A DNA stretch of 64,000 nt from Paenibacillus borealis (lineage in GTDB: Bacteria; Bacillota; Bacilli; Paenibacillales; Paenibacillaceae): the NCBI RefSeq assembly GCF_000758665.1, contig NZ_CP009285.1:7936001-8000000 (forward strand), in the 5' to 3' direction. The notes beneath the pieces were generated by a model, which was not told the origin of the DNA, ran no database searches, and saw only the letters and a program-made list of their open reading frames with translations. Position numbers and translations under genes: made by a program. Below are positions 1 through 64,000 of the stretch, one piece after another. Every line of letters starts with the position of its first letter. The first letter of the stretch is position 1.

Positions 1-345
1 AAGAATATTATCGTGCTGGAGCAGGTGGACGGGCAGTCCCACAAGCTGATTCTGATCAAGGGCAGCGTGATTCTCTACCGTACCCGCCTGGCAACCGGAG
101 CGCTGGACTGCGGACAGCTTACTGAAGTGATTACTGCGGCAGCACAAGAGCATTTCCGCATCAGCAGCCTGGTTGCGGCTGCAGAAGAAATGAGCCGCCA
201 CAAGATCGACGAGGCCCAGATTATCTACAGTTATCTGAAGAGCAGCTCCGGCAACTATCTGCTGGTTCCGCCGGAGTGGCTGGAGGATACAGGTACGGCT
301 AAGCTGGAAGAAGGGATCAACGGGCTGATCGGTAGCGCATTATAG
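1..345 (+). CDS. 3' end of an unrecognised protein (partial)
   Basis: The reading frame is open from the first base of the window and ends in TAG at 343-345, so the true start lies upstream. About 114 residues are visible: a short beta-rich start (ILIKGSVILYRTR), then a predominantly helical stretch, ending NGLIGSAL. I do not recognise the family. There is no signal peptide, membrane segment or catalytic motif in the visible part. A GC-rich hairpin at 425-462 follows. Seen: an open frame with ordinary codon use for this region. Inferred: a genuine gene truncated only by the window edge. Confidence 0.6.
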   Translation, partial: KNIIVLEQVDGQSHKLILIKGSVILYRTRLATGALDCGQLTEVITAAAQEHFRISSLVAAAEEMSRHKIDEAQIIYSYLKSSSGNYLLVPPEWLEDTGTAKLEEGINGLIGSAL

Positions 346-424
346 CGGGGAGATACCGGCTCTCCAGATGATACAGGAAAAGACCGTTAACCTAGTCGCT
401 GCAACAATAAATCTCTGCAACAAT

Positions 425-462
425 AACCCGGGATCTCTGCACACAAGCAGCGGTCCCGGGTT
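425..462 (+). terminator. Hairpin after the first gene
   Basis: AACCCGGGA at 425-433 pairs perfectly with TCCCGGGTT at 454-462 around a 20-nt loop. The following U tract is weak (TTCTAATAAG). It lies 80 bp after the stop of the first gene and is the probable terminator. Confidence 0.5.
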
Positions 463-531
463 CTAATAAGATGAGCTTACGGCTGCAGCCTTCCTCTGCT
501 CGAAGGTCGCAGGCAGTCCTGACTTTATAGG

Positions 532-683
532 TTACACTTGCGCAGCAGGACGGATCACGATCTTGTTCACATCGATATTATCCGGCTGTTCAATCGCGTA
601 GGCAATGGCATGCGCTGCTGCATCCGGTGTCATCGCCAGCTTATCACGGACGGCGGCATGCTGATCTCTCACTACCGGGTCTG
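532..683 (-). pseudogene. C-terminal remnant of a short-chain dehydrogenase (SDR)
   Basis: The reverse strand, ending in TAA at 532-534, reads KLAMTPDAAAHAIAYAIEQP, then DNIDVNKIVIRPAAQV. This is the usual C-terminus of YdfG-like SDR oxidoreductases (helix ending AIEQP, then DVNEI-x-x-RPTAQ). The Rossmann fold, the GxxxGIG motif and the YxxxK site are absent. The homology stops near 660-683, where an AraC-type 3' remnant begins on the other strand. Seen: a correct C-terminus with nothing upstream. Inferred: the 5' part was lost in a deletion shared with the neighbouring remnant. Confidence 0.7.
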
Positions 684-782
684 TCACACTTTAGCCGGGA
701 GTATGTGCGCATGTTCGGGCGTCCTCCCATGAACGATGTTAAGCATCTGCGTAATATCTTAAATGTTCATATGGATGAATGA
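669..782 (+). pseudogene. C-terminal remnant of an AraC-family regulator
   Basis: The frame from 669 to TGA at 780-782 reads SLPGLSHFSREYVRMFGRPP, followed by MNDVKHLRNILNVHMDE. This is the second helix-turn-helix end of AraC proteins (SxSxFSREYxRxFGxPPxxDI). The rest of the DNA-binding domain and the whole N-terminal domain are missing. It abuts the SDR remnant head to head, so one deletion appears to have removed the shared promoter and the 5' parts of both genes. Confidence 0.7.
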
Positions 783-897
783 ATAGGTGAACTGGGAGCT
801 ATCTGGCGGCGTCGGTTAATCAGATACACATTGTCTCAGCAGATTGTTCAAGAAATATGAGGGCTTGAGTAACCCTATTACGGTATATGCCGTATGC

Positions 898-1086
898 TTA
901 ATTGCACTTTGTACAACTAAATCTTCTGGTTTTATACCAATTATCTGTTTAGTTGTATTTCGTACAATTAAACGGCCCTTGTACCTTGAATCTCACCGAT
1001 TCGGGCTGATTTAGTTGTACAGACTGCAGTTATAAGAGGCAAGCAACCCTTTTCGCTGTTTTTAATTGTACAAAATACAACTATTA
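898..1086. repeat. Array of TTGTA-N5-TACAA palindromes
   Basis: Four related elements lie in otherwise empty DNA. They are TTAATTGCA-CTTTG-TACAACTAA (898-920), GTTTAGTTGTA-TTTCG-TACAATTAAAC (947-973), TTAGTTGTA followed by CAGAC and a degenerate arm (from 1011), and TTAATTGTA-CAAAA-TACAACTATTA (1062-1086). The half-sites and the 5-nt spacer are conserved while the flanks are not. The same motif recurs at 31162-31288. The rest of 783-1181 holds no gene I can see. Confidence 0.7.
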
Positions 1087-1181
1087 TTAAATTTCACTTG
1101 GAACTGAATACATCAATAACTGCATTGTTGGGTGAACTCACTTCTTTAATTATGAACTAGCTGGTGCTGCTCTTGGTTCTA

Positions 1182-2051
1182 TTATGCAAGCTTTTTAACG
1201 ACAGGAATCCAGACTTCCATTTCATACGTGTTATTGCCCCGGTCATACGTCATTTCAAACTCAGGACCCTCTGTGGCTTCGTAATTTGAGCCAGGGAACC
1301 ATTCTCCCCAGATACGCTTCCACAAATCATGGATATTACTCTCTCCATCAGGGTAGACGCCTGTTGAGAATATTGCGTAGGTTTGCGGAGGAATCTGCAG
1401 CTGTTCAAACCCTTCCGGCAAACCGCTTGCGGGTACAAAATATCCGATCATATACGAAGACTTATCACCTTGCTTGTTATACATTACCGCATGAATTTGG
1501 CCGTTCTCCCCCAGTCCTGCGGCAGCACGAATCCGGTCAACGTCTCCGCCAGCAATACACCGGGTCCAGAAAGCAGGGATTTCAATAAACGGATTCTCGC
1601 CATCAGCATTGATTACAGTGGATACGCCAAACATTTCAACAGCTTGCTTTTCCTCGATTTTATAGTTCACTTCTACATCTCCCCGAATCGAAATATGAAA
1701 GGATAACCGGGGATAAGCCTTGAGTGATACGCCTTTGTCGCGCGCTGACATTGGCATTACACCATGCATTTTTTTGAACGCTCTGGAGAAGGCTTCAGGC
1801 GATTCGTAGCCATACTTCATAGCGATGTCGATAATCTTGGTTCCGCTTTGCTGCAGCTCAAAGGCTGCAAGAGTCATCCTTCTGCGCCGGATATACTCTG
1901 AGAGCGGCACTTCGGTTATGAACGAGAACATCCGCTGAAAATGGTACGTTGAGCAGCAGGCAATCCTGGCCGCCTGATTGAAATCAATCACATCCGTCAG
2001 ATGGTTTTCTACATATTCCATTGCGTTATTCATGCGATCCAGCCAATCCAT
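1182..2051 (-). CDS. AraC-family regulator with GyrI-like effector domain
   Basis: This is a 289-residue transcription regulator. Residues 1-105 form the two helix-turn-helix AraC domain (ARIACCSTYHFQRMFS, then KYGYESPEAFSRAFKKMHG). Residues about 118-289 form the GyrI-like/AraC effector-binding fold, including a VEVNYKIEEK start and a WIPVVKK end. Such proteins usually sense hydrophobic drugs or metabolites. The start at 2051 is chosen because AAAGGAGGG precedes that ATG at normal spacing, while the in-frame TTG six codons upstream lies before the ribosome site. No target operon is adjacent: the next gene, a reductase on the same strand, has its own MarR divergon. Confidence 0.88.
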   Translation of the reverse strand: MDWLDRMNNAMEYVENHLTDVIDFNQAARIACCSTYHFQRMFSFITEVPLSEYIRRRRMTLAAFELQQSGTKIIDIAMKYGYESPEAFSRAFKKMHGVMPMSARDKGVSLKAYPRLSFHISIRGDVEVNYKIEEKQAVEMFGVSTVINADGENPFIEIPAFWTRCIAGGDVDRIRAAAGLGENGQIHAVMYNKQGDKSSYMIGYFVPASGLPEGFEQLQIPPQTYAIFSTGVYPDGESNIHDLWKRIWGEWFPGSNYEATEGPEFEMTYDRGNNTYEMEVWIPVVKKLA

Positions 2052-2168
2052 ACCAGTCCCTCCTTTCAAGTCTGATTATAGGGGAGGATGAGACAGGAAA
2101 CCTTGCAATCCGTGCACCGAAATATCATGTTCGCTATTGCTTCTACAGAATCCTCTAACCGGAGAATT

Positions 2169-2792
2169 TCATTGCAGCCGGGCGAATCTCTGCTCCGTCT
2201 TCTCCAGATACCTTACCCGCTCCTCCAGGCTGCGGTCTGACATGCCGGTGTAATTATACCAGCGGAGATTCTTGCGTATACCCATCTTGCGGAAGGTGCC
2301 TCTGAACAGAATTTTGGTGACCGGATTGCCGAAGATCCAGCGGTACACGAAATCAGGCGTATTCATTACAGTTAGCAGAGTGACGCCCGTAATCTTCGGC
2401 AGCAGGCATTTAAACGGCCGTCCCGGTTTGATTTCCTCGTATACAATCCCCTTCGCGAACACCTTATCGAGGAAGCCTTTGGTAAGAGCGGGCATGGACT
2501 CCCACCAGATTGGGAACAGGAAGATAATATGATCCGCCGCCATAAGACGCTGCTGGTAATTGATGACCAGAGGATCTTCACTTTTCTTTTGCCTCCAGGA
2601 AGCCAGCTCTTCCATTGACATGACCGGATTGAATCTGTCCTGATGCAGATCTATAAGGTCAATCTCATGCCCTTTGGCGGCAAGTCCCCGCATTACTGAG
2701 GCTAGCAGTGCTGCACAGTAGCTCCGCTGATGCGGGACATTTCCCGACGCTGCTGCACCATACGGGTGATCAAAAACGATTAACACTTTCAT
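2169..2792 (-). CDS. Flavodoxin-fold NAD(P)H oxidoreductase
   Basis: A 207-residue protein of the Flavodoxin_2 (MdaB/YwrO/NQO-like) family, which reduces quinones or other small oxidants with NAD(P)H and bound FMN/FAD. It starts MKVLIVFDHP, the first strand and phosphate loop. Residues 88-115 carry the characteristic FLFPIWWESMPALTKGFLDK segment. The ATG at 2792 follows GGTGAGGAGGGAATCC; an upstream in-frame codon would put the ribosome site inside the gene. It is divergent from a MarR gene at 2958, with a perfect inverted repeat between them, so repression by that MarR is likely. Confidence 0.88.
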   Translation of the reverse strand: MKVLIVFDHPYGAAASGNVPHQRSYCAALLASVMRGLAAKGHEIDLIDLHQDRFNPVMSMEELASWRQKKSEDPLVINYQQRLMAADHIIFLFPIWWESMPALTKGFLDKVFAKGIVYEEIKPGRPFKCLLPKITGVTLLTVMNTPDFVYRWIFGNPVTKILFRGTFRKMGIRKNLRWYNYTGMSDRSLEERVRYLEKTEQRFARLQ

Positions 2793-2810
2793 GGATTCCC
2801 TCCTCACCAT

Positions 2811-2853
2811 ATATTGTTTCTCGGAAATTAAATTATATCTTAAGAAACAATAT
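2811..2853. promoter_or_regulatory. Inverted repeat in MarR/reductase divergent promoter
   Basis: ATATTGTTTCT (2811-2821) and AGAAACAATAT (2843-2853) are perfect 11-bp arms separated by 21 AT-rich bases. They lie just upstream of the reductase and within the 165-bp divergent gap. A second, weaker pair GTTTCC/GGAAAC follows near 2862-2898. This is the probable operator for the MarR encoded at 2958. Confidence 0.6.
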
Positions 2854-2957
2854 ACTCTTTAGGTTTCCCTTTCGTCAATATTATTTCCAGGAAACTTTAT
2901 TTATGTGCTCTATCTTGTTAGAATGAGCTTAAGATGAACTTATGAGGAGACCGGACC

Positions 2958-3635
2958 GTGACCCATTCTTACGATGATTCAGCCCATAAGGATGTACTGA
3001 TACACAAGCTGATGGAGACTATCCCCAAATTGCATAAGCGATTTCAGGCCGAGGATGATGAAGAGAAAGAATGGATGCTCCAGCACTGCAGCAATCCCCT
3101 TGTTATCGAGTTCCTTCAGGAGTCCACAGTGATGATGCTTCATGTCATCGATGCAATTGGTCAGCTGGAGCCAGTGAACGGCACTTCGATTTCCAGGCAA
3201 TTTGGAATCCCTAAAGGCAGCGTATCCAAGATCACCCGGAAATTAGTTGCACAGGAAATCATCTGCACCGAATCTCTGCCGGACAACAAGAAAGAGATCC
3301 TCTTCCTCACTACACCGCTGGGCAAAGAAATATTCGAGCTGCATCGTGCGCTGCACAGGCAGATGGATAAAGGAATTCACCGTTTCCTGCAGAGATATAA
3401 CGAAGAGGAATTGTTGTTTCTGATCAAGGGTTTCGAGGACACTCTGCAAGCGTCCTGGGTGAATCCGGAATCTGGCGGAGAGGAAGAGCATGCGGAGTCC
3501 GGGGAGCATCCGGGGTCCATGGAAGACGAGGAAATAAGGCAGATTACAGCTATGCTTAAGCAGCTGGATACCCGCAGCCTTAAGAAAGCCAAGACGATTC
3601 TGCGGGATGTGTTTTTCACCTCTTTTGATGCGTAG
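2958..3635 (+). CDS. MarR-family transcriptional regulator
   Basis: A 225-residue winged-helix regulator. A basic recognition-helix region (SRQFGIPKGSVSKITRKLVA, about residues 76-95) and the wing (LPDNKKEILFLTTPLG) fit MarR, with helical dimerisation segments at both ends. It is longer than the usual ~150 residues because of an acidic C-terminal extension (GEEEHAESGEHPGSMEDEE) and a final helix. The GTG start at 2958 follows GAGGAG. It is divergent from the flavodoxin-fold reductase, a common arrangement for redox- or quinone-sensing MarR proteins. The ligand cannot be told from the sequence. Confidence 0.85.
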   Translation: MTHSYDDSAHKDVLIHKLMETIPKLHKRFQAEDDEEKEWMLQHCSNPLVIEFLQESTVMMLHVIDAIGQLEPVNGTSISRQFGIPKGSVSKITRKLVAQEIICTESLPDNKKEILFLTTPLGKEIFELHRALHRQMDKGIHRFLQRYNEEELLFLIKGFEDTLQASWVNPESGGEEEHAESGEHPGSMEDEEIRQITAMLKQLDTRSLKKAKTILRDVFFTSFDA

Positions 3636-3668
3636 GAGATTCCCTGAGGAACCTGTTACTGATATTTA

Positions 3669-3695
3669 AACCTCCAAGCGTAAGGCTTGGGGGTT
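3669..3695 (+). terminator. Terminator after marR
   Basis: AACCTCCAAGC pairs with GCTTGGGGGTT around GTAAG, followed by ATTTG. It lies 34 bp after the MarR stop codon. Confidence 0.65.
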
Positions 3696-3727
3696 ATTTG
3701 CCGTATCGTTCAGAAATTTAACCGGCA

Positions 3728-4063
3728 ATGTCACAATATGAGCGGATGGTTCGTTGTACAGAGCATAAAGGATCGGACGAAGAAGCAGCTATTGCTGATC
3801 AGCTGCGCAAGCAGGCCGAAGCAGCGGGCAGAAACTACGGATTCACGGCTTATGTAGATGAACAAGTGAATTTTACCGCAGACAAAACAGTTGTCAACGG
3901 CACTGAAATGATCTACACCAAGTATAGAGGCGGAAATAGCCTAACGTGGTCAGCAGCGGTTCCCGGCAGTGGGGACACCTATCAATACCAGATCGACGAG
4001 ATGAGCGGACAATTTCTAAGCAAAGAAGCACTGATTGCCATCGCCAAGCCGTTTCTGTATTAA
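3728..4063 (+). pseudogene. Probable 3' fragment of a DUF4367-like secreted protein
   Basis: 111 codons from ATG. The C-terminal half (TKYRGGNSLTWSAAVP, then a strand and SKEALIAIAKPF) resembles the end of DUF4367-type domains, which normally follow a membrane or lipoprotein anchor. Here there is no signal peptide. No ribosome binding site precedes the ATG, and a stop codon lies two codons upstream, just after the MarR terminator. I read it as an orphaned 3' part; a short expressed protein cannot be excluded. The family link is weak. Confidence 0.4.
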
Positions 4064-4078
4064 AAGAATACGAATTCT

Positions 4079-4115
4079 CCTGCCCAGATGAACCTTAAGG
4101 CTTTATTCGGGCAGG
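4079..4115. terminator. Hairpin between converging genes
   Basis: CCTGCCC (4079-4085) pairs with GGGCAGG (4109-4115), just before the 3' end of the reverse-strand acetyltransferase. U tracts are short on both sides. Confidence 0.45.
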
Positions 4116-4125
4116 CTCTTCCTGC

Positions 4126-5043
4126 TCACTCCGAACCGTCAGTAATCCTCTCCCAAACATAGCTGGTATACACCGCTTCAAATCCCAGCCTCTTATAGAA
4201 TTCCATTGTTGACCCTACGTAAGCAGATTTCGCACCGTACGCGGCAATCCGCCAGAGCCCTTCTGTAATAACGGCTCTGGCCAATCCCTGCTTACGCGCA
4301 GCCGGTATAGTCCCGACAGGCTCCAGAATACCATGCCGATTCTTCCCGTCGTACCATAGTGTACAGAAGGAGACGACTTCGCCGGATAGATCCACAACGG
4401 AGAGATCCAGCTCCGGCCGGTAATCGGGAGCCTGCTTCATCCGCTCAAAAGCCAGAGGGACCGAGTGATCACCGGCCTCCTCAAAGTAACCGAAGGCCTT
4501 GGCGTGAGCCAGCGCCTTGGCTTCGCTTGAGACATCCGTTCCGGACAGAATCCGGTACCCGGGGGGAAGATCAACCGGCCCCAGATTCCCCAAAGACAGA
4601 ACCGACATCGAATCATTCCACTCCAGTTGGCTGTAACCCCTCGAATAAGCAATCGATTCACGAACAGAGTCACCCGCCGGAATCCGCAGACGGATAATCC
4701 GCCGCCCCTTCTCCTGCACCGCTAAGCTGCTCTCCGCGAAATTGAACATTTCTTCATATACTGCAGCCGGTAAAGGAACCCGTATTTGGAAAAAGGCTTC
4801 TCCCCGCTCTTCCCCCTCCGAGTTAACCACCCCGGCGATTGTTCCGGCTTCATCCACCCAAACCCCTACGGTGTCCTCCCAGGAGTCGTATGTATCATGC
4901 ATCGTGTGGCTCACCGCTCTGCAGAAGTTCCATCTGTCGATCAGCCAGTTCCCCAGCTTAGCCGTTTCGCAAAAGCTGGCTACAAGCATGTCACGGACCT
5001 TGATGAAATCATCCGCTCTGTAATTGCGAAATTTCACGTTCAT
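4126..5043 (-). CDS. GNAT-family N-acetyltransferase
   Basis: 305 residues, about twice a single GNAT domain. The C-terminal third has the acetyl-CoA site: VGTIPAARKQGLARAVITEG (motif A, R/Q-x-x-G-x-A), followed by the AYVGSTMEFYKRLGFEAV motif B end. The N-terminal half is a diverged GNAT-like lobe starting KFRNYRADDFIKVRDML. The ATG at 5043 is preceded by AAAGGCGGTGGAACT; upstream in-frame codons have no ribosome site. The substrate is unknown. It is divergent from another GNAT gene at 5244 with 200 bp between them. Confidence 0.8.
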   Translation of the reverse strand: MNVKFRNYRADDFIKVRDMLVASFCETAKLGNWLIDRWNFCRAVSHTMHDTYDSWEDTVGVWVDEAGTIAGVVNSEGEERGEAFFQIRVPLPAAVYEEMFNFAESSLAVQEKGRRIIRLRIPAGDSVRESIAYSRGYSQLEWNDSMSVLSLGNLGPVDLPPGYRILSGTDVSSEAKALAHAKAFGYFEEAGDHSVPLAFERMKQAPDYRPELDLSVVDLSGEVVSFCTLWYDGKNRHGILEPVGTIPAARKQGLARAVITEGLWRIAAYGAKSAYVGSTMEFYKRLGFEAVYTSYVWERITDGSE

Positions 5044-5243
5044 AGTTCCACCGCCTTTGTAGTAAATGATCTGTTCGGGCATGAACGGCCTAAGATCCTT
5101 ACTAATCTTACCAGCGTCTGGAATCACTGGGTATGCAGCAAATGTTTATAGAAAAACTTTACCACCGCGCAGCCCGCTGAATGATGTCATAATACCTAAT
5201 GGGCGTTCCCCATCCCGACAACTCTTAGCAGGAGGCCTAATAT

Positions 5244-6071
5244 ATGAATATTTTTATCATCCATTCGGAAGAAGACCAGTACGGCAACAGCAAAGAGAAT
5301 ATCTTTATAGCATTCGGTGAACACCGGAGCTACTTGGGGAGCGCTTTTGCCTATCCGGCAATCAATCATCACCAGACTCCGGATACCCCTTATCTGATTT
5401 ATATTAGTGTAGATCCCGCCGATCATTCAGATCAATTATTGAAGCAGGAGGTTAGCCAGCGGCTCTTTGACAGAGTACTTGCAAGGGCTAAAGAGCTGCG
5501 GAGACTGCGGCCGGATCTAACCGCCCGAATATACGCCGGATTTGAAGCGGATCAGGAGAAACTGAGCTTTTATATGCGTAACGGGTTTGAGTCCAATGAC
5601 AGCGTTGTTATGGAGGCTCCCATTCCGGATAGCTTCACATATACCTTGCCGGATGATATAGAAGTTACACAGGTGAACCTTAATTCTGACAAAGAGACTA
5701 TGGAGTACAAGGAGCGGTATGATGAGATCTTTGTTACGCCGCTGAATCTGGAGGCACTTGCAGAACAAGGAAGGTACCCCTATTTCCACAACCTCTCGTT
5801 CCTACAAGAAGGCAAATTGCTGGGAGGCTGTACCTTTTTCGCGAAGGACAACTGCGGTTATATTGAAACGGTATATGTGGTGCCCGAAGCCCGCGGAACC
5901 GGGATCGCCAGGGCGATTATGAATTACATGTTTGATTATTTCTTAACCCATAGGATGGACGCAGTAAGACTGGAGGTCTGGCAACTCAATACCCGCGCAG
6001 CCGGGCTTTACAGATCCTTGGGATTCATTGAAGTGGAGACAACAACAATGTTCCCGGGGATGATCTTATAA
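5244..6071 (+). CDS. GNAT-family N-acetyltransferase, tandem-domain
   Basis: 275 residues with two GNAT-like lobes. The N-terminal lobe ends YMRNGFESNDS. The C-terminal lobe has a good acetyl-CoA motif, VYVVPEARGTGIARAIMNYM, and the usual AGLYRSLGFIEVE finish. GCAGGAGGCCTAATAT precedes the ATG. Only the second lobe has an intact Q/RxxGxG/A loop, so the first is probably structural. The acceptor substrate is unknown. Confidence 0.82.
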   Translation: MNIFIIHSEEDQYGNSKENIFIAFGEHRSYLGSAFAYPAINHHQTPDTPYLIYISVDPADHSDQLLKQEVSQRLFDRVLARAKELRRLRPDLTARIYAGFEADQEKLSFYMRNGFESNDSVVMEAPIPDSFTYTLPDDIEVTQVNLNSDKETMEYKERYDEIFVTPLNLEALAEQGRYPYFHNLSFLQEGKLLGGCTFFAKDNCGYIETVYVVPEARGTGIARAIMNYMFDYFLTHRMDAVRLEVWQLNTRAAGLYRSLGFIEVETTTMFPGMIL

Positions 6072-6088
6072 CCACAGCTGCATTGCCA

Positions 6089-7324
6089 TCAATACACCGC
6101 CTGCGGCTCAAACTGTCCAGTCCCTTTTAACGTATAGTCAAAAAACTGCAGAACCAGCGCATTCATCGTCTCAATGCAGTAATACTTATCGATATCGGCC
6201 CGCCCGCCCTGCAGCATATTCGCAAGAACCGGGGAGAACAGCGGGAGATCGGTTAGGCTTAAATGCCTGGCTCCTTGAAAATGAACGGTATACGCATCCT
6301 TGAAGTTTGGATTATCCAGCCCGTTCGCCGCGTAAGCCGAGTTCTTCCCGAGCTGTTTCCACACATCGTCTGTATAAATGTTCAGCAGCGGTACGTGATA
6401 AGGTTCATCTTTTGCCGCCAGATCATTAATCTCAGGGTTATACACAAGCTCATTGAAGAAGGGGGCATCCAGATTCACAACAGCATCCACATCGCTGCGC
6501 TCGCGGCCGAGCGCCACACTTGCCGCACCGCCCATGGAGTGGCCGAATACGCCAATGTGCCCAGTATCGATCAGCTGATATACAGGGTCCTGGTCACTTA
6601 CGGCCTTATCCAGGATCGTGCCGATTACAAAATTCATATCCCCGGTCCGCAGCTTCATCCATTTTTGCGTAAGGCCGTACAGCTCTTCCATGGTGTAAAT
6701 CCCATCTTTGTTGGAATCGTTAACCTCCCGCATATAATCTGCATTAACCATAGTGATCCTCCCTTCCACGCTCCGTGTATAAAAAGAATGGTAAGGATGA
6801 TCGATGGACACCACTACATAGCCGTGACTGGCCAGCTCCGTAAAGGTTGAAGTGTTGCTTTCCCTGACCCCGTATGCCCCATGAGAAAAGACCACTAGCG
6901 GATAGGTTCCCCCGGCATTGTCCGGATACCAGAACTCCACATTCACAAACCGGTTCTCCCCTGTATCCGTAAATTCTTCAATCCGGTTAGGGTCCGTATA
7001 CGTGTAAGCAGCGGTTCTTACTTCATATTCCCCTGTCACTTCAGGTACACGGTACTGCGGGAATAGAACGGGCGGTATAAGTGCGATTAGCAGTGCTACA
7101 GCGGTTATAATGATTTTCCACACCCTGGTTGAACGTTTGGGCTTACGGGGCTTCGCCTTACTCCGGATAAGATCAATCGAACCTTTCAGCGCAAACATGA
7201 ACAGCAGTGCCGCCAGCAGTACCCAGCTGAAGCTCCAATCAATAACGGGGGACAGTGTCAGTATAACGAATACGATAAACAGGGTAATTCTAATCCAGCT
7301 TTTGAGCTTGCCTGGGCTGTGCAT
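6089..7324 (-). CDS. Membrane-anchored alpha/beta hydrolase (PAF-acetylhydrolase-like)
   Basis: 411 residues. Three hydrophobic segments at residues about 10-28, 32-46 and 68-88 anchor the protein. The rest is a lipase/PAF-acetylhydrolase-like domain: oxyanion region VVFSHGAYG, nucleophile elbow GHSMGGAAS, LDAPF, and the terminal QGARHLSLTDLPLF histidine motif typical of PAF-AH. The insertion DSNKDGIYTMEE reads as an EF-hand calcium loop (DxNxDG then E at position 12). GAAGAGGAGAATC precedes the start. It probably cleaves ester lipids at the membrane surface; the substrate is unknown. Confidence 0.85.
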   Translation of the reverse strand: MHSPGKLKSWIRITLFIVFVILTLSPVIDWSFSWVLLAALLFMFALKGSIDLIRSKAKPRKPKRSTRVWKIIITAVALLIALIPPVLFPQYRVPEVTGEYEVRTAAYTYTDPNRIEEFTDTGENRFVNVEFWYPDNAGGTYPLVVFSHGAYGVRESNTSTFTELASHGYVVVSIDHPYHSFYTRSVEGRITMVNADYMREVNDSNKDGIYTMEELYGLTQKWMKLRTGDMNFVIGTILDKAVSDQDPVYQLIDTGHIGVFGHSMGGAASVALGRERSDVDAVVNLDAPFFNELVYNPEINDLAAKDEPYHVPLLNIYTDDVWKQLGKNSAYAANGLDNPNFKDAYTVHFQGARHLSLTDLPLFSPVLANMLQGGRADIDKYYCIETMNALVLQFFDYTLKGTGQFEPQAVY

Positions 7325-7424
7325 AGGGGGATTCTCCTCTTCCAGTTAAGTTATGACCTCATCATAAAAAACTGCGAAAAGGGTGTATATAGATTTGCGG
7401 TAAGCTGTAGCTACAGGGCAATAA

Positions 7425-7454
7425 GATGCAAAATAACCCCACAAAGCGGGGCAC
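7425..7454 (-). terminator. Weak terminator after DUF3021 gene
   Basis: On the reverse strand, CCCCGC-TTTG-TGGGG is followed by TTATTTTG, 15-45 bp after the DUF3021 stop. The stem is short. Confidence 0.4.
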
Positions 7455-7469
7455 GCAAGGGCTTCGGGA

Positions 7470-7904
7470 TTATTCGTGATTTTCTTGCTTAACGGCCTTA
7501 AGTCTCTCGTTAATCTGATCTGCTTCCTTCTTATCCTTCTCATAGGACAGTACGCGGACAATGGCATACACCACGGCGATTTGGAGGGCAAGAAGAAGTG
7601 CGCCGGACACATCGTTTACAACTCCGATCAGGCTGGCAAGGCCAATCAACAGAATCTCTAGCAGGAGAAAATGAATAACGATTCGGACACGCATGGCCCG
7701 CTCGCTTATCTCATGTGGAGTGTACCAAAGGATTCCCGTTAATGCCCCAAGCAGGGAGAAGCCCATAATCGTATAGATCGATATCAGGTCAAATGCGAGC
7801 TCCGGGATATAAATCTGCCGCAGCACCGTAATGATAATGATGATGGATGCGAAGATGACCAGAAAGTCGCGGATGATGTCTTTGGCAATTTCAGATAGCT
7901 TCAT
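7470..7904 (-). CDS. DUF3021 four-helix membrane protein (LytTR partner)
   Basis: 144 residues with four hydrophobic segments (about 14-29, 43-60, 72-92, 97-118) and a charged cytoplasmic tail (SYEKDKKEADQINERLKAV). This matches the DUF3021 family. These proteins are regularly encoded immediately after a LytTR DNA-binding protein, as here with a 14-bp gap. In the streptococcal HdrR/HdrM and BrsR/BrsM systems the membrane partner holds the LytTR regulator inactive. Inferred: the same inhibitory role here. Confidence 0.8.
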   Translation of the reverse strand: MKLSEIAKDIIRDFLVIFASIIIIITVLRQIYIPELAFDLISIYTIMGFSLLGALTGILWYTPHEISERAMRVRIVIHFLLLEILLIGLASLIGVVNDVSGALLLALQIAVVYAIVRVLSYEKDKKEADQINERLKAVKQENHE

Positions 7905-7918
7905 GCTCTGATCCCCCC

Positions 7919-8356
7919 TTATAATCCAAGTCTTTGTTTGAGTGCGGGCACATACTGCCTTGAGATTACTACACGTTCCCCGTTATCAAGCAAAGCTGTG
8001 AACCGGCCGCTGAGGGACGGATGCACACTGGCAATCTTGGCGATATTCAGAATCGTGGATTTGGAGGCGCGGAAACAGTTCTTGTCTCTGCACAGCTCCT
8101 CAAGCTCATACAGCTTCTGCTTCACTTCATGCACCTGATTCTCGCTGTAGACGAATACTTTGCCGTCCACGCCCTCGAAATAATAGACATCACTGAGCTT
8201 GATGCGGCTGAGCCGGTCCTCCTGATAACCCAGTATGATAAGGGTCTCTGTCTTGAGCTTATTTACGATTTCAGAGATCTCTTCATCGACTTCATGGCAC
8301 CGGATACGGATCTCCTCTTCCTGCTCCCTGCTGATTTCCTCGATAGAAATTTTGAT
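7919..8356 (-). CDS. LytTR-domain regulator with apparent ATC start
   Basis: 145 residues: an acidic helical N-terminus (KISIEEISREQEEEIRIR), then a LytTR DNA-binding domain from about residue 45 (LGYQEDRLSRIKLSDVYYFE, FRASKSTILNIAKI, ISRQYVPALKQRL). The frame is open back to a TGA at 8378-8380 and holds no ATG, GTG or TTG before codon 63, which is inside the domain. AGGTGAT stands at ideal distance from ATC AAA ATT, so ATC at 8354-8356 is the likely start. It pairs with the downstream DUF3021 gene and probably regulates its own operon. Confidence 0.78.
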   Translation of the reverse strand: MKISIEEISREQEEEIRIRCHEVDEEISEIVNKLKTETLIILGYQEDRLSRIKLSDVYYFEGVDGKVFVYSENQVHEVKQKLYELEELCRDKNCFRASKSTILNIAKIASVHPSLSGRFTALLDNGERVVISRQYVPALKQRLGL

Positions 8357-8454
8357 AGGATCACCTACAATCGTTCAGATTCAATTCCCGCTGCCTGTTT
8401 CATCCTCATGATAAGGGAACGGATTCACGGCTACAAGGGAAAAGAATACACAAA

Positions 8455-8489
8455 AAGCTGCCCTCCGGTTTGACCGGTCGGACAGCCTT
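8455..8489 (-). terminator. Terminator of the siderophore-uptake operon
   Basis: Reverse strand: AAGGCTGTCCGACCGGT pairs with ACCGGAGGGCAGCTT and is followed by TTTGTG. It lies about 40 bp after the ATPase stop codon. Confidence 0.75.
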
Positions 8490-8530
8490 GTATGAAACGG
8501 GGACCTGCCAGGGATGATGCCTGCCAGTCC

Positions 8531-9349
8531 TTATTTTAGAGCATTCGCCTGCCTATCATGATACCGTCCTCTGGGTACGACCAGCGGAGAGCCCGAGACC
8601 GGGTCTGCGATTACCGTGCAATCCAGCCCGAAGATCTCTTTGACCCGCGTGCTTGTAATCACCTCTGCAGGCGTACCGGCAGCGACAAGCTTACCCGTAT
8701 GAAGCGCAAAAATATGGTCAGCATACCGTGCGGACAGGTTGATATCATGCAGCACCATTACAATCGTGGTTCCGTGCTTGCGGTTCAGGTCGGTGAGCAG
8801 ATCAAGAATCTCGACCTGATAGGTAATATCCAGGAAGGTCGTCGGTTCATCGAGAAACAGGATGTCCGTCTGCTGGGCCAGAGCCATGGCGATCCAGACA
8901 CGCTGCTGCTGGCCGCCCGAGAGCTCGTCGATGTTATGATTGGCAAATTCGGTGATATTCATAATCTCCATCGCCTCGGCAACGGCCTCATAATCCTTCC
9001 TGGACCATCCGCCAAGGAGGGACTGATGCGGAAATCTGCCGCGCCCAACCAGATCGGCCACTGAGATCCCTTCCGGAACAATGGGGGATTGCGGCAGCAG
9101 CCCGATGACCCGGGCCAGGGCTTTGGCCGGAATGGAGGAGATGGGCTTGCCGTCAAGCGTGACCCGGCCCGAGCTATGCTTGATAAGTCTGGCCATGGTT
9201 TTGAGCAGAGTCGACTTGCCGCAGCCATTGGAGCCGATAATCACGCTTATTTTATGATCGGGAATCACAAGGTCCACCCCGTGAATAACCGTCTTGTTCT
9301 CATAACCCGCTACGACCTGTTCAGCCCCAAACACATGTGCCTTGTTCAT
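8531..9349 (-). CDS. Fe-siderophore ABC transporter ATPase (FecE/FepC-like)
   Basis: 272 residues with all ATPase motifs: Walker A GSNGCGKSTLL (about 39-49), signature LSGGQQQR, Walker B ILFLDEPTTFLD and the switch histidine in VLHDIN. The C-terminal IFGLDCTVIADPVSGSPLVVPRGR is typical of iron-complex importers. Its ATG overlaps the stop of the upstream permease by one base, indicating translational coupling. It powers ferric-siderophore import through the two permeases upstream in this operon. Confidence 0.93.
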   Translation of the reverse strand: MNKAHVFGAEQVVAGYENKTVIHGVDLVIPDHKISVIIGSNGCGKSTLLKTMARLIKHSSGRVTLDGKPISSIPAKALARVIGLLPQSPIVPEGISVADLVGRGRFPHQSLLGGWSRKDYEAVAEAMEIMNITEFANHNIDELSGGQQQRVWIAMALAQQTDILFLDEPTTFLDITYQVEILDLLTDLNRKHGTTIVMVLHDINLSARYADHIFALHTGKLVAAGTPAEVITSTRVKEIFGLDCTVIADPVSGSPLVVPRGRYHDRQANALK

Positions 9350-10380
9350 TATAACTCTCCCTTTCGATTCATGCGGATTAACAGGAAGATCAAATAAGGC
9401 GCTCCGAGTAATCCGGTAATGATGCCTACAGGGAATCTGTACTCAAAAGCAAATTGTCCGATCAGATCGGACACCAGCACCAAATTAACTCCGACAAGGC
9501 CTGCCGGAAGGAGATTCGAGGAACCCGTTCCGACCAGTCTTTTGGCAATCGGCCCCGACAGGAAGGAGACAAACGCAATCGGTCCTGTTGTAGCTGTCGC
9601 AATCGCAACCATGCAGACGGAACTGACAATCAGGGCAATTCTTGTCTTATCTGTGCTTACACCAAGCGAGGTAGCCGATTGCTCTCCCAGCTCCAGGATA
9701 CTCAGATGCTTGCCCAGCAGCATGATGATAGGCGTACAGATCATTACGATGATCACCAGCGGCGGTAATTCGCGCATCTGCGAGCCGTTGAGACTGCCGG
9801 TAAGCCATCTGATAGCCGAGGGAACGTCTTTCTCGGAGCTAATCAGCAGCAGATAGGAGATTACAGCATCCAGCATAGCCTGTAAGCCTATTCCGATTAG
9901 AATTAACCGCCCGATGGAGAAGGTCTTCCCCCTGGATAGTACATAAATCAGCAGCACCGTGGCCAGACCGGCAATTACCGAAGCCAGCGATATAACCGCT
10001 CCGCTTGCGTGAAGCATAACGATACAGTACACAGCCGCCGCGCTTGATCCGGACGTAATCCCGATCACATTGGGGTTCGCAAGCGGGTTGCGCAGCATCG
10101 TCTGGAAGGTGTACCCGGCAATGCCAAAGGCAAACCCGGCGAACAGACCCGCCAGCATGCGCGGCAGCCGGATGATATTAACGGCGAAAGAGACTCCCTT
10201 GAGCTCCTCGCCGGAGAGCGCCCGGATTACATCTGCCACCGGATAGATCGTGTTCCCGAGCAGAAGCATCGCGCAGCACAGAATAAGTGCAAGTACTGCG
10301 AGAAGGCTGGTCACCAGTATGCCCCGGCGTTGTCTGCGGCGTCTGCCTGCCATAATATATTCAATCGTCTGAATTGTCAT
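9349..10380 (-). CDS. Fe-siderophore ABC transporter permease (FecD-like)
   Basis: 343 residues, about nine to ten membrane segments, FecCD family. The motifs GLFAGFAFGIAGYTFQTMLRNPLANPNVIG (residues about 54-83) and GPIAFVSFLSGPIAKRL (coupling region) are diagnostic. A basic tail-in start (MAGRRRRQRRG) precedes the first helix. The start overlaps the preceding permease by four bases (ATGA). It is one half of the import channel, acting with the 10377 gene product. Confidence 0.93.
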   Translation of the reverse strand: MTIQTIEYIMAGRRRRQRRGILVTSLLAVLALILCCAMLLLGNTIYPVADVIRALSGEELKGVSFAVNIIRLPRMLAGLFAGFAFGIAGYTFQTMLRNPLANPNVIGITSGSSAAAVYCIVMLHASGAVISLASVIAGLATVLLIYVLSRGKTFSIGRLILIGIGLQAMLDAVISYLLLISSEKDVPSAIRWLTGSLNGSQMRELPPLVIIVMICTPIIMLLGKHLSILELGEQSATSLGVSTDKTRIALIVSSVCMVAIATATTGPIAFVSFLSGPIAKRLVGTGSSNLLPAGLVGVNLVLVSDLIGQFAFEYRFPVGIITGLLGAPYLIFLLIRMNRKGEL

Positions 10381-11417
10381 AATGACCGCACTTTCGATTT
10401 CATCGCTAATAGAATTAAGATCGGTGCTCCAACAAACGCTGTAACTACACCGACTTCAAGCTCCCCGGGGCTTCCAATAAGCCTGCCGCCTACATCCGAT
10501 ATCGTCAGAATAATAGCTCCGGTAACCGCTGACATCGGGATAAGGAAGCGCAGGTCCGATCCGAGGATAAGACGTATGACGTGAGTCGATAACAAGCCGA
10601 TGAAGCCGATCGGCCCGGCCAGAGCCGTAACTGCACCGCATAACAGAACACCTGCAAGCGCCGCAATCAGCCGCAGTGTGCCTGTGCGCACACCCAGTCC
10701 CGTCGCGACATCATCTCCCAGTGCCAGCGCATTCAGGGCCGGAGCTGTAATGAACGCGATCAGCATGCCGACGAGCAGGAACGGGATAAATGTCGTGATG
10801 CCGCTCCAGGTTCCCGCGCCTACGCTCCCCACCTGCCAGAAACGGAACTGGTCCATGACATAAGAACGCGGAATCATTATGGCTGTGACCAGCGAAGATA
10901 AGGCTGCGCTTATGGCAGCACCCGCCAGAACGAGCTTAATGGGCGTGGCTCCGCCACGTCCCATTGAGCCGATTCCGAATACGAATACAGCAGTAATCGC
11001 AGCTCCGGCCAGAGCTAACCATATATACTGGTTTGCGGAGCTGATGTTCAAGAACGCAATTCCGCAAACCACGAACAACGATGCCCCCGTGTTCACTCCC
11101 AGTATGCTCGGATCGGCAATCGGGTTGCGGGTAACCGCCTGCATCAGCGCTCCCGATACTCCGAGTGCCCCGCCGCACATTAAACTGAATACCGTCCGGG
11201 AAATCCGCTTGCGGACCACATTTGCCCCGTAGCTGTCCACCTCCGGGTGAAATAAACCGTCGATCAGTTCATTCCACCCCACGTGACGCGCTCCCAGTAC
11301 CAGCGAGGCTATCACGCACATGACAAGCAATACCAGGCAACTCATCAGCACCAGAGTAAAGTTCTTCGGGATATGCAATTTTAGCTGTTTATCGTCCGAA
11401 ACCGGTGAACTATTCAT
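10377..11417 (-). CDS. Fe-siderophore ABC transporter permease (FecC-like)
   Basis: 346 residues, FecCD-type permease with about nine to ten helices. It carries GGALGVSGALMQAVTRNPIADPSILG and the coupling segment LAGPIGFIGLLSTHVIRLILG. It overlaps the binding-protein gene upstream by 8 bp and the second permease downstream by 4 bp, so the four genes form one tightly coupled operon under the Fur box at 12609. Confidence 0.93.
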   Translation of the reverse strand: MNSSPVSDDKQLKLHIPKNFTLVLMSCLVLLVMCVIASLVLGARHVGWNELIDGLFHPEVDSYGANVVRKRISRTVFSLMCGGALGVSGALMQAVTRNPIADPSILGVNTGASLFVVCGIAFLNISSANQYIWLALAGAAITAVFVFGIGSMGRGGATPIKLVLAGAAISAALSSLVTAIMIPRSYVMDQFRFWQVGSVGAGTWSGITTFIPFLLVGMLIAFITAPALNALALGDDVATGLGVRTGTLRLIAALAGVLLCGAVTALAGPIGFIGLLSTHVIRLILGSDLRFLIPMSAVTGAIILTISDVGGRLIGSPGELEVGVVTAFVGAPILILLAMKSKVRSL

Positions 11418-12504
11418 TTATTTTATCAATAGCTCCTCCAATTAAGGCAAGGTATTCATCAATCGTGTAAGCAATGGACAGCGGGTTAGGCGTTCCGGCA
11501 GCTACCAGCGGTGTATCACTGTCGATGAAGGCAACTGAACCTCTCTCGATCGCAGGAATTTTGCCCAGCAGCGAATCCGCCTGGAGCGTCTTAAGCAATT
11601 CGTCATTACCATAGCCAACGATAAGATCAGCGTCATACAGGGCTTCTACATTCTCTGCGCTCAAGCTCAAAGAGTAGCTGGTAGGGTCAGTGATCTGGGA
11701 GGTAATGCTTTCTGGATAAACCATTCCCATCTCATACAAGAACGAGACACGGGAGTCTACAGGCGTATAAATATGCAGTTTGGACAGATCCTCAGCGGAG
11801 AAGTTAACCCAAACCACTTTTTTACCATCAATCTGCGGATACTTGCTTACTTTCTCGTTAACCATGGCTTCCGTATCCTTGATCAGCTGTTCTCCTTCTG
11901 CCTTCATGCCCATACCTTCTGAGTTCAACAGTACCTGCTCACGCCAAGTGGTTGCCCAAGGAGCGGTCGGATAAGCGACTACCGGAGCGATCTGGCTAAG
12001 CGTATCATAGTCTTCCTGCGTGATCCCGGAGTATGCGGCAAGAATGACATCCGGGTCTGCATCGGAGATGGCCTCGAAATCAAGACCGTCGGTATCCTGG
12101 AAAACATTCGGATCGGTTACATTAAGCTCCTTCAGCTTATCTGCTGTCCAAGGCAACAGTCCGCTGCCGTCCTGAACGCCGAAGTTCGCTGCCGAGAAGC
12201 CTACAGGAACAACTCCAAGCGCGAGAGCCACATCATGGTTCGCCCATTGAATAGTCACTACACGTTCAGGCTTACTCTCAATAACAGCTTCGCCAAGCGC
12301 ATGCTTGATCGTAATCGGATACTGGACTGCTTCCTGGGAGGCTGGTGCTTCTGTAGCAGCCGCTTCAGCAGTTGCCGCAGCTGTTGCAGCCGGTGATGGT
12401 GAAGCTGCCGAATTGGACTCCTGATTGGAGCATCCAACCAGCGCTATAGTAAGAGCGAATGGAATTAATAATGTTTTCAAAGAGAACCTTCTTGTTGTGT
12501 TCAT
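11410..12504 (-). CDS. Siderophore-binding lipoprotein (FepB/FhuD-like)
   Basis: 364 residues. The signal peptide ends in the lipobox LVGC (Cys about 25), followed by a Ser/Ala-rich linker. Then comes the periplasmic-binding-protein type III fold: ITIKHALGEAVIESKPERVV, ANHDVALALGVVPVGF, and late NPLSIAYTIDEYLALIGG. It captures ferric siderophore at the outer face of the membrane. AAGGAAGGG precedes the ATG. First gene of the uptake operon. The siderophore type cannot be assigned. Confidence 0.92.
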   Translation of the reverse strand: MNTTRRFSLKTLLIPFALTIALVGCSNQESNSAASPSPAATAAATAEAAATEAPASQEAVQYPITIKHALGEAVIESKPERVVTIQWANHDVALALGVVPVGFSAANFGVQDGSGLLPWTADKLKELNVTDPNVFQDTDGLDFEAISDADPDVILAAYSGITQEDYDTLSQIAPVVAYPTAPWATTWREQVLLNSEGMGMKAEGEQLIKDTEAMVNEKVSKYPQIDGKKVVWVNFSAEDLSKLHIYTPVDSRVSFLYEMGMVYPESITSQITDPTSYSLSLSAENVEALYDADLIVGYGNDELLKTLQADSLLGKIPAIERGSVAFIDSDTPLVAAGTPNPLSIAYTIDEYLALIGGAIDKINE

Positions 12505-12608
12505 GTGTGTGGACCCTTCCTTATCTTATAATGTTTTTTTTGTTCTGCTGCTGCTGACTAACCGGCGGAATAACCCCTCATCTCCAGAAACATTGTGCAA
12601 CTTTATAC

Positions 12609-12627
12609 GATAATGAGAATCATTATC
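12609..12627 (-). promoter_or_regulatory. Fur box
   Basis: GATAATGAGAATCATTATC matches the 19-bp Fur consensus GATAATGATAATCATTATC at 18 of 19 positions. It lies about 105 bp upstream of the binding-lipoprotein start, so iron repression of the 12504-8531 operon is a confident inference. Confidence 0.9.
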
Positions 12628-12683
12628 GATAAATATATAATTGCTTGGACAGGTTGTCAATGTAAAAAATGGATTCCGCACGC

Positions 12684-12726
12684 AAAAAAACCGCAAGCGG
12701 AACACCTGAGCGGCGCCTGCTTGCGG
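12684..12726 (-). terminator. Terminator of the duplicated-domain secreted protein gene
   Basis: Reverse strand: CCGCAAGC pairs with GCTTGCGG around an internal GC-rich stem and is followed by TTTTTTTGCG. It sits 40 bp after the stop at 12766. Confidence 0.75.
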
Positions 12727-12765
12727 GTAACTTTACGGATAGGCAGATGGTCGAATTGCCTTACC

Positions 12766-14382
12766 TTACAACTTTTTAGTCAGCGTAATGGAATGATCGG
12801 CTTGTCCCCATTGCACATTCCAGCCCAGCAGCTCCGTAATGAAGCGGAGCGGAACGACCGTCCGGTTGTCGGAGTTCACAAATACTTTGGCGCCAACAGA
12901 TTTTCTCATCCCGTTGACCTCCATGAAGTCTTTGTTCATCCAGAATACCAGTGTGTCACTGCCTGCTGTAATCGTGACCTGCTGCGCCGCTTTATCCCAT
13001 TTCACTTCAGCCCCGATGCCCTCGCTCAGGTAACGAAGCGGAATGTAGGTCATGCCGCTCCAGATGAAGGGCTCTGTATCCATTTGGGTTACAGTGCCAT
13101 TAATGTTCAGGACACCGCTGCCTACCTTCATCCAGACCTTGGTCATTGCTGCTGGATCTGTTGTGGCAGGTGCAGCAGCTTCCTGGAACTTGTCGTTATA
13201 CTGCGTTACAATCGCATTGCCCAGCGCTTGTCCGACACTGAACATGGTCTTATAGCCCTCGCGGTTCGTCTGATAAGAAGCGGTGTAATCTCCGGCTGCA
13301 TACTGTGTAAGCACCTGCTGCACCTGATTCTCATGTGCTGTTAGCGCGGCTTGACCCGCAGCCTCCGGCAGGTTGCCTGCGGTTGCCGAATCAAGGAACG
13401 CGGCGAATTCAGTAGTGAATCCGGCGATACGCGCCTCTACTGCCGCTTGGGCTGCTGCATCCTTATTTTTGACTGCCGATACAAAATCAGCTTGCGCATT
13501 GACATGGTTCGTCACCCAGATTTGCCCGAATGCCGCTGCACCTTCTGCACCATAGATGGAGGCAATCGCTGCTTTGAAGTCAGCCGTGTTCATGGCTTCT
13601 GCCCGGATCAGCGCGTCTGAAGCAGCTCTTCCCTCGTATTGCTCCTGCATTTGCAGAACCGACAGGGCGAAATGCTCGCCGGCCAATTGATTGAGCGCGG
13701 ATCTCAGATCAGCTGCTTTGGTATCGGCCTTGGTGCTTTCGAATTTGGCAGGCATCTGGGCAACGATTGCGCCCGATAATGCCTTACTGATGCCGAACAT
13801 TTCAGCGTAGCCCTTGCGATATGCCTCATAAGCGCCTAGGTAATCGCCTGCTGCATAATCTTCGAATACTTCCTGTACATGATCCTCATGACTGCGGATG
13901 ACTTGCTTCGCTGCGGCTGCCGGAAGCTTGCCTTCTGTGGCCGTGCCGAGGAAATTACCGAATTCGTCTACAAAGCCGCTTACTTTATCCTCCGCAGTTT
14001 TCATTGCGGCTGCATCCTTGTTCTTGGTTGCCTTCACTAAATCATCTGTGTACTGATTATGGGCGCGGAAGATTCTCTCGAATTCAGCTGCGCCTGCATC
14101 GCCGTACAGCGAAGCAATAGCCGGCTGCATATCAAGTGCGTTCTGATCAAGCGCTTTGTAGGCAGCAGCCGCATCCGTTGTCCCGTCATATGCTTTGGTC
14201 ATTGCCGTTACCGCCAGGGTGAAATGCTCGGAGAGCAAATAATCCAGTCCTGCTCTAAGTTCAGCCGCCGGTGTGTTCACCGATGCTTTCACTGCTGTAG
14301 CTGCCGGTTCTGCTGCACCTGCAATTGCCGGCATCAATAAGGTCATGCTTAACATGGGAACGATCCATTTCTTCATTGTCAT
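12766..14382 (-). CDS. Secreted protein: two helical repeats plus copper amine oxidase-like domain
   Basis: 538 residues. Signal peptide about 1-24 (ending AGAAE). Two homologous helical modules of about 185 residues follow: LRAGLDYLLSEHFTLAV...AMTKAYDG and LRSALNQLAGEHFALSVLQMQ. Each carries a late HEDHVQ/HENQVQ helix, a YAAGDY turn and an E/NxGY-x-x-MF segment. Conserved His residues recur in both, as in metal- or haem-binding bundles. Residues about 415-538 are two copper amine oxidase N1-type stalk repeats (IPLRYLSEGIGAEVKWD, VPLRFITELLGWNVQW), a wall-association module common in Paenibacillus. AGGAGTGAAGCGAG precedes the ATG. The position next to iron uptake is suggestive only. Confidence 0.75.
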   Translation of the reverse strand: MTMKKWIVPMLSMTLLMPAIAGAAEPAATAVKASVNTPAAELRAGLDYLLSEHFTLAVTAMTKAYDGTTDAAAAYKALDQNALDMQPAIASLYGDAGAAEFERIFRAHNQYTDDLVKATKNKDAAAMKTAEDKVSGFVDEFGNFLGTATEGKLPAAAAKQVIRSHEDHVQEVFEDYAAGDYLGAYEAYRKGYAEMFGISKALSGAIVAQMPAKFESTKADTKAADLRSALNQLAGEHFALSVLQMQEQYEGRAASDALIRAEAMNTADFKAAIASIYGAEGAAAFGQIWVTNHVNAQADFVSAVKNKDAAAQAAVEARIAGFTTEFAAFLDSATAGNLPEAAGQAALTAHENQVQQVLTQYAAGDYTASYQTNREGYKTMFSVGQALGNAIVTQYNDKFQEAAAPATTDPAAMTKVWMKVGSGVLNINGTVTQMDTEPFIWSGMTYIPLRYLSEGIGAEVKWDKAAQQVTITAGSDTLVFWMNKDFMEVNGMRKSVGAKVFVNSDNRTVVPLRFITELLGWNVQWGQADHSITLTKKL

Positions 14383-14452
14383 CTCGCTTCACTCCTTAGG
14401 TTAGTGTTATGAGTGTTACGGGGGCAGTTCAGGTATGGATCACTATAGGATC

Positions 14453-14490
14453 AAAAAAAATCCCCACCCGCTGTAATCAGCAAGTGGGGA
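14453..14490 (-). terminator. Terminator of the NmrA-family gene
   Basis: Reverse strand TCCCCACTTGCTG pairs with CAGCGGGTGGGGA and is followed by eight T residues. It lies about 50 bp after the stop codon at 14537. Confidence 0.85.
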
Positions 14491-14536
14491 TGCTTTTGAA
14501 AATAAGGCGTCAGAGGCTGCTATGCCGGATAGGAAA

Positions 14537-15391
14537 TCAGGCCAGCAGCTGGCGTACACCTTCACTAAGCGGTGTGAGCGGACGGTTCAGCAGCTTCTCC
14601 AGATCGCTGCTCTCGATATTCAGTGCGCCGTCGCGGATCGCGCCCTGAATGGCAACTACAATCGGCAGCGCCGCTTCCGGCACGCCTGCGCCGGCCATGA
14701 TCTTCGCGTAAGTAGCGTCATCTACCTGCTGCACGTTAACCTCTTGACCCAGAACCTCACCAACCACGGCTGCCAGTTCAGCCTGGGTGAGCGGTTTGCC
14801 GGACAATTCGTAGATGACATTCTCACGGCCTTCAGCAGCCAGAACGGCGGCTGCCGCCTGGGCATAATCACTGCGTGTGGCCCAGCCAACCTTGCCGTCT
14901 TCCGCTGAGGTCAGCCAAGGTGCACCGGCTTTCACTGCCTGAATGGAGCCAACTTCATTCTCCAGATACCAGTTATTGCGCAGGAAGGCATAAGGAATGC
15001 CGGATTCGCGGATAAACTCTTCAGTAGCACGGTGTACCGGTGCCAGAAACAGGGAGCTGTTATCGGCGTCGCCTACGCTGGTATAGATAATGAAACCCAC
15101 ACCTGCACGGACCGCTGCGTCCACAGCCGCCTTGTGCTGGCGGATACGTGTATCATTGTCACCGTCTGCGGAGATAATCAGCAGGCGCTCTACTCCGGCA
15201 AAGGCTGCATCCAGGGTCTCCGGCTGATCGAAATCGCCATGACGGACATCCACGCCTTGTGCCTTCAGCTTCTCTGCCTTCTCCGGGTTTCTGACACTGG
15301 CTATAATATTCTCTGCCGGTACGGTCTTCAGTAATGTCTCTGCTACGATGGAACCAAATTGACCTGTTGCTCCTGTTAATGCAATTTTCAT
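14537..15391 (-). CDS. NmrA-like NAD(P)H:quinone oxidoreductase (QOR2 type)
   Basis: 284 residues. A Rossmann fold begins MKIALTGATGQFGSIVAE (GxxGxxG). ASVRNPEKAEKLKAQGVDVRHGDFDQPETL, the conserved LRNNWYLEN and the C-terminal helices match the YtfG/QorB group, which reduces quinones with NADPH. The ATG at 15391 follows GGAGGAATTGAG; an in-frame ATG 20 codons upstream lacks a ribosome site. A TGTAAC-N7-GTTACA repeat lies upstream, of the kind used by HxlR regulators that often partner this gene, but no such regulator is adjacent. Confidence 0.85.
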   Translation of the reverse strand: MKIALTGATGQFGSIVAETLLKTVPAENIIASVRNPEKAEKLKAQGVDVRHGDFDQPETLDAAFAGVERLLIISADGDNDTRIRQHKAAVDAAVRAGVGFIIYTSVGDADNSSLFLAPVHRATEEFIRESGIPYAFLRNNWYLENEVGSIQAVKAGAPWLTSAEDGKVGWATRSDYAQAAAAVLAAEGRENVIYELSGKPLTQAELAAVVGEVLGQEVNVQQVDDATYAKIMAGAGVPEAALPIVVAIQGAIRDGALNIESSDLEKLLNRPLTPLSEGVRQLLA

Positions 15392-15467
15392 CTCAATTCC
15401 TCCATTGTGGGTGTCTTTTATTTGAATATCAGCTGTTATTTCCGTAAGCATAGGTGAATATCTATCC

Positions 15468-15486
15468 TGTAACCATTGTAGTTACA
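15468..15486. promoter_or_regulatory. TGTAAC-N7-GTTACA inverted repeat
   Basis: Perfect 6-bp arms with a 7-bp spacer, 77 bp upstream of the quinone reductase start in the divergent gap with nudC. Probable operator for a trans-encoded regulator. Confidence 0.5.
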
Positions 15487-15618
15487 AGTAGGCGCAATGT
15501 CAAATGGATTGTTTCATCAGCTGAAGACAGCATGGAATGTGCATAACGCTGAATGGTTAGCTTTCCCCTATCATGCTATTCTTAATAGACAAATTCCCCT
15601 TCAGAAAGGTTCTGCATA

Positions 15619-16491
15619 ATGGAGAAACTAAGTGACAGCATCTATAAACGTTATGTTCCGGGATTGACTCCGGAGTCTGAATTCACTGGTGAGGCCTGCC
15701 AGCTCATCTTCCAATCCGGTAAGCTGCTCATTACGGAGCCTCCCTCTGCTCCCGGCATCCCTATGGCCCGCTCCCTTGAAGAGCTGGCGGTCACGCCGCT
15801 GCGCATACTCTACCTGGGCACCTTCGCGGGTCTCCCCTGCTATGCTTCAGAAGTAAGTGCAGAAACTCCCGAACCGCCTGGCCTTGCTTTCCGTCCGTTG
15901 CGCTCCTTATATGGGTTGCTGGAGGAAGATCTGTTCCATCTTGCCGGCAAAGCGCTGCAGCTGCTGGTCTGGGACGGCAATCACCGGTTCTGCGGCCGTT
16001 GCGGAACCGAAACCGCCCACTCTCTGACGGAACGGTCCCGGATCTGCCCGCAGTGCGGTCTGGTTAGTTACCCACAGCTTGCGCCTGCCGTCATTACAGC
16101 TATCCTGAAGGACAATCAGATTCTGCTCGCCCATGCTCCGCATTTCCAGAACGGGATGTACGGGCTGATTGCCGGCTTTGTCGAGCCGGGTGAAACTCTG
16201 GAGGACTGTGTGCGGCGTGAGACTATGGAAGAGGTTGGTCTTAAGGTCAAGAATATAACCTATTTCGGCAGCCAGCAGTGGCCTTTTCCCAATTCCCTGA
16301 TGGTTGGCTTCCTTGCAGAATATGAGAGCGGAGAAATAACAGTGGACGGCGAAGAGCTTGACCATGCCGCATGGTTCCCTATGGATCAATTACCCGTTAT
16401 TCCGCCGCCGGTCAGCATCGCCCGCAAAATCATCGACTGGGTCTTAGAGCAGCAATCTGAGTCAGGTGCAGATACAGAGAAGGAAGTATAG
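15619..16491 (+). CDS. nudC: NAD(+) diphosphatase / NADH pyrophosphatase
   Basis: 290 residues with the three NudC features. The zinc ribbon is Cys125-x2-Cys128 with Cys143-x2-Cys146. The Nudix box spans residues 186-208 (GFVEPGETLEDC, then RRETMEEVGL). The NudC-specific motif is QQWPFPNSLM (usually SQPWPFPxS). It hydrolyses NADH to NMNH and AMP and can remove NAD caps from RNA. AGAAAGGTTCTGCATA precedes the ATG. It is transcribed alone, converging on the reductase gene at 16503. Confidence 0.92.
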   Translation: MEKLSDSIYKRYVPGLTPESEFTGEACQLIFQSGKLLITEPPSAPGIPMARSLEELAVTPLRILYLGTFAGLPCYASEVSAETPEPPGLAFRPLRSLYGLLEEDLFHLAGKALQLLVWDGNHRFCGRCGTETAHSLTERSRICPQCGLVSYPQLAPAVITAILKDNQILLAHAPHFQNGMYGLIAGFVEPGETLEDCVRRETMEEVGLKVKNITYFGSQQWPFPNSLMVGFLAEYESGEITVDGEELDHAAWFPMDQLPVIPPPVSIARKIIDWVLEQQSESGADTEKEV

Positions 16492-16502
16492 AAGGACCAG
16501 AT

Positions 16503-17087
16503 TCAGCCTACCGTCTTGAAATAGCGGTAAATCTGCTCCAGCTTGCGGCTGTGCTTGCCCTTCGGGCTCTCCATACTGCCGAACTCGAAGAACTTCACCT
16601 TGCGGATGCCAACGAAATTGAACAGGGCTTTGCGCATCAGCGCCTTGTGTGAGTTATTCAGCCACAGCAGCGGATAATGGGCCGGCCCCTTCATGCTGGA
16701 GATGCAGATGACGCTCTTCCCCTTAAGCAGCCCCTCCGGCAGAAGTCCGCCCTTATCGCGGTACGCGAAGCCCGAAGCAAACATCCGGTCAATGTAGCCC
16801 ATCAGCATCGCCGGCGGTCTTCCCCACCAGATCGGATAGACCAGCACAATCTGATCGGCCCACAGCAGCTGCTGCCTGTATTCCTCAAGCTCCGGTTCAC
16901 GGTACATATCCCGTCTGCGTTTATTCTCATTAAACACCAGCACCGGATCAAATCCGGCCTCATACAAATCAAGGACTTTGACTTCCGTAACCTTCGCATT
17001 CTCCTTGCTGCCGCGCAGCACCTCCTGCAGAAATGCATAGCTGAGACTGCGGTGGTTCGGATGTGTATAGATAATGAGTGTATTCAT
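16503..17087 (-). CDS. Flavodoxin-fold NAD(P)H oxidoreductase (KefF-like)
   Basis: 194 residues, Flavodoxin_2 family. It starts MNTLIIYTHPNHRSLSYAF and carries VLVYPIWWGRPPAMLMGYID and KGKSVICISSMKGPAHY, the flavin- and nucleotide-binding segments. ATG at 17087 follows AAAGGGGAATACGACTG. A second copy of the same enzyme class as the 2169 gene; it too is divergent from a MarR gene with palindromic sites between, which implies inducible quinone or electrophile reduction. Confidence 0.88.
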   Translation of the reverse strand: MNTLIIYTHPNHRSLSYAFLQEVLRGSKENAKVTEVKVLDLYEAGFDPVLVFNENKRRRDMYREPELEEYRQQLLWADQIVLVYPIWWGRPPAMLMGYIDRMFASGFAYRDKGGLLPEGLLKGKSVICISSMKGPAHYPLLWLNNSHKALMRKALFNFVGIRKVKFFEFGSMESPKGKHSRKLEQIYRYFKTVG

Positions 17088-17103
17088 CAGTCGTATTCCC
17101 CTT

Positions 17104-17123
17104 TTGTTATCATTTGATAACAA
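17104..17123. promoter_or_regulatory. MarR operator 1 (TTGTTATCA-TT-TGATAACAA)
   Basis: A perfect 9+2+9 palindrome directly upstream of the reductase start, centred in the divergent region with marR. It covers the probable transcription start of the reductase. Confidence 0.7.
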
Positions 17124-17147
17124 AAAGATAACACGTAAGTAATTTAG

Positions 17148-17161
17148 TTGTCAAATGACAA
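17148..17161. promoter_or_regulatory. MarR operator 2 (TTGTCA-AA-TGACAA)
   Basis: A second perfect palindrome (6+2+6), sharing the TTGT..ACAA ends with the first and 44 bp from it centre to centre. Together they suggest repression of both divergent genes. Confidence 0.6.
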
Positions 17162-17208
17162 TTGTTTTTTGATAATCTATTTGCTATGGTTTCATCTGAG
17201 GTGATCTT

Positions 17209-17637
17209 ATGGATAATAACCATCTGTTCCAGAAATTCGTAGCCTTCAGTGCTGCCGTCCATCAAATAACGAATGATATAACCAAAGATGTGAAATCAGA
17301 GGGCTTAACCCCGCTGCAATATAAAATTCTCGAATACATCGCCGTCAGCCAGCCAGTCACACTCAGCGAAATCAGCGACTGCATGCAGATGTCGATGCCC
17401 AACACGAGCCGTGAGCTGAAGAAGCTCAGCGAAAAGGGCGTCTGTGCCCGCATTACCGACCCGGATGACCGCCGTAAGCAGGGCATCACGCTCTCTGCGG
17501 CAGGCGAAGCGCTGATGAATGAATCGTTTCAGCAGATCGCCGTCCGGTTCGAGCAGCGCATTCAGGATACAACAGCTGAAGAACGCAAAGAGATCGAGCG
17601 GGCGCTCGATCTTTTGCAGCAGAAGGTATTTTATTAA
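17209..17637 (+). CDS. MarR-family transcriptional regulator
   Basis: 142 residues, normal MarR length. Helix-turn-helix: PVTLSEISDCMQMSMPNTSR, then ELKKLSEKGVCARI; wing: DPDDRRKQGITLSAAGEALM with the conserved DxRxxxx-LT/S pattern. GAGGTGATCTT precedes the ATG. Divergent from the reductase gene, with two palindromes between. Probably derepressed by quinones, phenolics or electrophiles. No cysteine lies at an obvious sensing position in the N-terminal helix. Confidence 0.9.
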   Translation: MDNNHLFQKFVAFSAAVHQITNDITKDVKSEGLTPLQYKILEYIAVSQPVTLSEISDCMQMSMPNTSRELKKLSEKGVCARITDPDDRRKQGITLSAAGEALMNESFQQIAVRFEQRIQDTTAEERKEIERALDLLQQKVFY

Positions 17638-17671
17638 GCTGTTACAAAGTCTGTCTCCATTTCACCATTCC

Positions 17672-19090
17672 TTATTTCACAGCAACGCCCTTCGCCGGAA
17701 TCTCTGCGGGGGCTTCCTTGCGTTTGATGAAGAAGGCCAGGATCAGCGCGGCAACTGCAGCACCTGTGGTTACCATGGAGGCCACATTCATCCCGTGAAT
17801 TAAACTGTGGACATCACTGGTTTGCTTCAGCCCGCCCCCGCTATAAGTCATTATAGTTACAAGCAATGCTGTTCCGATGGATCCGGCGACGGTCCGCAGT
17901 GTGGTGTTAACCGGAATCCCGTGCCGGATCAGGGCAGGCGGCAATGAATTCATCCCGCTGGTAATGACCGGCAGCAGGGTTAGGCTGACGCCGACCATCC
18001 GCAGAGAGTAGCCGATCATCAAAAACGTATACGAGGTATGCTCGGTTAAATTAGAGAACAGTACAGCCGAGATTACCGTCAGGCTAAGTCCGGTGATGAC
18101 CAGCATCCGGGCACCCATTTTATCGAAAAGCTTGCCGGCTATAGGTGACATTATACAAATGAGAACCGCACCGGGCAGCAGCATGAGACCCGATTTCAGC
18201 GCGGTATAGCCAAGCATGGTCTGCATATAGATAGGCAGCAGCAGCTGGGCGCTCAGCATGATAATCATCAGGATCATACTGATTACTGTAGCCATAGTGA
18301 AAGCAGGGCTGGTGAATACCCGCAGCTCCAGCAAAGGATTCTCCATAGTCAATTGCCGCCAGACGAACAGGCCAAGCGCAATGAATCCGATCGCCAGGGA
18401 TATCAGAACCTCTGTGCTATCCCATCCTCTGCTCCCGGAGACGCTGAATCCATATAATATGCCGCCGAATCCAAGCGAGGATAGCGTCATGGATAGCGCA
18501 TCCACCTTGCTTTTGACCTGCGGGGTAACGTTCTTAACGAGGAATACCCCAACAAGGGTAAGCAGCAGCGAGCAAGGAAACAGAATATAGAACAACAATC
18601 GCCAGGAATGATCCTCTACAAGCCATCCGTTCAGTACAGGTCCGATGGCCGGAGCGAAATTAACCGCAAGTCCGATCATCCCCATCGTGAACCCCCGTTT
18701 GGCCACCGGAATCAGGATGAAGGTCAACGTCTGCACCAGCGGAGCCATGATGCCCACTCCGACTGCCTGCACTATTCTTCCGGTGAGCAGCAGGCCGAAG
18801 TTCGGTGAGACCGCACACAGAAGCGTTCCCGCCGTCAGCATGCCCATGGCAAAGACAAAGACCTGCTTGGTTGTAAACCTCTGAATCAGAAAAGCCGTGA
18901 CCGGAACCACAATGCCTGTAACCAGGGCAAATGCTGTTGTCAGCCATTGCGCCGTACTTGTTGAGAGGCGGAAATCCCCCATAATGTTAGGCAATGCTGT
19001 ATTCAGTGAAGATTGATTCAGCAGCCCCACCATTGCCCCGATAATTAAGATAGCCATGACTAGAATGGTTCCCTTTGGCACTTTCTCCAT
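17672..19090 (-). CDS. MFS drug:H+ antiporter, DHA2 family (EmrB/QacA-like)
   Basis: 472 residues, 14 predicted membrane helices. The family motifs are SLNTALPNIMGDFRLSTSTAQWLTTAF near helix 1 and the motif-C-like GIMAPLVQTLTFILIP and FAPAIGPVLNGWLVEDHSWRLLF, diagnostic of DHA2. AATGGAGGGAAACAGAC precedes the ATG. It lies 43 bp after the ABC permease gene in the same direction and is probably co-transcribed with the ABC pair under the TetR at 21566. Exports drugs or lipophilic cations; the substrate is unknown. Confidence 0.9.
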   Translation of the reverse strand: MEKVPKGTILVMAILIIGAMVGLLNQSSLNTALPNIMGDFRLSTSTAQWLTTAFALVTGIVVPVTAFLIQRFTTKQVFVFAMGMLTAGTLLCAVSPNFGLLLTGRIVQAVGVGIMAPLVQTLTFILIPVAKRGFTMGMIGLAVNFAPAIGPVLNGWLVEDHSWRLLFYILFPCSLLLTLVGVFLVKNVTPQVKSKVDALSMTLSSLGFGGILYGFSVSGSRGWDSTEVLISLAIGFIALGLFVWRQLTMENPLLELRVFTSPAFTMATVISMILMIIMLSAQLLLPIYMQTMLGYTALKSGLMLLPGAVLICIMSPIAGKLFDKMGARMLVITGLSLTVISAVLFSNLTEHTSYTFLMIGYSLRMVGVSLTLLPVITSGMNSLPPALIRHGIPVNTTLRTVAGSIGTALLVTIMTYSGGGLKQTSDVHSLIHGMNVASMVTTGAAVAALILAFFIKRKEAPAEIPAKGVAVK

Positions 19091-19133
19091 GTCTGTTTCC
19101 CTCCATTGTTAAAAATATAAGAATCCGCCTGAT

Positions 19134-19883
19134 TTAAGTTTGGTCGGCATACCGCCACCAGGCGAGCGTGCCTATGATGCCAACAGCGCCGGTGAGATAA
19201 GGAAGCATCCGGCTCAGCAGCTCTAAATGTGACTTCTCCTCCCCCGAAGCGCCGCTGAGTAATCCGGGAACGGCCCATGGAATATATTCCACAATGCCCA
19301 GGGCCCCGCCAAACTGGGCAACCACAATGGTCAGCAGGACCACGCCCAGCGGAGTCAGATAGCCGCGGCCGACACAAGCCATCCACGCTACAGGAATACT
19401 GAGGCAGATCACCATCAGACAGATCCGTGCGTATCCGCTGAAGCCCTGAACAATGGCGTCCAGGCTCCAGCCGTCCAAGCGGACAAGCCAGGCGGTCAGG
19501 CAGCCGGCCATAAACACAAGCAGCGCCAGCACTGCGCACAGGACGGCCGCAACGATCAGCTTGGCAGCCGCCACCCCGTACCGGGACAGCGGCAGGGCCA
19601 ACAGATCCTTAACAGTGCGGTCGGAATATTCCCGGCCGAAGATCCAGCTGAACACAAACCCGAATCCGATAAGCCCCCCCATGGATATCACAACACCCAG
19701 CTCTTTCAGGAGTCCTGCCATATTGATCTCACCCTCAAAGCTGCTCTGGGAGCCAATCGTTCCTGAGAAGACCAGCCCGATCATTACCGGCACCATTATG
19801 CTGGACACCAGTGAAATCCAGAACAGCCTGGAGCGGCGAAGCTTCAAGACTTCCACCCACAGGGCCGATTTCCATCGATTCAT
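19134..19883 (-). CDS. ABC-2 type exporter permease
   Basis: 249 residues, six hydrophobic segments. It starts with an amphipathic WVEVLKLRRSRLFWISL helix typical of BcrB/lantibiotic-immunity type permeases and has the conserved FGREYSDRTVKDLLALPLSR loop. Its start overlaps the ATPase stop by four bases. With the ATPase it forms an exporter for a peptide antibiotic or hydrophobic drug. Confidence 0.87.
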   Translation of the reverse strand: MNRWKSALWVEVLKLRRSRLFWISLVSSIMVPVMIGLVFSGTIGSQSSFEGEINMAGLLKELGVVISMGGLIGFGFVFSWIFGREYSDRTVKDLLALPLSRYGVAAAKLIVAAVLCAVLALLVFMAGCLTAWLVRLDGWSLDAIVQGFSGYARICLMVICLSIPVAWMACVGRGYLTPLGVVLLTIVVAQFGGALGIVEYIPWAVPGLLSGASGEEKSHLELLSRMLPYLTGAVGIIGTLAWWRYADQT

Positions 19884-20809
19884 CCTTTCATTCCTCCTCC
19901 TTCAGACTCAATCATTCTAAGAAAATAAGCCTCCAAATCCTCTTCCTCCACCTGAATCAGCGTGGGCGGCATATCCGCATACACCAGCAGCTTGGAGACG
20001 TGATCAGGGTTTGCTATGGCGCGTTCATCCCGAAGCAGCAGCGTTTCCTCTCCCGCCTGCTGAACAGCATAGCCGGCCTGGAGCAGCCTGCTCCGGGCGC
20101 TTGCAGAGTCGCGGGTCTGAACCAGCAGACGTCTTCGGAGCAGATGCTGCAGATCCTTCACATCCGTCTCCTGCAGCAGCCGGCCCTGATGCACGATGCC
20201 AATCCGTGTCGTCAGCCTGGAGACCTCGCCGAGAATATGGCTGGAGATAAAAATCGTTACGCCGTGGTTGAGTGCAAGCTCCCGGAGCAGCTCACGCACC
20301 TCTACAATCCCGGCCGGATCAAGCCCATTCGTCGGCTCATCCAGAATCAGCACCTGCGGATGATGCAGCATGGCCTTGGCAAGACCCAGCCGCTGCCCGT
20401 TGCCGAGGGAGAGCGTCCCGGCCTTGCGGTCGCGGTAAGCGGTAAGCTGGAGCTTATCGATGATGCTGTCAATTGCCCTGCGGTCTGCGATACCCCGCAG
20501 CCTGCGGATAATCTCCAGATTCTCGCGGACGGTAAGCTCTGGATAGGAGTAGGGCATCTCGACCATGTAGCCTATATTGGCCCACAGCTTATGGCTGCCG
20601 GCATCCACCCGCTGTCCGAACACATAGGAGGACCCGGAATCGGGGCGGATCATGCCCAGCAGCATACGGATGGTTGTCGTTTTACCGGCACCGTTCAGTC
20701 CCAGGAATCCGTAAATTTCACCCTGGTTCACCTCCAGCGACAGTCCATTCACAGCATGATTGCTGCCAAAATGCTTGGTTAATTGTTCAGTCTGAATCAT
20801 TGCGCTCAT
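19880..20809 (-). CDS. ABC exporter ATPase (BcrA-like)
   Basis: 309 residues: Walker A GLNGAGKTTTI, signature LSLGNGQRLGLAKA, Walker B VLILDEPTNGLDPAG, switch SSHILGEVSRL. A C-terminal domain of about 90 residues (LRRRLLVQTRDSASARSRLL) is typical of the bacitracin/lantibiotic DrrA/BcrA group. AGCAGGAG lies 8 bp before the ATG at 20809; the GTG three codons upstream is too close to it. First gene of an ABC-permease-MFS unit controlled from the TetR-type site at 20836. Confidence 0.9.
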   Translation of the reverse strand: MSAMIQTEQLTKHFGSNHAVNGLSLEVNQGEIYGFLGLNGAGKTTTIRMLLGMIRPDSGSSYVFGQRVDAGSHKLWANIGYMVEMPYSYPELTVRENLEIIRRLRGIADRRAIDSIIDKLQLTAYRDRKAGTLSLGNGQRLGLAKAMLHHPQVLILDEPTNGLDPAGIVEVRELLRELALNHGVTIFISSHILGEVSRLTTRIGIVHQGRLLQETDVKDLQHLLRRRLLVQTRDSASARSRLLQAGYAVQQAGEETLLLRDERAIANPDHVSKLLVYADMPPTLIQVEEEDLEAYFLRMIESEGGGMKG

Positions 20810-20835
20810 AACCATCACTCCTGCTTTTTATTTAA

Positions 20836-20850
20836 AACTAACTAGTTGTT
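20836..20850 (-). promoter_or_regulatory. TetR-type operator upstream of the ABC exporter
   Basis: AACTAACTAGTTGTT, 26 bp before the ATPase start. It shares AACTAACT-R-GTT with the site upstream of the tetR gene at 21571, so one regulator probably binds both. Confidence 0.6.
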
Positions 20851-20879
20851 TATATTTTGTCCAAAAAAACAGCCGCCTC

Positions 20880-21566
20880 TTACAGCAAAGACGGCTCCAT
20901 TACGCCATGGATGATAAACTGCGAGATCTGCCGGGTGGTCCGCTCTCGCATCTGCGGGGAATCCAGCTTACCGAGCAGCTGCTCAAACCGTGAAGACGAC
21001 TGCAGGGTAGCTGTAGTCACATTTATAATCAGAATAGGGAACAACGCCGGGTCCAAATCCTGACGGAGAATTCCGTTCTTCTGCGCTGCTAAGGCTAACT
21101 CATGCATCTGAGTAGCATCGTCCGGACGATAGGTGATCTGATTCCAGGTCTTCCAGTCTTCAGCGGCCTCCCAGAACAGAATTCTCAGGTAACTCCGGTG
21201 CTCCAGAAGGAAGGATACCGTCTCCCGGGTCATCGATTCCAGGAAGCTCCTAAACGCCGCAGGGTCTGTTACAAGCTTCTCATTCTTCAGTAATTCATTA
21301 ATGAACGAGCCTGTAATCTGTTCGCCGATCTGGTCCGCACGTTTGACCACTTCTGTATATAGTCCCAATTTGTCGCCATAATACTGATAAATCAGGCTTT
21401 TATTGTACCCGGACGCCTTCGCAATGACATCAATCCGTGCCGCTGAATAACCAAGCTCGGCAAAGATCTTCTCGGCCGCATCAAGAATAATCCCTCTGGT
21501 CCGGACAGCATCGTAAATTTTGGGACTTCGTTTACTTTCTGCGGATGCTATACTTGCCACCTCCAT
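20880..21566 (-). CDS. TetR-family regulator of the efflux cluster
   Basis: 228 residues. N-terminal HTH: GIILDAAEKIFAELGYSAAR, then IDVIAKASGYNKSLIYQYYG; C-terminal ligand domain of all-helical type. The annotated ATG (21564-21566) has no ribosome site upstream, while GGAGGTG lies just inside the frame, eight bases before an ATA codon. Initiation at that ATA (protein starting ASAESK) or leaderless use of ATG are both possible. The promoter TTGACT-N17-TAAAAT ends only 18 bp before the ATG. Operators at 21571 and 20836 imply autorepression and control of the ABC/MFS genes. Confidence 0.85.
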   Translation of the reverse strand: MEVASIASAESKRSPKIYDAVRTRGIILDAAEKIFAELGYSAARIDVIAKASGYNKSLIYQYYGDKLGLYTEVVKRADQIGEQITGSFINELLKNEKLVTDPAAFRSFLESMTRETVSFLLEHRSYLRILFWEAAEDWKTWNQITYRPDDATQMHELALAAQKNGILRQDLDPALFPILIINVTTATLQSSSRFEQLLGKLDSPQMRERTTRQISQFIIHGVMEPSLL

Positions 21567-21570
21567 TTAT

Positions 21571-21587
21571 AACTAACTGGTTAGATT
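21571..21587 (-). promoter_or_regulatory. TetR operator at its own promoter
   Basis: AACTAACTGGTTAGATT contains CTAAC-TG-GTTAG, nearly the same as the site at 20836. It overlaps the -10 box of the tetR promoter, the expected position for autorepression. Confidence 0.65.
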
Positions 21588-21613
21588 TTATGATGAATCC
21601 CGGCGGAAGTCAA
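21585..21613 (-). promoter_or_regulatory. SigA-type promoter of tetR
   Basis: Reverse strand TTGACT (21608-21613), 17-bp spacer, TAAAAT (21585-21590). Transcription would begin about 10 nt before the ATG, leaving no room for an upstream ribosome site. Confidence 0.7.
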
Positions 21614-21740
21614 GCGCGAATCATTGGGGCCTGGTCCAATCTTCTTGGCTCGTCCTTCCTTCCAACAATTGGCACAGAACCATTTCGCCCTGGCAACGTC
21701 CAATGTATAGAGTTAAATCTATCCATAAGGTGATGAATCC

Positions 21741-22775
21741 ATGACAGCAAGAAGAACTGCGCTGCTCTCCCTGCTCGGGCTGACCCTGTTAGCCTCAGCC
21801 TCAGTCCATGCAGAAGCAGCCGCTACCCCTAAACCTATCTCCATCTATCTTGACGGCCAGCAGCTTCAGCCCGAAGCCCGGCCGCTTAACATCAGCGGTA
21901 CAGTGCTGGTACCCATGCGCAATCTGTTTGAAGCCCAGGGAGCCGGGCTATCCTGGAATAATACGAGCAAGACTGTGACGGCCACCAAAGGCGGCACCAC
22001 GCTGACCTACACTCTAGGTTCGGCCACTGCCCGGCTGAACGGGCAACCGATTGCCCTGAGCGTACCGGGCCAGCTGTCGCAGGGCTACAGCATGATCCCC
22101 CTGCGCTTCGTAAGTGAAGCACTGGGCAGCACCGTTACCTGGGATGCAGCAACCGGTTCCGTCTTCATCTCTTCGGCCGCAGCCTATAATACCTCGGTCA
22201 CTTGGGGCGTGAATCTGCGCAGCTCCCCGGATTCGGACAGCGAAGCCAACACGCTGGCCCTGCTGCCCGCAGGCAGCAAAGTCCAAGTTATCCGCGAAGT
22301 GAATGCCCTCTGGCTGGAAGTGCAGACGGAGGATCATGTAACCGGATATCTGTCCTCCAAGCCGAAATATACGGATTACAAAAGCGGCTCACTGCTGCAG
22401 AAGCAGGGGGAGGCGCTGATTGCCTACGGGAAGAAATACCTGAATGCACCTTATGTATTCGGGGCTTCACCGGATCAGACGGATACGTTCGACTGCTCGT
22501 CTTTTGTGAAACGGGTATTTGCGGACACGCTGTCGGTTGAGCTTCCCCGTGTCTCTTATGATCAGGCGCTGGAAGGCACAGAGGTTGGAGTGGACGAGCT
22601 CCGCACAGGAGATCTGCTGTTCTTCAGCGCCCGGGGGATTGATATTGGACATGTGGCTATCTATGCCGGAAATAATCAGATGCTGCATACCTATTCCAAA
22701 GAGCTGGGTGTACATATCGAGGCGTTCGACAGCCAGTGGAAGAAACGTTTCGTGACCGCCCGCAGAATGTTATAA
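21741..22775 (+). CDS. Secreted NlpC/P60 cell-wall endopeptidase
   Basis: 344 residues. Signal peptide 1-27 (ending AEAAA). Residues 30-145 form a copper amine oxidase N1-like stalk pair (VPMRNLFEAQGAGLSWN, IPLRFVSEALGSTVTWD). Residues 150-210 are SH3b-like (VNLRSSPDSDSEANTLALLP). Residues 220-344 are the NlpC/P60 peptidase with Cys252 (FDCSSFV), His304 (GHVAIY) and His316. It cuts D-Glu-diaminopimelate bonds in peptidoglycan stem peptides. AAGGTGATGAATCC precedes the ATG. All catalytic residues are present. Confidence 0.92.
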   Translation: MTARRTALLSLLGLTLLASASVHAEAAATPKPISIYLDGQQLQPEARPLNISGTVLVPMRNLFEAQGAGLSWNNTSKTVTATKGGTTLTYTLGSATARLNGQPIALSVPGQLSQGYSMIPLRFVSEALGSTVTWDAATGSVFISSAAAYNTSVTWGVNLRSSPDSDSEANTLALLPAGSKVQVIREVNALWLEVQTEDHVTGYLSSKPKYTDYKSGSLLQKQGEALIAYGKKYLNAPYVFGASPDQTDTFDCSSFVKRVFADTLSVELPRVSYDQALEGTEVGVDELRTGDLLFFSARGIDIGHVAIYAGNNQMLHTYSKELGVHIEAFDSQWKKRFVTARRML

Positions 22776-22797
22776 CGTTAAGCACGTTCTTACTCCT

Positions 22798-23796
22798 CTA
22801 CCAGGGCAGTGCGCTGGAATCCATGCTATGCGTGACACGGTTCCGGCCCTGCTCTTTGGAGGTGTAGAGCGCCTGATCCGCTTTTCTCAGCAGAGTTGCC
22901 TCATTATCCGTTCCTGCAAATGTAGCAATACCCACACTTGCCGTAATGCCGCCGGGAATACGCGATCCCCATGCCGCTTGGGCAATTTCATGACGCAGGT
23001 TGTCCGCAATCAGTATGGACTCCTGGGTATTAATATCCGGAAGAATGAGCACGAACTCTTCACCGCCATATCTGGCCGCAATATCCTGCTCCCGGCAATG
23101 ATGGCTGAGGATACTCCCCATTTGCTCCAGCACATCATCCCCTGCCTGATGTCCCAGCGTATCGTTTACCTTCTTGAAGTGGTCTATATCGAGGATCAGC
23201 AGCGAAAATAAACGTCCCTGTTCCCTATACCCTCTGATATGCTCCTCCAGGGTTTCCTGGAAATACCGCCTATTCTTCAGTCCGGTAAGCTTGTCTGTAG
23301 TGGAGCGTTCAACCAGAATGGCATTCAGCTCCAGCAGTTCCGCCTGCTTCTGCCCAATCTCGGCATGAAGCTGCTTCAGCTCGGCTAGCGTCTGCTCTTT
23401 CTCCCAGTATGCTTCCTCTATCTGCTTCTTGGCTGACCGCAGCTCCCGCTCATAGTCCATGCGCTTGCTCATCTGAACCAGTGCACAGTCAATAACCTCT
23501 ACGCCCTCATTCTCATAACGCCTGCCGTTCAGGATGTACGGAATGGACTGGCCGCTTCTGTCCTTCAGACTGATGAACAGCTCATCCACATGCCCGTGCA
23601 AATTAATATTAGGATAAAAATACGAATGGAAAACAAGCTGGTTGGCTTTCGACATAATCGATTCCAAATGCTTGTGCTCCAGCTCCTCCCGCTGATAGCC
23701 CGTCATATCGAGGAAGGTCTGGTTCATCTCCGTGATCATACCCTCATGTGTAATGGAAATATACCCGCAAGGGGCATATTCCAGCCGTTTATCCAT
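22798..23796 (-). CDS. PAS-GGDEF diguanylate cyclase
   Basis: 332 residues: PAS domain about 1-112 (APCGYISITHEGMITEMNQT), a coiled coil 115-165, then a GGDEF domain. The active-site loop is intact (ARYGGEEFV, 244-248) and an RxxD product-inhibition site (R235-D238) lies five residues before it, so it should make c-di-GMP with feedback control. There is no membrane segment. It lies 33 bp downstream of an RsbQ-like hydrolase gene in the same direction; in Bacillus, RsbQ activates the PAS domain of RsbP, so the PAS here probably takes its input from that hydrolase. Confidence 0.92.
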   Translation of the reverse strand: MDKRLEYAPCGYISITHEGMITEMNQTFLDMTGYQREELEHKHLESIMSKANQLVFHSYFYPNINLHGHVDELFISLKDRSGQSIPYILNGRRYENEGVEVIDCALVQMSKRMDYERELRSAKKQIEEAYWEKEQTLAELKQLHAEIGQKQAELLELNAILVERSTTDKLTGLKNRRYFQETLEEHIRGYREQGRLFSLLILDIDHFKKVNDTLGHQAGDDVLEQMGSILSHHCREQDIAARYGGEEFVLILPDINTQESILIADNLRHEIAQAAWGSRIPGGITASVGIATFAGTDNEATLLRKADQALYTSKEQGRNRVTHSMDSSALPW

Positions 23797-23829
23797 GTTC
23801 CTGTACCCTCTCCATACCTTGTAATGACT

Positions 23830-24633
23830 TCAATCCATTTGCAGGTATTCGTTAATCATCGTAATGGTCTCTTCCGGGTGGCTGATATGCGGATAATGAC
23901 CCTTGGCTTCCAGCAGCCGGAAGGTACTGTTGCTTAAATGCTTATGGAGGTATTCCCCAACCTCTATCGGGACAATACTGTCATCCGAGCATTGCAGAAT
24001 CAGTGTGGGAACGGTTGACTTCGCCAGCTCGGCCCGGTGATCAGACAAGAATGTAACCTCGGCAAATTCCCTGGCAATGACCGGGTCCCCGGAAATAAAA
24101 GTCCGCTCCAGATCCTTCGTAAGCTCAGGCAGCTCAGGATTCTTCATCGCCAGCGGTGCCATGAAGCTGGCCCAGCCGGAGAAATTCATCTCCATCATTT
24201 CCAGCAGCTCGGTGATATCGCTCCGCTCAAATCCGCCGACATACCCCTCACCGTCGTTCAGATAACAGGGGGAAGGGCCGATCATAATCATTTTGCGGAA
24301 ATGTTCCGGCCGTTCAATCGCAGCAAGCATTCCGATCATCGAGCTGACAGAGTGGCCTACAAATATAACATCGGTCAGCTGCAGTGAATCCATAACATCA
24401 AGCACGTCCTGCACATAGCCGCCGAAGCTGCTATACTTCTCTCCGCTGTACGCTGAAAGATCCGAATTGCCCGAACCTACATAATCAAAAAGCACCAGGC
24501 GGTACTTCTTCTCAAAAGCAGGCGTTATAAATTGCCACATGCTCTGGTCACAGCCGAACCCATGGGCCAAAACGAGGGTCTGCTCCCCTTCACCGATAAC
24601 TTTTACCTTGTTGCGTACAATAACCTCTTTCAT
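23830..24633 (-). CDS. rsbQ: RsbQ-like alpha/beta hydrolase (PAS-partner signal generator)
   Basis: 267 residues, colinear with Bacillus subtilis RsbQ: AHGFGCDQSMWQFITPAFE, RLVLFDYVGSGNSDL, FVGHSVSSMIGMLA, MIGPSPCYLNDGEGYVGGFE, LQCSDDSIVP and GHYPHISHPEET. The triad is Ser95, Asp218, His246. RsbQ makes or delivers a hydrophobic signal to the PAS domain of RsbP during energy stress. Here its partner is instead the PAS-GGDEF protein encoded immediately downstream. AGAGGAGCAAGTGAGC precedes the ATG. Strong family call; the change of output is inferred from gene order. Confidence 0.9.
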   Translation of the reverse strand: MKEVIVRNKVKVIGEGEQTLVLAHGFGCDQSMWQFITPAFEKKYRLVLFDYVGSGNSDLSAYSGEKYSSFGGYVQDVLDVMDSLQLTDVIFVGHSVSSMIGMLAAIERPEHFRKMIMIGPSPCYLNDGEGYVGGFERSDITELLEMMEMNFSGWASFMAPLAMKNPELPELTKDLERTFISGDPVIAREFAEVTFLSDHRAELAKSTVPTLILQCSDDSIVPIEVGEYLHKHLSNSTFRLLEAKGHYPHISHPEETITMINEYLQMD

Positions 24634-24721
24634 GCTCACTTGCTCCTCTTATTTAACACGTTCCCTCCATTCTGAGGGGCGCCTATGCAAAGATCAAGCA
24701 ATCATTATGTGACTCCACTTC

Positions 24722-25492
24722 TCAAGGTGTCCATTGATCATGAACAATCCCTACCAGCTTATGATTATCACCGTTTGTCTCAAAAACAAGATAGAGGCTG
24801 CGCCAGTCCATCCCTTCCTCAGCCAAGTCCAGCCCGCCGATGTAATATTCGACGATATCATGGTTCGCTTCCGGATACACTTCTTTGAGATTTCCGGAGT
24901 TCTGCTCCTTACCCAGCTCCTTATTCACCGCAATTCCGGCATCCTGCTCAAAGTCAGCATCATAGATATACCACTTGTAGTAATCTGCAAAAGTCAGCTC
25001 AATGACCTCACCCGAACCTTCGAACACCCGCCACACCTGTTTCGCAGGATCTTCCATTAGTTTCTCCACCTCATCTCTGGTGAATACAAGGTCATTCTCT
25101 GTATCCACGTAGGCGAAGGGTGAAAACCTGATTCCCCGGCCGGGATGTGCCCACACGGCAAGCTGATCCATATCCTTCTCCTTAAGTGCGGTCATTACAG
25201 CTGCCGCGGCCTCCAGAATGTCGGGCGACTGTCCTTCTTCGGATGGTGCTGATGGTGCTGGGCCCTCCGCTTCTTCTTGCTGCACTTGCGATTGGACCGG
25301 TGTTTGAATGGGTGTCTGTAGCGGAGTCTGCTGCGGCAGCTCTGCGGGGGAGGCCTCTGGAGTGGACTGCGGTGTTTCCTGGGTCTGCTGTGGTTCCTGC
25401 GAAGGCGCTGGTGATGCCTCCGGTGTCCCGCTGCAGGCGGTGAGACATAACATAGCCGCCATTAGGGCAGCACAACCGATGTATCTTATCAT
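24722..25492 (-). CDS. Lipoprotein with Pro/Gln linker
   Basis: 256 residues. Signal peptide with lipobox LTAC (Cys20). A Pro/Gln/Thr-rich linker about 22-88 (repeated TPxQTP) leads to a compact domain starting DILEAAAAVMTALKEKDMDQ and WAHPGRGIRFSPFAYVDTEND, ending in YYIGGLDLAEEGMDWRSLYLVFE and KLVGIVHDQWTP. The same plan (ligand-less NTF2-like fold with HPxxGIRFSPY) is common in Bacillales hypothetical lipoproteins. Function unknown. It is alone between rsbQ and yjdM. Confidence 0.75.
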   Translation of the reverse strand: MIRYIGCAALMAAMLCLTACSGTPEASPAPSQEPQQTQETPQSTPEASPAELPQQTPLQTPIQTPVQSQVQQEEAEGPAPSAPSEEGQSPDILEAAAAVMTALKEKDMDQLAVWAHPGRGIRFSPFAYVDTENDLVFTRDEVEKLMEDPAKQVWRVFEGSGEVIELTFADYYKWYIYDADFEQDAGIAVNKELGKEQNSGNLKEVYPEANHDIVEYYIGGLDLAEEGMDWRSLYLVFETNGDNHKLVGIVHDQWTP

Positions 25493-25681
25493 TGGATAAG
25501 ATCCCTCCTACAAATTTTGTGCGCATCAGTTTTTGGACAATGGGGGCCCGCCTGCTCCGGACGTCTGTACTACTTCCTTCCCCTTTCGATAGAGGAATGA
25601 ATCCTGTATCTGCTGCCCGGAGCGGGAACAGCCATGGGCTTGGAAGAAATGGGGGGCGATAATCCATTGTCAGCAAGAAAT

Positions 25682-25728
25682 AAAGGACCGGAATCTGCTG
25701 CCCGCTGGGGTTCAGGTACCGGTCCTTT
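25682..25728 (-). terminator. Terminator after yjdM
   Basis: Reverse strand AAAGGACCGG pairs with CCGGTCCTTT around a 27-nt loop, then ATTTCTT. It begins 6 bp after the stop codon. The rest of 25493-25733 shows only promoter-like DNA for the lipoprotein. Confidence 0.7.
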
Positions 25729-25733
25729 CTGTT

Positions 25734-26075
25734 CTATGCTTTGCGGACAAACTCCGACTTCAGCTTCATTGCGCCAAACCCGTCAATTTTACAATCGATA
25801 TCATGGTCGCCTTCCACCAGCCGGATGTTCTTCACCTTAGTGCCTATCTTCAGAACGGATGAGCTGCCTTTTACCTTGAGGTCTTTAATCACCGTTATGG
25901 TGTCCCCGTCAGCCAGAACATTGCCGTTCGAATCCTTAACCACCTTCTGGTCCCCGTTGCTTGCATTCTCTGCGTTCAGAGACCACTCATGTCCGCATTC
26001 CGGGCATACCAGAAGCACTCCGTCCTCATAGGTGTACACGGAACTGCACTGCGGGCAGTTTGGTAATTCATTCAT
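25734..26075 (-). CDS. yjdM: YjdM/PhnA zinc-ribbon protein
   Basis: 113 residues. N-terminal zinc ribbon CPQC...CPEC ([30 protein letters not shown]), then the all-beta C-terminal domain with [21 protein letters not shown] and [26 protein letters not shown]. It matches the YjdM (formerly PhnA) family at full length. The biological role is not settled. The start at 26075 follows ATGGAGAAAAGAAATA; the in-frame ATG 28 codons upstream lacks a ribosome site. Confidence 0.92.
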
Positions 26076-26168
26076 TATTTCTTTTCTCCATTTCTGCTTG
26101 AGCACTTTTTTGGGATAATCCTGCTTAATTTTAGCACACCGCTTGATAGTCAGCGACAATTATATCAT

Positions 26169-26182
26169 TATCTAATTAGATA
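26169..26182. promoter_or_regulatory. TATCTAATTAGATA palindrome
   Basis: A perfect 14-bp palindrome in the AT-rich gap between yjdM and the divergent GNAT gene, followed by a partial copy TATCTAATATAG. Possible operator; no local regulator. Confidence 0.35.
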
Positions 26183-26201
26183 TTTATCTAATATAGAGCC
26201 G

Positions 26202-26696
26202 GTGATTATTATTATCCAGTTAGAAGCAGTTTCGGATCCCTTGTCTCCGGAAAGCCTTCAGATTCAAGCCTCGATCCTTAACTCCCAGCCTGCCTTCAAC
26301 CTCATGGTGGAGCATAAAGCTTACCTCGATCCGCTGGAGATCCTTGAAGACAATAGGAAGAACCTCGATATGGGAGAAAAGATGCTGTACATCAAGCTCC
26401 ATAACGAATACGCCGGGCTGATCACCTACCTTCCCGATTACAGCCTGGATCATCATCCCTGGATCGGACTCCTCGTTATTCACAAGCAATATAGCCGGCA
26501 GGGTATCGGGAAGACTGCAGTCCATGAACTGGAGCGGATGTTTAAGCAGCAGGGCTTACATACGGTCAGGCTGGCTGTTCAGCTGGAGAATAAGGCAGGG
26601 GAAGCATTCTGGACTGGGAACGGCTATGTCCGGATCAGAAGCGCCATAGATAACCACAATAATGAAGTTGATGTCTACGGGAAGCAGTTTAATTAA
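26202..26696 (+). CDS. GNAT-family N-acetyltransferase
   Basis: 164 residues if begun at GTG 26202. Typical single GNAT domain: HHPWIGLLVIHKQYSRQGIGKTAVHELERMF (motif A, RQGIGK), then HTVRLAVQLENKAGEAFWTG and NGYVRI. The start is uncertain: GGTGAT overlaps the GTG itself and is correctly spaced for ATT/ATC at 26211-26216, giving a protein beginning with IQLEAV. No ATG occurs before codon 36. The acceptor is unknown. Confidence 0.82.
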   Translation: MIIIIQLEAVSDPLSPESLQIQASILNSQPAFNLMVEHKAYLDPLEILEDNRKNLDMGEKMLYIKLHNEYAGLITYLPDYSLDHHPWIGLLVIHKQYSRQGIGKTAVHELERMFKQQGLHTVRLAVQLENKAGEAFWTGNGYVRIRSAIDNHNNEVDVYGKQFN

Positions 26697-26762
26697 AAAG
26701 CGGATGTGGTAATAACTAAGATGTAGCTTGTTCCGGTACAAATGATCTTAAGAGGAGTGGGT

Positions 26763-27728
26763 ATGGGCATGAAAGAATCTGATCGGATCAGTGATCGCCC
26801 CGCAAGCGATGACGAATATTCCAGCCTGGCCGCTGAAGCCGTAGACGCGATCGAGGATCTGTCCGGGGTTCATCCGGGATACCGCTGCGCGCATGCCAGG
26901 GGAACCTGCTGCCGCGCTTTCTTCCGGCCAAGCGGCCTGGGCATGGAATTCACTACCGCTGCGCATCTTCAGGAGCAGCAGGTGGACGCAGTGGTCCGTT
27001 TCTCGGGCAGCTCCACCGATCCGGCGCTGGCGGATCTTCTCTCTCCGGCCAAAGGTATGGCTGTCCAGTTCATCCTGCCGGATGGCGGTGTCACGAATCT
27101 GGTCGGAGTGACGATACCTGTCTTCTTTGCCCGCACCCCCGAGTCATTCATAGATATTGTCCGTACGGCACACCGCGCACAGGCTGGCACGCTCGGGACC
27201 CTGGAGCTGATCAAGGAGATCATGGCCCATTTCAGCGAGAGCAAGACGAGCCTGCTGGCCGTGAAACGGCTCAAGCCGCCTGCCAGCTACGCGGAGAGCT
27301 ATTATTTCTGCATTCATGCTTATCTTATGGTGGATTCAGAGGGACGGAAGCTGCCTGTGAAGTTCGAGTGGATTCCCGAAACGGGAGTGCGTACGCTATC
27401 GGCCGAGGATGCGGCGCAGCAGCCGGACAATTATCTGGAGGATGAGCTGGAGCTGCGCTTCAAGGATGAGTCGGCCATCTTCCAGCTTGCTGCTGTTCTC
27501 GGTGAGGAAGGGGACCCCACGGATGACCCCACCCGCGCTTGGCCTGAGGACCGCCGGAGAATCGATCTCGGGCGGCTGCATATTTCGGAGATTATCCCGG
27601 AACCGGAGGGGCTGGTAATGGACCCCACCGCCATCACGCCCGGGATACTGCTGTCGGACGATCCGATTCTTAATTTCCGCAGTGCAGTCTATGCCGATTC
27701 CCATCATAGACGAAGTCAAGGAAGATGA
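26763..27728 (+). CDS. Catalase-related peroxidase (SrpA-like)
   Basis: 321 residues, a minimal catalase fold. The distal His motif is HPGYRCAHARGTCCRAFF (residues about 35-52), then VRFSGSSTDPALADLLSPAKGMAVQF. The proximal Tyr is in LNFRSAVYADSHHRR near the C-terminus. The segment that carries the distal Asn in true catalases (GNNTPVFF) reads GVTIPVFF here, which suggests peroxidase or another haem activity. The start at 26763 follows AAGAGGAGTGGGT; an ATG seven codons earlier is not placed properly. Single gene, closed by a strong terminator. Confidence 0.85.
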   Translation: MGMKESDRISDRPASDDEYSSLAAEAVDAIEDLSGVHPGYRCAHARGTCCRAFFRPSGLGMEFTTAAHLQEQQVDAVVRFSGSSTDPALADLLSPAKGMAVQFILPDGGVTNLVGVTIPVFFARTPESFIDIVRTAHRAQAGTLGTLELIKEIMAHFSESKTSLLAVKRLKPPASYAESYYFCIHAYLMVDSEGRKLPVKFEWIPETGVRTLSAEDAAQQPDNYLEDELELRFKDESAIFQLAAVLGEEGDPTDDPTRAWPEDRRRIDLGRLHISEIIPEPEGLVMDPTAITPGILLSDDPILNFRSAVYADSHHRRSQGR

Positions 27729-27769
27729 TCCCGGCCGGAAGCCCCGGCAGCGGATATCCGGGTTCAAAA

Positions 27770-27810
27770 AAAAGCGCCAAAGGGACATTTTGCTGCCCTT
27801 TGGCGCTTTT
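27770..27810 (+). terminator. Terminator of the catalase-like gene
   Basis: AAAAGCGCCAAAGGG pairs perfectly with CCCTTTGGCGCTTTT. T-rich on the forward side, A-rich on the other, so it is possibly bidirectional. Confidence 0.9.
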
Positions 27811-27874
27811 GATTCAAGGGTTAGGCTTGAATGGGTAATGGATATTAATCCAGATATACAGAGAGGAGTGCAGT

Positions 27875-28762
27875 ATGCAGCAGGCTATGATTATCATTAA
27901 CCCTGCGTCCGGCAAAGCAGACGCGCGGGACTATATCCGCAGCGCGGAAGAAGTTCTGCAAAGCGCAGGCTATCAGGTTAAGACCCATGAAACCGCCGGG
28001 GAGGGGGATGCAACTGCGTTCTGCCTGCAGGCATGCAGTGAAGGCTATGATCTGGTGGTGGCCATCGGCGGAGACGGCACCCTTCACGAGACCATGAATG
28101 GACTTGCCGATCAGGAGCACCGCCCTGCGCTGGGGATCGTGCCCATGGGAACGGTCAATGACTTCGCCCGTGCCTTGCAGATTCCGCTAAATCCTGCAGA
28201 TGCCATCCGGACGCTCTCTTCCTCGCGTACCCAAAGAGTCGATATGGGCCGGCTGAACGACCGGCTGTTCGTCAATGTGGTGGCTGCAGGTTCACTCGCC
28301 GGCTCGCTCTCTTCCGTTACCTCCGAAGACAAGACCAGGCTCGGTTTCCTGGCCTATCTGAAAGAAGGCATCAAAGAGCTGGCCAGCAACAGCGCGCACG
28401 CTCTGACCATTACGCATGACGGGGAGGTCTGGGAGGGCTCCTCGCCGCTTTTTATCGCGGCACTCACGAATTCAGTAGGCGGATTCGAGAAGCTTGCACC
28501 CGGTGCTGCTGTAGATGACGGGCTGATCCACTGCTTCATCGTCAAAGATCTCCATCTGCTGAACACCGTTACGGTCAGTATCTCTTTATTGCTCGGCAAC
28601 CTGAGAAATCATAAAGATGTTATTTATTTCACGGCCAGAGAGGTTTCGGTCCACTCTGCCGAGCCGGTGAAGACCAATGCCGACGGTGAAGAAGGACCTC
28701 CGCTGCCGATCCGGCTACGCACGATTCCGCGTCACATCCGGGTCATTGTGCCGGAGCAGTGA
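27875..28762 (+). CDS. Diacylglycerol/lipid kinase (YegS/DgkB-like)
   Basis: 295 residues. MIIINPASGKADARDYI opens the NAD kinase-like fold, VVAIGGDGTLHETMNGL is the nucleotide-binding GGDGT motif, and LGIVPMGTVNDFARAL is the conserved GTxNDFAR segment. The C-terminal beta-sandwich ends VKTNADGEEGPPLPIRL (DGE motif). It phosphorylates diacylglycerol or a related lipid, recycling it to phosphatidate. AGAGAGGAGTGCAGT precedes the ATG. Several similar genes exist per genome in this group, so I do not assign dgkB. Confidence 0.9.
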   Translation: MQQAMIIINPASGKADARDYIRSAEEVLQSAGYQVKTHETAGEGDATAFCLQACSEGYDLVVAIGGDGTLHETMNGLADQEHRPALGIVPMGTVNDFARALQIPLNPADAIRTLSSSRTQRVDMGRLNDRLFVNVVAAGSLAGSLSSVTSEDKTRLGFLAYLKEGIKELASNSAHALTITHDGEVWEGSSPLFIAALTNSVGGFEKLAPGAAVDDGLIHCFIVKDLHLLNTVTVSISLLLGNLRNHKDVIYFTAREVSVHSAEPVKTNADGEEGPPLPIRLRTIPRHIRVIVPEQ

Positions 28763-28811
28763 CGGAGCAGTGACGGGTCAGCCGGTTCCGGAAACTGCTC
28801 TGTTCCAATTC

Positions 28812-29687
28812 TCAGCTAATCCCGTGCAGATCACTGAAATCCTCATTCAGCGTCCACTCCAGACGCCGCACCCATTCACGCTGCACCTCTTTGGGGGCAA
28901 TCCGCAGACGGTGCAGCACATTCCACACTTTATATAAGCTGGCTGCCTTTAATTGCTGCGGTGAGAATACCAGCGGATTGCTTGACAGGTAGCCCCGGAC
29001 GAAGGCTGCATTCAGCTTCAGGGCCTGCCCGGGATAATGCAGCTTCGTGAACCAGCAGACCCAGGCCACATCACTCAGCGGACCGCCCCATTCGGCCCAT
29101 TCCCAGTCCAGCACATGAAGTGCACCTTCCTCTTCACAGAGTATGTTATGTACCCCGAAATCCCCATGTGTCAGCACCCACGGCTGGTCTTGGGCATCGG
29201 CAGCAGATAGAAGCTGGAGCGAATACCTGCTCAAGGAGCCGGGTACGAATTCTAATTTCTTAATCATCTGGCTAAGTGCGGATCTGTTGCTCCGCCGTAT
29301 CCCTTGCTCCTGCTGATTATACGGCTGCGAATGAATCTGGGAAGCCAGTAAGTGGCCCATTCTGCTGTATATTTGTTCCGCTCTTGCCCAGTCTCCTGCA
29401 TCAAGAACGGACTGTGCGCTTATGCCAGGCATGCAGTCCATCACTATAATCCGCATCCCTTCCATCTCTGACACCTCATGGATGGACGGTGTATCACAGC
29501 TTCCCTGCACCAGCTTCATGACCTGAATCTCATTGAGCGTGTCTTCATTGGACAGATTCGTTACTTTGGCTACAAGCGGAGGCTCCGCCCCCGCCATCAG
29601 ATAGGCGAAATTTGTATACCCTCCTGTAAGCCGCTCCAACCGGCAGGCATATCTTGCTTCCAGCGCTCTGATGATATTAGCATTCAT
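28812..29687 (-). CDS. Aminoglycoside/choline kinase-like phosphotransferase
   Basis: 291 residues, APH fold. LTGGYTNFAYLM (glycine-rich loop), ALVAK-type lysine in PPLVAKVTNL, catalytic loop VLTHGDFGVHNILCEE (His, Asp and Asn of HGDxxxxN) and metal Asp in VLDWEWAEWGGPLSDVAW. It transfers phosphate from ATP to a small hydroxyl substrate. The start at 29687 follows AGAGAGGGATTTCATATC. The substrate cannot be predicted. Convergent with the lipid kinase gene. Confidence 0.87.
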   Translation of the reverse strand: MNANIIRALEARYACRLERLTGGYTNFAYLMAGAEPPLVAKVTNLSNEDTLNEIQVMKLVQGSCDTPSIHEVSEMEGMRIIVMDCMPGISAQSVLDAGDWARAEQIYSRMGHLLASQIHSQPYNQQEQGIRRSNRSALSQMIKKLEFVPGSLSRYSLQLLSAADAQDQPWVLTHGDFGVHNILCEEEGALHVLDWEWAEWGGPLSDVAWVCWFTKLHYPGQALKLNAAFVRGYLSSNPLVFSPQQLKAASLYKVWNVLHRLRIAPKEVQREWVRRLEWTLNEDFSDLHGIS

Positions 29688-29842
29688 GATATGAAATCCC
29701 TCTCTTTTCCCTTCAGTAGACATTAATCCAAGAATATCACATGCTCCAGTTTATTACAGATTAAGGTGTTCTGCACAAGATGGCCCCCATAGGCAGGGGA
29801 TTCTGGGCCAGTATGCAGATCACCCCATATATTTGCAGCAGA

Positions 29843-29874
29843 AACAGACCTGCAAGTAACCTTACGGGTCTGTT
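29843..29874 (-). terminator. Hairpin after the DinB gene
   Basis: AACAGACC (29843-29850) pairs with GGTCTGTT (29867-29874) about 45 bp after the DinB stop. Reverse-strand flank TTCTGCTGC is only weakly U-rich. Confidence 0.45.
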
Positions 29875-29916
29875 CGGGATGCTTCTTATCGCCTCGGCAG
29901 TGCTGCCGCAGATTTG

Positions 29917-30390
29917 TTACTGCTGAAGCGTGCTGTAGAGTTTGTGAATCACGACCATCTGGCCGATATGATAGGCATTATGAGTTGCCGCATTGCTGAT
30001 GATTTCCCACCATGCAGCCGGTTCGGGGAATCCCTTCACCTGTTCCTCAAGTTTCTCTTCAGACAGCAGGGTCTGCCATTGGAGCAGGGTCTGCAGCAGG
30101 CTTCCCCGCAGTTCGCTGAATGCAATACCCTCCGGGACCACAAAGCTGCGGTTGTTATCACCAATCGGAGGGACATCCACCCGCCCTTCCCGGTACCTGA
30201 TCTGCCAGGTCTCATTCCAGTACAGCAAATGACGGGTGAGCTCAGCAATACTGCTCACGTCCGCTCCCGGCTTCCAGAAAGCTTCTTCCTCTGTAACCGC
30301 CTCTACCGCCTGAATGAACGGAAGATGCCAGCTGGGATCATTGGCATTAGCCAATAATTGACTGGCAAGCACATCCTTGGCATGAACCAT
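29917..30390 (-). CDS. DinB-family metal-binding protein
   Basis: 157 residues, a four-helix bundle. The metal-site histidines are in AELTRHLLYWNE (about residue 53) and in THNAYHIGQM near the C-terminus (two His, three to four apart), the DinB/YfiT pattern. AAGGAGAGTGGAAGC precedes the ATG. In this superfamily some members are thiol-dependent transferases (for example with bacillithiol), but the substrate here is unknown. Confidence 0.87.
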   Translation of the reverse strand: MVHAKDVLASQLLANANDPSWHLPFIQAVEAVTEEEAFWKPGADVSSIAELTRHLLYWNETWQIRYREGRVDVPPIGDNNRSFVVPEGIAFSELRGSLLQTLLQWQTLLSEEKLEEQVKGFPEPAAWWEIISNAATHNAYHIGQMVVIHKLYSTLQQ

Positions 30391-30464
30391 GCTTCCACTC
30401 TCCTTTTCTTACTGAAAGTACCACATTCCGGACAATATAAGCCAGGTAGGGTTCAACTATAATT

Positions 30465-30498
30465 AAAGTCCTCTTCCCTTAATGGGAACGAGGACTTT
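30465..30498 (-). terminator. Terminator after the papain-like gene
   Basis: AAAGTCCTCTTCCC pairs with GGGAACGAGGACTTT (one bulge) and is followed on the reverse strand by AATTATAG. It begins 3 bp after the stop codon at 30501. Confidence 0.75.
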
Positions 30499-30500
30499 CT

Positions 30501-31046
30501 CTACATCCCTGATGGATGGTAATCGCTTAATTTGCCATAATAGATCAGTTCCAGCCGGTCACTCTGCCGGAAATCATCCGGGGTCACGAGTGCAGGCAGC
30601 TTGTTCCACAGCTTAATTCCCGAGCGCTCCAGAATCTCGGCCACAAACTGCGAGCAGAAGTAGGAGTTGCTGAATTCAACCGGCTCCTTCAGGGCGATGC
30701 CGATTACACCGAGGATATTATAGAGATACTTCTGGCGGCTGCGGATGAAGACCTGCAGAACCCGCTTCATTTTCTCCACCTCGCGGTCTGTGACCTGAAG
30801 CTCGTAGATGACGCAGGTTGTACCCGGATACTTGCTGTATGTACCTGTACGGATATCCTCCTTCACGAACCCGCCGTTCAGCGGGTTGGCCGGATGCTTC
30901 CGCCCGAAGCTGTACAGCTCTGACAGCTCCCGGTTAAACGAGATGGAGGCATGATTATACGGAGCCTTGGTGTAGCCCTGGATCAGCCTCGTAAAAAGCG
31001 TACCTGTATTGGTGAGCAGGATATAGACCGAAGAATCAGCTGACAT
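30501..31046 (-). CDS. YiiX/NlpC-P60-like (permuted papain fold) protein
   Basis: 181 residues. TNTGTLFTRLIQGYTKAPYNHASISF carries the catalytic-type His, and SNSYFCSQFVAEILERSGI the Cys, in the order His then Cys used by permuted papain-fold (YiiX/LRAT-like) amidases. There is no signal peptide, so it is probably cytoplasmic. The start at 31046 follows AAGGGGAAATTTGCA; in-frame codons 36 residues upstream would read through the repeat-rich intergenic DNA. Possible lipid or peptide amidase; the substrate is unknown. Confidence 0.78.
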   Translation of the reverse strand: MSADSSVYILLTNTGTLFTRLIQGYTKAPYNHASISFNRELSELYSFGRKHPANPLNGGFVKEDIRTGTYSKYPGTTCVIYELQVTDREVEKMKRVLQVFIRSRQKYLYNILGVIGIALKEPVEFSNSYFCSQFVAEILERSGIKLWNKLPALVTPDDFRQSDRLELIYYGKLSDYHPSGM

Positions 31047-31161
31047 TGCAAATTTCCCCTTATAGTCTGTTATATAGGCCTTCTGTGGCAGTGATCCGGT
31101 AACTCTGTGGAATCCTGCACATAATACAACATTATCCTCAATAAATGGGATCAAATCGGAA

Positions 31162-31288
31162 AATGTTGTACAAAAGGCAGCATTTCGCCTTCTCCAAGCG
31201 GCTTAGCGGGAATATTCTTGTATTTCATACAACAATCTTCCCGTACACCCGGCTATCCATGATTCAGAGTTGTAGAACGTACAACATT
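31162..31288. repeat. Second cluster of TTGTA...TACAA palindromes
   Basis: Three elements: TTGTA-CAAAA-GGCAG (from 31166), TTGTAT-TTC-ATACAA (31218-31232, perfect) and GTTGTA-GAACG-TACAAC (31269-31285, perfect). They match the motif at 898-1086, including a variant in which TTGTAC is followed by a GCAG arm. They fill most of the 380-bp gap between two divergent genes. Confidence 0.65.
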
Positions 31289-31429
31289 TATATCTGCAGT
31301 GCCTACTAAGAAGTCTCCAAACAGCACAACGAATCAAGTGTAAGCTTCAAAATAAGCTGGACACTCTGTTTATTCTAACATAAAATTCCTTTATTGAAAT
31401 TCCACCCCGAGATAAGTTGGTGATTGCTG

Positions 31430-32344
31430 ATGAACCGCTCGTTATTTACGCTCGTGCTTATTTTTGCAGCTTTATCGGTCATACACTTATTGTATCTTGC
31501 TGTCAGCAGACTGCAGAAGGACAAGGACTATACCGGAATCGGCTTCCGGATCAAAACCTGGTGGGGCATGCTGTTCATCTTCTGCCTGGCTACCCTGTCC
31601 AATTCCGTCGTCTCCCTGCTGTCTTTGATGGTGCTGGCCTTCTTCGCCCTCAAAGAGTATTTCTCCATGATCCGGACAAGAAAAGCGGACCGCAGGCTGT
31701 TCCTGTGGGCGTACCTGTCCATTCCGCTGCAGTTCTACTGGGTCTATATCGAGTGGTACGGGATGTTCATTGTCTTCATTCCGGTCTATGTGTTCCTGCT
31801 GCTGCCGCTTCCGCGGCTGATCAACAAAGGCACCCTCGGCTTCCTGCGCAGTGTCAGCGCCACCCAGTGGGGACTCATGCTCATGGTCTTCGGGCTAAGC
31901 CACCTGGCCTACTTCCAATTTGCGTCACCGGAGTATGGGGCCGGTCTTGTCCTGTTCCTGGTCGTGCTGACCCAGCTCAATGATGCCGTTCACTATCTGG
32001 CCTCGATCTATTTCGGCAAACACAAAATCGTTCCCACCTCCAACCCCTACCTGACCTGGGAAGGATTCGCCTGCGCGTTCGTTGTGACTACAGCGGTCTC
32101 CTATCTGATCTATCCGCACCTCACACCGCTGAACCCGGCCTTCGGGTATCTCTCCGGCATGCTGATCAGCCTCAGCGGCTTCTTCGGCAGCCTGACCGTA
32201 TCTGTGCTCAAGCGCGATCTGCTGATCGGCGATGATGATAAATTCGCTGCGCTGAAGAAAAGCTACCTCAGCCGCATAGACAGCCTTACCTATACCGCCC
32301 CCGTGTTCTTTCATGTCATCCGGTACTTTTTCGACTTCATGTAG
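31430..32344 (+). CDS. CDP-diglyceride synthase-like membrane protein (CdsA family)
   Basis: 304 residues, seven to eight hydrophobic segments. The C-terminal CTP-transferase signature is recognisable: GGFFGSLTVS-type helix (SGFFGSLTVSVLKRDLLIGDD), then LSRIDSLTYTAPVFFHVIRYF, matching SxxKRxxxxKD...GxxDRxDSLxxxxP with changes. It would make CDP-diacylglycerol from CTP and phosphatidate. The ATG at 31430 follows GGTGATTGCTG. Probably a paralogue rather than the housekeeping cdsA, which normally sits with uppS and rseP. Confidence 0.82.
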   Translation: MNRSLFTLVLIFAALSVIHLLYLAVSRLQKDKDYTGIGFRIKTWWGMLFIFCLATLSNSVVSLLSLMVLAFFALKEYFSMIRTRKADRRLFLWAYLSIPLQFYWVYIEWYGMFIVFIPVYVFLLLPLPRLINKGTLGFLRSVSATQWGLMLMVFGLSHLAYFQFASPEYGAGLVLFLVVLTQLNDAVHYLASIYFGKHKIVPTSNPYLTWEGFACAFVVTTAVSYLIYPHLTPLNPAFGYLSGMLISLSGFFGSLTVSVLKRDLLIGDDDKFAALKKSYLSRIDSLTYTAPVFFHVIRYFFDFM

Positions 32345-32360
32345 TCGCCCAGACACAAAA

Positions 32361-32392
32361 ACAGAGACTATCCGCTAATGGATAGTCTCTGT
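32361..32392. terminator. Bidirectional terminator
   Basis: ACAGAGACTATCC pairs perfectly with GGATAGTCTCTGT, flanked by AAAA and TTG. It lies between converging genes and serves the CdsA-like gene and the beta-helix lipoprotein gene. Confidence 0.85.
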
Positions 32393-32405
32393 TGTGCTGC
32401 CCGGC

Positions 32406-34745
32406 TTAATTCGTGCTTGTGCCCGCATCAGCAGGAGCTGTTGTACCCGCATCCGCCGGCTTCGTTGTACCTGCGTCAGCTGGCTTCGTCGTACCTGCAT
32501 CTGCCGGCTTCGTGGTTCCCGCATCGGCAGGTCTCGTGGTGCCCGCATCCGCAGGAGCTGTTGTGCCTGCATCCGCTGGCTTGGTAGTTCCTGCGTCTGC
32601 TGGCTTCGTGGTGCCCGCATCCGCAGGTCTCGTGGTGCCGGCGTCAGCTGGCGGTGTACCGCCTTGACCGTTGCCTCTGCCGCCTCCGCCGCCGAATCCG
32701 CCTCCACCGCCGCCAGGGCCACCCATGCTGCTTGGGGCGGTGGTTATACCGGATTCATTGACCCAGGTTACACTGCTGGTGATATCAAAGGTCACGAATT
32801 CGGTGCCTCCGCTGTATTCGCCATCCGTATATAATCCGTCTACGGCTGTTCCGGTAGCGCTGCCTCCGGTATAGACGGTGTACGAGCCCTCTTTCAGCTC
32901 AGGGGAGCTAACAACTACGGTCTGGAAGCTCTTCGATGGAGTGAAGGTCAGGATGGTATTGCCATCAGCGTCTTCCAGGTGAACCATGGTACCAGCCTGC
33001 TGAGTTTCTGTGAAGCTCATGCCTACCGAATACTGGCTGGATTCTTCACCAGGAGCCTGTGCCATACCGGAAGCGCCTGCTGCCACCAGATATCCGCCCG
33101 TCATGTTGAAGGTTCCGTCATAATCCAGTGCGCCGTTGCCCGAGTTCTCAGGTCCATTCACAATTGCGGTTCCGCCGGTCATGGTGATGGACCCGTTCGA
33201 ATCCAGACCGTCGCCTGCTGCATCCACGGTCAGGGTTCCGCCGCTGATGGTCAGCATATTGCTTCCGGTGCCGGCAGTGAATTGATCCTGTGCCTGCGTT
33301 CCCCCAGCAGCCGCATTGTCATCGTTGCCTCCGGCCACATTCACGCCGTCATCCGTCGCGACTACATGAATCTCACCGCCGGATACGGTAATGTTTCCTC
33401 CTTCAATCCCTTCATAGCTCTTGGTAATATTGATCGTTCCGCCGGACAGGGAGGTCAGGGAATCCGCATGGATCCCGTCATCGCCTGCGGCAATTTCGAA
33501 TTGTCCGTCTGTGATGGAGACATTGCTGTTGCTGTGCACCGCGTCATCTGCGGAATCAATCGTGAAGCTTCCGCCGTTCAAGGTGAGGTCTCCGCCTGCT
33601 TTCAGCCCCTTGGCGCTGGTCGATTCAGTCTCAGTGGTGGCAGTGGCATCTGTGCTGGCAGCTGCAGGCTGGTCAGTTGCTGCCGCTGCATCCATTGCCG
33701 GCGGGGTACCTCCTGCGGCTGCCTGATCCCCAGAAGTCTCTGTTCCCGGACGTTGGCCGCCGAAGCCACCGCCGCCCATATCCATGCCCATGCCGCCTTC
33801 GCCGGCCTTCACTTCAGCATTTACACTGCCGCCGCCGGTTACCAGCGTGTAGGTTCCGCCGTCGATTACAGCCGCCGTCTCGGCTTGAATGCCGTCATTG
33901 CCTGCGGTAATATCGAAGGTTCCCGCTGCTATAGCGATGAAGCCTTTGTCCGTATCCTCGTCGTTGGTCGATTTAATGCCATCGCCCTCTGCGTTGATCG
34001 TAATTGTGCCGTCCTGTACAGCGATCAGGTCTTTGCCGACGATACCATCATCCGCTGCCTTCACTTCAATCGTACCGGACATGATCTTCAGATCGTCTTT
34101 GCTTGAAATACCATCGTTGTAGTTGCCGGTTACCGTCAGCTTGCCGGTACCGTTAATGGTCAGATCGGCTTTACTGAAGATGGCCGCGCCTGGTTCATCG
34201 GTAGCCGCATCTGCGAACACATAAGCAGCTCCGTCAGTCACACTGTTCTCAGTGCCTTCCTGCAGGGTGATCACAACTTTGCCGGCTTCCTTGATGTAGA
34301 CCGGAGCACTGTCACTATCCGTCAGCTGAGCGCCGTTCAGCACCAGCCGTACGGTTCCTTTCGCCTGCTCGTCTACAATAATCTGGCCGTCACTGAGCGT
34401 GCCGCTGAGTACATAAGTCCCTGCTTCCGTAATCGTTACCGTTCCGTCCGCAGCTGTGGCACCGGCGCCATCCACAGTAGCGCTCGTTCCGGCTAGTGTA
34501 ACCGCAGTCGAATCCGCCTCCGTCCAGGCCGTCTCAGCATCATCTTCATCAAATGATACCAGATCCGCCAGCTTCACACTTGCCAGCTGTACTGCGGCAG
34601 ACGTACTGCTCTGCTCTGCTGTTACCGCTGTATCTGCGTTGTTACTTGCAGCGTTTTGCGTAGCGGCGTTTGTGCTGCAAGCCGACATGACTGCGGCGCA
34701 TAACAGTACCAGTCCTATTTTACTGCCTAAGATTAAGTTCTTCAT
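32406..34745 (-). CDS. Cthe_2159-family (DUF4353) beta-helix lipoprotein
   Basis: 779 residues. Signal peptide with lipobox MSAC (Cys23). The main body is a right-handed beta-helix with repeating DGISSKDDLKIMSGTIEVKA, ADDGIVGKDLI and GDGIKSTNDEDTDKGFIAI turns, the pattern of the Cthe_2159 carbohydrate-binding, calcium-rich fold. A Gly/Met insertion lies mid-way and a Gly-rich stretch near residue 690. The last 80 residues are ten 8-residue repeats (X-PADAGTT, X = R, K or A), a probable wall-spanning stalk. Third gene of an operon with VTC and DUF4956, a gene set seen repeatedly in Firmicutes. Probably binds acidic polysaccharide at the surface. Confidence 0.82.
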   Translation of the reverse strand: MKNLILGSKIGLVLLCAAVMSACSTNAATQNAASNNADTAVTAEQSSTSAAVQLASVKLADLVSFDEDDAETAWTEADSTAVTLAGTSATVDGAGATAADGTVTITEAGTYVLSGTLSDGQIIVDEQAKGTVRLVLNGAQLTDSDSAPVYIKEAGKVVITLQEGTENSVTDGAAYVFADAATDEPGAAIFSKADLTINGTGKLTVTGNYNDGISSKDDLKIMSGTIEVKAADDGIVGKDLIAVQDGTITINAEGDGIKSTNDEDTDKGFIAIAAGTFDITAGNDGIQAETAAVIDGGTYTLVTGGGSVNAEVKAGEGGMGMDMGGGGFGGQRPGTETSGDQAAAGGTPPAMDAAAATDQPAAASTDATATTETESTSAKGLKAGGDLTLNGGSFTIDSADDAVHSNSNVSITDGQFEIAAGDDGIHADSLTSLSGGTINITKSYEGIEGGNITVSGGEIHVVATDDGVNVAGGNDDNAAAGGTQAQDQFTAGTGSNMLTISGGTLTVDAAGDGLDSNGSITMTGGTAIVNGPENSGNGALDYDGTFNMTGGYLVAAGASGMAQAPGEESSQYSVGMSFTETQQAGTMVHLEDADGNTILTFTPSKSFQTVVVSSPELKEGSYTVYTGGSATGTAVDGLYTDGEYSGGTEFVTFDITSSVTWVNESGITTAPSSMGGPGGGGGGFGGGGGRGNGQGGTPPADAGTTRPADAGTTKPADAGTTKPADAGTTAPADAGTTRPADAGTTKPADAGTTKPADAGTTKPADAGTTAPADAGTSTN
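32415..32656 (-). repeat. Ten 24-bp tandem repeats inside the beta-helix lipoprotein gene
   Basis: Coding repeats for X-PADAGTT at the C-terminus. Codons vary between copies at third positions, so the array is not a recent expansion, although two blocks (R,K,K,A and R,K,K,K,A) look like a larger duplication. The copy number may vary among strains. Confidence 0.85.
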
Positions 34746-34772
34746 ATGTCATCGTTCCCTTCTGGTCTAGCA

Positions 34773-35456
34773 TTAATAGTCATTCATGACCGGAGCCATG
34801 GTCAGTGAGAGGTCAAGGTTACCGTTGCGTGTGCGGATCGCGTCAAGCAATTCCTTCTGGCTCGTGTGCTCATCAATCGTTACGGCATAGACCAGTTCAT
34901 ACAGGCTGCCAAGTTCAGTGGTTCTGATTTTCTTAAGCTCGTAAGCCACATTGAATTTATTGAAAACTTCCGCGAAAGCTTCCTCATAACCCAGATTCTC
35001 GGGAATGGTCACTTTCAGTGTCTTTTGCACCGACTTTCTGAGACCGAAGCCTGTACGGTTAAGCACGACCATCAGTACGCAGAGGATAATGGTGAAGAGC
35101 ACCGCATATCCGAATGATCCTACCCCGCAGGCCAGGCCGGAGGCCATGGTGAACAGGACGAAGGTGATATCCTTCGGATCGCCGGGTGCGCTTCTGAAGC
35201 GGATGATGGAGAAGGCGCCGGCAAGGCTGAAGGCCCGGGCCACGTTGCTGCCGATGAGCAGGATAATGATAGCCACAATGACTGGCAGCAGGACCATCGT
35301 GAGCGTGAAGCTCTGTGAATATCCGGCAGGGTTCGTCTTCATGTAGGTGTAGCTGATGAGCCCGCCAAGTACAATCGAGATCAATATGGTTAAAATAGCA
35401 TTAGTGAAGGTTAGCTCCGTTGTAGTCAGGGCTGCGGAGAAAATCGAATCAAGCAT
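34773..35456 (-). CDS. DUF4956 membrane protein
   Basis: 227 residues. Four hydrophobic segments in the first 130 residues with the conserved VARAFSLAGAFSIIRFRSAPGDPKDI loop, then a soluble C-terminal domain of about 95 residues (KTLKVTIPENLGYEEAF, ELGSLYELVYAVTI). This is DUF4956, nearly always encoded beside a VTC-domain polyphosphate polymerase. It starts within the 3' end of the VTC gene (8-bp overlap from ATG 35456; a GTG at 35465 is the alternative). Inferred: a membrane partner or channel for the VTC enzyme. Confidence 0.85.
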   Translation of the reverse strand: MLDSIFSAALTTTELTFTNAILTILISIVLGGLISYTYMKTNPAGYSQSFTLTMVLLPVIVAIIILLIGSNVARAFSLAGAFSIIRFRSAPGDPKDITFVLFTMASGLACGVGSFGYAVLFTIILCVLMVVLNRTGFGLRKSVQKTLKVTIPENLGYEEAFAEVFNKFNVAYELKKIRTTELGSLYELVYAVTIDEHTSQKELLDAIRTRNGNLDLSLTMAPVMNDY

Positions 35457-36192
35457 ATAGGACACTCTCTCTTTCTGCTTTGCTGTTCTTCAGCATTTTT
35501 TTATATTCATTGCCGTATTTGGAGAAGCTGGTGCGGTACATCTGGTGTTCGGAGAGCATTTTGGCCAGCCAGACCGGTATCGTCTTCTCCGCCTTCACTT
35601 CCATCAGCCATTGACCCGGCTCCAGCAGCTCCTCGCCGTATACGCCGTGCTCCATCTTCAGATCGTACCGCCGGCAGCGGATATTCGTATCGAAGGTGAT
35701 GCGCAGATCGCGGTTGTTTTTGCAGAACATCGCTTTGCGGTCATAGGACAGGTACAGCTTCGGCTGCAGATCATAGCGGGTCAGCATGTACTTGATTTCT
35801 TCAATCACCTGCTTGTTCATGTAGCTCTTGAATTCAGGCTCGATGCCGCTGGCGACGAAATCATAGGCTTCATTCAGCTTGAGCGAGGTTCTTCTCTTGT
35901 TCACCAGGCCGAACACCTTTTTCTTAATTTCCAGATAGACCTTGGTGTCGCCGGTAGGAATGCCATATGCTCTGATGCGAAGCTTCTCCTTGTATTTCGG
36001 CTTGGCCAGGCTGCTGCGGATCAGGGAATCATGTGGTGTGTCATAATACAGGTTGGTGATGGAATAGTACTCATGCTGTTTGTTGTACTCATCGGGTTCC
36101 ATGTATTCGAGCAGTTCGTTATAGAGCTTCAGGTAGGATTCAGTGTCGAACAGGTATTTGTTCTCGTAACGGTTGAATACTTCAATAGCCAT
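35449..36192 (-). CDS. VTC-domain polyphosphate polymerase
   Basis: 247 residues, a single VTC tunnel domain. N-terminal RYENKYLFDTESYLKLYNEL, then NLYYDTP, basic strands KYKEKLRIRAYG and VYLEIKKKVFGLVNKRRTSL (EIK, K/R-lined tunnel), YDRKAMF, LRITFDTNIRCRRYD and MEVKAEKTIPVWL. In yeast Vtc4 the same basic residues and metal-binding Glu polymerise polyphosphate from ATP. Bacterial homologues are mostly uncharacterised. First gene of the operon; GAAAGGATCTG precedes the ATG. The promoter at 36273-36304 carries the same element as the facing two-component system. Confidence 0.88.
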   Translation of the reverse strand: MAIEVFNRYENKYLFDTESYLKLYNELLEYMEPDEYNKQHEYYSITNLYYDTPHDSLIRSSLAKPKYKEKLRIRAYGIPTGDTKVYLEIKKKVFGLVNKRRTSLKLNEAYDFVASGIEPEFKSYMNKQVIEEIKYMLTRYDLQPKLYLSYDRKAMFCKNNRDLRITFDTNIRCRRYDLKMEHGVYGEELLEPGQWLMEVKAEKTIPVWLAKMLSEHQMYRTSFSKYGNEYKKMLKNSKAERESVLYA

Positions 36193-36272
36193 ATGGGTTC
36201 AGATCCTTTCGGGTGGTGTAATGGAGACTGCCTTTATCTGTTGTTTCGTGTGCCTCGCTTGCTTATGAATGT

Positions 36273-36304
36273 ATCTTAGCCCCCGAACCTTTAATGAATC
36301 TTAA
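36273..36304 (-). promoter_or_regulatory. Response-regulator box and -10 for the VTC operon
   Basis: Reverse strand TTAAGATTCATTAAAGGT (36287-36304), 8 bp, then TAAGAT (36273-36278). The box is a TTAA-N6-TTAAAGGT direct repeat typical of OmpR/PhoB-type regulators, placed where a -35 would be. It matches the box at 36449 at 16 of 18 positions with identical spacing to the -10. Confidence 0.75.
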
Positions 36305-36448
36305 ATGGCTTTACACTGCGCTGACTTTTTTACACAGGGATAACACTTCTGAATTTATCTTCTATATAAGTGCCCTGGAACGATTGGAATTTCATCCGAT
36401 GATTTCGCTCGTCTGAATACCTCCGGCAGCACCTGATCAGCAGTACAG

Positions 36449-36480
36449 TTAAGGTTGATTAAAGGTAATCTTGCTATAAT
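36449..36480 (+). promoter_or_regulatory. Response-regulator box and -10 for the two-component operon
   Basis: TTAAGGTTGATTAAAGGT (36449-36466), 8 bp, then TATAAT (36475-36480). No good -35 is present, fitting an activator-dependent promoter. It pairs with the box at 36287-36304 facing the other way. The remainder of 36193-36526 shows no gene. Confidence 0.75.
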
Positions 36481-36526
36481 GACTTAAGCAGCAAGTACAT
36501 TACTTATGAAGAGGATGAACCATCCC

Positions 36527-37204
36527 ATGAGAATATTAATCGTAGAAGACGAGATCCATCTGGCGGAAGCCTTGACCCAAATATTGAAGAAGCACAATTA
36601 CTCGGTGGACGCCGTCCATGACGGCAGATCAGGTCTCGATTATGCACAGAGCGGGATCTATGACCTGCTGCTGCTCGATATTATGATGCCGGAGATGGAT
36701 GGAATCAGCGTGCTGAAGGAGCTGCGGAAAGAAGGAATCTCCACGCCGGTGATCATGCTGACGGCCAAAGGCGAGATTACCGATATGGTGACGGGACTGG
36801 ACTACGGAGCGGATGATTATATTGCGAAGCCGTTCTCCTCGGAGGAGCTGCTGGCCAGAATACGGGCCGCCCTGCGGCGCAAAGGGGAAGTGATTCCTGA
36901 GGATGGCTTGAAGTTCGGAGATATTGAGCTGAATACGGCGAATCCGAAGCTGACGGTCAAGGGCAAGGAAATCAAGCTGAACCTTAAGGAAACCGAGCTG
37001 CTGGAGCTGCTGATCCTAAGGAAGCAGGCCGTAACCTCCAAGGAGCAGATTATTGAGAAGCTGTGGGGGTTCGATTCCGAAGCGGAGCATAATAACGTGG
37101 AGGTCTATATTTCTTTTTTGCGCAAAAAGCTTACCTTCCTGAATTCCGAGGTGCGCATCAGCACGATTAGAGGCGTGGGTTATGTATTAGAGGTGAATGC
37201 TTAA
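36527..37204 (+). CDS. OmpR-family response regulator
   Basis: 225 residues. Receiver domain with acidic pocket (VEDE), phospho-acceptor Asp51 (LLLLDIMMPEMDG), Thr in MLTAKGE and Lys in YIAKPFS. C-terminal winged helix (LNLKETELLELLILRKQAVT, HNNVEVYISFLRKKL, STIRGVGYVLE). ATG 36527 is chosen because the receiver begins MRILIVEDE; GAAGAGGATG precedes it, and an ATG seven codons upstream is possible. Its stop overlaps the kinase ATG by one base. Probably controls its own operon and the VTC operon opposite. Confidence 0.93.
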   Translation: MRILIVEDEIHLAEALTQILKKHNYSVDAVHDGRSGLDYAQSGIYDLLLLDIMMPEMDGISVLKELRKEGISTPVIMLTAKGEITDMVTGLDYGADDYIAKPFSSEELLARIRAALRRKGEVIPEDGLKFGDIELNTANPKLTVKGKEIKLNLKETELLELLILRKQAVTSKEQIIEKLWGFDSEAEHNNVEVYISFLRKKLTFLNSEVRISTIRGVGYVLEVNA

Positions 37205-38472
37205 TGTTCAATAAACTCAGAAACCGGTTCCTGATTGTTAATCTGGCTACCATCTCCATCATGATGCTGCTCGCCTTCGCCACGATCTATATCATCATGT
37301 ACGTCAATGTGCAGAATGATATTAATATGGCGCTGCACCGGATTGCGGACAATGAGCAGAAGGGACCCGGCGGCGCACAAGGAGGGCCCCGCGGTGCAGC
37401 AGACGGCGGCAGTATGCCCATGGATAAAGGGCCAATTGATGCTTACCAGCCTGACCGTTCCGTCTCGTTCACCATACAGACCGATGCAAACGGTACGCTG
37501 ATCAGCAAGGACTCCAAATTCACGATGGATGATGACTTCTATACTGCTGCGCTTAAGGAAGCCCTTAGCAACGGCAAGGACATTGGCAGGTTCACCCTTG
37601 ACGGCAGCCGCTGGATCTTCATGGTTAAGCATACGGGGGATAAGGAACAGGTCGTCTTCATGGACATCTCTTCCCAGCAGAAGATCCTGACCAACCTCAT
37701 CTACACCTTCACGGCCGTCGGCCTGCTGATGCTGATCATTCTCTACTTCACCAGCCGGTTTTTCGCCAACCGTTCGATTGCGCCAGTCCGGGAGGCCTTC
37801 GACAAGCAAAAGCAGTTCATCGCCGATGCCTCGCATGAGCTGAAGACGCCGCTGACGATCATCAACACCAACGCGGATGTACTCCTGTCCAACAGTGACG
37901 ATACGATCCGCAATCAGGCGAAGTGGCTGCAGTATATCAAGTCGGAGACCGAGCGCATGACCCGGCTGACCAACGACCTGCTGTACCTGACAGAGATGGA
38001 CGATTCCCGGACTGGAATGATCCACAGCAAGTTCAATATGAGCGATGCGGTAGAGAATATTATTCTGACCATGGAGGCTGTTATCTTCGAGAAGAATATC
38101 TCCTTCGACTACAACATCGAACCGGAGCTTACCGTGCTGGGGAACAGCGAACAGATTAAGCAAGTGGTGATGATTCTGCTGGACAACGCAGTGAAATATA
38201 CGAATCCTAAGGGCGCTGTAACCATCTCACTCAAAAAGCAAAATAACGATGTCCTCCTCTCCGTCTCGAATACCGGGGAAGGCATCGCTGCCGAGCATCT
38301 GACGCGGATCTTTGACCGCTTTTACCGTACGGACACTTCCAGAGCGCGCAAGCAGGGCGGCTACGGCCTGGGTCTGGCTATCGCCAAGTCGATTGTGGAT
38401 CAGCATAAAGGGAAGATTTACGCGAAGAGTGTGGCCGGAGAGTCAACGACGTTCTATGTGCAGCTGCCTTGA
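37204..38472 (+). CDS. Sensor histidine kinase (VTC-linked)
   Basis: 422 residues. Helix 1 at about 9-32, an extracellular domain of about 130 residues with a Gly/Pro-rich patch (GPGGAQGGPRGAADGG), helix 2 at about 163-184. There is no clear HAMP domain. DHp box with His211 (FIADASHELKTPLTII), then N (LDNAVKYT), G1 (VSNTGEGI), F (IFDRFYR) and G2 (GYGLGLAIAKS) boxes are all intact. It should autophosphorylate and activate the 36527 regulator. The signal is unknown; the adjacent targets suggest envelope, phosphate or cation stress. Confidence 0.93.
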   Translation: MFNKLRNRFLIVNLATISIMMLLAFATIYIIMYVNVQNDINMALHRIADNEQKGPGGAQGGPRGAADGGSMPMDKGPIDAYQPDRSVSFTIQTDANGTLISKDSKFTMDDDFYTAALKEALSNGKDIGRFTLDGSRWIFMVKHTGDKEQVVFMDISSQQKILTNLIYTFTAVGLLMLIILYFTSRFFANRSIAPVREAFDKQKQFIADASHELKTPLTIINTNADVLLSNSDDTIRNQAKWLQYIKSETERMTRLTNDLLYLTEMDDSRTGMIHSKFNMSDAVENIILTMEAVIFEKNISFDYNIEPELTVLGNSEQIKQVVMILLDNAVKYTNPKGAVTISLKKQNNDVLLSVSNTGEGIAAEHLTRIFDRFYRTDTSRARKQGGYGLGLAIAKSIVDQHKGKIYAKSVAGESTTFYVQLP

Positions 38473-38508
38473 GGGTTGCGTAAAGCATACCCATCTTATA
38501 TTCCCAAT

Positions 38509-38543
38509 AATTCAGCCTCTCCCTTACCGGAAGAGGCTGAATT
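38509..38543. terminator. Terminator between the kinase gene and a small reverse gene
   Basis: AATTCAGCCTCT pairs perfectly with AGAGGCTGAATT around 11 nt. It lies between converging genes. Confidence 0.75.
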
Positions 38544-38554
38544 ACTGACTATCT

Positions 38555-38776
38555 CTAAAGATAAGGGTTTCTTGTTAATCCCGCTGCCGGCATTATACGT
38601 TCATCTGCTGCTTCAGCCCCATTGCTGCGGCCCGGTTCTTCAGTCATGCGTTCCTCTTTCTTCTGCAATACAATCGTGAATTCACCTAATCCGGGAACGT
38701 AGATCCGGGCTTCAGAATTCACTTGGTCCATACCAGACAACTGGCTCATGAGGTCTTCTGCCGAGTTTATTTCCAT
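38555..38776 (-). CDS. Small unknown protein downstream of the YVTN gene
   Basis: 73 residues beginning MEINSAEDLMSQLSGMDQVN, then a predicted beta hairpin ARIYVPGLGEFTIVLQKKEE and a low-complexity tail. I do not recognise the family. GGGGGTGAAGGATAGG precedes the ATG, so it is probably translated. It lies 36 bp after the beta-propeller gene in the same direction, so it is probably co-transcribed. No signal peptide. Confidence 0.6.
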   Translation of the reverse strand: MEINSAEDLMSQLSGMDQVNSEARIYVPGLGEFTIVLQKKEERMTEEPGRSNGAEAADERIMPAAGLTRNPYL

Positions 38777-38812
38777 CCTATCCTTCACCCCCTGCGGTAA
38801 GATGATGAACGC

Positions 38813-40078
38813 CTACGGATTGATACCGACGGAGAACGGACGCGCACCAACCGGAATAACGCTAATTACAGCCTGGGTGACCCCATCAATAACCGATACC
38901 GTGTTATCATCCTGATTAGTAATATAGATGCGGTTCGTCAATGGATTGGCGCCTGCACCATTAGGGTTATTCCCCACCGGAATGGTAGTAATCACCGTAT
39001 TGGTTAATCCGCCAATCACCGATACATTGTCGTCATCCCGGTTTGGTACATAGATGGCATTGGTAGAGATGTTCACTCCCGGCTCAGCCGGAGTCGTGCC
39101 GACAGGCACGTTGGTGATCACCGTATTGGTCGCTCCATCAATGACGGAAACGGTGTTGCTGGTGAAGTTCGAGACATAAATCCGGTTCGTCAAGGGATCA
39201 ACAGCCAAACGGAACGGGTTCACCTGCACGGGAATCTGTGTAATAACCGTATTCGTAGCCCCATCAATGACGGTAACAATATCCGAGTTGAATTCAGCTA
39301 CATAAATAGTATTGGTTAATGAATTCACGCCGATTCCCGTGGGAAAAGGAGAACCCCCGGCGGGAATAATGGTAGTCACCACAGTGTTGGTTAATCCGTC
39401 AATGACAGTGACTGTATTATCATTAAAATTCGCCACATAGATGGCATTGGTAGCCGTATTGACCGCGACTCCGCCTGCTCCATCCCCCGCAGGAACGGTG
39501 GCCAGCACCGTATTGGTCACTCCGTCGATAACGGATACATTATCGCTGTTCAAATTAGCAACATAGATGCGGTTGGTTAACGGGTTCACCGCTACACCTG
39601 CAGGATTCACACCTACAGGGATGACTGCAATCACCGCACCTGTAACACCGTTGATGACAGAAACATCATTGCTGTTGAAATTGGCAACATAGATACGGTT
39701 GACGGAGCCTGTGACTCCCCCCTCTTCAGCACCCAGCAGCTCGGCTGAGACAAGACGGTGGGCGGTAACCAGCTGCCCGGCTGAATTCTTACCCCACACG
39801 GAGGTTTCCGTCTGCAATTCAGCAAGACCTTCCGTTGTAAATACAAACTCATAGGCATCCAGATTGGCAAAATAATTTCTTGTGATCACTTCGTCTGGGG
39901 AAACCGTAATAAGCTCGCTTACATACAGCGTCCTTGTGAGGGTTAGATTGTACCCTTGGATCAGAATAGCGGACTGATTCACCGCGTCCCGGTTATCGAT
40001 CTTTACCGTCACCTGCATAGTAGGCCTGACACCGCTCACTTCATTATTTTCAATAGGCCCTGTTGACAGAATAGCCAT
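38813..40078 (-). CDS. YVTN-repeat beta-propeller protein with N-terminal beta domain
   Basis: 421 residues. Residues about 1-115 form a beta-rich domain (MAILSTGPIENNEVSGVRPT, VTVKIDNRDAVNQSAILIQG). Residues 120-421 hold seven repeats of about 43 residues, each with NRIYVANFNSNDVSVI-like and VIDGVTNTVI segments, enough for one closed seven-bladed propeller. There is no signal peptide, unlike most YVTN proteins. That fits a protein assembled inside the mother cell, such as a spore-surface component, but this is inference. A small gene follows. Confidence 0.82.
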   Translation of the reverse strand: MAILSTGPIENNEVSGVRPTMQVTVKIDNRDAVNQSAILIQGYNLTLTRTLYVSELITVSPDEVITRNYFANLDAYEFVFTTEGLAELQTETSVWGKNSAGQLVTAHRLVSAELLGAEEGGVTGSVNRIYVANFNSNDVSVINGVTGAVIAVIPVGVNPAGVAVNPLTNRIYVANLNSDNVSVIDGVTNTVLATVPAGDGAGGVAVNTATNAIYVANFNDNTVTVIDGLTNTVVTTIIPAGGSPFPTGIGVNSLTNTIYVAEFNSDIVTVIDGATNTVITQIPVQVNPFRLAVDPLTNRIYVSNFTSNTVSVIDGATNTVITNVPVGTTPAEPGVNISTNAIYVPNRDDDNVSVIGGLTNTVITTIPVGNNPNGAGANPLTNRIYITNQDDNTVSVIDGVTQAVISVIPVGARPFSVGINP

Positions 40079-40225
40079 TCTAGCGATTCCTCCTTTTAAT
40101 CAGAGATTTAAAAAACTACCAGTCTCTCATAAGATATGTAAGAACTGGAGTCCGGATTGGACTATACTATAGCTAGAATTAAATTATGGCTCGACTGCCC
40201 ATTTATCCAGGAAAGGTGTGATCCT

Positions 40226-40873
40226 ATGCATTCTATTGGCCCTAACCCAAACGAGGTCCATCCCAATCCCCATATCAGGCAGATCCGTTTCATCAAAAAT
40301 ACAATCACACGCCCCAACATTATTGCGGGAGATTTCTCCTACTATGATGATCCTGACGAATCGGTATCCTTCGAGAGCCGGGTTACCCATCATTATGAGT
40401 TCATCGGGGACAAGCTGATCATCGGCAAATTCTGCGCCATCGCCTGCGGCACCGAATTCATTATGAATGGGGCCAACCACCGGATGGGCTCAGTGACCAC
40501 CTACCCCTTCAATATTATGGGCGGCGGCTGGGAGCAGGCGACGCCTGAGCTGGCGGATCTGCCCTACAAAGGCGATACCGTCATCGGAAGCGATGTCTGG
40601 ATCGGCCAGAATGCTACGATCATGCCGGGCGTGACGATTGGCGACGGGGCGATCATCGCCGCTAATGCTACTGTCACCAAGGATGTTCCCGCGTACCATA
40701 TCGCCGGGGGCAATCCGGCCCGGATTCTGCGGCAGCGCTTCAGCGATGAACTGATCCGGCGGCTGCTGGAGCTGAAGTGGTGGGACTGGAGCCCGGAGAA
40801 GATCACGGCGAATCTTGAGGTGCTATGCAGCAGTGATCCGGAGCGGATCAGAAGTCTTGAGGGGGAGGTCTGA
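40226..40873 (+). CDS. Vat/CatB-type xenobiotic O-acetyltransferase
   Basis: 215 residues, left-handed beta-helix hexapeptide fold. IRFIKNTITRPNIIAGDFSY, FIGDKLIIGKFCAIACGTEF, IMNGANHRM (catalytic His), TYPFN, DVWIGQNATIMPGVTIGDGA and IAGGNPARILRQRFSDELI align end to end with Vat streptogramin A acetyltransferases. AGGAAAGGTGTGATCCT precedes the ATG at 40226. It would acetylate streptogramin A, chloramphenicol or a related alcohol with acetyl-CoA. With no mobile element around it, it looks like a chromosomal homologue. Confidence 0.88.
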   Translation: MHSIGPNPNEVHPNPHIRQIRFIKNTITRPNIIAGDFSYYDDPDESVSFESRVTHHYEFIGDKLIIGKFCAIACGTEFIMNGANHRMGSVTTYPFNIMGGGWEQATPELADLPYKGDTVIGSDVWIGQNATIMPGVTIGDGAIIAANATVTKDVPAYHIAGGNPARILRQRFSDELIRRLLELKWWDWSPEKITANLEVLCSSDPERIRSLEGEV

Positions 40874-40934
40874 AGGGCGTGAAGCTCCCGGATTCCCGGC
40901 ACTGGTAACTCATGAAATAGAATCGTAAGCCACC

Positions 40935-40980
40935 AAGGGGTGTCTCAACAGCCGGATAACGGGTGTTTGAGACACCCCTT
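40935..40980 (+). terminator. Terminator of the Vat-like gene
   Basis: AAGGGGTGTCTCAA pairs perfectly (14 bp) with TTGAGACACCCCTT, followed by ATTGTTT. Confidence 0.85.
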
Positions 40981-41083
40981 ATTGTTTAGCAGGACCTAGG
41001 TATTCTCAAGATGTTGAAAATTTGGCATCTTGATAAATTTTCTGGCATTCTCTGGAGCGGGAACGGTGAATACAGTGAGTGTG

Positions 41084-41100
41084 AGCGCTTGGTAAGCGCT
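41084..41100 (+). promoter_or_regulatory. AGCGCTT-GGT-AAGCGCT operator (LacI/CcpA type)
   Basis: A perfect 7-3-7 palindrome 115 bp upstream of the secreted beta-helix gene. The flanks TGTGAGCG and GGTAAGCGCTTTAA resemble overlapping cre half-sites. It fits sugar-responsive control by a LacI-family protein or CcpA. Nothing else is visible in 40981-41215. Confidence 0.5.
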
Positions 41101-41215
41101 TTAATAAAAATTAGGAGGAACAGATAAATATGATTGTGTGAAGGTGATGAACTGTAATGCGCATGGCTAATTACCAATAAATCAGGTGCTCAACCCGAGG
41201 AGGAATTCACTTTTT

Positions 41216-43684
41216 ATGCTGAAAAAAGTTGTCTCTGCCGTCTCCGTCCTTGCGATTGCATTAAGTATTTCTGCGGTTAACCCTGCCGTCACCGAAGCAG
41301 CCCCGATAAGTGAGGCGAATTCAACCATTTTTGGACCAAATGTGTACGTATTTGACCCCACGATGGCCGCCGCGGATATCCAGAATATCACCTCATCCGT
41401 GTTCAGCTCTCTGGAATCGAGTGAATTCAGCAGCGACAGAAAGGCGTTTCTGTTCAAGCCGGGGTCGTATAACTTAAATTTCAACGTAGGCTTCTATACT
41501 CAAGTGTCCGGTCTCGGCCAAAATCCAAACGATGTTAACATTAACGGCGGACTCAATATTAATGCGGATTGGGATAACGGGAATGCGACAAGAAATTTCT
41601 GGCGGAGTATCGAGAACCTGTCCATCACGCCTTCCGGGGGCACCACCCAAATCGCCGTTTCTCAGGCAGCCCCGCTCCGCAGACTGCATATCAAAGGCAA
41701 TCTGGATTTGTTCGATTTTGATGCAAACTGGAATGCGGGCTGGGCCAGCGGAGGATTTCTTGCCGATTCCATCGTGGATAACACCGTTGTTCCCGCTTCA
41801 CAGCAGCAGTGGTTCTCACGGAACAGCCAGTGGGGAAGCTGGGCGAACGGCGTGTGGAACATGGTATTTGTGGGAGTCACCACTCCTCCGGCCGGTCAGT
41901 TTCCAGATCCGCCTTATACTGTAGTAGACAGAACTCCCGTCATACGCGAGAAGCCGTATCTGTATATTAACGGTGCAGGGCAATATCAGGTATTTGTGCC
42001 TTCACTGCAAAGCAATACGCAGGGTGTCAGCTGGGCAAACGGCCAAACCCCGGGACAGCCGATTTCCATCGATCAATTCTATATTGCCCGGCCGGAAACT
42101 TCGAGCGCAGCGGATATAAATACCGCTCTTAGTCAAGGCAAGCACCTGCTGTTCACGCCAGGAATCTACCATTTAAGCGATACGATCAGGATAACGAATG
42201 CCAATACCGTCGTACTTGGTATCGGTATCCCCACATTAGTACCGGACAACGGAAAAACGGCAATCTCAGTCAATGACGTGGATGGAGTGAAAATAGCAGG
42301 CCTTACGATTGATGCCGGACCGGTTAATTCTCCTTCTCTGCTCGAAGTTGGAGCAGGCGCAAGTACCTTGAGTCATGCAGGTAATCCGACATCGCTTCAT
42401 GATATCACCCTTAGAACCGGTGGAGCATCGGCAGGCAGAAATGATACCGGTCTTAAGATCAACAGTAATGACGTCATCGCAGATCAGCTCTGGATCTGGC
42501 GCGCAGATCACGGGGCAGGTGCAGGCTGGACATCTAACGTCTCCAAGAACGGTCTTATTGTAAACGGTAACAATGTGACCATCTATGGTTTATTTAATGA
42601 ACACCATAATGAATACCAGACTTTATGGAACGGCAACGGCGGCCGTGTGTATTTCTATCAATCGGAAATCCCTTATGATGTTCCGAATCAAGCAGCCTGG
42701 ATGAGCAAGAATGGCAGCGTAAATGGCTATGCCTCTTATAAAGTGGCGGACAATGTAACCAGCCATGAGGCATGGGGGCTCGGTGTATATTCCTATTTCA
42801 GGGATGCAGCCGTCAAGCTCGAAAGTGCGATCGAGGTTCCCAACGTTCCCGGTGTGAAGATTCATCATGCTACAACCATATGGCTGTCGGGTACGGCTGG
42901 CAGCGAAATCACTCATATCATCAATAACACGGGCGGTAGAGTCTACGCCAATTCTCCGGCCACAGCGATGAGGCAGACCCTCCCGGAATTTGCTGGGACC
43001 GGAACTGCCGATACCCAGGCGCCAAGCACGCCGGCGAATTTGACGGCGGCAGCGGCCTCCAGCAGCAGCATTAACCTGAACTGGACTGCAGCAACCGATA
43101 ATGTCGGCGTCATAGGCTATGAGATTTACCGCGGGGGCGCGCTTGCGGGAACTACAGCAACGACTTCGTATAGTGACACTGGATTGACAGCCGCAACAGC
43201 CTACAGCTATACGGTAAAAGCGAAGGATGCGGCCGGCAATCTGTCTGCCGCGAGTAATACGGCTACGGCCACAACGCAGGCAGGAGCAGCAGCGGCGCTG
43301 GACCGCTCAGGCTGGACAGCAACTTCTTCGCCTACCAGCGGAGATGTGCCGGCCAACCTGCTGGATGGAAGCATGTCTACGCGCTGGAGCACCGGAACGG
43401 CGATGGTGCCGGGGCAGTCATTCACCGTGGATATGAAAGCGGTGAAGAGCTTTAAGAAGATTGTGATGGATTCTACAGGCAGTGACGGGGACTATCCACG
43501 CGGATACGAGGTGTACGTCTCGAATGATGGAAGCAATTGGGGAAGCGCAGTAGTGACCGGCAGCGGCAGTGGTCCGGTCGTAACGGCAACGTTTGCGGTT
43601 CAGAGCGCGAGATATATCAAAGTGGTTCAGACGGGTAATGCAACAAGCTGGTGGTCTATACGGGAAGTGAATTTGTATAACTAG
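41216..43684 (+). CDS. Secreted beta-helix protein with FN3 and F5/8C (CBM32) domains
   Basis: 822 residues. Signal peptide 1-28 (KKVVSAVSVLAIALSISAV...TEA). Residues about 35-595 form a right-handed beta-helix of the group often annotated coagulation factor 5/8 or adenylyl cyclase: FKPGSYNLNFNVGFYTQVSG, SQWGSWANGVWNMVFVGV, HLLFTPGIYHLSDTIRITNA, WNGNGGRVYFYQSEIPYD. Then FN3 (about 600-690, APSTPANLTAAA...) and a C-terminal F5/8C carbohydrate-binding domain (STRWSTGTAMVPGQSFTVDM, ARYIKVVQTG). AGGAGG lies 12 bp before the ATG. Probably degrades or binds a polysaccharide; the activity is not established. Confidence 0.82.
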   Translation: MLKKVVSAVSVLAIALSISAVNPAVTEAAPISEANSTIFGPNVYVFDPTMAAADIQNITSSVFSSLESSEFSSDRKAFLFKPGSYNLNFNVGFYTQVSGLGQNPNDVNINGGLNINADWDNGNATRNFWRSIENLSITPSGGTTQIAVSQAAPLRRLHIKGNLDLFDFDANWNAGWASGGFLADSIVDNTVVPASQQQWFSRNSQWGSWANGVWNMVFVGVTTPPAGQFPDPPYTVVDRTPVIREKPYLYINGAGQYQVFVPSLQSNTQGVSWANGQTPGQPISIDQFYIARPETSSAADINTALSQGKHLLFTPGIYHLSDTIRITNANTVVLGIGIPTLVPDNGKTAISVNDVDGVKIAGLTIDAGPVNSPSLLEVGAGASTLSHAGNPTSLHDITLRTGGASAGRNDTGLKINSNDVIADQLWIWRADHGAGAGWTSNVSKNGLIVNGNNVTIYGLFNEHHNEYQTLWNGNGGRVYFYQSEIPYDVPNQAAWMSKNGSVNGYASYKVADNVTSHEAWGLGVYSYFRDAAVKLESAIEVPNVPGVKIHHATTIWLSGTAGSEITHIINNTGGRVYANSPATAMRQTLPEFAGTGTADTQAPSTPANLTAAAASSSSINLNWTAATDNVGVIGYEIYRGGALAGTTATTSYSDTGLTAATAYSYTVKAKDAAGNLSAASNTATATTQAGAAAALDRSGWTATSSPTSGDVPANLLDGSMSTRWSTGTAMVPGQSFTVDMKAVKSFKKIVMDSTGSDGDYPRGYEVYVSNDGSNWGSAVVTGSGSGPVVTATFAVQSARYIKVVQTGNATSWWSIREVNLYN

Positions 43685-43778
43685 CTAAGAGGAGCGTTCC
43701 TACGTTTTAATTAAAAAGGCCATCCCGGAGTCATCGCGAAAGTGATGATGGACGGGGTGAGCCGCTGAACACAGAAAC

Positions 43779-43815
43779 GGCTGTCCGGGACCGATTGCTC
43801 GCGTCCTGGACAGCC
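43779..43815 (-). terminator. Terminator of the nucleotidyltransferase gene
   Basis: GGCTGTCCGGGAC pairs with GTCCTGGACAGCC (one mismatch); reverse-strand tail GTTTCTG. It lies 20 bp after the stop at 43835. Confidence 0.75.
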
Positions 43816-43834
43816 ATTTCTTCTGCTATTTAGT

Positions 43835-44593
43835 TCAGTGTGATGCCTTATCCTCGCCAGCGCCCAGTCTAACCCGCATCTCCGCATACGCCTCCGGGGT
43901 GCCGACATCATCGATCGTCCCCTCCGTATAATAGGCCCGCATCTCCTGGCGGGAATGCAGCCACTCCGGGAAATAACTCGGTGCATCCGGGTTGCCTCCC
44001 TCGGCAAGATAGCGGGAAATCAGCGGCAGCGTAGACCGCTTATAAATATAGAGGGCAAACACGCCGATGTTCGAACGCGGCTCCTGCGGCTTCTCTTCCA
44101 GCGACAGAACCCGCATCTCTGCGTCCAGCTCCGCAACGCCAACACTGCGAAGCTCTGCGGGATCGTCCACCGTACGGACCAGAATGCAGTCCCTGTCCAT
44201 TTTATAAAAATAGTTCAAATACCCTTCAAGGCCGAATCCGAGCACATTGTCCCCTGCCAGAACCAGCAGATCATCCTGCAGCTGTTCCCGCTCCAGCACA
44301 TATTGGATATCGCCAATCGCCCCTAAACGTCCCTCCGGAGAGGATGTACCATCGTTCAGAATACGGATCGGCTTCTCCCCCTGATACTGCTGATGCCACT
44401 GCCCAAAAGCATGAAAGAAACGGTCATTCGTCACAATCAGAATCTCCGTGATGTCCTCCAGCACCTCCAGGCGGTCAATCAGCAGATCCAGAATCGTTCG
44501 GCTTCCTTGAACCGGCAGCAGCGGCTTCGGTGTGTCTTTGGTTAACGGATACAGGCGGGTCGCATACCCCGCAGCCAAGATTAATGCTATCAT
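43835..44593 (-). CDS. Sugar-1-phosphate nucleotidyltransferase (RmlA/GCD1-like)
   Basis: 252 residues. N-terminal nucleotide loop ALILAAGYATRLYPLTKDTPKPLLPV (GxGxRLxPxTxxxPKPLxPV; second Gly replaced by Ala-Thr as in many homologues). VLAGDNVLGFGLEGYLNYF is the metal-binding LxGDN strand. VGVAELD, EEKPQEPRSNIG and the TEGTIDDVGTPEAY end complete the fold. It makes an NDP-sugar from NTP and sugar-1-phosphate. AGAGGAGCGAACAGGG precedes the ATG. The sugar is unknown and no glycosyltransferase is adjacent. Confidence 0.88.
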   Translation of the reverse strand: MIALILAAGYATRLYPLTKDTPKPLLPVQGSRTILDLLIDRLEVLEDITEILIVTNDRFFHAFGQWHQQYQGEKPIRILNDGTSSPEGRLGAIGDIQYVLEREQLQDDLLVLAGDNVLGFGLEGYLNYFYKMDRDCILVRTVDDPAELRSVGVAELDAEMRVLSLEEKPQEPRSNIGVFALYIYKRSTLPLISRYLAEGGNPDAPSYFPEWLHSRQEMRAYYTEGTIDDVGTPEAYAEMRVRLGAGEDKASH

Positions 44594-44631
44594 CCCTGTT
44601 CGCTCCTCTGCCCGGTGAATAGGTTCCTCTA

Positions 44632-45306
44632 CTATGGTCTGGACGCTGCAAACAAGGATTGGGCCAATAAAACCATTGTTTGCTTGTATACGCTATGGGC
44701 TGCTTCGACATCACCAAGGAACCCGCCCATATACAGGTGGATTACGCCGTGCAGGGATGACCATATGCTGCCGACAAGGGTCCCCGTCTCTATCTGGTTC
44801 GAAATCTGTCCCTGCTGCTGGGCAGTGCTGATTAGAATCAACAAACGACTTATGGCTGTCATCGTTCCCTGCATACTCTCCGCATCCGGCTTGAACTCGG
44901 CAAAAGCTCCACCAAACATCAGCTTATAATAGCTGGTATTGTCCTGCCCGAACTGCCAGAAGGCTTCGCCCAAGTCCAGCAAATGCTGCAAAAGATCAGA
45001 GGACGGCGGCACTTCTTCAAAACGCCGGGCGAGCAGTTTGCAGCCCTCCAGATACAATTGCTGGGCCAGACCTTCTTTATTGACAAACAAGCTGTAGATG
45101 ATCTTGGTTGAACAGCCCATCTTTTGCGATACTCTGCGCACAGTAACAGCCTCTGGACCTTCTTCCTGCAGAATGGCTGCGGCCGCATCAACCACAAGCT
45201 TGCGGAGATTTTCCGTATTTTGCAGACGGGCTTCCTGATATGTTTTTAATGCCCGCCCCGTGGATGGTGCGGACTTGTCTTCGTTACTGATAAGGATCAC
45301 CTTCAT
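44632..45306 (-). CDS. TetR-family regulator
   Basis: 224 residues. HTH LRKLVVDAAAAILQEEGPEA, VTVRRVSQKMGCSTKIIYSL; C-terminal domain of the WHG type with YYKLMFGGAFAEF and GVIHLYMGGFLG. The ATG (45304-45306) has no ribosome site before it, whereas AAGGTGAT lies directly after it and is well placed for ATC (codon 7), like the LytTR gene at 8356. Divergent from an SDR gene, with two matching operator-like elements between them. Probable repressor of that SDR. Confidence 0.87.
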   Translation of the reverse strand: MKVILISNEDKSAPSTGRALKTYQEARLQNTENLRKLVVDAAAAILQEEGPEAVTVRRVSQKMGCSTKIIYSLFVNKEGLAQQLYLEGCKLLARRFEEVPPSSDLLQHLLDLGEAFWQFGQDNTSYYKLMFGGAFAEFKPDAESMQGTMTAISRLLILISTAQQQGQISNQIETGTLVGSIWSSLHGVIHLYMGGFLGDVEAAHSVYKQTMVLLAQSLFAASRP

Positions 45307-45412
45307 TCGGTTATCATGTTATTAACCAGCAACAAGGTTACTGGGCTTCTAACAGGAATTCTAATCATTTGCAGAAAGGTTGTCAATTGATCCATTAGGC
45401 TGAAAAAAAGAT

Positions 45413-45442
45413 TTGACACATATGTATCCAAAGGGATACTAT
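45413..45442 (+). promoter_or_regulatory. SigA-type promoter of the SDR gene
   Basis: TTGACA (45413-45418), 18-bp spacer, TACTAT (45437-45442). It drives the SDR at 45563 with a leader of about 115 nt containing both operator-like elements. Confidence 0.75.
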
Positions 45443-45452
45443 GATTCATATC

Positions 45453-45467
45453 GGAAACACTGTTACC
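45453..45467 (+). promoter_or_regulatory. TetR operator candidate 1 (GGAAACACTGTTACC)
   Basis: Immediately downstream of the -10 box. Its sequence matches the reverse complement of the element at 45514 except for one base and a one-base gap. Confidence 0.5.
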
Positions 45468-45513
45468 GGAATGACACATGCCTTGATGGCATTTGTGATT
45501 TTTTTGGATGATT

Positions 45514-45527
45514 GGTAACATTGTTCC
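45514..45527 (-). promoter_or_regulatory. TetR operator candidate 2 (GGAACAATGTTACC on the reverse strand)
   Basis: Inverted relative to the copy at 45453 and 60 bp away. Two inverted copies in a divergent regulator/target gap suggest cooperative repression. Confidence 0.5.
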
Positions 45528-45562
45528 CAAACAAAAACATTGTATTGAAAGGAGCAAAACTC

Positions 45563-46348
45563 ATGAATATTAAAGGGAAATGGTCGCTAATCACTGGCGC
45601 CTCTTCGGGAATCGGCGAGCAATTCGCCAGACAATTGGCAAAGGAAGGCAGTCATTTGGTGCTGGTAGCCAGGTCTCAAGGCAGACTCGATACGCTCGCA
45701 GCCGAATTGACGCAAGGCTATGGAATTCAGTGCCAGGTTATTCCCCAGGACCTATCCGCCCCGGGTGCTGCCGGAGAGCTGTATCAGAAGTGCCGGCAGC
45801 TGGGCCTGAACATTGATCTGCTGGTTAACAATGCGGGTTTTGCCACTCACGGTCTGTTTGAGCAAGTCTCTGGTGAGCGCCAGCATGAAGAAATCATGCT
45901 CAATGTCGCCGCTGTAGTGGATATGACTCATTTATTCCTTCCGGGGATGCTTAACCGGCGGGCTGGCGCAGTTATCAATGTTTCCTCTACCGCAGGCTTT
46001 CAGCCGCTCCCTTATATGGCCGTCTACGGGGCGACCAAAGCATTTGTCTTATCCTTTACCGATGCCCTTTGGTGGGAGAATCGGGACCGGGGCGTTCAAT
46101 TCTTCACCCTGTGCCCGGGCTCGACGGAGACGAATTTCTTCAATGTCGTTGGTACCGAGGATGCCTCTGTCGGCGCGAAGGATTCGCCGGAACGTGTAGT
46201 GGCAATTACACTGCGCGCTATGAAAAAAGGGAAACAGTACGTTGTTCCCGGATTCCGGAATTATCTGGGTGCGCAAATCTCCCGTTTCATGACCCGCAGA
46301 CAAGGCCTGCGGCTGGTTGGGAACATGCTTCGCCCCCATAAACAATAA
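45563..46348 (+). CDS. Short-chain dehydrogenase/reductase (SDR)
   Basis: 261 residues, classical SDR. LITGASSGIGEQFARQLA (TGxxxGxG cofactor loop), LLVNNAGFATHG (NNAG), INVSSTAG (Ser), YGATKAFVLSF (YxxxK), LCPGSTET. It is related to the DltE/YqjQ-type group. The ATG at 45563 follows AAAGGAGCAAAACTC. NADPH preference is likely from the Arg-containing beta2 end (VARSQGR). The substrate is unknown; its control by a divergent TetR suggests induction by a toxic carbonyl or similar compound. Confidence 0.88.
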   Translation: MNIKGKWSLITGASSGIGEQFARQLAKEGSHLVLVARSQGRLDTLAAELTQGYGIQCQVIPQDLSAPGAAGELYQKCRQLGLNIDLLVNNAGFATHGLFEQVSGERQHEEIMLNVAAVVDMTHLFLPGMLNRRAGAVINVSSTAGFQPLPYMAVYGATKAFVLSFTDALWWENRDRGVQFFTLCPGSTETNFFNVVGTEDASVGAKDSPERVVAITLRAMKKGKQYVVPGFRNYLGAQISRFMTRRQGLRLVGNMLRPHKQ

Positions 46349-46458
46349 GGGTGTTTTATACTGTCCGCTGCCACCTGCAGGCATCCCAAACAGCCGCCCA
46401 CTCCGGCAGGAGGGGCAGCTATTGGGATTGGAGGCATCTTCTCTTTTACCACCGAACG

Positions 46459-46830
46459 CTACATGCGCGAATGATAAGCGATACCGTCGATCTGGACCTT
46501 GAGTCCATCCGGGCCGCCAACATGCGCGAACTCGGTGGAGATGGTTTTGCGTGCCGGATATTTGCCTTGGAATCTGCGCTTGAACACTTCTTCCATAACC
46601 GGAATATCCCATACATCCCGCAGCAGAATATCCACCTTCACCACATCCGCCAGCGTAAGCCCCGCCTGTCCCAGACGGTTGCTCATATCATTCAGTGCAC
46701 CTTCCACCTGCTCTTCCACCGTTCCGCCCACATTGCCCACACAGAAGCTGAGGAAAATAAAATCCCCGGCTTCCACAAAACCCGAGTACGCGTATTCCGT
46801 GTTCACATCATGTCTGATGATTTCGCCCAT
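46459..46830 (-). CDS. RidA-family (YjgF/Rid) protein
   Basis: 123 residues, chorismate-mutase-like fold. FIFLSFCVGNVGGTVEEQVE, ALNDMSNRLGQAGLTLADVV, KVDILLRDVWDIP, FQGKYPARKTIST and an IDGIAY end match the Rid family. The catalytic Arg of RidA (in the NARxTV/PARxxV motif) is present as PARKTI. It may deaminate reactive enamines or imines, or belong to a Rid subgroup of unknown substrate. The gap to the SDR gene (46349-46458) holds nothing recognised. Confidence 0.87.
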   Translation of the reverse strand: MGEIIRHDVNTEYAYSGFVEAGDFIFLSFCVGNVGGTVEEQVEGALNDMSNRLGQAGLTLADVVKVDILLRDVWDIPVMEEVFKRRFQGKYPARKTISTEFAHVGGPDGLKVQIDGIAYHSRM

Positions 46831-46971
46831 CCTTGTCCAAGTCTCCTTACCGGTTGAGATAAGATCAGTATAACGGGGGAAACCGGACAGCTGTGTGTCG
46901 TGGTTTAGTAGGATAATTATGGTAATATTAGAATGAACGAAAAAAGATTGTTCCTGAAATGGAGGAGAACC

Positions 46972-47175
46972 ATGAAGCGATTTCTTAGATCCAAATCTTT
47001 TCTGATCACATCAATTCTGTTCAGCCTACTGTTCATTGTGAATCTGACTGCAACTCCTGACAGCACCGCTACAGATACTGTATGGAGTATCTTTAAGTCA
47101 ATATTAGCAGGGTTAATAAGCGGATTTTTGATTGGCGGGCTGATCTTTCTTGTGCAGAAGAAGAGAACGGTCTGA
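46972..47175 (+). CDS. Small two-helix membrane protein
   Basis: 67 residues: KRFLRSKSFLITSILFSLLF (first helix), a short polar turn with TATPDSTATDT, then SIFKSILAGLISGFLIGGLIFLV (second helix) and a basic tail QKKRTV. AAATGGAGGAGAACC precedes the ATG. I do not recognise a named family; both ends basic suggests termini inside the cell. Function unknown. Confidence 0.7.
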   Translation: MKRFLRSKSFLITSILFSLLFIVNLTATPDSTATDTVWSIFKSILAGLISGFLIGGLIFLVQKKRTV

Positions 47176-47177
47176 AT

Positions 47178-47312
47178 CTAGACATACGCATACGGTAGCT
47201 TAAGAAGCTCCACAACAACCTGTCCCAGACACTCTGCCAGTACCTCATGATACGTCCGGTCCTCTTCTACACAACAGTCAATTTCCTTAAGAAAAAAACT
47301 ACCAACTGCATT
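47178..47312 (-). pseudogene. Orphan C-terminal fragment of unknown gene
   Basis: The reverse frame ending in TAG at 47178-47180 reads FFLKEIDCCVEEDRTYHEVL, then AECLGQVVVELLKLPYAYV. It is protein-like and ends cleanly, but it has no start codon. The only nearby ATG (47318 region) is in another frame, separated by a run of seven T on the reverse strand, so a frameshift there is possible. The rest of 47313-47566 is AT-rich and shows no gene. Confidence 0.4.
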
Positions 47313-47566
47313 TCAACGCAAGGACAATTACAACCTACTGCAGAAGTCAGTGTCCTATAGCAACAAAAAAAACCATCAAGCATAAGTGGGGCTGGTTAAA
47401 TGGATAACCTGTGGATAAGTTGTTTATAAAGTGTCTTAAATTCAAAAATTTTCATTATAGAGTATTGCCTTGAGGCATTTTTGGGTATATATTTAATGTA
47501 TCAGAAGCCCTGTCTTCTCCGAACGCTTAAGTTCCACTTAGGCCAATTATGTAGGAGAGATGGGGT

Positions 47567-48394
47567 TTATTTTTTATATTCAGGAGCAATTCTGTGTTCA
47601 TTAGGAATAAATAACCAATGTCTATATGGATGGTTCCACCTGTCTTCAATATTCTTGTATCCAGTTGAAATACCAATATTAAAATTAGGGTATATCTGAC
47701 GTATTCTATTGTTTATATGTTTGTATACTTTCTCTTTCGCGACGGTTCTTTTCCCCCTCCTTTTTTCCCCTTCTGGAATAACTTTATGGAAGTCATTCAA
47801 TCTAAAGTACATAGAACCAAGAACCACATCCATATACTGCATTAAAACATGATTATGTGACTTGACTTCTGTGATATCCTCTTTTTTTATTTTTATTTTT
47901 GCCTCTGTAAACTCCTTCATCAATTGGATTTTTTCAATATAGTCTTTGAATTCAGAAGCATCTTTCGGAGAGACAGGCAGTTCGTCAAAGTAAATACGTA
48001 GTGACAATTCCTCTAAACTAGTCGGATTAGAATACCTTAATCCAAATGCATGCTTGAAAAATTGGTAGTATAACATTTGATATTCTTTGGCCCTCTGCTC
48101 AACTGAAAGATTTATTGCCTCAAAATAGTTCTGTGTAAACATTATTCTAATTTTAACAAAGTCGTCTTTTATAAGATCGAATAATGTATCCATTAAAGCA
48201 ATGTACTTTTCTAAATACTGCAATGTGACCTTTTGCCACTTAACTTCTCCATTAAAGCCCAATTCACGTTTCCTTGTTTCTAAGATTTCAGTCACCCATT
48301 GGTAATCTTGAGATCGAACTAAGGCGCCTCCATAAAAATTTCCAAATCTAGGTCCTTCATCATTTGATTCATCCATATAGATAATATATTGCAC
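47567..48394 (-). CDS. DUF3800 protein (RNase H-like fold), AT-rich gene
   Basis: 275 residues beginning QYIIYMDESNDEGPRFGNFY (the DES motif on strand 1), GGALV, then a helical middle, LRIYFDELPVS, and EVKSHNHVLMQYMDVVLGSM (conserved late acidic/His segment). This fits DUF3800, a predicted metal-dependent RNase H-like family often found on mobile DNA and in defence islands. TAGGAGGAATCTAAG precedes a GTG start. The codon use is strikingly AT-rich against all its neighbours, and broken genes lie on both sides, so recent acquisition is likely. Confidence 0.82.
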   Translation of the reverse strand: MQYIIYMDESNDEGPRFGNFYGGALVRSQDYQWVTEILETRKRELGFNGEVKWQKVTLQYLEKYIALMDTLFDLIKDDFVKIRIMFTQNYFEAINLSVEQRAKEYQMLYYQFFKHAFGLRYSNPTSLEELSLRIYFDELPVSPKDASEFKDYIEKIQLMKEFTEAKIKIKKEDITEVKSHNHVLMQYMDVVLGSMYFRLNDFHKVIPEGEKRRGKRTVAKEKVYKHINNRIRQIYPNFNIGISTGYKNIEDRWNHPYRHWLFIPNEHRIAPEYKK

Positions 48395-48480
48395 CTTAGA
48401 TTCCTCCTACTGACTATATGCTCAACATTATACTATATTTTGGAATGTATGTTATAAACAATAAAGCCTTTCAGCCGAAT

Positions 48481-48612
48481 CTAGTAGGCAATTATTACCG
48501 CATAGTCAACACCGTCCTTGTACTTCATAAGCCTCTCAGGCTTCTGTCCTAATTCCCTCCATTGAAATCTTAATCCCGCATGCGTCCATTGATCAGAAGC
48601 ATACACCAGTGT
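48481..48612 (-). pseudogene. Orphan C-terminal fragment of unknown gene
   Basis: The reverse frame from just after a TAA to TAG at 48481-48483 reads TLVYASDQWTHAGLRFQWRE, then LGQKPERLMKYKDGVDYAVI and IAY. Its composition matches the normal GC level of the genome, not the AT-rich gene next door. No start codon or ribosome site. I do not recognise the parent family. It appears to be the 3' stump of a gene cut when the DUF3800 segment arrived or by a nearby deletion. Confidence 0.45.
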
Positions 48613-48642
48613 TTAATGCAGTTTATCCTCTCCCCCCAGTTC

Positions 48643-48687
48643 AGTTACCTCTGAACGAACCTGACCGCATTCAGAGGTAACTTTTTT
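48643..48687 (+). terminator. Orphan forward-strand terminator
   Basis: AGTTACCTCTGAA pairs perfectly with TTCAGAGGTAACT and is followed by six T, GCA, six T. The U tract is on the forward side, but no forward gene lies upstream within 1.4 kb. On the reverse strand, where the glucanase gene ends at 48698, there is no U tract. Confidence 0.65.
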
Positions 48688-48697
48688 GCATTTTTTC

Positions 48698-51600
48698 CTA
48701 CCAGTTATTCCCCGCCCCCGATACCGTAAAGCCCGACGAAGTATTCAGGAACTTGCCGGAAGGCGCACCCGTAATCGTATTACTGTTGAACACAGACGCC
48801 CCGGTAGCGGAGCCTTGGATATACACGCCATAAGTCCCGGCGTTGATAATGTTGTTCGAAGCATAGGTCACGGAGATGTTCGGTGCCGGTTCTTCGATGA
48901 AGATCCCGGAGTAGGTGCTGTCCTGGATGGTGTTGCCGGATACTGTGACATTGAGATTCTGGGCTTTGCCGCTGTTGTTCAGCCAGTAGGCCCAGATCGC
49001 GCCGATCTGGTAGCCGTAATCACGGTGAGCCGATCCTGTACGTAGCAGCATATTGTTCTGAATAGTCAGGGTTCCGGTCATCGACGGAGGATTGAAGTTG
49101 GTTCCGAAGGAGATGCCTCCGCCCGTGCGAACGGTATCGGTGAGCAGGTTGCCAATGACCTTGTTGTCTTTACCGCCGTAAATGGCGATATTGTTCGCCA
49201 GGGTAGGAATCTGGACAGTGTTGTAGCTGAAGGTATTGTTGGTATCGAGATACGTATCTGACCACATGGCCATGCCGTCGTCGCCGCTGTTGCGGATGGA
49301 GTTGTTGGTAACGATGGTGTTCGAGGTGCCTCGGTGGAGATTGACACCGTCTGCCCACACATTCCGTACCCGGGAGTTTGAAATAGCAGCACCTGTCGTC
49401 TGGTTGGTCAACCAGAAGCCGACTTTGGCGTGCTCGATCCAGAGATTGGTGAGCGCCGAGTTGGTGGCAATGCCCTCCACTCCGGTTACACCGTAATAGT
49501 CATCGCGGATGATGTCGTTCGCACTGATCTTGAAATCGGTGAGCGTGACATTGCCGCCCTTCAGATAGATACCCGCGTAGTTACCGGAGAGCGTAGAATA
49601 CCAGATGCCTGCGCCTTTCATGGAAACTCCGCTGTCCAGATACAGTCTTGTGCCTGTAGAGTCATAAGCGGCACCTCTGGTGCCGTTGTTGAGGGTGAAG
49701 GTGCCCGCCGGAATCCATACGCCCTTATAGGTTCCGCCGGAGTTCTTCACCGCAGTAATGGCACTGTTGATAGCTGTAGTATCATCCGCTCCGTCATTCG
49801 CTACTGCTCCATAGTTCGCAATCGATACATAGCCGGTTGGCATCGTTAATGCCGCCGGGATCGCTTCAGTTTCAATCAAGTCTACGGTTACACTTGCGGT
49901 AGAGCTGTAGTTCAGGTTAGAAGCATTCCGCTGCAGCCTGATAACGGTTCCTGCCGGATAAGACTTATCCAGCATGACTGAAACCTCGTCATACATATGG
50001 GCCGGGGTTGTGGAGACCGTATTCGGGTTGTTGGACCAGATAGTGCTTCCGCCCTCCGTGCCCCATTCCCCATAGTTCCAGCTATATTTGGAAGTGAGAT
50101 TAACGTCCTTGAACAAGGTGCCGCCGATGTACATGCTGATTGCTGAATCAATCCCTGTGCCGGCAGCATTATCCGGAATGGAATAGCGCAACGTTACGCC
50201 TTGGGCTGGCTTCGCGAGTGTAATCTGCACATACTGCCCGGCAGATGTCAGTTTGACTGCTTTGCGGCCTGAAGCTTCGGAAGCCAGATTGCCCTGCACT
50301 GTGGATGACCCAATAAGCGCCCCGGTATAGGCGGCATTCTCAGCCTCGTAAGTGTCGTACGGCATAGTTGCGCCATATGAACCCGGAGAAGGCGTTGGCG
50401 TAGGCACCGGTGTCGGAGTTGGAGGCGGTGTTGCCGCCAGATTGATTTTATCCAGATTCACATTACCGGTGTCGGTGGTGTCGTATTTGTACATGATGGT
50501 ATTGCTGCCCGCATTCAAAACCAGCGTATCCAGCTTAGTGGACCAGGTGTTCCAATCCGCTGTAGCCGCGAGTGAAGTCTGGCGGATCTTGGTTCCATTT
50601 ACATAGATGCTTAAGGTCTGGGCTGCTGCCGAGCCATTGGCATATCGCACAGTTACGTCATAGCTCGCGGCACTTGGTGCGGTCACTGTGAATTTCACAG
50701 AGGCATTGCCCTTGTTGATATCGATGAAGCCGCCCACGAAGCCGCTGCCGCTATACCCGGCATGGTCAGCCGCTATTACTGCTCCGCCGGCCAGAGCAGC
50801 TGCCTCCGCTTCATAGGTTCCTGCTGGTGCCGCAGTTGGTGTCACGGTTGCTGTCGGCGATGCAGTTGGCGATGCTGTCGGTACCGGTGTCGGTGTCGCA
50901 GTTGGTGCTGGCGATGCTGTTGGGGTAGCTGTCGGCGCAACGGTTGGCGTTGCGGTAGGGACTGGTGATGCTGTTGGTGCCGCTCCCGATCCATAGACCT
51001 CGAATTCCGCCGCCTGCCCTGCCGATGCGCCCGAATTAGCAGTGAAGCTGACCCGTACATATCTTGCCGAAGCTGCGGCGAATGCAATACTGACCGTGTT
51101 GTTCGAGACCGGATTGAAGGTATAGGTCTGTGAAGCAGCAAGCGTATTGTAAGCCGTGTTATTCGTGCTTCCTGCAATGGACAACGTCTGCGTTCTGCTC
51201 CCCCAGGATGCCGGAAGCTTCAGAACTACTGCCCCCACATTCTGTGCGCTGCCAAGATCTACCGTCAATGTATTGGGGTAGGAGCCTGCCGCACCTTCGT
51301 AATAGCTTAAACTGTTGCCATCTACTGCACCCGCCGCAGGGAAGCCGGAGAAGGTATTATTGGCTGTAATGGATTGCCCGAGTGCCAGATTCGTGCCTAA
51401 GGCAGCATCTATACTGACATTATCCAGGTTCACATTGCCCGTATCCGCTGCATCAAATTTATAGCTTATCGTGTTGCCGCCGGAATTCAGTGATACGTTC
51501 TCTGTTTCCGTAGCCCACGTATTCCAGTCAGAGGTGGCCGGAAGTGAAATCTGTCTGAGCTTCGTGCCGTTAATATACAGGCTCAAGGTTTGAGGCGCAC

Positions 51601-51895
51601 CTGAACCATTAGCATATCTTAGCAGGGTTGTATAGTTGCCCGACGAGGAAACGTTTACACTAAATTGAACGGATACATTGCCTCTATTGTTATCTGTGTA
51701 TCCGCCGACGAAACCGGTTCCGGTATAGCCCGTGTGATCCGCAGCTGTAACTGCACCGCCGGTCAGCGTTGCCGCTTCTGCCTCATAGATCTGTGCCGCA
51801 GCAGATGCGACATTGACCAGCGGAACTGGAACCGCCAGTAAAGCCAGAATAAGCAAGTAAGCCGCGAGCTTGTGAAGCTTGAACCTTTTTAGCAT
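48698..51895 (-). CDS. Secreted GH87-type alpha-1,3-glucanase (mutanase) with CBM/discoidin modules
   Basis: 1065 residues. Signal peptide 1-32. CBM6/35-like domain about 36-165 (YEAEAATLTGGAV), discoidin-like about 167-300 (NLALGQSITANNTFSGFPA), a long Thr/Pro/Ala linker, a second CBM about 352-485, another linker, a third CBM-like part (YEAENAAYTG), then the catalytic beta-helix about 695-1065 (YGAVANDGADDTTAINSAI). Candidate catalytic acids are Asp849 (WADGVNLH) and Asp872/Asp873 (NSGDDGMAMWS), the GH87 pattern. It hydrolyses alpha-1,3-glucan of fungal walls or dental mutan. Single gene. Confidence 0.86.
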   Translation of the reverse strand: MLKRFKLHKLAAYLLILALLAVPVPLVNVASAAAQIYEAEAATLTGGAVTAADHTGYTGTGFVGGYTDNNRGNVSVQFSVNVSSSGNYTTLLRYANGSGAPQTLSLYINGTKLRQISLPATSDWNTWATETENVSLNSGGNTISYKFDAADTGNVNLDNVSIDAALGTNLALGQSITANNTFSGFPAAGAVDGNSLSYYEGAAGSYPNTLTVDLGSAQNVGAVVLKLPASWGSRTQTLSIAGSTNNTAYNTLAASQTYTFNPVSNNTVSIAFAAASARYVRVSFTANSGASAGQAAEFEVYGSGAAPTASPVPTATPTVAPTATPTASPAPTATPTPVPTASPTASPTATVTPTAAPAGTYEAEAAALAGGAVIAADHAGYSGSGFVGGFIDINKGNASVKFTVTAPSAASYDVTVRYANGSAAAQTLSIYVNGTKIRQTSLAATADWNTWSTKLDTLVLNAGSNTIMYKYDTTDTGNVNLDKINLAATPPPTPTPVPTPTPSPGSYGATMPYDTYEAENAAYTGALIGSSTVQGNLASEASGRKAVKLTSAGQYVQITLAKPAQGVTLRYSIPDNAAGTGIDSAISMYIGGTLFKDVNLTSKYSWNYGEWGTEGGSTIWSNNPNTVSTTPAHMYDEVSVMLDKSYPAGTVIRLQRNASNLNYSSTASVTVDLIETEAIPAALTMPTGYVSIANYGAVANDGADDTTAINSAITAVKNSGGTYKGVWIPAGTFTLNNGTRGAAYDSTGTRLYLDSGVSMKGAGIWYSTLSGNYAGIYLKGGNVTLTDFKISANDIIRDDYYGVTGVEGIATNSALTNLWIEHAKVGFWLTNQTTGAAISNSRVRNVWADGVNLHRGTSNTIVTNNSIRNSGDDGMAMWSDTYLDTNNTFSYNTVQIPTLANNIAIYGGKDNKVIGNLLTDTVRTGGGISFGTNFNPPSMTGTLTIQNNMLLRTGSAHRDYGYQIGAIWAYWLNNSGKAQNLNVTVSGNTIQDSTYSGIFIEEPAPNISVTYASNNIINAGTYGVYIQGSATGASVFNSNTITGAPSGKFLNTSSGFTVSGAGNNW

Positions 51896-52107
51896 GTAAT
51901 TACCTCCATTGTAAAATGAACTTGCAACTGAGACAGAAGAGAAGTGGTTGCCTCACCTTCCATCGTTCACTCTATGATGTATGCGCTCCATTAAGACGTA
52001 TGGGAGTAGCTGCAGAGGCAAGCAGGAGAAATTCAGGGCAATTGCACATCGGCCAAAAGAATCCGGAATCACCGAGGCATACGTCTAGTCCATTCCACAC
52101 TAGCCCT

Positions 52108-52116
52108 CATACGTTA
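52108..52116 (+). promoter_or_regulatory. Possible SigK/SigE-type -10 (CATACGTTA)
   Basis: CATACGTTA lies 54 bp upstream of the collagen-like gene start and resembles the CATAnnnTA -10 of mother-cell sigma factors. The -35 is not clear. A similar CATACGTCTA occurs at about 52078. Suggestive of sporulation control only. Confidence 0.3.
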
Positions 52117-52169
52117 TACAGAAGCCCGAGTGGTTATGTATAAACCTGACCGGCAGAAGGTGGGATAAC

Positions 52170-53777
52170 GTGAATAAGTCGGATGCAAATAAGCACAGAA
52201 AGCTGAAGCTGCAGCAATTCAAACGAAAACGGATCAAGCTTCCGCTCTACAGCACTACAACCTACAAATACAAAAGATATCTGAAAAAAAGTAGGATGCT
52301 AAGAGGGAAACGAAGTGCTAAAGGAGATTCTGCCTCCCAAAACGCTAAGTGCCCGCCAAGCGTGACAGCCGCTTCACCGGGCGTAATGAGTATGATGGAA
52401 CTCATGCAAAACATGGCTGCAATGGGGATGCAGGGAGCCACTGGCGCTGTAGGACTCATGGGCAGTATAGGCGTTATGGGCGCAACGGGCGCAATGGGCA
52501 GCATCGGACTTAGTGGCAGCATTGGAGCCATGGGCGCAACCGGGGCGACCGGCGCCATGGGCAGCATCGGGCTCATGGGCTCGATTGGAGCTATGGGCAG
52601 CATCGGGCTCATGGGCAATATTGGCGCCATGGGCGCAACCGGAGCGACGGGCGCGATGGGCAGCATCGGGCTCATGGGCAATATTGGCGCCATGGGCGCA
52701 ACCGGAGCGACGGGCGCGATGGGCAGCATCGGGCTCATGGGGGCGACCGGAGCGACCGGTTCGATGGGCAGCATCGGGCTCATGGGCTCGATTGGCCTCA
52801 TGGGGGCGACCGGAGCGACCGGTCCGATGGGCAGCATCGGGCTTATGGGCTCGATGGGCCTCATGGGCGTAACCGGAGCAACCGGGGCGACCGGAGCTAC
52901 AGGGACAATGGGACTCATGGGCTCGATGGGACTTATGGGCTCGATGGGGGCTATGGGTGAGATGGGCCTCATGGGGGCTATGGGCTTAATGGGCTTGATG
53001 GGTGTAACCGGAGTGACCGGAGCTACTGGGGCTACTGGGGCGATGGGTCTTATGGGTTTACCGGGAGCTGCCGGGCCACCCGGGGCTACCGGTGCGACCG
53101 GTGCGACCGGTGCGACCGGTGCGACCGGGGCGATGGGCCTTATGGGCTTGCCGGGAAATGCCGGACCGCCCGGAGCTACTGGCGCTACCGGGGATACTGG
53201 TGCGGCCGGAGCCACTGGTGCGACCGGATCCACTGGTGCGACCGGACCGGCAGGTGCAACGGGTTCAACGGGTATAACGGGTGCAGGCTCAGGATTCATC
53301 GAGACGCTGAAAATCGGGGATCTCAACACCCAGATCCCATTTAATGCCGGGGGCGGCAACAATCAGGCCATCGGAGCGCTCGCATTCAGCGGATCACAAA
53401 TAACGATTAACAGACTTGCAGCATATGTTACACAATTAGGCTCTACAGGTGTGTTCCAGATGGCTGTCCTGCAGCCCACCAGCTCTTCCCAGTCTACTGT
53501 TATTGGAGTAACCACAGTAGCAACCACTTTACAAGCTGGAATATTCATTCTGCCGCTGACGGCACCTCTGACGTTATCGGGGAATATTACGTATCAGCTT
53601 GCTGTCTACAACCAGGTTAACGGCTCCAACCTCGGAGGCCGGAGCACAGGCACCTCCGGGCTGGCAGCACCGCCGATCAATTTCAGATCACAGAACCTCA
53701 CGGGATTTACAACAGGCCAGTCTATCAATACGAGCGATTCTATCCTACTGTCGCCTTGGCTGGCGGGACTCGCTTAA
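52170..53777 (+). CDS. Methionine-rich collagen-like protein
   Basis: 535 residues. The first 50 residues are strongly basic (KHRKLKLQQFKRKRIKLP...) with no signal peptide. From residue 86 about 95 uninterrupted Gly-X-Y triplets follow, mostly GSI, GLM, GAM, GAT and GAT-GAT blocks: Met often fills the Y position and Pro is rare until the end. The last 160 residues are a beta-rich domain (FIETLKIGDLNTQIPFNAGG, NITYQLAVYNQVNGSN) comparable to BclA-like C-terminal trimerisation domains. GAAGGTGGGATAAC precedes a GTG start. Probably a spore-surface filament; the location is inferred. Confidence 0.8.
   Translation: MNKSDANKHRKLKLQQFKRKRIKLPLYSTTTYKYKRYLKKSRMLRGKRSAKGDSASQNAKCPPSVTAASPGVMSMMELMQNMAAMGMQGATGAVGLMGSIGVMGATGAMGSIGLSGSIGAMGATGATGAMGSIGLMGSIGAMGSIGLMGNIGAMGATGATGAMGSIGLMGNIGAMGATGATGAMGSIGLMGATGATGSMGSIGLMGSIGLMGATGATGPMGSIGLMGSMGLMGVTGATGATGATGTMGLMGSMGLMGSMGAMGEMGLMGAMGLMGLMGVTGVTGATGATGAMGLMGLPGAAGPPGATGATGATGATGATGAMGLMGLPGNAGPPGATGATGDTGAAGATGATGSTGATGPAGATGSTGITGAGSGFIETLKIGDLNTQIPFNAGGGNNQAIGALAFSGSQITINRLAAYVTQLGSTGVFQMAVLQPTSSSQSTVIGVTTVATTLQAGIFILPLTAPLTLSGNITYQLAVYNQVNGSNLGGRSTGTSGLAAPPINFRSQNLTGFTTGQSINTSDSILLSPWLAGLA
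52425..53285 (+). repeat. Gly-X-Y coding repeat tract
   Basis: Repetitive DNA for the collagen-like region. A block of about 63 bp (GCAATATTGGCGCCATGGGC and following) is duplicated exactly at about 52615-52740, and GCGACCGG units repeat near 53095-53130. The long proline-rich open frame on the opposite strand is a by-product. Confidence 0.9.
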
Positions 53778-53801
53778 TACTTCCTTGCCTGCGGTAAAAT
53801 A

Positions 53802-53838
53802 AAACTGGGACTGTCCTATAAATCGGCAGTCCCCGTTT
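53802..53838. terminator. Terminator between the collagen-like and immunity genes
   Basis: AAACTGGGACTG pairs with CAGTCCCCGTTT (one G-T/mismatch) followed by CTATATG; A-rich on the other side. It lies between converging genes. Confidence 0.75.
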
Positions 53839-53862
53839 CTATATGCCGGTCAAGCGCCCCGG

Positions 53863-55593
53863 CTAATCCAGCTCCGCACGCGAGAATAGATCCCGGATCA
53901 ATACGTCGTCCTCGCAAGCCCGCTTGAATGCGGAGGCGAAGGCTACGACCGCAGCTCCATCGGAGGAATACGCGCAGAACATACCGGCCTCCGGGTCAAA
54001 CCGGATAATTCCGGCCAGTTCAGGCATCTGTTCCTCAAGGAACACCGCAGCCAGAGAGCCCCAGTCATATCCATTGCCTTCGAATCCCTCTTCTTCCCGC
54101 GCAGCAAACACTTCGGCCTTGTAGCTGCCCGCGTTCAGAATCACGGATTTCCCGCCATTATCCTGCTCTACTATAATAAAAGGCTTAACATCCACAGCTT
54201 CCGTGGCTTCCGCCTCTCTCAGCTTCTCAAGCAATTGTTCCTCTGCTATATCCGTGAACCGCAGCGCTCCCTCACTCTCCACGATCATTCCCTGCCGCAA
54301 CCGTTCATCCAGCCAGTCGGAGATGAAGCCCGAGGCGTATCCGCCTGTGCTGAATTCTCCGCCGAACGCGATTATTTTCGAATAGTCCTCAAGATATTGG
54401 TCACGGCTGGTCTGCGGATAGGCGCTGGTGTACAGCCAGAACTCCAGATCATACATCAGGGTCGAGCGTTCGTCCGCATGAAGAGAGAAGTGGCCCTTCT
54501 CCTCAACAATGGCGGTGCAGATGCTGCGGATGATCCCCTCTATGTTATTCACTCCGGCAGCCTTATCGCACAGCTCCTGAAGCAGCGGAGAGAACTCTCC
54601 GGTGGCCACCTTCCGCAGATCGTCCTGCTTATCTTCCTCAGATGTATCATAGACCTCCTCGCTCACCAGACCGCGGATGAAGGCCTCATAATCCTTGGCC
54701 AGGAATGTGATCTCATAGTTGTTCTCCTGGTCCACATGAATAACCTCGGGTTCTCCCTCCGGGCCGCAGTAGCGGTAATCCAGCATCACCACATCGTGGC
54801 CTGCAGAAGGACAGTCCCCAATGACCACTCCAATATCCGGATACCCCCACTCCTCGATCATGAACGGGCTGCCCAGATCACCGCAGAGGGCGTAGCTTTT
54901 GTCCCGGCCGATACCGGCAATTCCCGAGATTGCGATATGATCTTCAGCCCAGGAGGTGGATTCCTCCACCGGGAAGCAGGTATTGCGGGGAATCCCGCCG
55001 TTCTGCTGCTTCATCATTGCGATGTAAGAGGACGGCAGCTTATAGCCCAGCTCCTGCTCCACAGAAGCAATCAAATCGTCATCGGGCGGCGCCGATACAT
55101 ACTCCTTCCGGGCATAGTCGCTGTCCTCCCAGAAATCCGAACAATATTCGATAAAAGCGCCAAGATCTCTTCCGCCCGCATCCCCCTGTGCAGTAGAGGC
55201 ACGCAGAGCTGCGGCGCGCCTTGCCTGCTCCCGCTTCTCCCGGTGCGCGCCGCTCCGGCTCCACTTCAGCAGCATTACGGTATCCCCGTCTCCGGGCTCT
55301 AATTCATCAGCACGCTCAAACGCATGGATTGCCTGTTGATACTGCTTCAAATAGTAATAGGAATACCCTATGCGAAAATGCCACAGCGGATCATTCCCGC
55401 CATCCCCCGCAATACTGAGCAGCTGCTCCAATGCCTCCCCGTAATGTTCCAGGTTGTTGTAGGCTCTGGCCAACTGGCTAATAGTCTCATAATCTCTTTC
55501 ATCCGGCGGAATCTCCTGAATGCGGTCCACAATCTGCTGATACTCATTTTCTTCATGCCAGCGTTTCAGCTGTGCCAGCAACTCCTCATCCAT
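53863..55593 (-). CDS. TPR - SMI1/KNR4 (SUKH) - Imm51 fusion protein
   Basis: 576 residues. Residues about 1-120 are TPR-like (YETISQLARAYNNLEHYGEA, WHFRIGYSYYYLKQYQQAIH). Residues about 160-320 form a SUKH domain (IASVEQELGYKLPSSYIAMM, KQQNGGIPRN, GIAGIGRDKSYA, VVMLDYR). A helical segment of about 130 residues follows. The C-terminus (AEVFAAREEEGFEGNGYDW, FDPEAGMFCAYSSDG) matches immunity domain Imm51. SUKH and Imm51 proteins neutralise polymorphic toxins, so this looks like a poly-immunity protein. The ATG at 55593 follows GGGGAGGCAGAGGC. No toxin gene is adjacent. Confidence 0.8.
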   Translation of the reverse strand: MDEELLAQLKRWHEENEYQQIVDRIQEIPPDERDYETISQLARAYNNLEHYGEALEQLLSIAGDGGNDPLWHFRIGYSYYYLKQYQQAIHAFERADELEPGDGDTVMLLKWSRSGAHREKREQARRAAALRASTAQGDAGGRDLGAFIEYCSDFWEDSDYARKEYVSAPPDDDLIASVEQELGYKLPSSYIAMMKQQNGGIPRNTCFPVEESTSWAEDHIAISGIAGIGRDKSYALCGDLGSPFMIEEWGYPDIGVVIGDCPSAGHDVVMLDYRYCGPEGEPEVIHVDQENNYEITFLAKDYEAFIRGLVSEEVYDTSEEDKQDDLRKVATGEFSPLLQELCDKAAGVNNIEGIIRSICTAIVEEKGHFSLHADERSTLMYDLEFWLYTSAYPQTSRDQYLEDYSKIIAFGGEFSTGGYASGFISDWLDERLRQGMIVESEGALRFTDIAEEQLLEKLREAEATEAVDVKPFIIVEQDNGGKSVILNAGSYKAEVFAAREEEGFEGNGYDWGSLAAVFLEEQMPELAGIIRFDPEAGMFCAYSSDGAAVVAFASAFKRACEDDVLIRDLFSRAELD

Positions 55594-55750
55594 GCCTCTG
55601 CCTCCCCATTGTGACACTGCAAATAAGCCCGTACCCGATCGCTGCCGGACTGCTTGCAGTCAGTTAAATCGCTATTACCCATTCACCCTGAATGGACAGG
55701 TCTAAACATAGGTTTGGGATATACCCCAAATATATAAATGCGTATTTTCA

Positions 55751-55796
55751 AAAAAGAGGCCATCCCCCGCCAACATCCGGCAAGGAACAGCCTCTT
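55751..55796 (-). terminator. Terminator of the ArsR/SRPBCC operon
   Basis: Reverse strand AAGAGGC pairs with GCCTCTT around a GC-rich loop, then TTTTGAAAA. It lies 47 bp after the stop at 55843. Nothing else is seen in 55594-55842. Confidence 0.65.
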
Positions 55797-55842
55797 CGTA
55801 TTATCACTCTCAGTACACTTATCTGCTCCGCTGCCTGTCCGG

Positions 55843-56355
55843 TTACTGAATCGCTTGCAGATGCTCCTCGAGACGGTCCCAGGTTTCGGTAATTCCCTGC
55901 TCCATCCCCATATCCATGACCGTCTTGAGCGCTTCTGCGGAATCGTATTTCGACCGGCTTACCAGCTTCGTACGGCCACCATCGTAATCTTCGAAGAGCA
56001 TCGTAACCAGCGTGGACGGCATGCCTTCGGTTTCATTACCTTCGGCATCCGAGAAGTAATCGGTATAGACAAAACTCTCACCGTCGGTGATCTCATGGTA
56101 GACCGCTTTGCCCCAGGATTCCATGCCGAAGAAATCGCCCTGCTTCTCATCCACACATTTCATACAGTAATGCCAGACGCCGCCCGGACGAAAATCAACG
56201 CTGCAGAAGGGAACAATCCAGCCGCGCGGGCCCCACCACTGCTTCAGATGCTCAGCCTCGGAGAATACTTTGAATACAAGCTCACGCGGTGCATCGAATA
56301 CACGTTCAAGAACCAGTTCAAGACCTTCTACTCTCGAAATCATTTTGCTGGACAT
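55843..56355 (-). CDS. SRPBCC (AHSA1/START-like) domain protein
   Basis: 170 residues of the YndB/AHSA1 type: LVLERVFDAPRELVFKVFSE, HLKQWWGPRGW, VDFRPGGVWHYCM and a late EGITETWDRLEEHL helix. These proteins have a deep hydrophobic pocket for lipids or aromatic ligands. The start at 56355 follows CGGGAGGGATTAGCA. It lies 19 bp after an ArsR-family gene, a very common two-gene arrangement in Bacillales, so it is co-transcribed. The ligand is unknown. Confidence 0.9.
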   Translation of the reverse strand: MSSKMISRVEGLELVLERVFDAPRELVFKVFSEAEHLKQWWGPRGWIVPFCSVDFRPGGVWHYCMKCVDEKQGDFFGMESWGKAVYHEITDGESFVYTDYFSDAEGNETEGMPSTLVTMLFEDYDGGRTKLVSRSKYDSAEALKTVMDMGMEQGITETWDRLEEHLQAIQ

Positions 56356-56374
56356 TGCTAATCCCTCCCGATAA

Positions 56375-56701
56375 TCATGAATTGTCTTTGGATTGCAGCT
56401 TCTGGAGATAGTCATCCAGATTGTCGAAGCGTTCACTCCACAGCTTACGGTAGGCTTCCAGCCAAGTATCCAATGCCTCCAGCGGCTCTGTACGCAGCCT
56501 GTAATTCCGGCGGTTCGCCGCCGCCTCTACCTCAACCAGTCCGGCTTCCAGCAGTACGCGCAAATGCTTCGAAGCCTGAGGCTGCCGCAGCTCCAGACGC
56601 TCAGCAATATCGCCTACGCTCAGCGGCCCGTCCTTCAGAATCTCTACCATCCGCAGGCGGGTGGGCTCGGCAAGTGCGCTAAATGTCGTTGTGTCCATCA
56701 T
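56375..56701 (-). CDS. ArsR-family regulator
   Basis: 108 residues, winged helix: TTFSALAEPTRLRMVEILKD, GPLSVGDIAERLELRQPQAS, KHLRVLLEAGLVEVEAAANR, RNYRLRTEPLEAL. There are no cysteines, so it is not a classical metal sensor; it belongs to the YczG/SdpR-like group that accompanies SRPBCC genes. AAAGGAAC precedes the ATG. It probably autoregulates the two-gene operon. Confidence 0.9.
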   Translation of the reverse strand: MMDTTTFSALAEPTRLRMVEILKDGPLSVGDIAERLELRQPQASKHLRVLLEAGLVEVEAAANRRNYRLRTEPLEALDTWLEAYRKLWSERFDNLDDYLQKLQSKDNS

Positions 56702-56815
56702 TCCGATGTTCCTTTAGTAAAGCTTGTATTATTTATTGGTGTTGTACACTTACAATATACCCGAAAAGGAATATTCTCGTCAAGGAATATTATAATTCAT
56801 TCTGCTAAATCAGTT

Positions 56816-57319
56816 TTATTGATTCGTTGAATAGACCTTAGCACTCAGCTCTGCTGCAGATTCATAATCCTCCGCCGGCGCAATAATTTGCAGATTCTTA
56901 CTCATACCGCCGCCCGCTTCCGGACCGGTGGGCTCGTAGAGAAGAATCTTAACACTGTCAAAGCTGCCTTTTTTCCAAATGGAGCCGAAAGCAAACCCGC
57001 TGGGCTTCCAATCATAATAGGTAATGTTTCCCCAGCCATTTCTTATCTCAGGATAGAACACGATATCGGACATCTCATACTTGCTGTAATCATATTTCTC
57101 AACTGTGATACGCCCATGGAACACCTGATTGCGGAATAAAGGCCGGTGAAGGCTGCCTTTAATATGTACCGTAGTTCTTTGCGCGGATGATGCGTCGCCG
57201 GTTCTGAATTCAACCGCCGGATAGCTGGTGTCAATCACTTTGGGGAAGCTATACATAGCGCAAAAAAGAATGCCTCCGATTAGCAGCAGTATGGTGAAAA
57301 TCAGCACTTTCCTCTTCAT
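56816..57319 (-). CDS. Unknown membrane-anchored protein
   Basis: 167 residues. One N-terminal hydrophobic helix (KVLIFTILLLIGGILFCAMYSF), then an extracellular beta-rich domain: FRTGDASSAQRTTVHIKGSL, FHGRITVEKYDYS, GNITYYDWKPSGFAFGSIWK, SVKILLYEPTG. I do not recognise a named family, although the layout is frequent in Paenibacillus as an uncharacterised conserved protein. It lies 65 bp after the kinase gene on the same strand and could be read from the same transcript. Confidence 0.65.
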   Translation of the reverse strand: MKRKVLIFTILLLIGGILFCAMYSFPKVIDTSYPAVEFRTGDASSAQRTTVHIKGSLHRPLFRNQVFHGRITVEKYDYSKYEMSDIVFYPEIRNGWGNITYYDWKPSGFAFGSIWKKGSFDSVKILLYEPTGPEAGGGMSKNLQIIAPAEDYESAAELSAKVYSTNQ

Positions 57320-57384
57320 ACATAACTTCCCCCTCAGCTCTTCAATCCATACCGATACCGTAAGTTACGCCGGTTAAAGTCAGC

Positions 57385-58767
57385 TTATGACCCTATGAAT
57401 CCCAGTGTCACAGTTGTACCTTGTCCCGGCGCGCTGTGGATGGAGATGGTGCCGCCATAACGCTCCATGATTGCCTTGGCAATGGCCAGTCCCAGGCCCG
57501 ATCCCCCCTGCGAGCGGTTGCGTGAAGCCTCCGTACGGTAGAAGCGCTCGAAGATATGCGGCAGCTGCTCAGCGGATATTCCGATTCCAGTATCGGCTAC
57601 GGTCAGGATCACCTTACCGTCATCCGAACGGGAATGCCCGATCGTTACCGCTCCGCCTTCAGGCGTATACTTCAGTGCATTCTCTACGATGTTGCGGAGC
57701 ACCTGATAGCAGGCGCTGCCAGGCATCCGGATGGGCAGCGCCTGTTCACCGGAGCCGCCGTCATAAACAAGCTCCACTCCCGGATTGACATGAATAGTCT
57801 GAGGCAGCAGTTCGTTCAGCACAGACTTCAGATTGCAGGCTTCTTCTCCGCCCTCCTGGGCCAGCGCCTCTGCCTCTGCTTCCGCAAGCAGAAGCAGCTG
57901 GGAGATCAGCTGCTTCATCCTCCGCGTCTCATCCATCATGAACGCCAGCGACTCATCCAGCACCTCAGGTGACTGCTTGCCCCAGCGCTGGATCATATGC
58001 GTGTGGCCTTCAATAATGGCCAGCGGTGTCTTGAGCTCATGGGAGGCATCGGCAATGAAGCGGCGCTGCTGGTCGAAGGAAACCTCCAGCTTATGAAGGA
58101 ATCCGTTGAAGGTCTCTCCCAACTGCTGCAGCTCATCCTGGGCGGCAGGGACATGCAGCCGCCGGGACAAGCTGTTCGTTCCGATGCTGCGCACCTCGCC
58201 AATCATGCTGCGGATCGGCTTCAGCGCCGAACGGGAGACGATTCCCCCTGCAAGCACAGCCATTCCGGCAGCCAGCAGCAGCCCCAGCAGCAGCAGTCTG
58301 CCCACCTCCTTCTCGGCGGTGGCGCTGCGTGATTGCCCGCTGTCCGTAAGCTGCAGCCGGACAAGGCCATATACGGGCAAGGACAGCTCCTTCTCTGCGC
58401 TGTAGACATCAGAGCCGGGCGCCGGTTCGCCTTCGCCCGCTTCTGCGAGCACACGCCCGCGTGCATCCAGCATTTGCAGAACCTGGCCTTTATCCAGCTC
58501 AGGGGCAAACACTGAGAAATCCGGCTTCAAAAAAGCAGCTGCACCGCTTCCTTTGCCCAAACCAGGCTGAAGCAGGGACGGCAGGAATTCCACCTCACCG
58601 ACCCGCAGCTCAAACTGTCTAAGCTTGGCATCCAGCAGCCGGGTCTCCTGGCTGTCGGTCCAATGTTTGAAGGTAATATAGACAAATCCGCTGACTACCG
58701 CCGCAACGGCCAAGGCAGTGAGCGCAATCGAAGCACTGACTTTACGGGAGAACGTCCATGGCTTCAT
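57385..58767 (-). CDS. Sensor histidine kinase with HAMP domain
   Basis: 460 residues. Helix 1 at about 13-33, an extracellular domain of about 120 residues, helix 2 at about 156-178, HAMP 179-231. Then His243 (FIADASHELKTPLAII), N box (IVENALKYTPEGG), G1 (VADTGIGIS), F (IFERFYRTEASRNRS) and G2 (GSGLGLAIAKA), all intact. Partner of the 58777 regulator; the kinase begins 9 bp after its stop. The upstream DUF4097 protein may take part in sensing. Confidence 0.92.
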   Translation of the reverse strand: MKPWTFSRKVSASIALTALAVAAVVSGFVYITFKHWTDSQETRLLDAKLRQFELRVGEVEFLPSLLQPGLGKGSGAAAFLKPDFSVFAPELDKGQVLQMLDARGRVLAEAGEGEPAPGSDVYSAEKELSLPVYGLVRLQLTDSGQSRSATAEKEVGRLLLLGLLLAAGMAVLAGGIVSRSALKPIRSMIGEVRSIGTNSLSRRLHVPAAQDELQQLGETFNGFLHKLEVSFDQQRRFIADASHELKTPLAIIEGHTHMIQRWGKQSPEVLDESLAFMMDETRRMKQLISQLLLLAEAEAEALAQEGGEEACNLKSVLNELLPQTIHVNPGVELVYDGGSGEQALPIRMPGSACYQVLRNIVENALKYTPEGGAVTIGHSRSDDGKVILTVADTGIGISAEQLPHIFERFYRTEASRNRSQGGSGLGLAIAKAIMERYGGTISIHSAPGQGTTVTLGFIGS

Positions 58768-58776
58768 TCGCTCACC

Positions 58777-59466
58777 TCAGTCTCTCAGAATATAGCCGCT
58801 GCCACGGACCGTATGGATCAGCTTTTCGCAGTAGCCTTCATCCACCTTCATGCGCACATACCGGATATAGACATCCACCACATTCGTCTCCCCTTCATAC
58901 GAGTAGCCCCAGACCAGGTTCAGCAGTGCCTCACGGTTCATCAGCCGGTTCTTATGGACCAGCAGGCAGTGCAGCAGCTCGAATTCACGCTGTGAGCATT
59001 CAATCTCGCGCCCGGCGCGGCTGACCCGGTGCGCAGCCCTGTCCAGTATCAAATCCTTAGCGTGCAGGACTTCATCCCCGGCTTCTGCGGCATGCAGCCT
59101 GCGCTGCAGGGAACGCATGCGGGCCAGCAGCTCTTCGATGGCGAAGGGCTTCGGCACATAATCATCCGCCCCGGTGTCCAGTCCCCGGACCCGGTCACTC
59201 ACCGTATCTCTGGCAGTCAGCATAATTATCGGGGTCTGCTTGACCGCCCGTACCCGCTTGCATACTTCAATTCCGCTCATGCCCGGCAGATTCAAATCAA
59301 GCAGAATGATGTCAAAATGCTCCCCCAGCGCTTGCTCGGCACCCGTAAGGCCATCGCACGCAACCGTAATGTCATAACCTTCATAGGACAGCTCCAGCTC
59401 CAGCAGGCGGATCATGGCAGGCTCATCCTCAATCACCAATACGCGTTCCTTCAACCTCTCGTCCAC
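58777..59466 (-). CDS. OmpR-family response regulator
   Basis: 229 residues. Receiver with VIEDEP acidic pair, Asp57 (ILLDLNLPGMSG), MLTARD and YVPKPF; winged helix with CSQREFELLHCLLVHKNRL, VWGYSYEGETNVVDVYIRYV and HTVRGSGYILRD. Similar to the YkoG/CutR group. GTG at 59466 has GAAGAGGT just before it; TTG four codons on is an alternative. Located between the DUF4097 gene (12 bp upstream) and its kinase. Confidence 0.92.
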   Translation of the reverse strand: MDERLKERVLVIEDEPAMIRLLELELSYEGYDITVACDGLTGAEQALGEHFDIILLDLNLPGMSGIEVCKRVRAVKQTPIIMLTARDTVSDRVRGLDTGADDYVPKPFAIEELLARMRSLQRRLHAAEAGDEVLHAKDLILDRAAHRVSRAGREIECSQREFELLHCLLVHKNRLMNREALLNLVWGYSYEGETNVVDVYIRYVRMKVDEGYCEKLIHTVRGSGYILRD

Positions 59467-59478
59467 CTCTTCACAAGA

Positions 59479-60525
59479 TCAGTTCTGCATTAGCGATAAC
59501 CCGGCCATAGATTTGGCACGGATCTGATACGTACCTGCGCCCAGCTTCCCGCTGGCCCGGTGATTCTTCACTGTCAGCGGGAAGTCCGTTTCGATCTCTT
59601 CAAAAGCGGATTCCGCATCGACCACGACTCCCGCATTCCCCGGCCAGGCCAGCTCTACGTTCCCTACCGCTGTAGTTACCTTCCAGTCTCCGCCGACCTT
59701 CCGGCTCTTCACATGAATGTTCCCGGCTACGGTAACCGCTTCTACAGCAGCGAGCGCATCCTTCACCGACAAATTTCCGTTTGTGGCCTTCAGGGTCAAG
59801 GCTCCCGCAATCTGCTCTGCCTTCACGTTGCCGTTGGTAAGTGTGACCTCTACGCGGTCCTTCGCTTCAGAGACCTGCACATTGCCATTCACCGTATGTA
59901 ATTTGAGCGCATTGCCTATGCCGGAAGCAGATATATTTCCGTTCACAGCCGCTAACTCAATTCTACCTGTACTAGAAACTTTTGACAAAGAAAGATTGCC
60001 GTTCTCCGTCTCTGCCTGAAGCCCGGCCTTCATGCCCTGCGGCAGTGTAACCGTCAGCTCAAGGCTTGGATATCGCCAATTGCCATAAGACTCGCTGTAG
60101 GTTCTAATCTCCAGATCAGCCCCTTTGCTTACCTTCATCCCCGCCTTGTCTGCTACGGCCTTCGCCTCATCCGCGGTTGCCTGATGGACGGTCACGGTCA
60201 TATGGACCTCAATCTCCTTGACATTGCCCTGCTTAATTTCGATGGTTCCGTTCGTGTTGGCAATAGAGACACTTTGCGTGCCGGCCGGCAAGCTGACGCG
60301 GGTAATGCCTTTGTCAAAAGAATATCCCGCCCCCGTCTTCTTCCCCGCTGTCTGCAGAGAGACTGCAGCCGCCGGAGCTGACACCGAAGCCTGTGCTGGC
60401 GCAGATTCAAAGTCCGCCTCGGACAACGGCCGCGCACCGGCAGTCCCTTCATTTGCTATGCCTGTGTACACTAATACCGCCGCCAGTGAAGCGCTTGTGA
60501 TTGCCTGTTTCCACGTCATTCTCAT
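59479..60525 (-). CDS. Secreted DUF4097 beta-strand repeat protein
   Basis: 348 residues. N-terminal signal/anchor (KQAITSASLAAVLVYTGIA) followed by a right-handed beta solenoid of the DUF4097 type: VSIANTNGTIEIKQGNVKEI, LQAETENGNLSLSKVSS, IELAAVNGNISASGIGNALK, LHTVNGNVQVSEAKD, VTLTNGNVKAEQIAGALTLK. Each turn carries N-G-N/T, a regular stacked motif. GGAGGAGAGAGATT precedes the ATG at 60525. First gene of an operon with the response regulator and kinase, so it may be a surface sensor or scaffold for that system. Confidence 0.85.
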   Translation of the reverse strand: MRMTWKQAITSASLAAVLVYTGIANEGTAGARPLSEADFESAPAQASVSAPAAAVSLQTAGKKTGAGYSFDKGITRVSLPAGTQSVSIANTNGTIEIKQGNVKEIEVHMTVTVHQATADEAKAVADKAGMKVSKGADLEIRTYSESYGNWRYPSLELTVTLPQGMKAGLQAETENGNLSLSKVSSTGRIELAAVNGNISASGIGNALKLHTVNGNVQVSEAKDRVEVTLTNGNVKAEQIAGALTLKATNGNLSVKDALAAVEAVTVAGNIHVKSRKVGGDWKVTTAVGNVELAWPGNAGVVVDAESAFEEIETDFPLTVKNHRASGKLGAGTYQIRAKSMAGLSLMQN

Positions 60526-60550
60526 AATCTCTCTCCTCCAGTTCATGTGA

Positions 60551-60565
60551 TTACCCTTAGGGTAA
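60551..60565. promoter_or_regulatory. TTACCC-TTA-GGGTAA palindrome upstream of the DUF4097 operon
   Basis: A perfect 6-3-6 palindrome 26 bp before the DUF4097 start. Upstream on the reverse strand CTCATCAA occurs twice, about 33 bp apart (three helix turns), as expected for direct-repeat sites of an OmpR-type regulator. Confidence 0.4.
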
Positions 60566-60618
60566 ACCATCCTTGATGAGAAAGACTTTGCAGGGAGATT
60601 AGAGTTTGATGAGAAAAA

Positions 60619-60644
60619 AACAGCCGGGAACCCTCCCGGCTGTT
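60619..60644 (-). terminator. Terminator of the sigma/anti-sigma operon
   Basis: Reverse strand AACAGCCGGGA pairs perfectly with TCCCGGCTGTT and is followed by TTTTTCTC. Confidence 0.9.
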
Positions 60645-60695
60645 CTTCGAAATACATTAGGTTCCCGCCAATATCGGCATTGCGGAATTCAGCTG

Positions 60696-61547
60696 CTACC
60701 CCTGCTTAATCGGCGCTGCCAGAATGATCTGTCCCCGCGGGGCATCTCCCCCGTCATCCGGCTCCAGCGTAATTGCCACGGTATCGTAGGCCTTCGGATC
60801 AAACGAATAATACAGTGCCCCGTTTCCGTCCTGTGAGATGAAGGTGCCCGCATTCTGCGGCGTATCCCCTTTGATCAGCCATACCTGATAGACCTCTGTG
60901 CCTGTAAGCTCCGGCAGATCCTCTGCCTGGATTACGAGGTGGGTCCCGGATGTGTCAGTGACAATGGTCGCTACACCCTTGGCCGAAACAGCCTCTCCCG
61001 CCGGGCTAAGCGCCACCGTCTCATTCACCTTAAGCCCCTGCAGGGGCCCGGTGCCGGAGGCAATCTGCCGCTGCAGCTGGTCTACATCCCCGCGCAGCTG
61101 GCCGGTATAGACAATCAGCAGCAGCACGGCCACAGCCAGCCCGAGGCTTAAGTAACCCCAGAAGCGGGTTTTTCTAGGCTTAGGAATTCTCGCCTTGGGC
61201 AGGCCCTGTTCTATAGGTGCCACCTTAACGGACTCGCGCTCAATGGTGCGTTCTGCCGCAGGCTGAATATAAGGGCTGGCCTTCGGCGGAGCAGCCGGTG
61301 TACTCAACTTTTCCGACTCTAATACCCGTGATAATATGCGTTCCTTCATTCCGGAAGGCGGCTCTGCAGGCTCTGAAGCGAGAGGAAGATGGTCCAGTAC
61401 CTGCCGGTATTCACTTACCAGCTCCCTGCATTCACTGCAGGCTTCTGCATGGGCAGCGAACTGCGCTGTCTCTTCTGCCGTCAGTGCGCCCAGAACATAT
61501 AATTCGGCCAGTTCACAGAGATCATCCTTATGTTCACTCATGCGCAT
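60696..61547 (-). CDS. Anti-sigma factor (RskA type)
   Basis: 283 residues. N-terminal zinc-binding anti-sigma domain: LAELYVLGALTAEETAQFAA, HAEACSECRELVSEY (H-x3-C-x2-C). A linker and one membrane helix follow (YLSLGLAVAVLLLIVYTGQL, about 134-153). The external C-terminus is an RskA domain (YQVWLIKGDTPQNAGTF, VAITLEPDDGGDAPRGQIIL). It holds the ECF sigma factor at the membrane until a signal triggers release. Its start lies 14 bp inside the sigma gene, with AAGGAGGGATC before ATG 61547. Confidence 0.92.
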   Translation of the reverse strand: MRMSEHKDDLCELAELYVLGALTAEETAQFAAHAEACSECRELVSEYRQVLDHLPLASEPAEPPSGMKERILSRVLESEKLSTPAAPPKASPYIQPAAERTIERESVKVAPIEQGLPKARIPKPRKTRFWGYLSLGLAVAVLLLIVYTGQLRGDVDQLQRQIASGTGPLQGLKVNETVALSPAGEAVSAKGVATIVTDTSGTHLVIQAEDLPELTGTEVYQVWLIKGDTPQNAGTFISQDGNGALYYSFDPKAYDTVAITLEPDDGGDAPRGQIILAAPIKQG

Positions 61548-62115
61548 GATCCCTCCTTCCCCAGTGCCGTAATGATTTGTGCAGCTGCTTCATTGCCAAT
61601 CGGACCCTTCCTTTGACCGTCCCCAGCGGAATTGCCGCAAGGTTCGCTACTTCCTGCTGGGTATAGCCCTGATAATAAATCATATCCATCACCTGCTGCT
61701 GATCCCGACTGAGCCCCAGCAGCGCGTCCCGGATCTGTTCCCCGGCCATCTGCAGCTCAACGAGATCCTCGGTGAGCGCTGTATGGTCCTGAATCATATC
61801 CAGATTCCCGGAGTCTGCGGAGTGCTGCGGCAGCCTGGAGCTGCGTTTGCGGAGATGATCAATCGCCAGGTTGCGGGTAACCGCGAACATCCAGGTGAGC
61901 AGCTTGCCCCTGCCGAAATCAATCTGATCCGCATTCTTCCATACCCTCAGGAACAGTTCCTGCATTACTTCTTCGGCGGCCATCGAATCCTTCACGATCT
62001 GGTAAGCAAAACTATAGATTACCCGTTCATATCGGTCATAGAGCAGTTCGAGGGCATTCGAGTCTTTCTGTGCAATAAGCAGAATTAACTGCTTATCGTC
62101 AGCTGTGTCATTCAA
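61534..62115 (-). CDS. ECF RNA polymerase sigma factor (SigK-like)
   Basis: 193 residues from TTG 62115, chosen because GGGGGATGGCAA precedes it at good spacing. Sigma2: ELLYDRYERVIYSFAYQIVK, EEVMQELFLRVWKNADQIDF, LLTWMFAVTRNLAIDHLRKR. Sigma4: ALLGLSRDQQQVMDMIYYQG, YTQQEVANLAAIPLGTVKGR, VRLAMKQLHKSL. It is translationally coupled to the RskA anti-sigma, the standard membrane-signal pair. A SigA-type promoter at 62185-62213 drives basal expression; I see no clear ECF-type autoregulated promoter. Confidence 0.92.
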   Translation of the reverse strand: MNDTADDKQLILLIAQKDSNALELLYDRYERVIYSFAYQIVKDSMAAEEVMQELFLRVWKNADQIDFGRGKLLTWMFAVTRNLAIDHLRKRSSRLPQHSADSGNLDMIQDHTALTEDLVELQMAGEQIRDALLGLSRDQQQVMDMIYYQGYTQQEVANLAAIPLGTVKGRVRLAMKQLHKSLRHWGRRDHAHE

Positions 62116-62184
62116 TTGCCATCCCCCATTCAACAAAAATTCAGGACCCCGGCGCTCCAGCGCTGGACTTCCTGCGTTTCACTG

Positions 62185-62213
62185 AGTATAACCGCTTTGC
62201 ACAAGCGGCTCAA
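62185..62213 (-). promoter_or_regulatory. SigA-type promoter of the sigma/anti-sigma operon
   Basis: Reverse strand TTGAGC (62208-62213), 17-bp spacer containing a CCGCTT/AAGCGG inverted repeat, TATACT (62185-62190). Confidence 0.6.
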
Positions 62214-62307
62214 CTTTGAATGAAAGATCATGCACTCCGGAATTGAAGCCGGCCCGGCTTCCATATATGATAGCTATATCATATCCGCAAAGGGAGGATT
62301 CATTTCC

Positions 62308-62820
62308 GTGGCCGTACTTATTAATGAACAGATCAAAGCCGCCGAGGTCGAGCTCACCGGGCTGAAGGGCCAGAAGCTCGGCACCGTATCCAGAAACGAA
62401 GCACTGGCTATGGCCAGATCCGCAGGAGCCGATCTGGTCTGCACCTCGCTGATGAGCAGCCCGCCGCCCTGCAGCCTGGTCGCCAAGGGCAAAGGCAAAG
62501 CAGCTGCGCAAGCGGCCCGCAAGGGTGATACCAGCCGCCCGCAAAGCGGCGGAGGCGGCAATGAGAAGGTGAAGGAGCTGCGCTTCACCGCCCATATTGA
62601 AGAGCATGACTACGACACGAAGGTGCGCCAGGCGGACAAGCATCTGCGCTCCGGCAAGCCGGTGCAGCTGGTCGTGAAGTCCTCCGGTGCGAAGGAAGCG
62701 GCGGCCGCGAAGGCAGTCCTGGAGCGGCTGCTGGCAGATCTGAAGGAGGCCGGAAGCAAAACCACCGGAATTCAGACCAGCGGCAAAGGCGCACAGGTGC
62801 GGGTAAATCCGCGTACGTAA
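62308..62820 (+). CDS. Diverged IF-3 paralogue
   Basis: 170 residues. N-terminal IF-3-like domain: VLINEQIKAAEVELTGLKGQ, KLGTVSRNEALAMARSAGAD, LVCTSLMSSPPPCSLVAKGK (canonical: NEGIRAREVRLI, LG, DLVLVAP, PPVCRIMDYGK). A linker with a Gly run follows, then the C-terminal domain: VKELRFTAHIEEHDYDTKVR, QADKHLRSGKPVQLVVK (canonical [20 protein letters not shown]). The C-terminal basic loop residues needed for 30S binding are partly kept. GTG 62308 follows AGGGAGG. It is not beside rpmI/rplT, so it is an extra copy, possibly a ribosome or start-codon-selection modifier. Confidence 0.85.
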   Translation: MAVLINEQIKAAEVELTGLKGQKLGTVSRNEALAMARSAGADLVCTSLMSSPPPCSLVAKGKGKAAAQAARKGDTSRPQSGGGGNEKVKELRFTAHIEEHDYDTKVRQADKHLRSGKPVQLVVKSSGAKEAAAAKAVLERLLADLKEAGSKTTGIQTSGKGAQVRVNPRT

Positions 62821-62826
62821 TATTGC

Positions 62827-63015
62827 TTTGAAGCAAGTGGAAAAAGGTATCTTAATTTACCTATTTCTGAGGGATGGACCGAAGCAAGTGGAAAAACAAC
62901 ATCTACTATTGTTAGGTTTAGCTACTTTGGGTGAAAAGTGAGGATTTAAGTGCTGTTTTTCCAACTGTTATTTGAGCAGGGTTCTATCGTTCATCAGCAA
63001 GTGGACAATATCCAA
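62827..63015. repeat. AAGTGGAAAAA intergenic repeat cluster
   Basis: GAAGCAAGTGGAAAAA occurs at about 62830 and 62880. An inverted version (AAGTGCTGTTTTTCCAACTG) lies at 62948-62967, and CAGCAAGTGGACAATATCCAACT at about 62996. The second copy and the inverted one can form a hairpin of about 90 nt. No reading frame explains it. The rest of 63016-63235 holds the terminator at 63100 and no gene. Confidence 0.6.
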
Positions 63016-63099
63016 CTATTTCCGGTCCTTATAGCATCCGAGCTTGTCCCGTTCGTTCTCTCTAGTCCGAAGCATATACATTCTTATCTATTAAGTGGA

Positions 63100-63138
63100 A
63101 ACGGCTTTGCCGTCCTTTTACAGGACGGCAAAGCCGTT
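63100..63138. terminator. Strong bidirectional terminator
   Basis: AACGGCTTTGCCGTCCT pairs perfectly (17 bp) with AGGACGGCAAAGCCGTT, followed by ATTCTT. It lies between the IF-3 paralogue and the convergent GNAT gene. Confidence 0.85.
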
Positions 63139-63235
63139 ATTCTTGAACCCTAACTTCTTCCACTCATCTTCCCCCGCACGGCCGCTCATCTTCTACTCGT
63201 CTTCCGTACATCTCCCGCTCATCCTAGGGTTATCT

Positions 63236-63811
63236 TCAACTGCAAAGCCGCCCAGCAAACCGCTCCTTAGTCAGCACATGCAGCAGCTCACCGTTGCAGT
63301 CCTCATAATCGCCGGTTAGCCCGGCCAGCTCACGTTCAAACCGGAAGTCCAGCTTCCGGAACACCCCGAGTGACGCTGTGTTCCGCGGATCTGCCTTGGC
63401 ATATAACCGGTCCAGCCCGATTACATTGAAGGCATAAGCCGTGAGCGCCCGGGCGGCCTCGGTAGCATACCCCAGGCCCCAATGCTCACGCCCGATCAGA
63501 TAATACAGCTCGGTATCCGGTGCGCTGAAATCCAGCACACCGAGGCCGCACCAGCCGATCAGCTGTCCGGTTGCCTTGCTGCAAACCGCGAACGAATATT
63601 TGAACGGCAGCTCAAACGGCGTATGATAGCTGAACATCAGCCAGCGGAACAAGCCCTCATACTCATGCAGCGGCATGACCTCCATATGCATGAAGGTCAG
63701 CACCTCAGGATTCTGCATCAGCGCGAACGAAGCACTCAGATCAGTTTCAATATAGGGACGGATGATTAAACGCTCTGTTTCGAGCCTCATCCTGGATAAC
63801 GTCGGATTCAT
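63236..63811 (-). CDS. RimJ/RimL-type GNAT acetyltransferase
   Basis: 191 residues. LETERLIIRPYIETDLSASF (family start), QLIGWCGLGVLD, LYYLIGREHWGLGYATEAAR (motif A, GxGYA), ALTAYAFNVIGLDRLYAKAD, PRNTASLGVFRKLDFRFERE (NxxSxxxxxKxGF). It acetylates an amine on a protein N-terminus or small molecule. ATG 63811 follows AAGTGAGGCTAACCGTA. The substrate is unknown. Confidence 0.88.
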   Translation of the reverse strand: MNPTLSRMRLETERLIIRPYIETDLSASFALMQNPEVLTFMHMEVMPLHEYEGLFRWLMFSYHTPFELPFKYSFAVCSKATGQLIGWCGLGVLDFSAPDTELYYLIGREHWGLGYATEAARALTAYAFNVIGLDRLYAKADPRNTASLGVFRKLDFRFERELAGLTGDYEDCNGELLHVLTKERFAGRLCS

Positions 63812-63891
63812 TACGGTTAGCCTCACTTTCAACTCCTGGATGTACCCCAGCATAGTACAGGCCGAAGAAGGTTCACAAGGTAAAAGATAAT

Positions 63892-64000
63892 TTAATCCGT
63901 TTGCCCCCTGCCGCTATTCCACAGCGTTCTGAAGGCATCGCAGCCTTGGATCAGGGAATCGAAATCCCCCTCCCCTACCAGCTTCCCCTGCTCCATCACC
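63892..64000 (-). CDS. 3' end of an ABC transporter ATP-binding protein (partial)
   Basis: The reverse frame ending in TAA at 63892-63894 is open to the window edge and reads VMEQGKLVGEGDFDSLIQGC, then DAFRTLWNSGRGQTD. This is the end of an ABC ATPase after the switch loop (VxExGxxVExGxHxxLL...xxLW). The form is typical of ABC exporters fused to a membrane domain, but only the last 35 residues are visible, so fusion and substrate remain unknown. Confidence 0.75.
   Translation of the reverse strand, partial: VMEQGKLVGEGDFDSLIQGCDAFRTLWNSGRGQTD

Follow-up and report, generated by a model that had tools for sequence, protein, structure and literature searches.

A CiaR-like direct repeat in two divergent promoters probably links a two-component system to a VTC/DUF4956 operon in Paenibacillus borealis and relatives

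Here, we describe a locus within a 64-kb stretch of DNA, referred to as the window, taken from the 8.16-Mb genome of a soil bacterium. Two divergent operons, one encoding a two-component system and the other a VTC-domain protein and its neighbors, flank a gap that holds several short elements. The features, in window coordinates, are the following:

36506..37204, plus strand: OmpR/PhoB-type response regulator with recognition helix NNVEVYISFLRKKL (ORF list, Pfam)
37204..38472, plus strand: sensor histidine kinase (ORF list, Pfam)
36449..36466, plus strand: regulator-promoter box TTAAGGTTGATTAAAGGT, a TTAAG-N5-TTAAAG(GT) direct repeat
36475..36480, plus strand: regulator-promoter -10 TATAAT, 8 bp past the 18-mer and 10 bp past the second half-site
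36329..36345, plus strand: Pho-box-like element TTTACA-N5-ATAACA (TGTTAT-N5-TGTAAA on the other strand)
36287..36304, minus strand: VTC-operon box TTAAGATTCATTAAAGGT, TTTAAG-N5-TTAAAG(GT), of which the first T is base 36305
36273..36278, minus strand: VTC-operon -10 TAAGAT, 8 bp past the 18-mer
35449..36192, minus strand: VTC-domain protein (PF09359; Pfam)
34773..35465, minus strand: DUF4956 protein (PF16316; Pfam), overlapping the VTC gene by 17 bp
32406..34745, minus strand: Cthe_2159 protein (PF14262; Pfam)
32360..32393, minus strand: intrinsic-terminator-like hairpin 3' of the VTC operon (consensus match alone)

The response regulator combines a receiver domain (PF00072, E 1.4e-33) with a Trans_reg_C winged-helix domain (PF00486, E 6.9e-21), the architecture of the OmpR/PhoB family, and its closest named relatives belong to Paenibacillus and Saccharibacillus. 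The longest open reading frame begins at 36506, and 36527 (ATGAGAATATTA) is probably the true start, as it is favored by the aligned starts of the orthologs. With this start the divergent gap measures 334 bp, the length given by the initial annotation, which does not hold for the longest-ORF start. The kinase contains, by inspection of its sequence, an extracellular-looking domain between two hydrophobic helices (residues about 84-160), comprising ~77 residues with a mean column identity of 55% and predicted to adopt a PAS-like fold.

On the VTC side, the VTC domain is recognized at E 5.2e-54 (183.7 bits against a cut-off of 23), and the family profile aligns with the catalytic domain of Vtc4 (3g3q, E 4.6e-12, profile positions 5-177). 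Across 20 homologs, residues R72, R74, E88, K90, K99, R152, and R164 show no variation, and we take them to line the Vtc4 tunnel; the C-terminal part, with E198 and K225, aligned to Vtc4 below significance only. By homology, the protein may be a polyphosphate polymerase. The likeness to the yeast VTC4 polyphosphate polymerase lies in this catalytic alignment, whereas a Pfam scan finds no SPX domain in the window's VTC protein. Its partner is likely the DUF4956 protein. The Cthe_2159 protein (PF14262, E 4.6e-102) starts, in our reading, with a lipobox-like VMSAC, and its C-terminus is made up of PADAGTT-type repeat units (window 32406-32670).

The initial annotation had reported the two boxes, with 16 of 18 bases in common and each 8 bp before a -10 hexamer, and these positions and distances are correct to the base. 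Its remark that neither promoter has a good -35 agrees with a consensus scan, which gives no sigma-70 promoter at either place. When the frame is shifted one base earlier, the VTC box reads TTTAAG-N5-TTAAAG and the regulator box GTTAAG-N5-TTAAAG, with 10 bp from the second half-site to the -10. This is the layout of promoters controlled by CiaR/CiaH of streptococci, for which the available text describes NTTAAG-N5-TTTAAG placed ten bp from the -10, together with the CiaR recognition helix VVEVYVSKVRKKL (PMC3091779). We compared that helix by eye with NVEVYISFLRKKL of the window's regulator. The second half-site differs by one base (TTAAAG in the window, TTTAAG for CiaR), and the setting differs as well, as the present system occurs in other bacteria and its putative regulon comprises VTC, DUF4956, CotH or Cthe_2159, NAGPA, and a chemotaxis receptor. 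The earlier proposal of an OmpR-type activator site appears right, and can be narrowed to a CiaR-like geometry: NTTAAG-N5-TTWAAG, 10 bp, a -10, and no -35.

Would a regulator bound at this position activate or repress? The box extends over the -35 position, at which repressors bind too, and the regulator could occupy both sites yet repress, or repress one promoter and activate the other. We consider this unlikely, as neither promoter has a recognized -35 and, in the CiaR system, equally placed sites mostly activate, with 21 genes reported as positively and manLMN as negatively regulated (PMC8317062). Expression of ciaRH itself is also described as affected by CiaRH (PMC3091779, PMC8317062). 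Activation of both promoters is the reading that we keep.

With up to three mismatches, the box pattern occurs in the window at just these two places (0.15 expected), and two such places were reached in 1 of 100 shuffles of the 64 kb. In the whole genome, these two are the only exact sites, and the nine sites with two mismatches lie at background, with 11 sites in total against 17 for the reversed pattern. A chance origin of the boxes was rejected, because their conservation in relatives makes chance an unlikely source. A regulon of two sites, as the genome count would have it, was also considered and rejected: one two-mismatch site (L061), though part of a background count, proved to be conserved before NAGPA elsewhere.

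To follow the boxes through the family, we searched 60 genomes, including the window's own, for VTC; 38 matched and 30 loci were fetched. The regulator adjoins VTC in 25 of these, and the five in which it does not (L024, L027, L028, L029, L030) were left out of the conservation count. Both boxes, each with a TANNNT -10, are present in all 25 regulator-VTC loci, the regulator-side spacer being 9 bp instead of 8 bp in L025 and L026. When the gaps are aligned, most box columns are 90-100% identical, against 30-70% in much of the remainder. All seven named relatives with a regulator identity of at least 80% keep both boxes with at most two mismatches, although some of them may be the same species as other genomes counted; in the remaining 73 of the 80 loci from that regulator search (identity of at most 47%), tblastn found no VTC, DUF4956, or Cthe_2159. 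Further genomes from other genera of the family (L278-L281) have both sites in 4/4 cases. The two operons lie apart in Saccharibacillus sacchari (L111, ~2.3 kb) and in L279 (~1.9 kb), and each promoter retains its own box. Both boxes have the form TTCAAGG in L103-L105, L278, L280, and L281. Among six VTC genes without an adjoining regulator, three have no site, as expected (L027, L028, L029), two have weak sites (L024 and L030, p 0.002), and one is borderline (L248, p 0.025). As a separate observation, the regulator gene in L013 (genome G028) looks interrupted, being split over two frames, and the matches in G003 and G433 have a stop inside; the boxes persist in L013 and L018.

Outside the family, a regulator search of 398 genomes of the phylum, in which the seven best candidates per genome were scored, matched at least 19, and all 13 outside-family matches (12 genomes) were read. 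VTC and DUF4956 lie near the regulator in eight of the 13 loci, accompanied by CotH, Cthe_2159, or both, and all eight have the site in both promoters with at most two mismatches; letter shuffles of seven of these gaps yielded 0-0.03 matching strands per shuffle. The initial annotation had staked its proposal on the boxes being conserved in relatives that share this gene order, and they are conserved throughout (25/25, 7/7, and 4/4 in the family, 8/8 beyond it). In the other five loci, no VTC was seen on the DNA read, three of them sitting on contigs of 3-12 kb; the site stands before the regulator in three of the five (L266, L270, L272), and no site was found there in L269 and L275. CotH, polyphosphate polymerase, and DUF4956 genes have been described as accessory genes of Gram-positive pel clusters (PMC7112168), which the CotH-like matches after DUF4956 in L265, L267, L268, L271, and L274 resemble. 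In contrast to our loci, the accessory-gene account, in its available portion, mentions no two-component system (PMC7112168).

In four of the outside loci (L273, L274, L276, L277), both promoters carry TTCAG-N5-TTTCAG and the recognition helix reads NNVEAYISF. In four others (L265, L267, L268, L271), a helix of the form NN[VIL]EVYISF goes with TTAAG-type sites, in which some half-sites read TTAAA or TAAAG. The residue concerned (VEVYISF to VEAYISF) is V in the window and in all 27 close orthologs read. That helix and box changed jointly in these four loci suggests, but does not prove, that the regulator reads these boxes; the four VEA loci possibly reflect one event, and L267 and L268 belong to the same genus. 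The link is weakened by L272 (G099:C9), in which TTCAG-N5-TTTCAG precedes a regulator with the unchanged helix VEVYISF, and by genome G057, in which we found no ortholog of the regulator despite a TTCAG-type site in the VTC promoter. TTCAG is also tolerated as the first half-site before NAGPA and MCP. The site in G057 (L282, G057:C24, 8946-8977) is followed by a -10 and precedes VTC.

The composite of box and -10, with at most one mismatch, extends the search beyond the gap. In the 26 genomes with the regulator (the 25 plus G046), it occurs 102 times against 8 for the reversed pattern, whereas 34 genomes without the regulator give 27 against 18. VTC and regulator promoters account for 48 of the 102. 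Sixty stretches around chosen sites were fetched and 55 were sorted by the next gene, after dropping L054, L055, L056, and L060, in which the site falls within an ORF or lacks a nearby same-strand gene, and L100, which holds a second regulator and no site. Four repeated gene families account for 31 of the 55 sorted sites: the phosphodiester glycosidase NAGPA (PF09992; 11 loci), a methyl-accepting chemotaxis protein (MCP; 8 loci, with a different MCP in L077), a second Cthe_2159 lipoprotein (6 loci), and DUF4405 (5 loci). Another 15 precede single genes, including one CotH (L053) and one HtrA-like gene, and most of these are taken as chance. Two sites (L087, L096), one of them in a genome without the regulator, lie before an LTA-synthase-like gene, two have no ORF downstream, and two depart from the form sought by the script (L058, and L052, in which the spacer is 9 bp and a regulator gene follows). 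The three sites in L071, L072, and L091, from genomes without the regulator, combine TTAAGGTTATTTTAAGATTGGC with TATAAT before an ORF of ~82 amino acids and probably serve another regulator. The HtrA-like case is a CiaR-like site before a trypsin/PDZ protein in L085 (G048), with an identical site string at G056:C1:36018; pneumococcal HtrA is reported to be CiaR-regulated (PMC10197876).

The sites before three of these families in the window's own genome, in genome coordinates, are:

2509025-2509056: NAGPA site, from the composite-site scan
3435750-3435781: MCP site, with one mismatch
909849-909880: second Cthe_2159 site, with one mismatch

Orthologs of these genes were found in 19 (NAGPA), 12 (MCP), and 8 (second Cthe_2159) of the 60 genomes, all of which have the regulator, at limits that we set ourselves (1e-40, 1e-110, and 1e-70, respectively); where candidates were many, the best 23-48 per genome were scored, and the co-occurrence is confounded by relatedness. 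Their promoters were scored with a matrix built from 48 of 50 anchor sites, the two with a longer spacer being dropped, against a background of 20000 stretches. The 99th percentile of the background was exceeded by 17/19, 11/12, and 8/8 promoters, and the 99.9th by 15, 10, and 8, compared to 3/19, 0, and 0 above the 99th for the antisense control. Below the 99th percentile lie 3/39, and several of those that pass are weak. Among promoters not first found by motif scans, 8/11 pass (5/7, 1/2, and 2/2), some weakly. An independent sign that NAGPA belongs to the regulon comes from L277, in which a NAGPA match (42% identity) sits between the regulator and VTC. The scope foreseen by the initial annotation, the regulator itself and the VTC operon, is borne out by conserved sites at both, but the regulon does not end at the gap, as it also takes in NAGPA, MCP, and the second Cthe_2159 gene. 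Judged from these patterns in the sequences, the regulator very probably controls the VTC-side genes and several scattered others.

These numbers also bear on who reads the boxes. Their fixed distance to the -10 might suggest core promoter elements recognized by a sigma factor; however, a direct repeat spaced at 11 bp, which each genome carries at few promoters and which is enriched where the regulator is present, makes this hardly credible. Another OmpR-type regulator, for example PhoP or WalR, might bind them in place of the adjacent one, as OmpR-type paralogs number in the dozens in this genome, half-sites in the family are alike, and a Pho-box-like element adjoins the VTC box; the TTCAG sites of G057 and L272 point the same way. 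We nonetheless regard this as improbable, as the enrichment follows the presence of the regulator, the box stands at the regulator's own promoter also in G046 (L052), for which the search gave no VTC, and a changed box occupies both promoters in each of the four loci whose helix has changed. The adjacent regulator is the reader that we favor.

The remaining element of the gap starts 40 bp upstream of the VTC-box start, read toward VTC. In this direction, the pattern TGTWAH-N5-TGTWAH, which we take to be the WalR consensus, is exact in 16 of the 25 gaps (0.05 expected from shuffles), 40-42 bp start to start from the VTC box in 15 of the 16, and at 24 and 35 bp in L023. Six more gaps have it with one or two mismatches (in L021 and L022 at 21 bp), and it was not found in L017, L025, and L026. 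Read from the opposite strand, the pattern takes the Pho-box form TTWACA-N5-TTWACA, which on our reading is exact in 13/25 gaps. A further TTTACA at window 36310-36315, between this element and the VTC box, is kept in most loci of the genus and is possibly a third half-site. The second gap site resembles the Pho-box form of Bacillus PhoP, whereas the main TTAAG-type boxes are not Pho boxes; the window's copy is one base off that form and is oriented away from VTC.

A scan of the window's genome with TGTWAA-N5-TGTWAA gives 12 sites, compared to 8 when the pattern is reversed, a number that by itself says little, but five of the places are informative. Sites of this form precede pstB (TIGR00972), the regulator gene preceding it, ppk (TIGR03705), and an Atg22-like transporter, and one lies in the gap that divides a second VTC-DUF4956 operon from a divergent purple-acid-phosphatase-like gene (G000:C1:3460014-3463030, L248); for the remaining seven of the 12, reading the neighboring ORFs showed no phosphate gene. 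The site of the polyphosphate kinase 1 gene (G000:C1:4613207-4616223, L250) lies 75 bp upstream of its start.

The element at 36329-36345 might instead be used by WalR, or be a low-affinity site of the same regulator, as it fits TGTWAH-N5-TGTWAH toward VTC and keeps a constant spacing to the VTC box. We treat this as a serious possibility, to which we give somewhat less than even weight. TTWACA-N5-TTWACA, however, stands in the sense direction before pstB, its preceding regulator gene, ppk, and the phosphatase gene, and the Pho-box form corresponds to the consensus given for Bacillus subtilis PhoP, TT(A/T/C)ACA-N4-6-TT(A/T/C)ACA (PMC12404567, available text), the window copy being off by one base. 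The second site, as far as its sequence context tells, probably adds a phosphate-starvation input via PhoP over the local regulator.

Taken together, we propose the following mechanism, in which we have good confidence as a whole. The adjacent kinase would phosphorylate the response regulator (36506-37204), and a dimer of the phosphorylated regulator would bind the NTTAAG-N5-TTWAAG repeat, which would stand in for the -35 in the two divergent promoters. The regulator would thereby switch on its own operon, a positive feedback, as well as the VTC-DUF4956-Cthe_2159 operon, and would also control scattered envelope genes, namely the phosphodiester glycosidase, the chemotaxis receptor, and the second Cthe_2159 lipoprotein. 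The Pho-box-type second site, at a fixed place relative to the VTC promoter, would probably add phosphate-starvation input via PhoP. The initial annotation had predicted that the regulator activates itself and the VTC operon; as far as sequence comparison reaches, this prediction holds, and the activation, like binding, partnership with the kinase, and use of the second site by PhoP, is what we infer from them.

Mechanistically, the system belongs to a known kind, its novelty lying in the wide tie to the VTC/DUF4956 module, the larger regulon, and the Pho-type site. Among the literature matches listed, nothing combines Paenibacillus, polyphosphate polymerase, and response regulator, and none reports this regulator.

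What might such a system serve? Tentatively, and with considerable doubt, VTC-DUF4956 may be accompanied across much of Bacillota by a dedicated two-component system whose operators in both promoters and, in one branch, recognition helix would have changed together. Its putative regulon, joining VTC, DUF4956, CotH or Cthe_2159, a phosphodiester glycosidase, and a chemotaxis receptor with a Pho input, would then mark out a regulated, kinase-monitored pathway for making and handling a surface polymer that contains phosphate. In one branch all four half-sites changed in parallel, which offers a natural and testable example of how a regulator and its operators evolve. A readable site makes the conserved regulator a handle on the poorly understood bacterial VTC/DUF4956 clusters and points to a strain for switching the whole gene set on or off, its regulon names further genes that may share the process, in particular the phosphodiester glycosidase and CotH, and the Pho-type site suggests that the cluster is linked to phosphate control.
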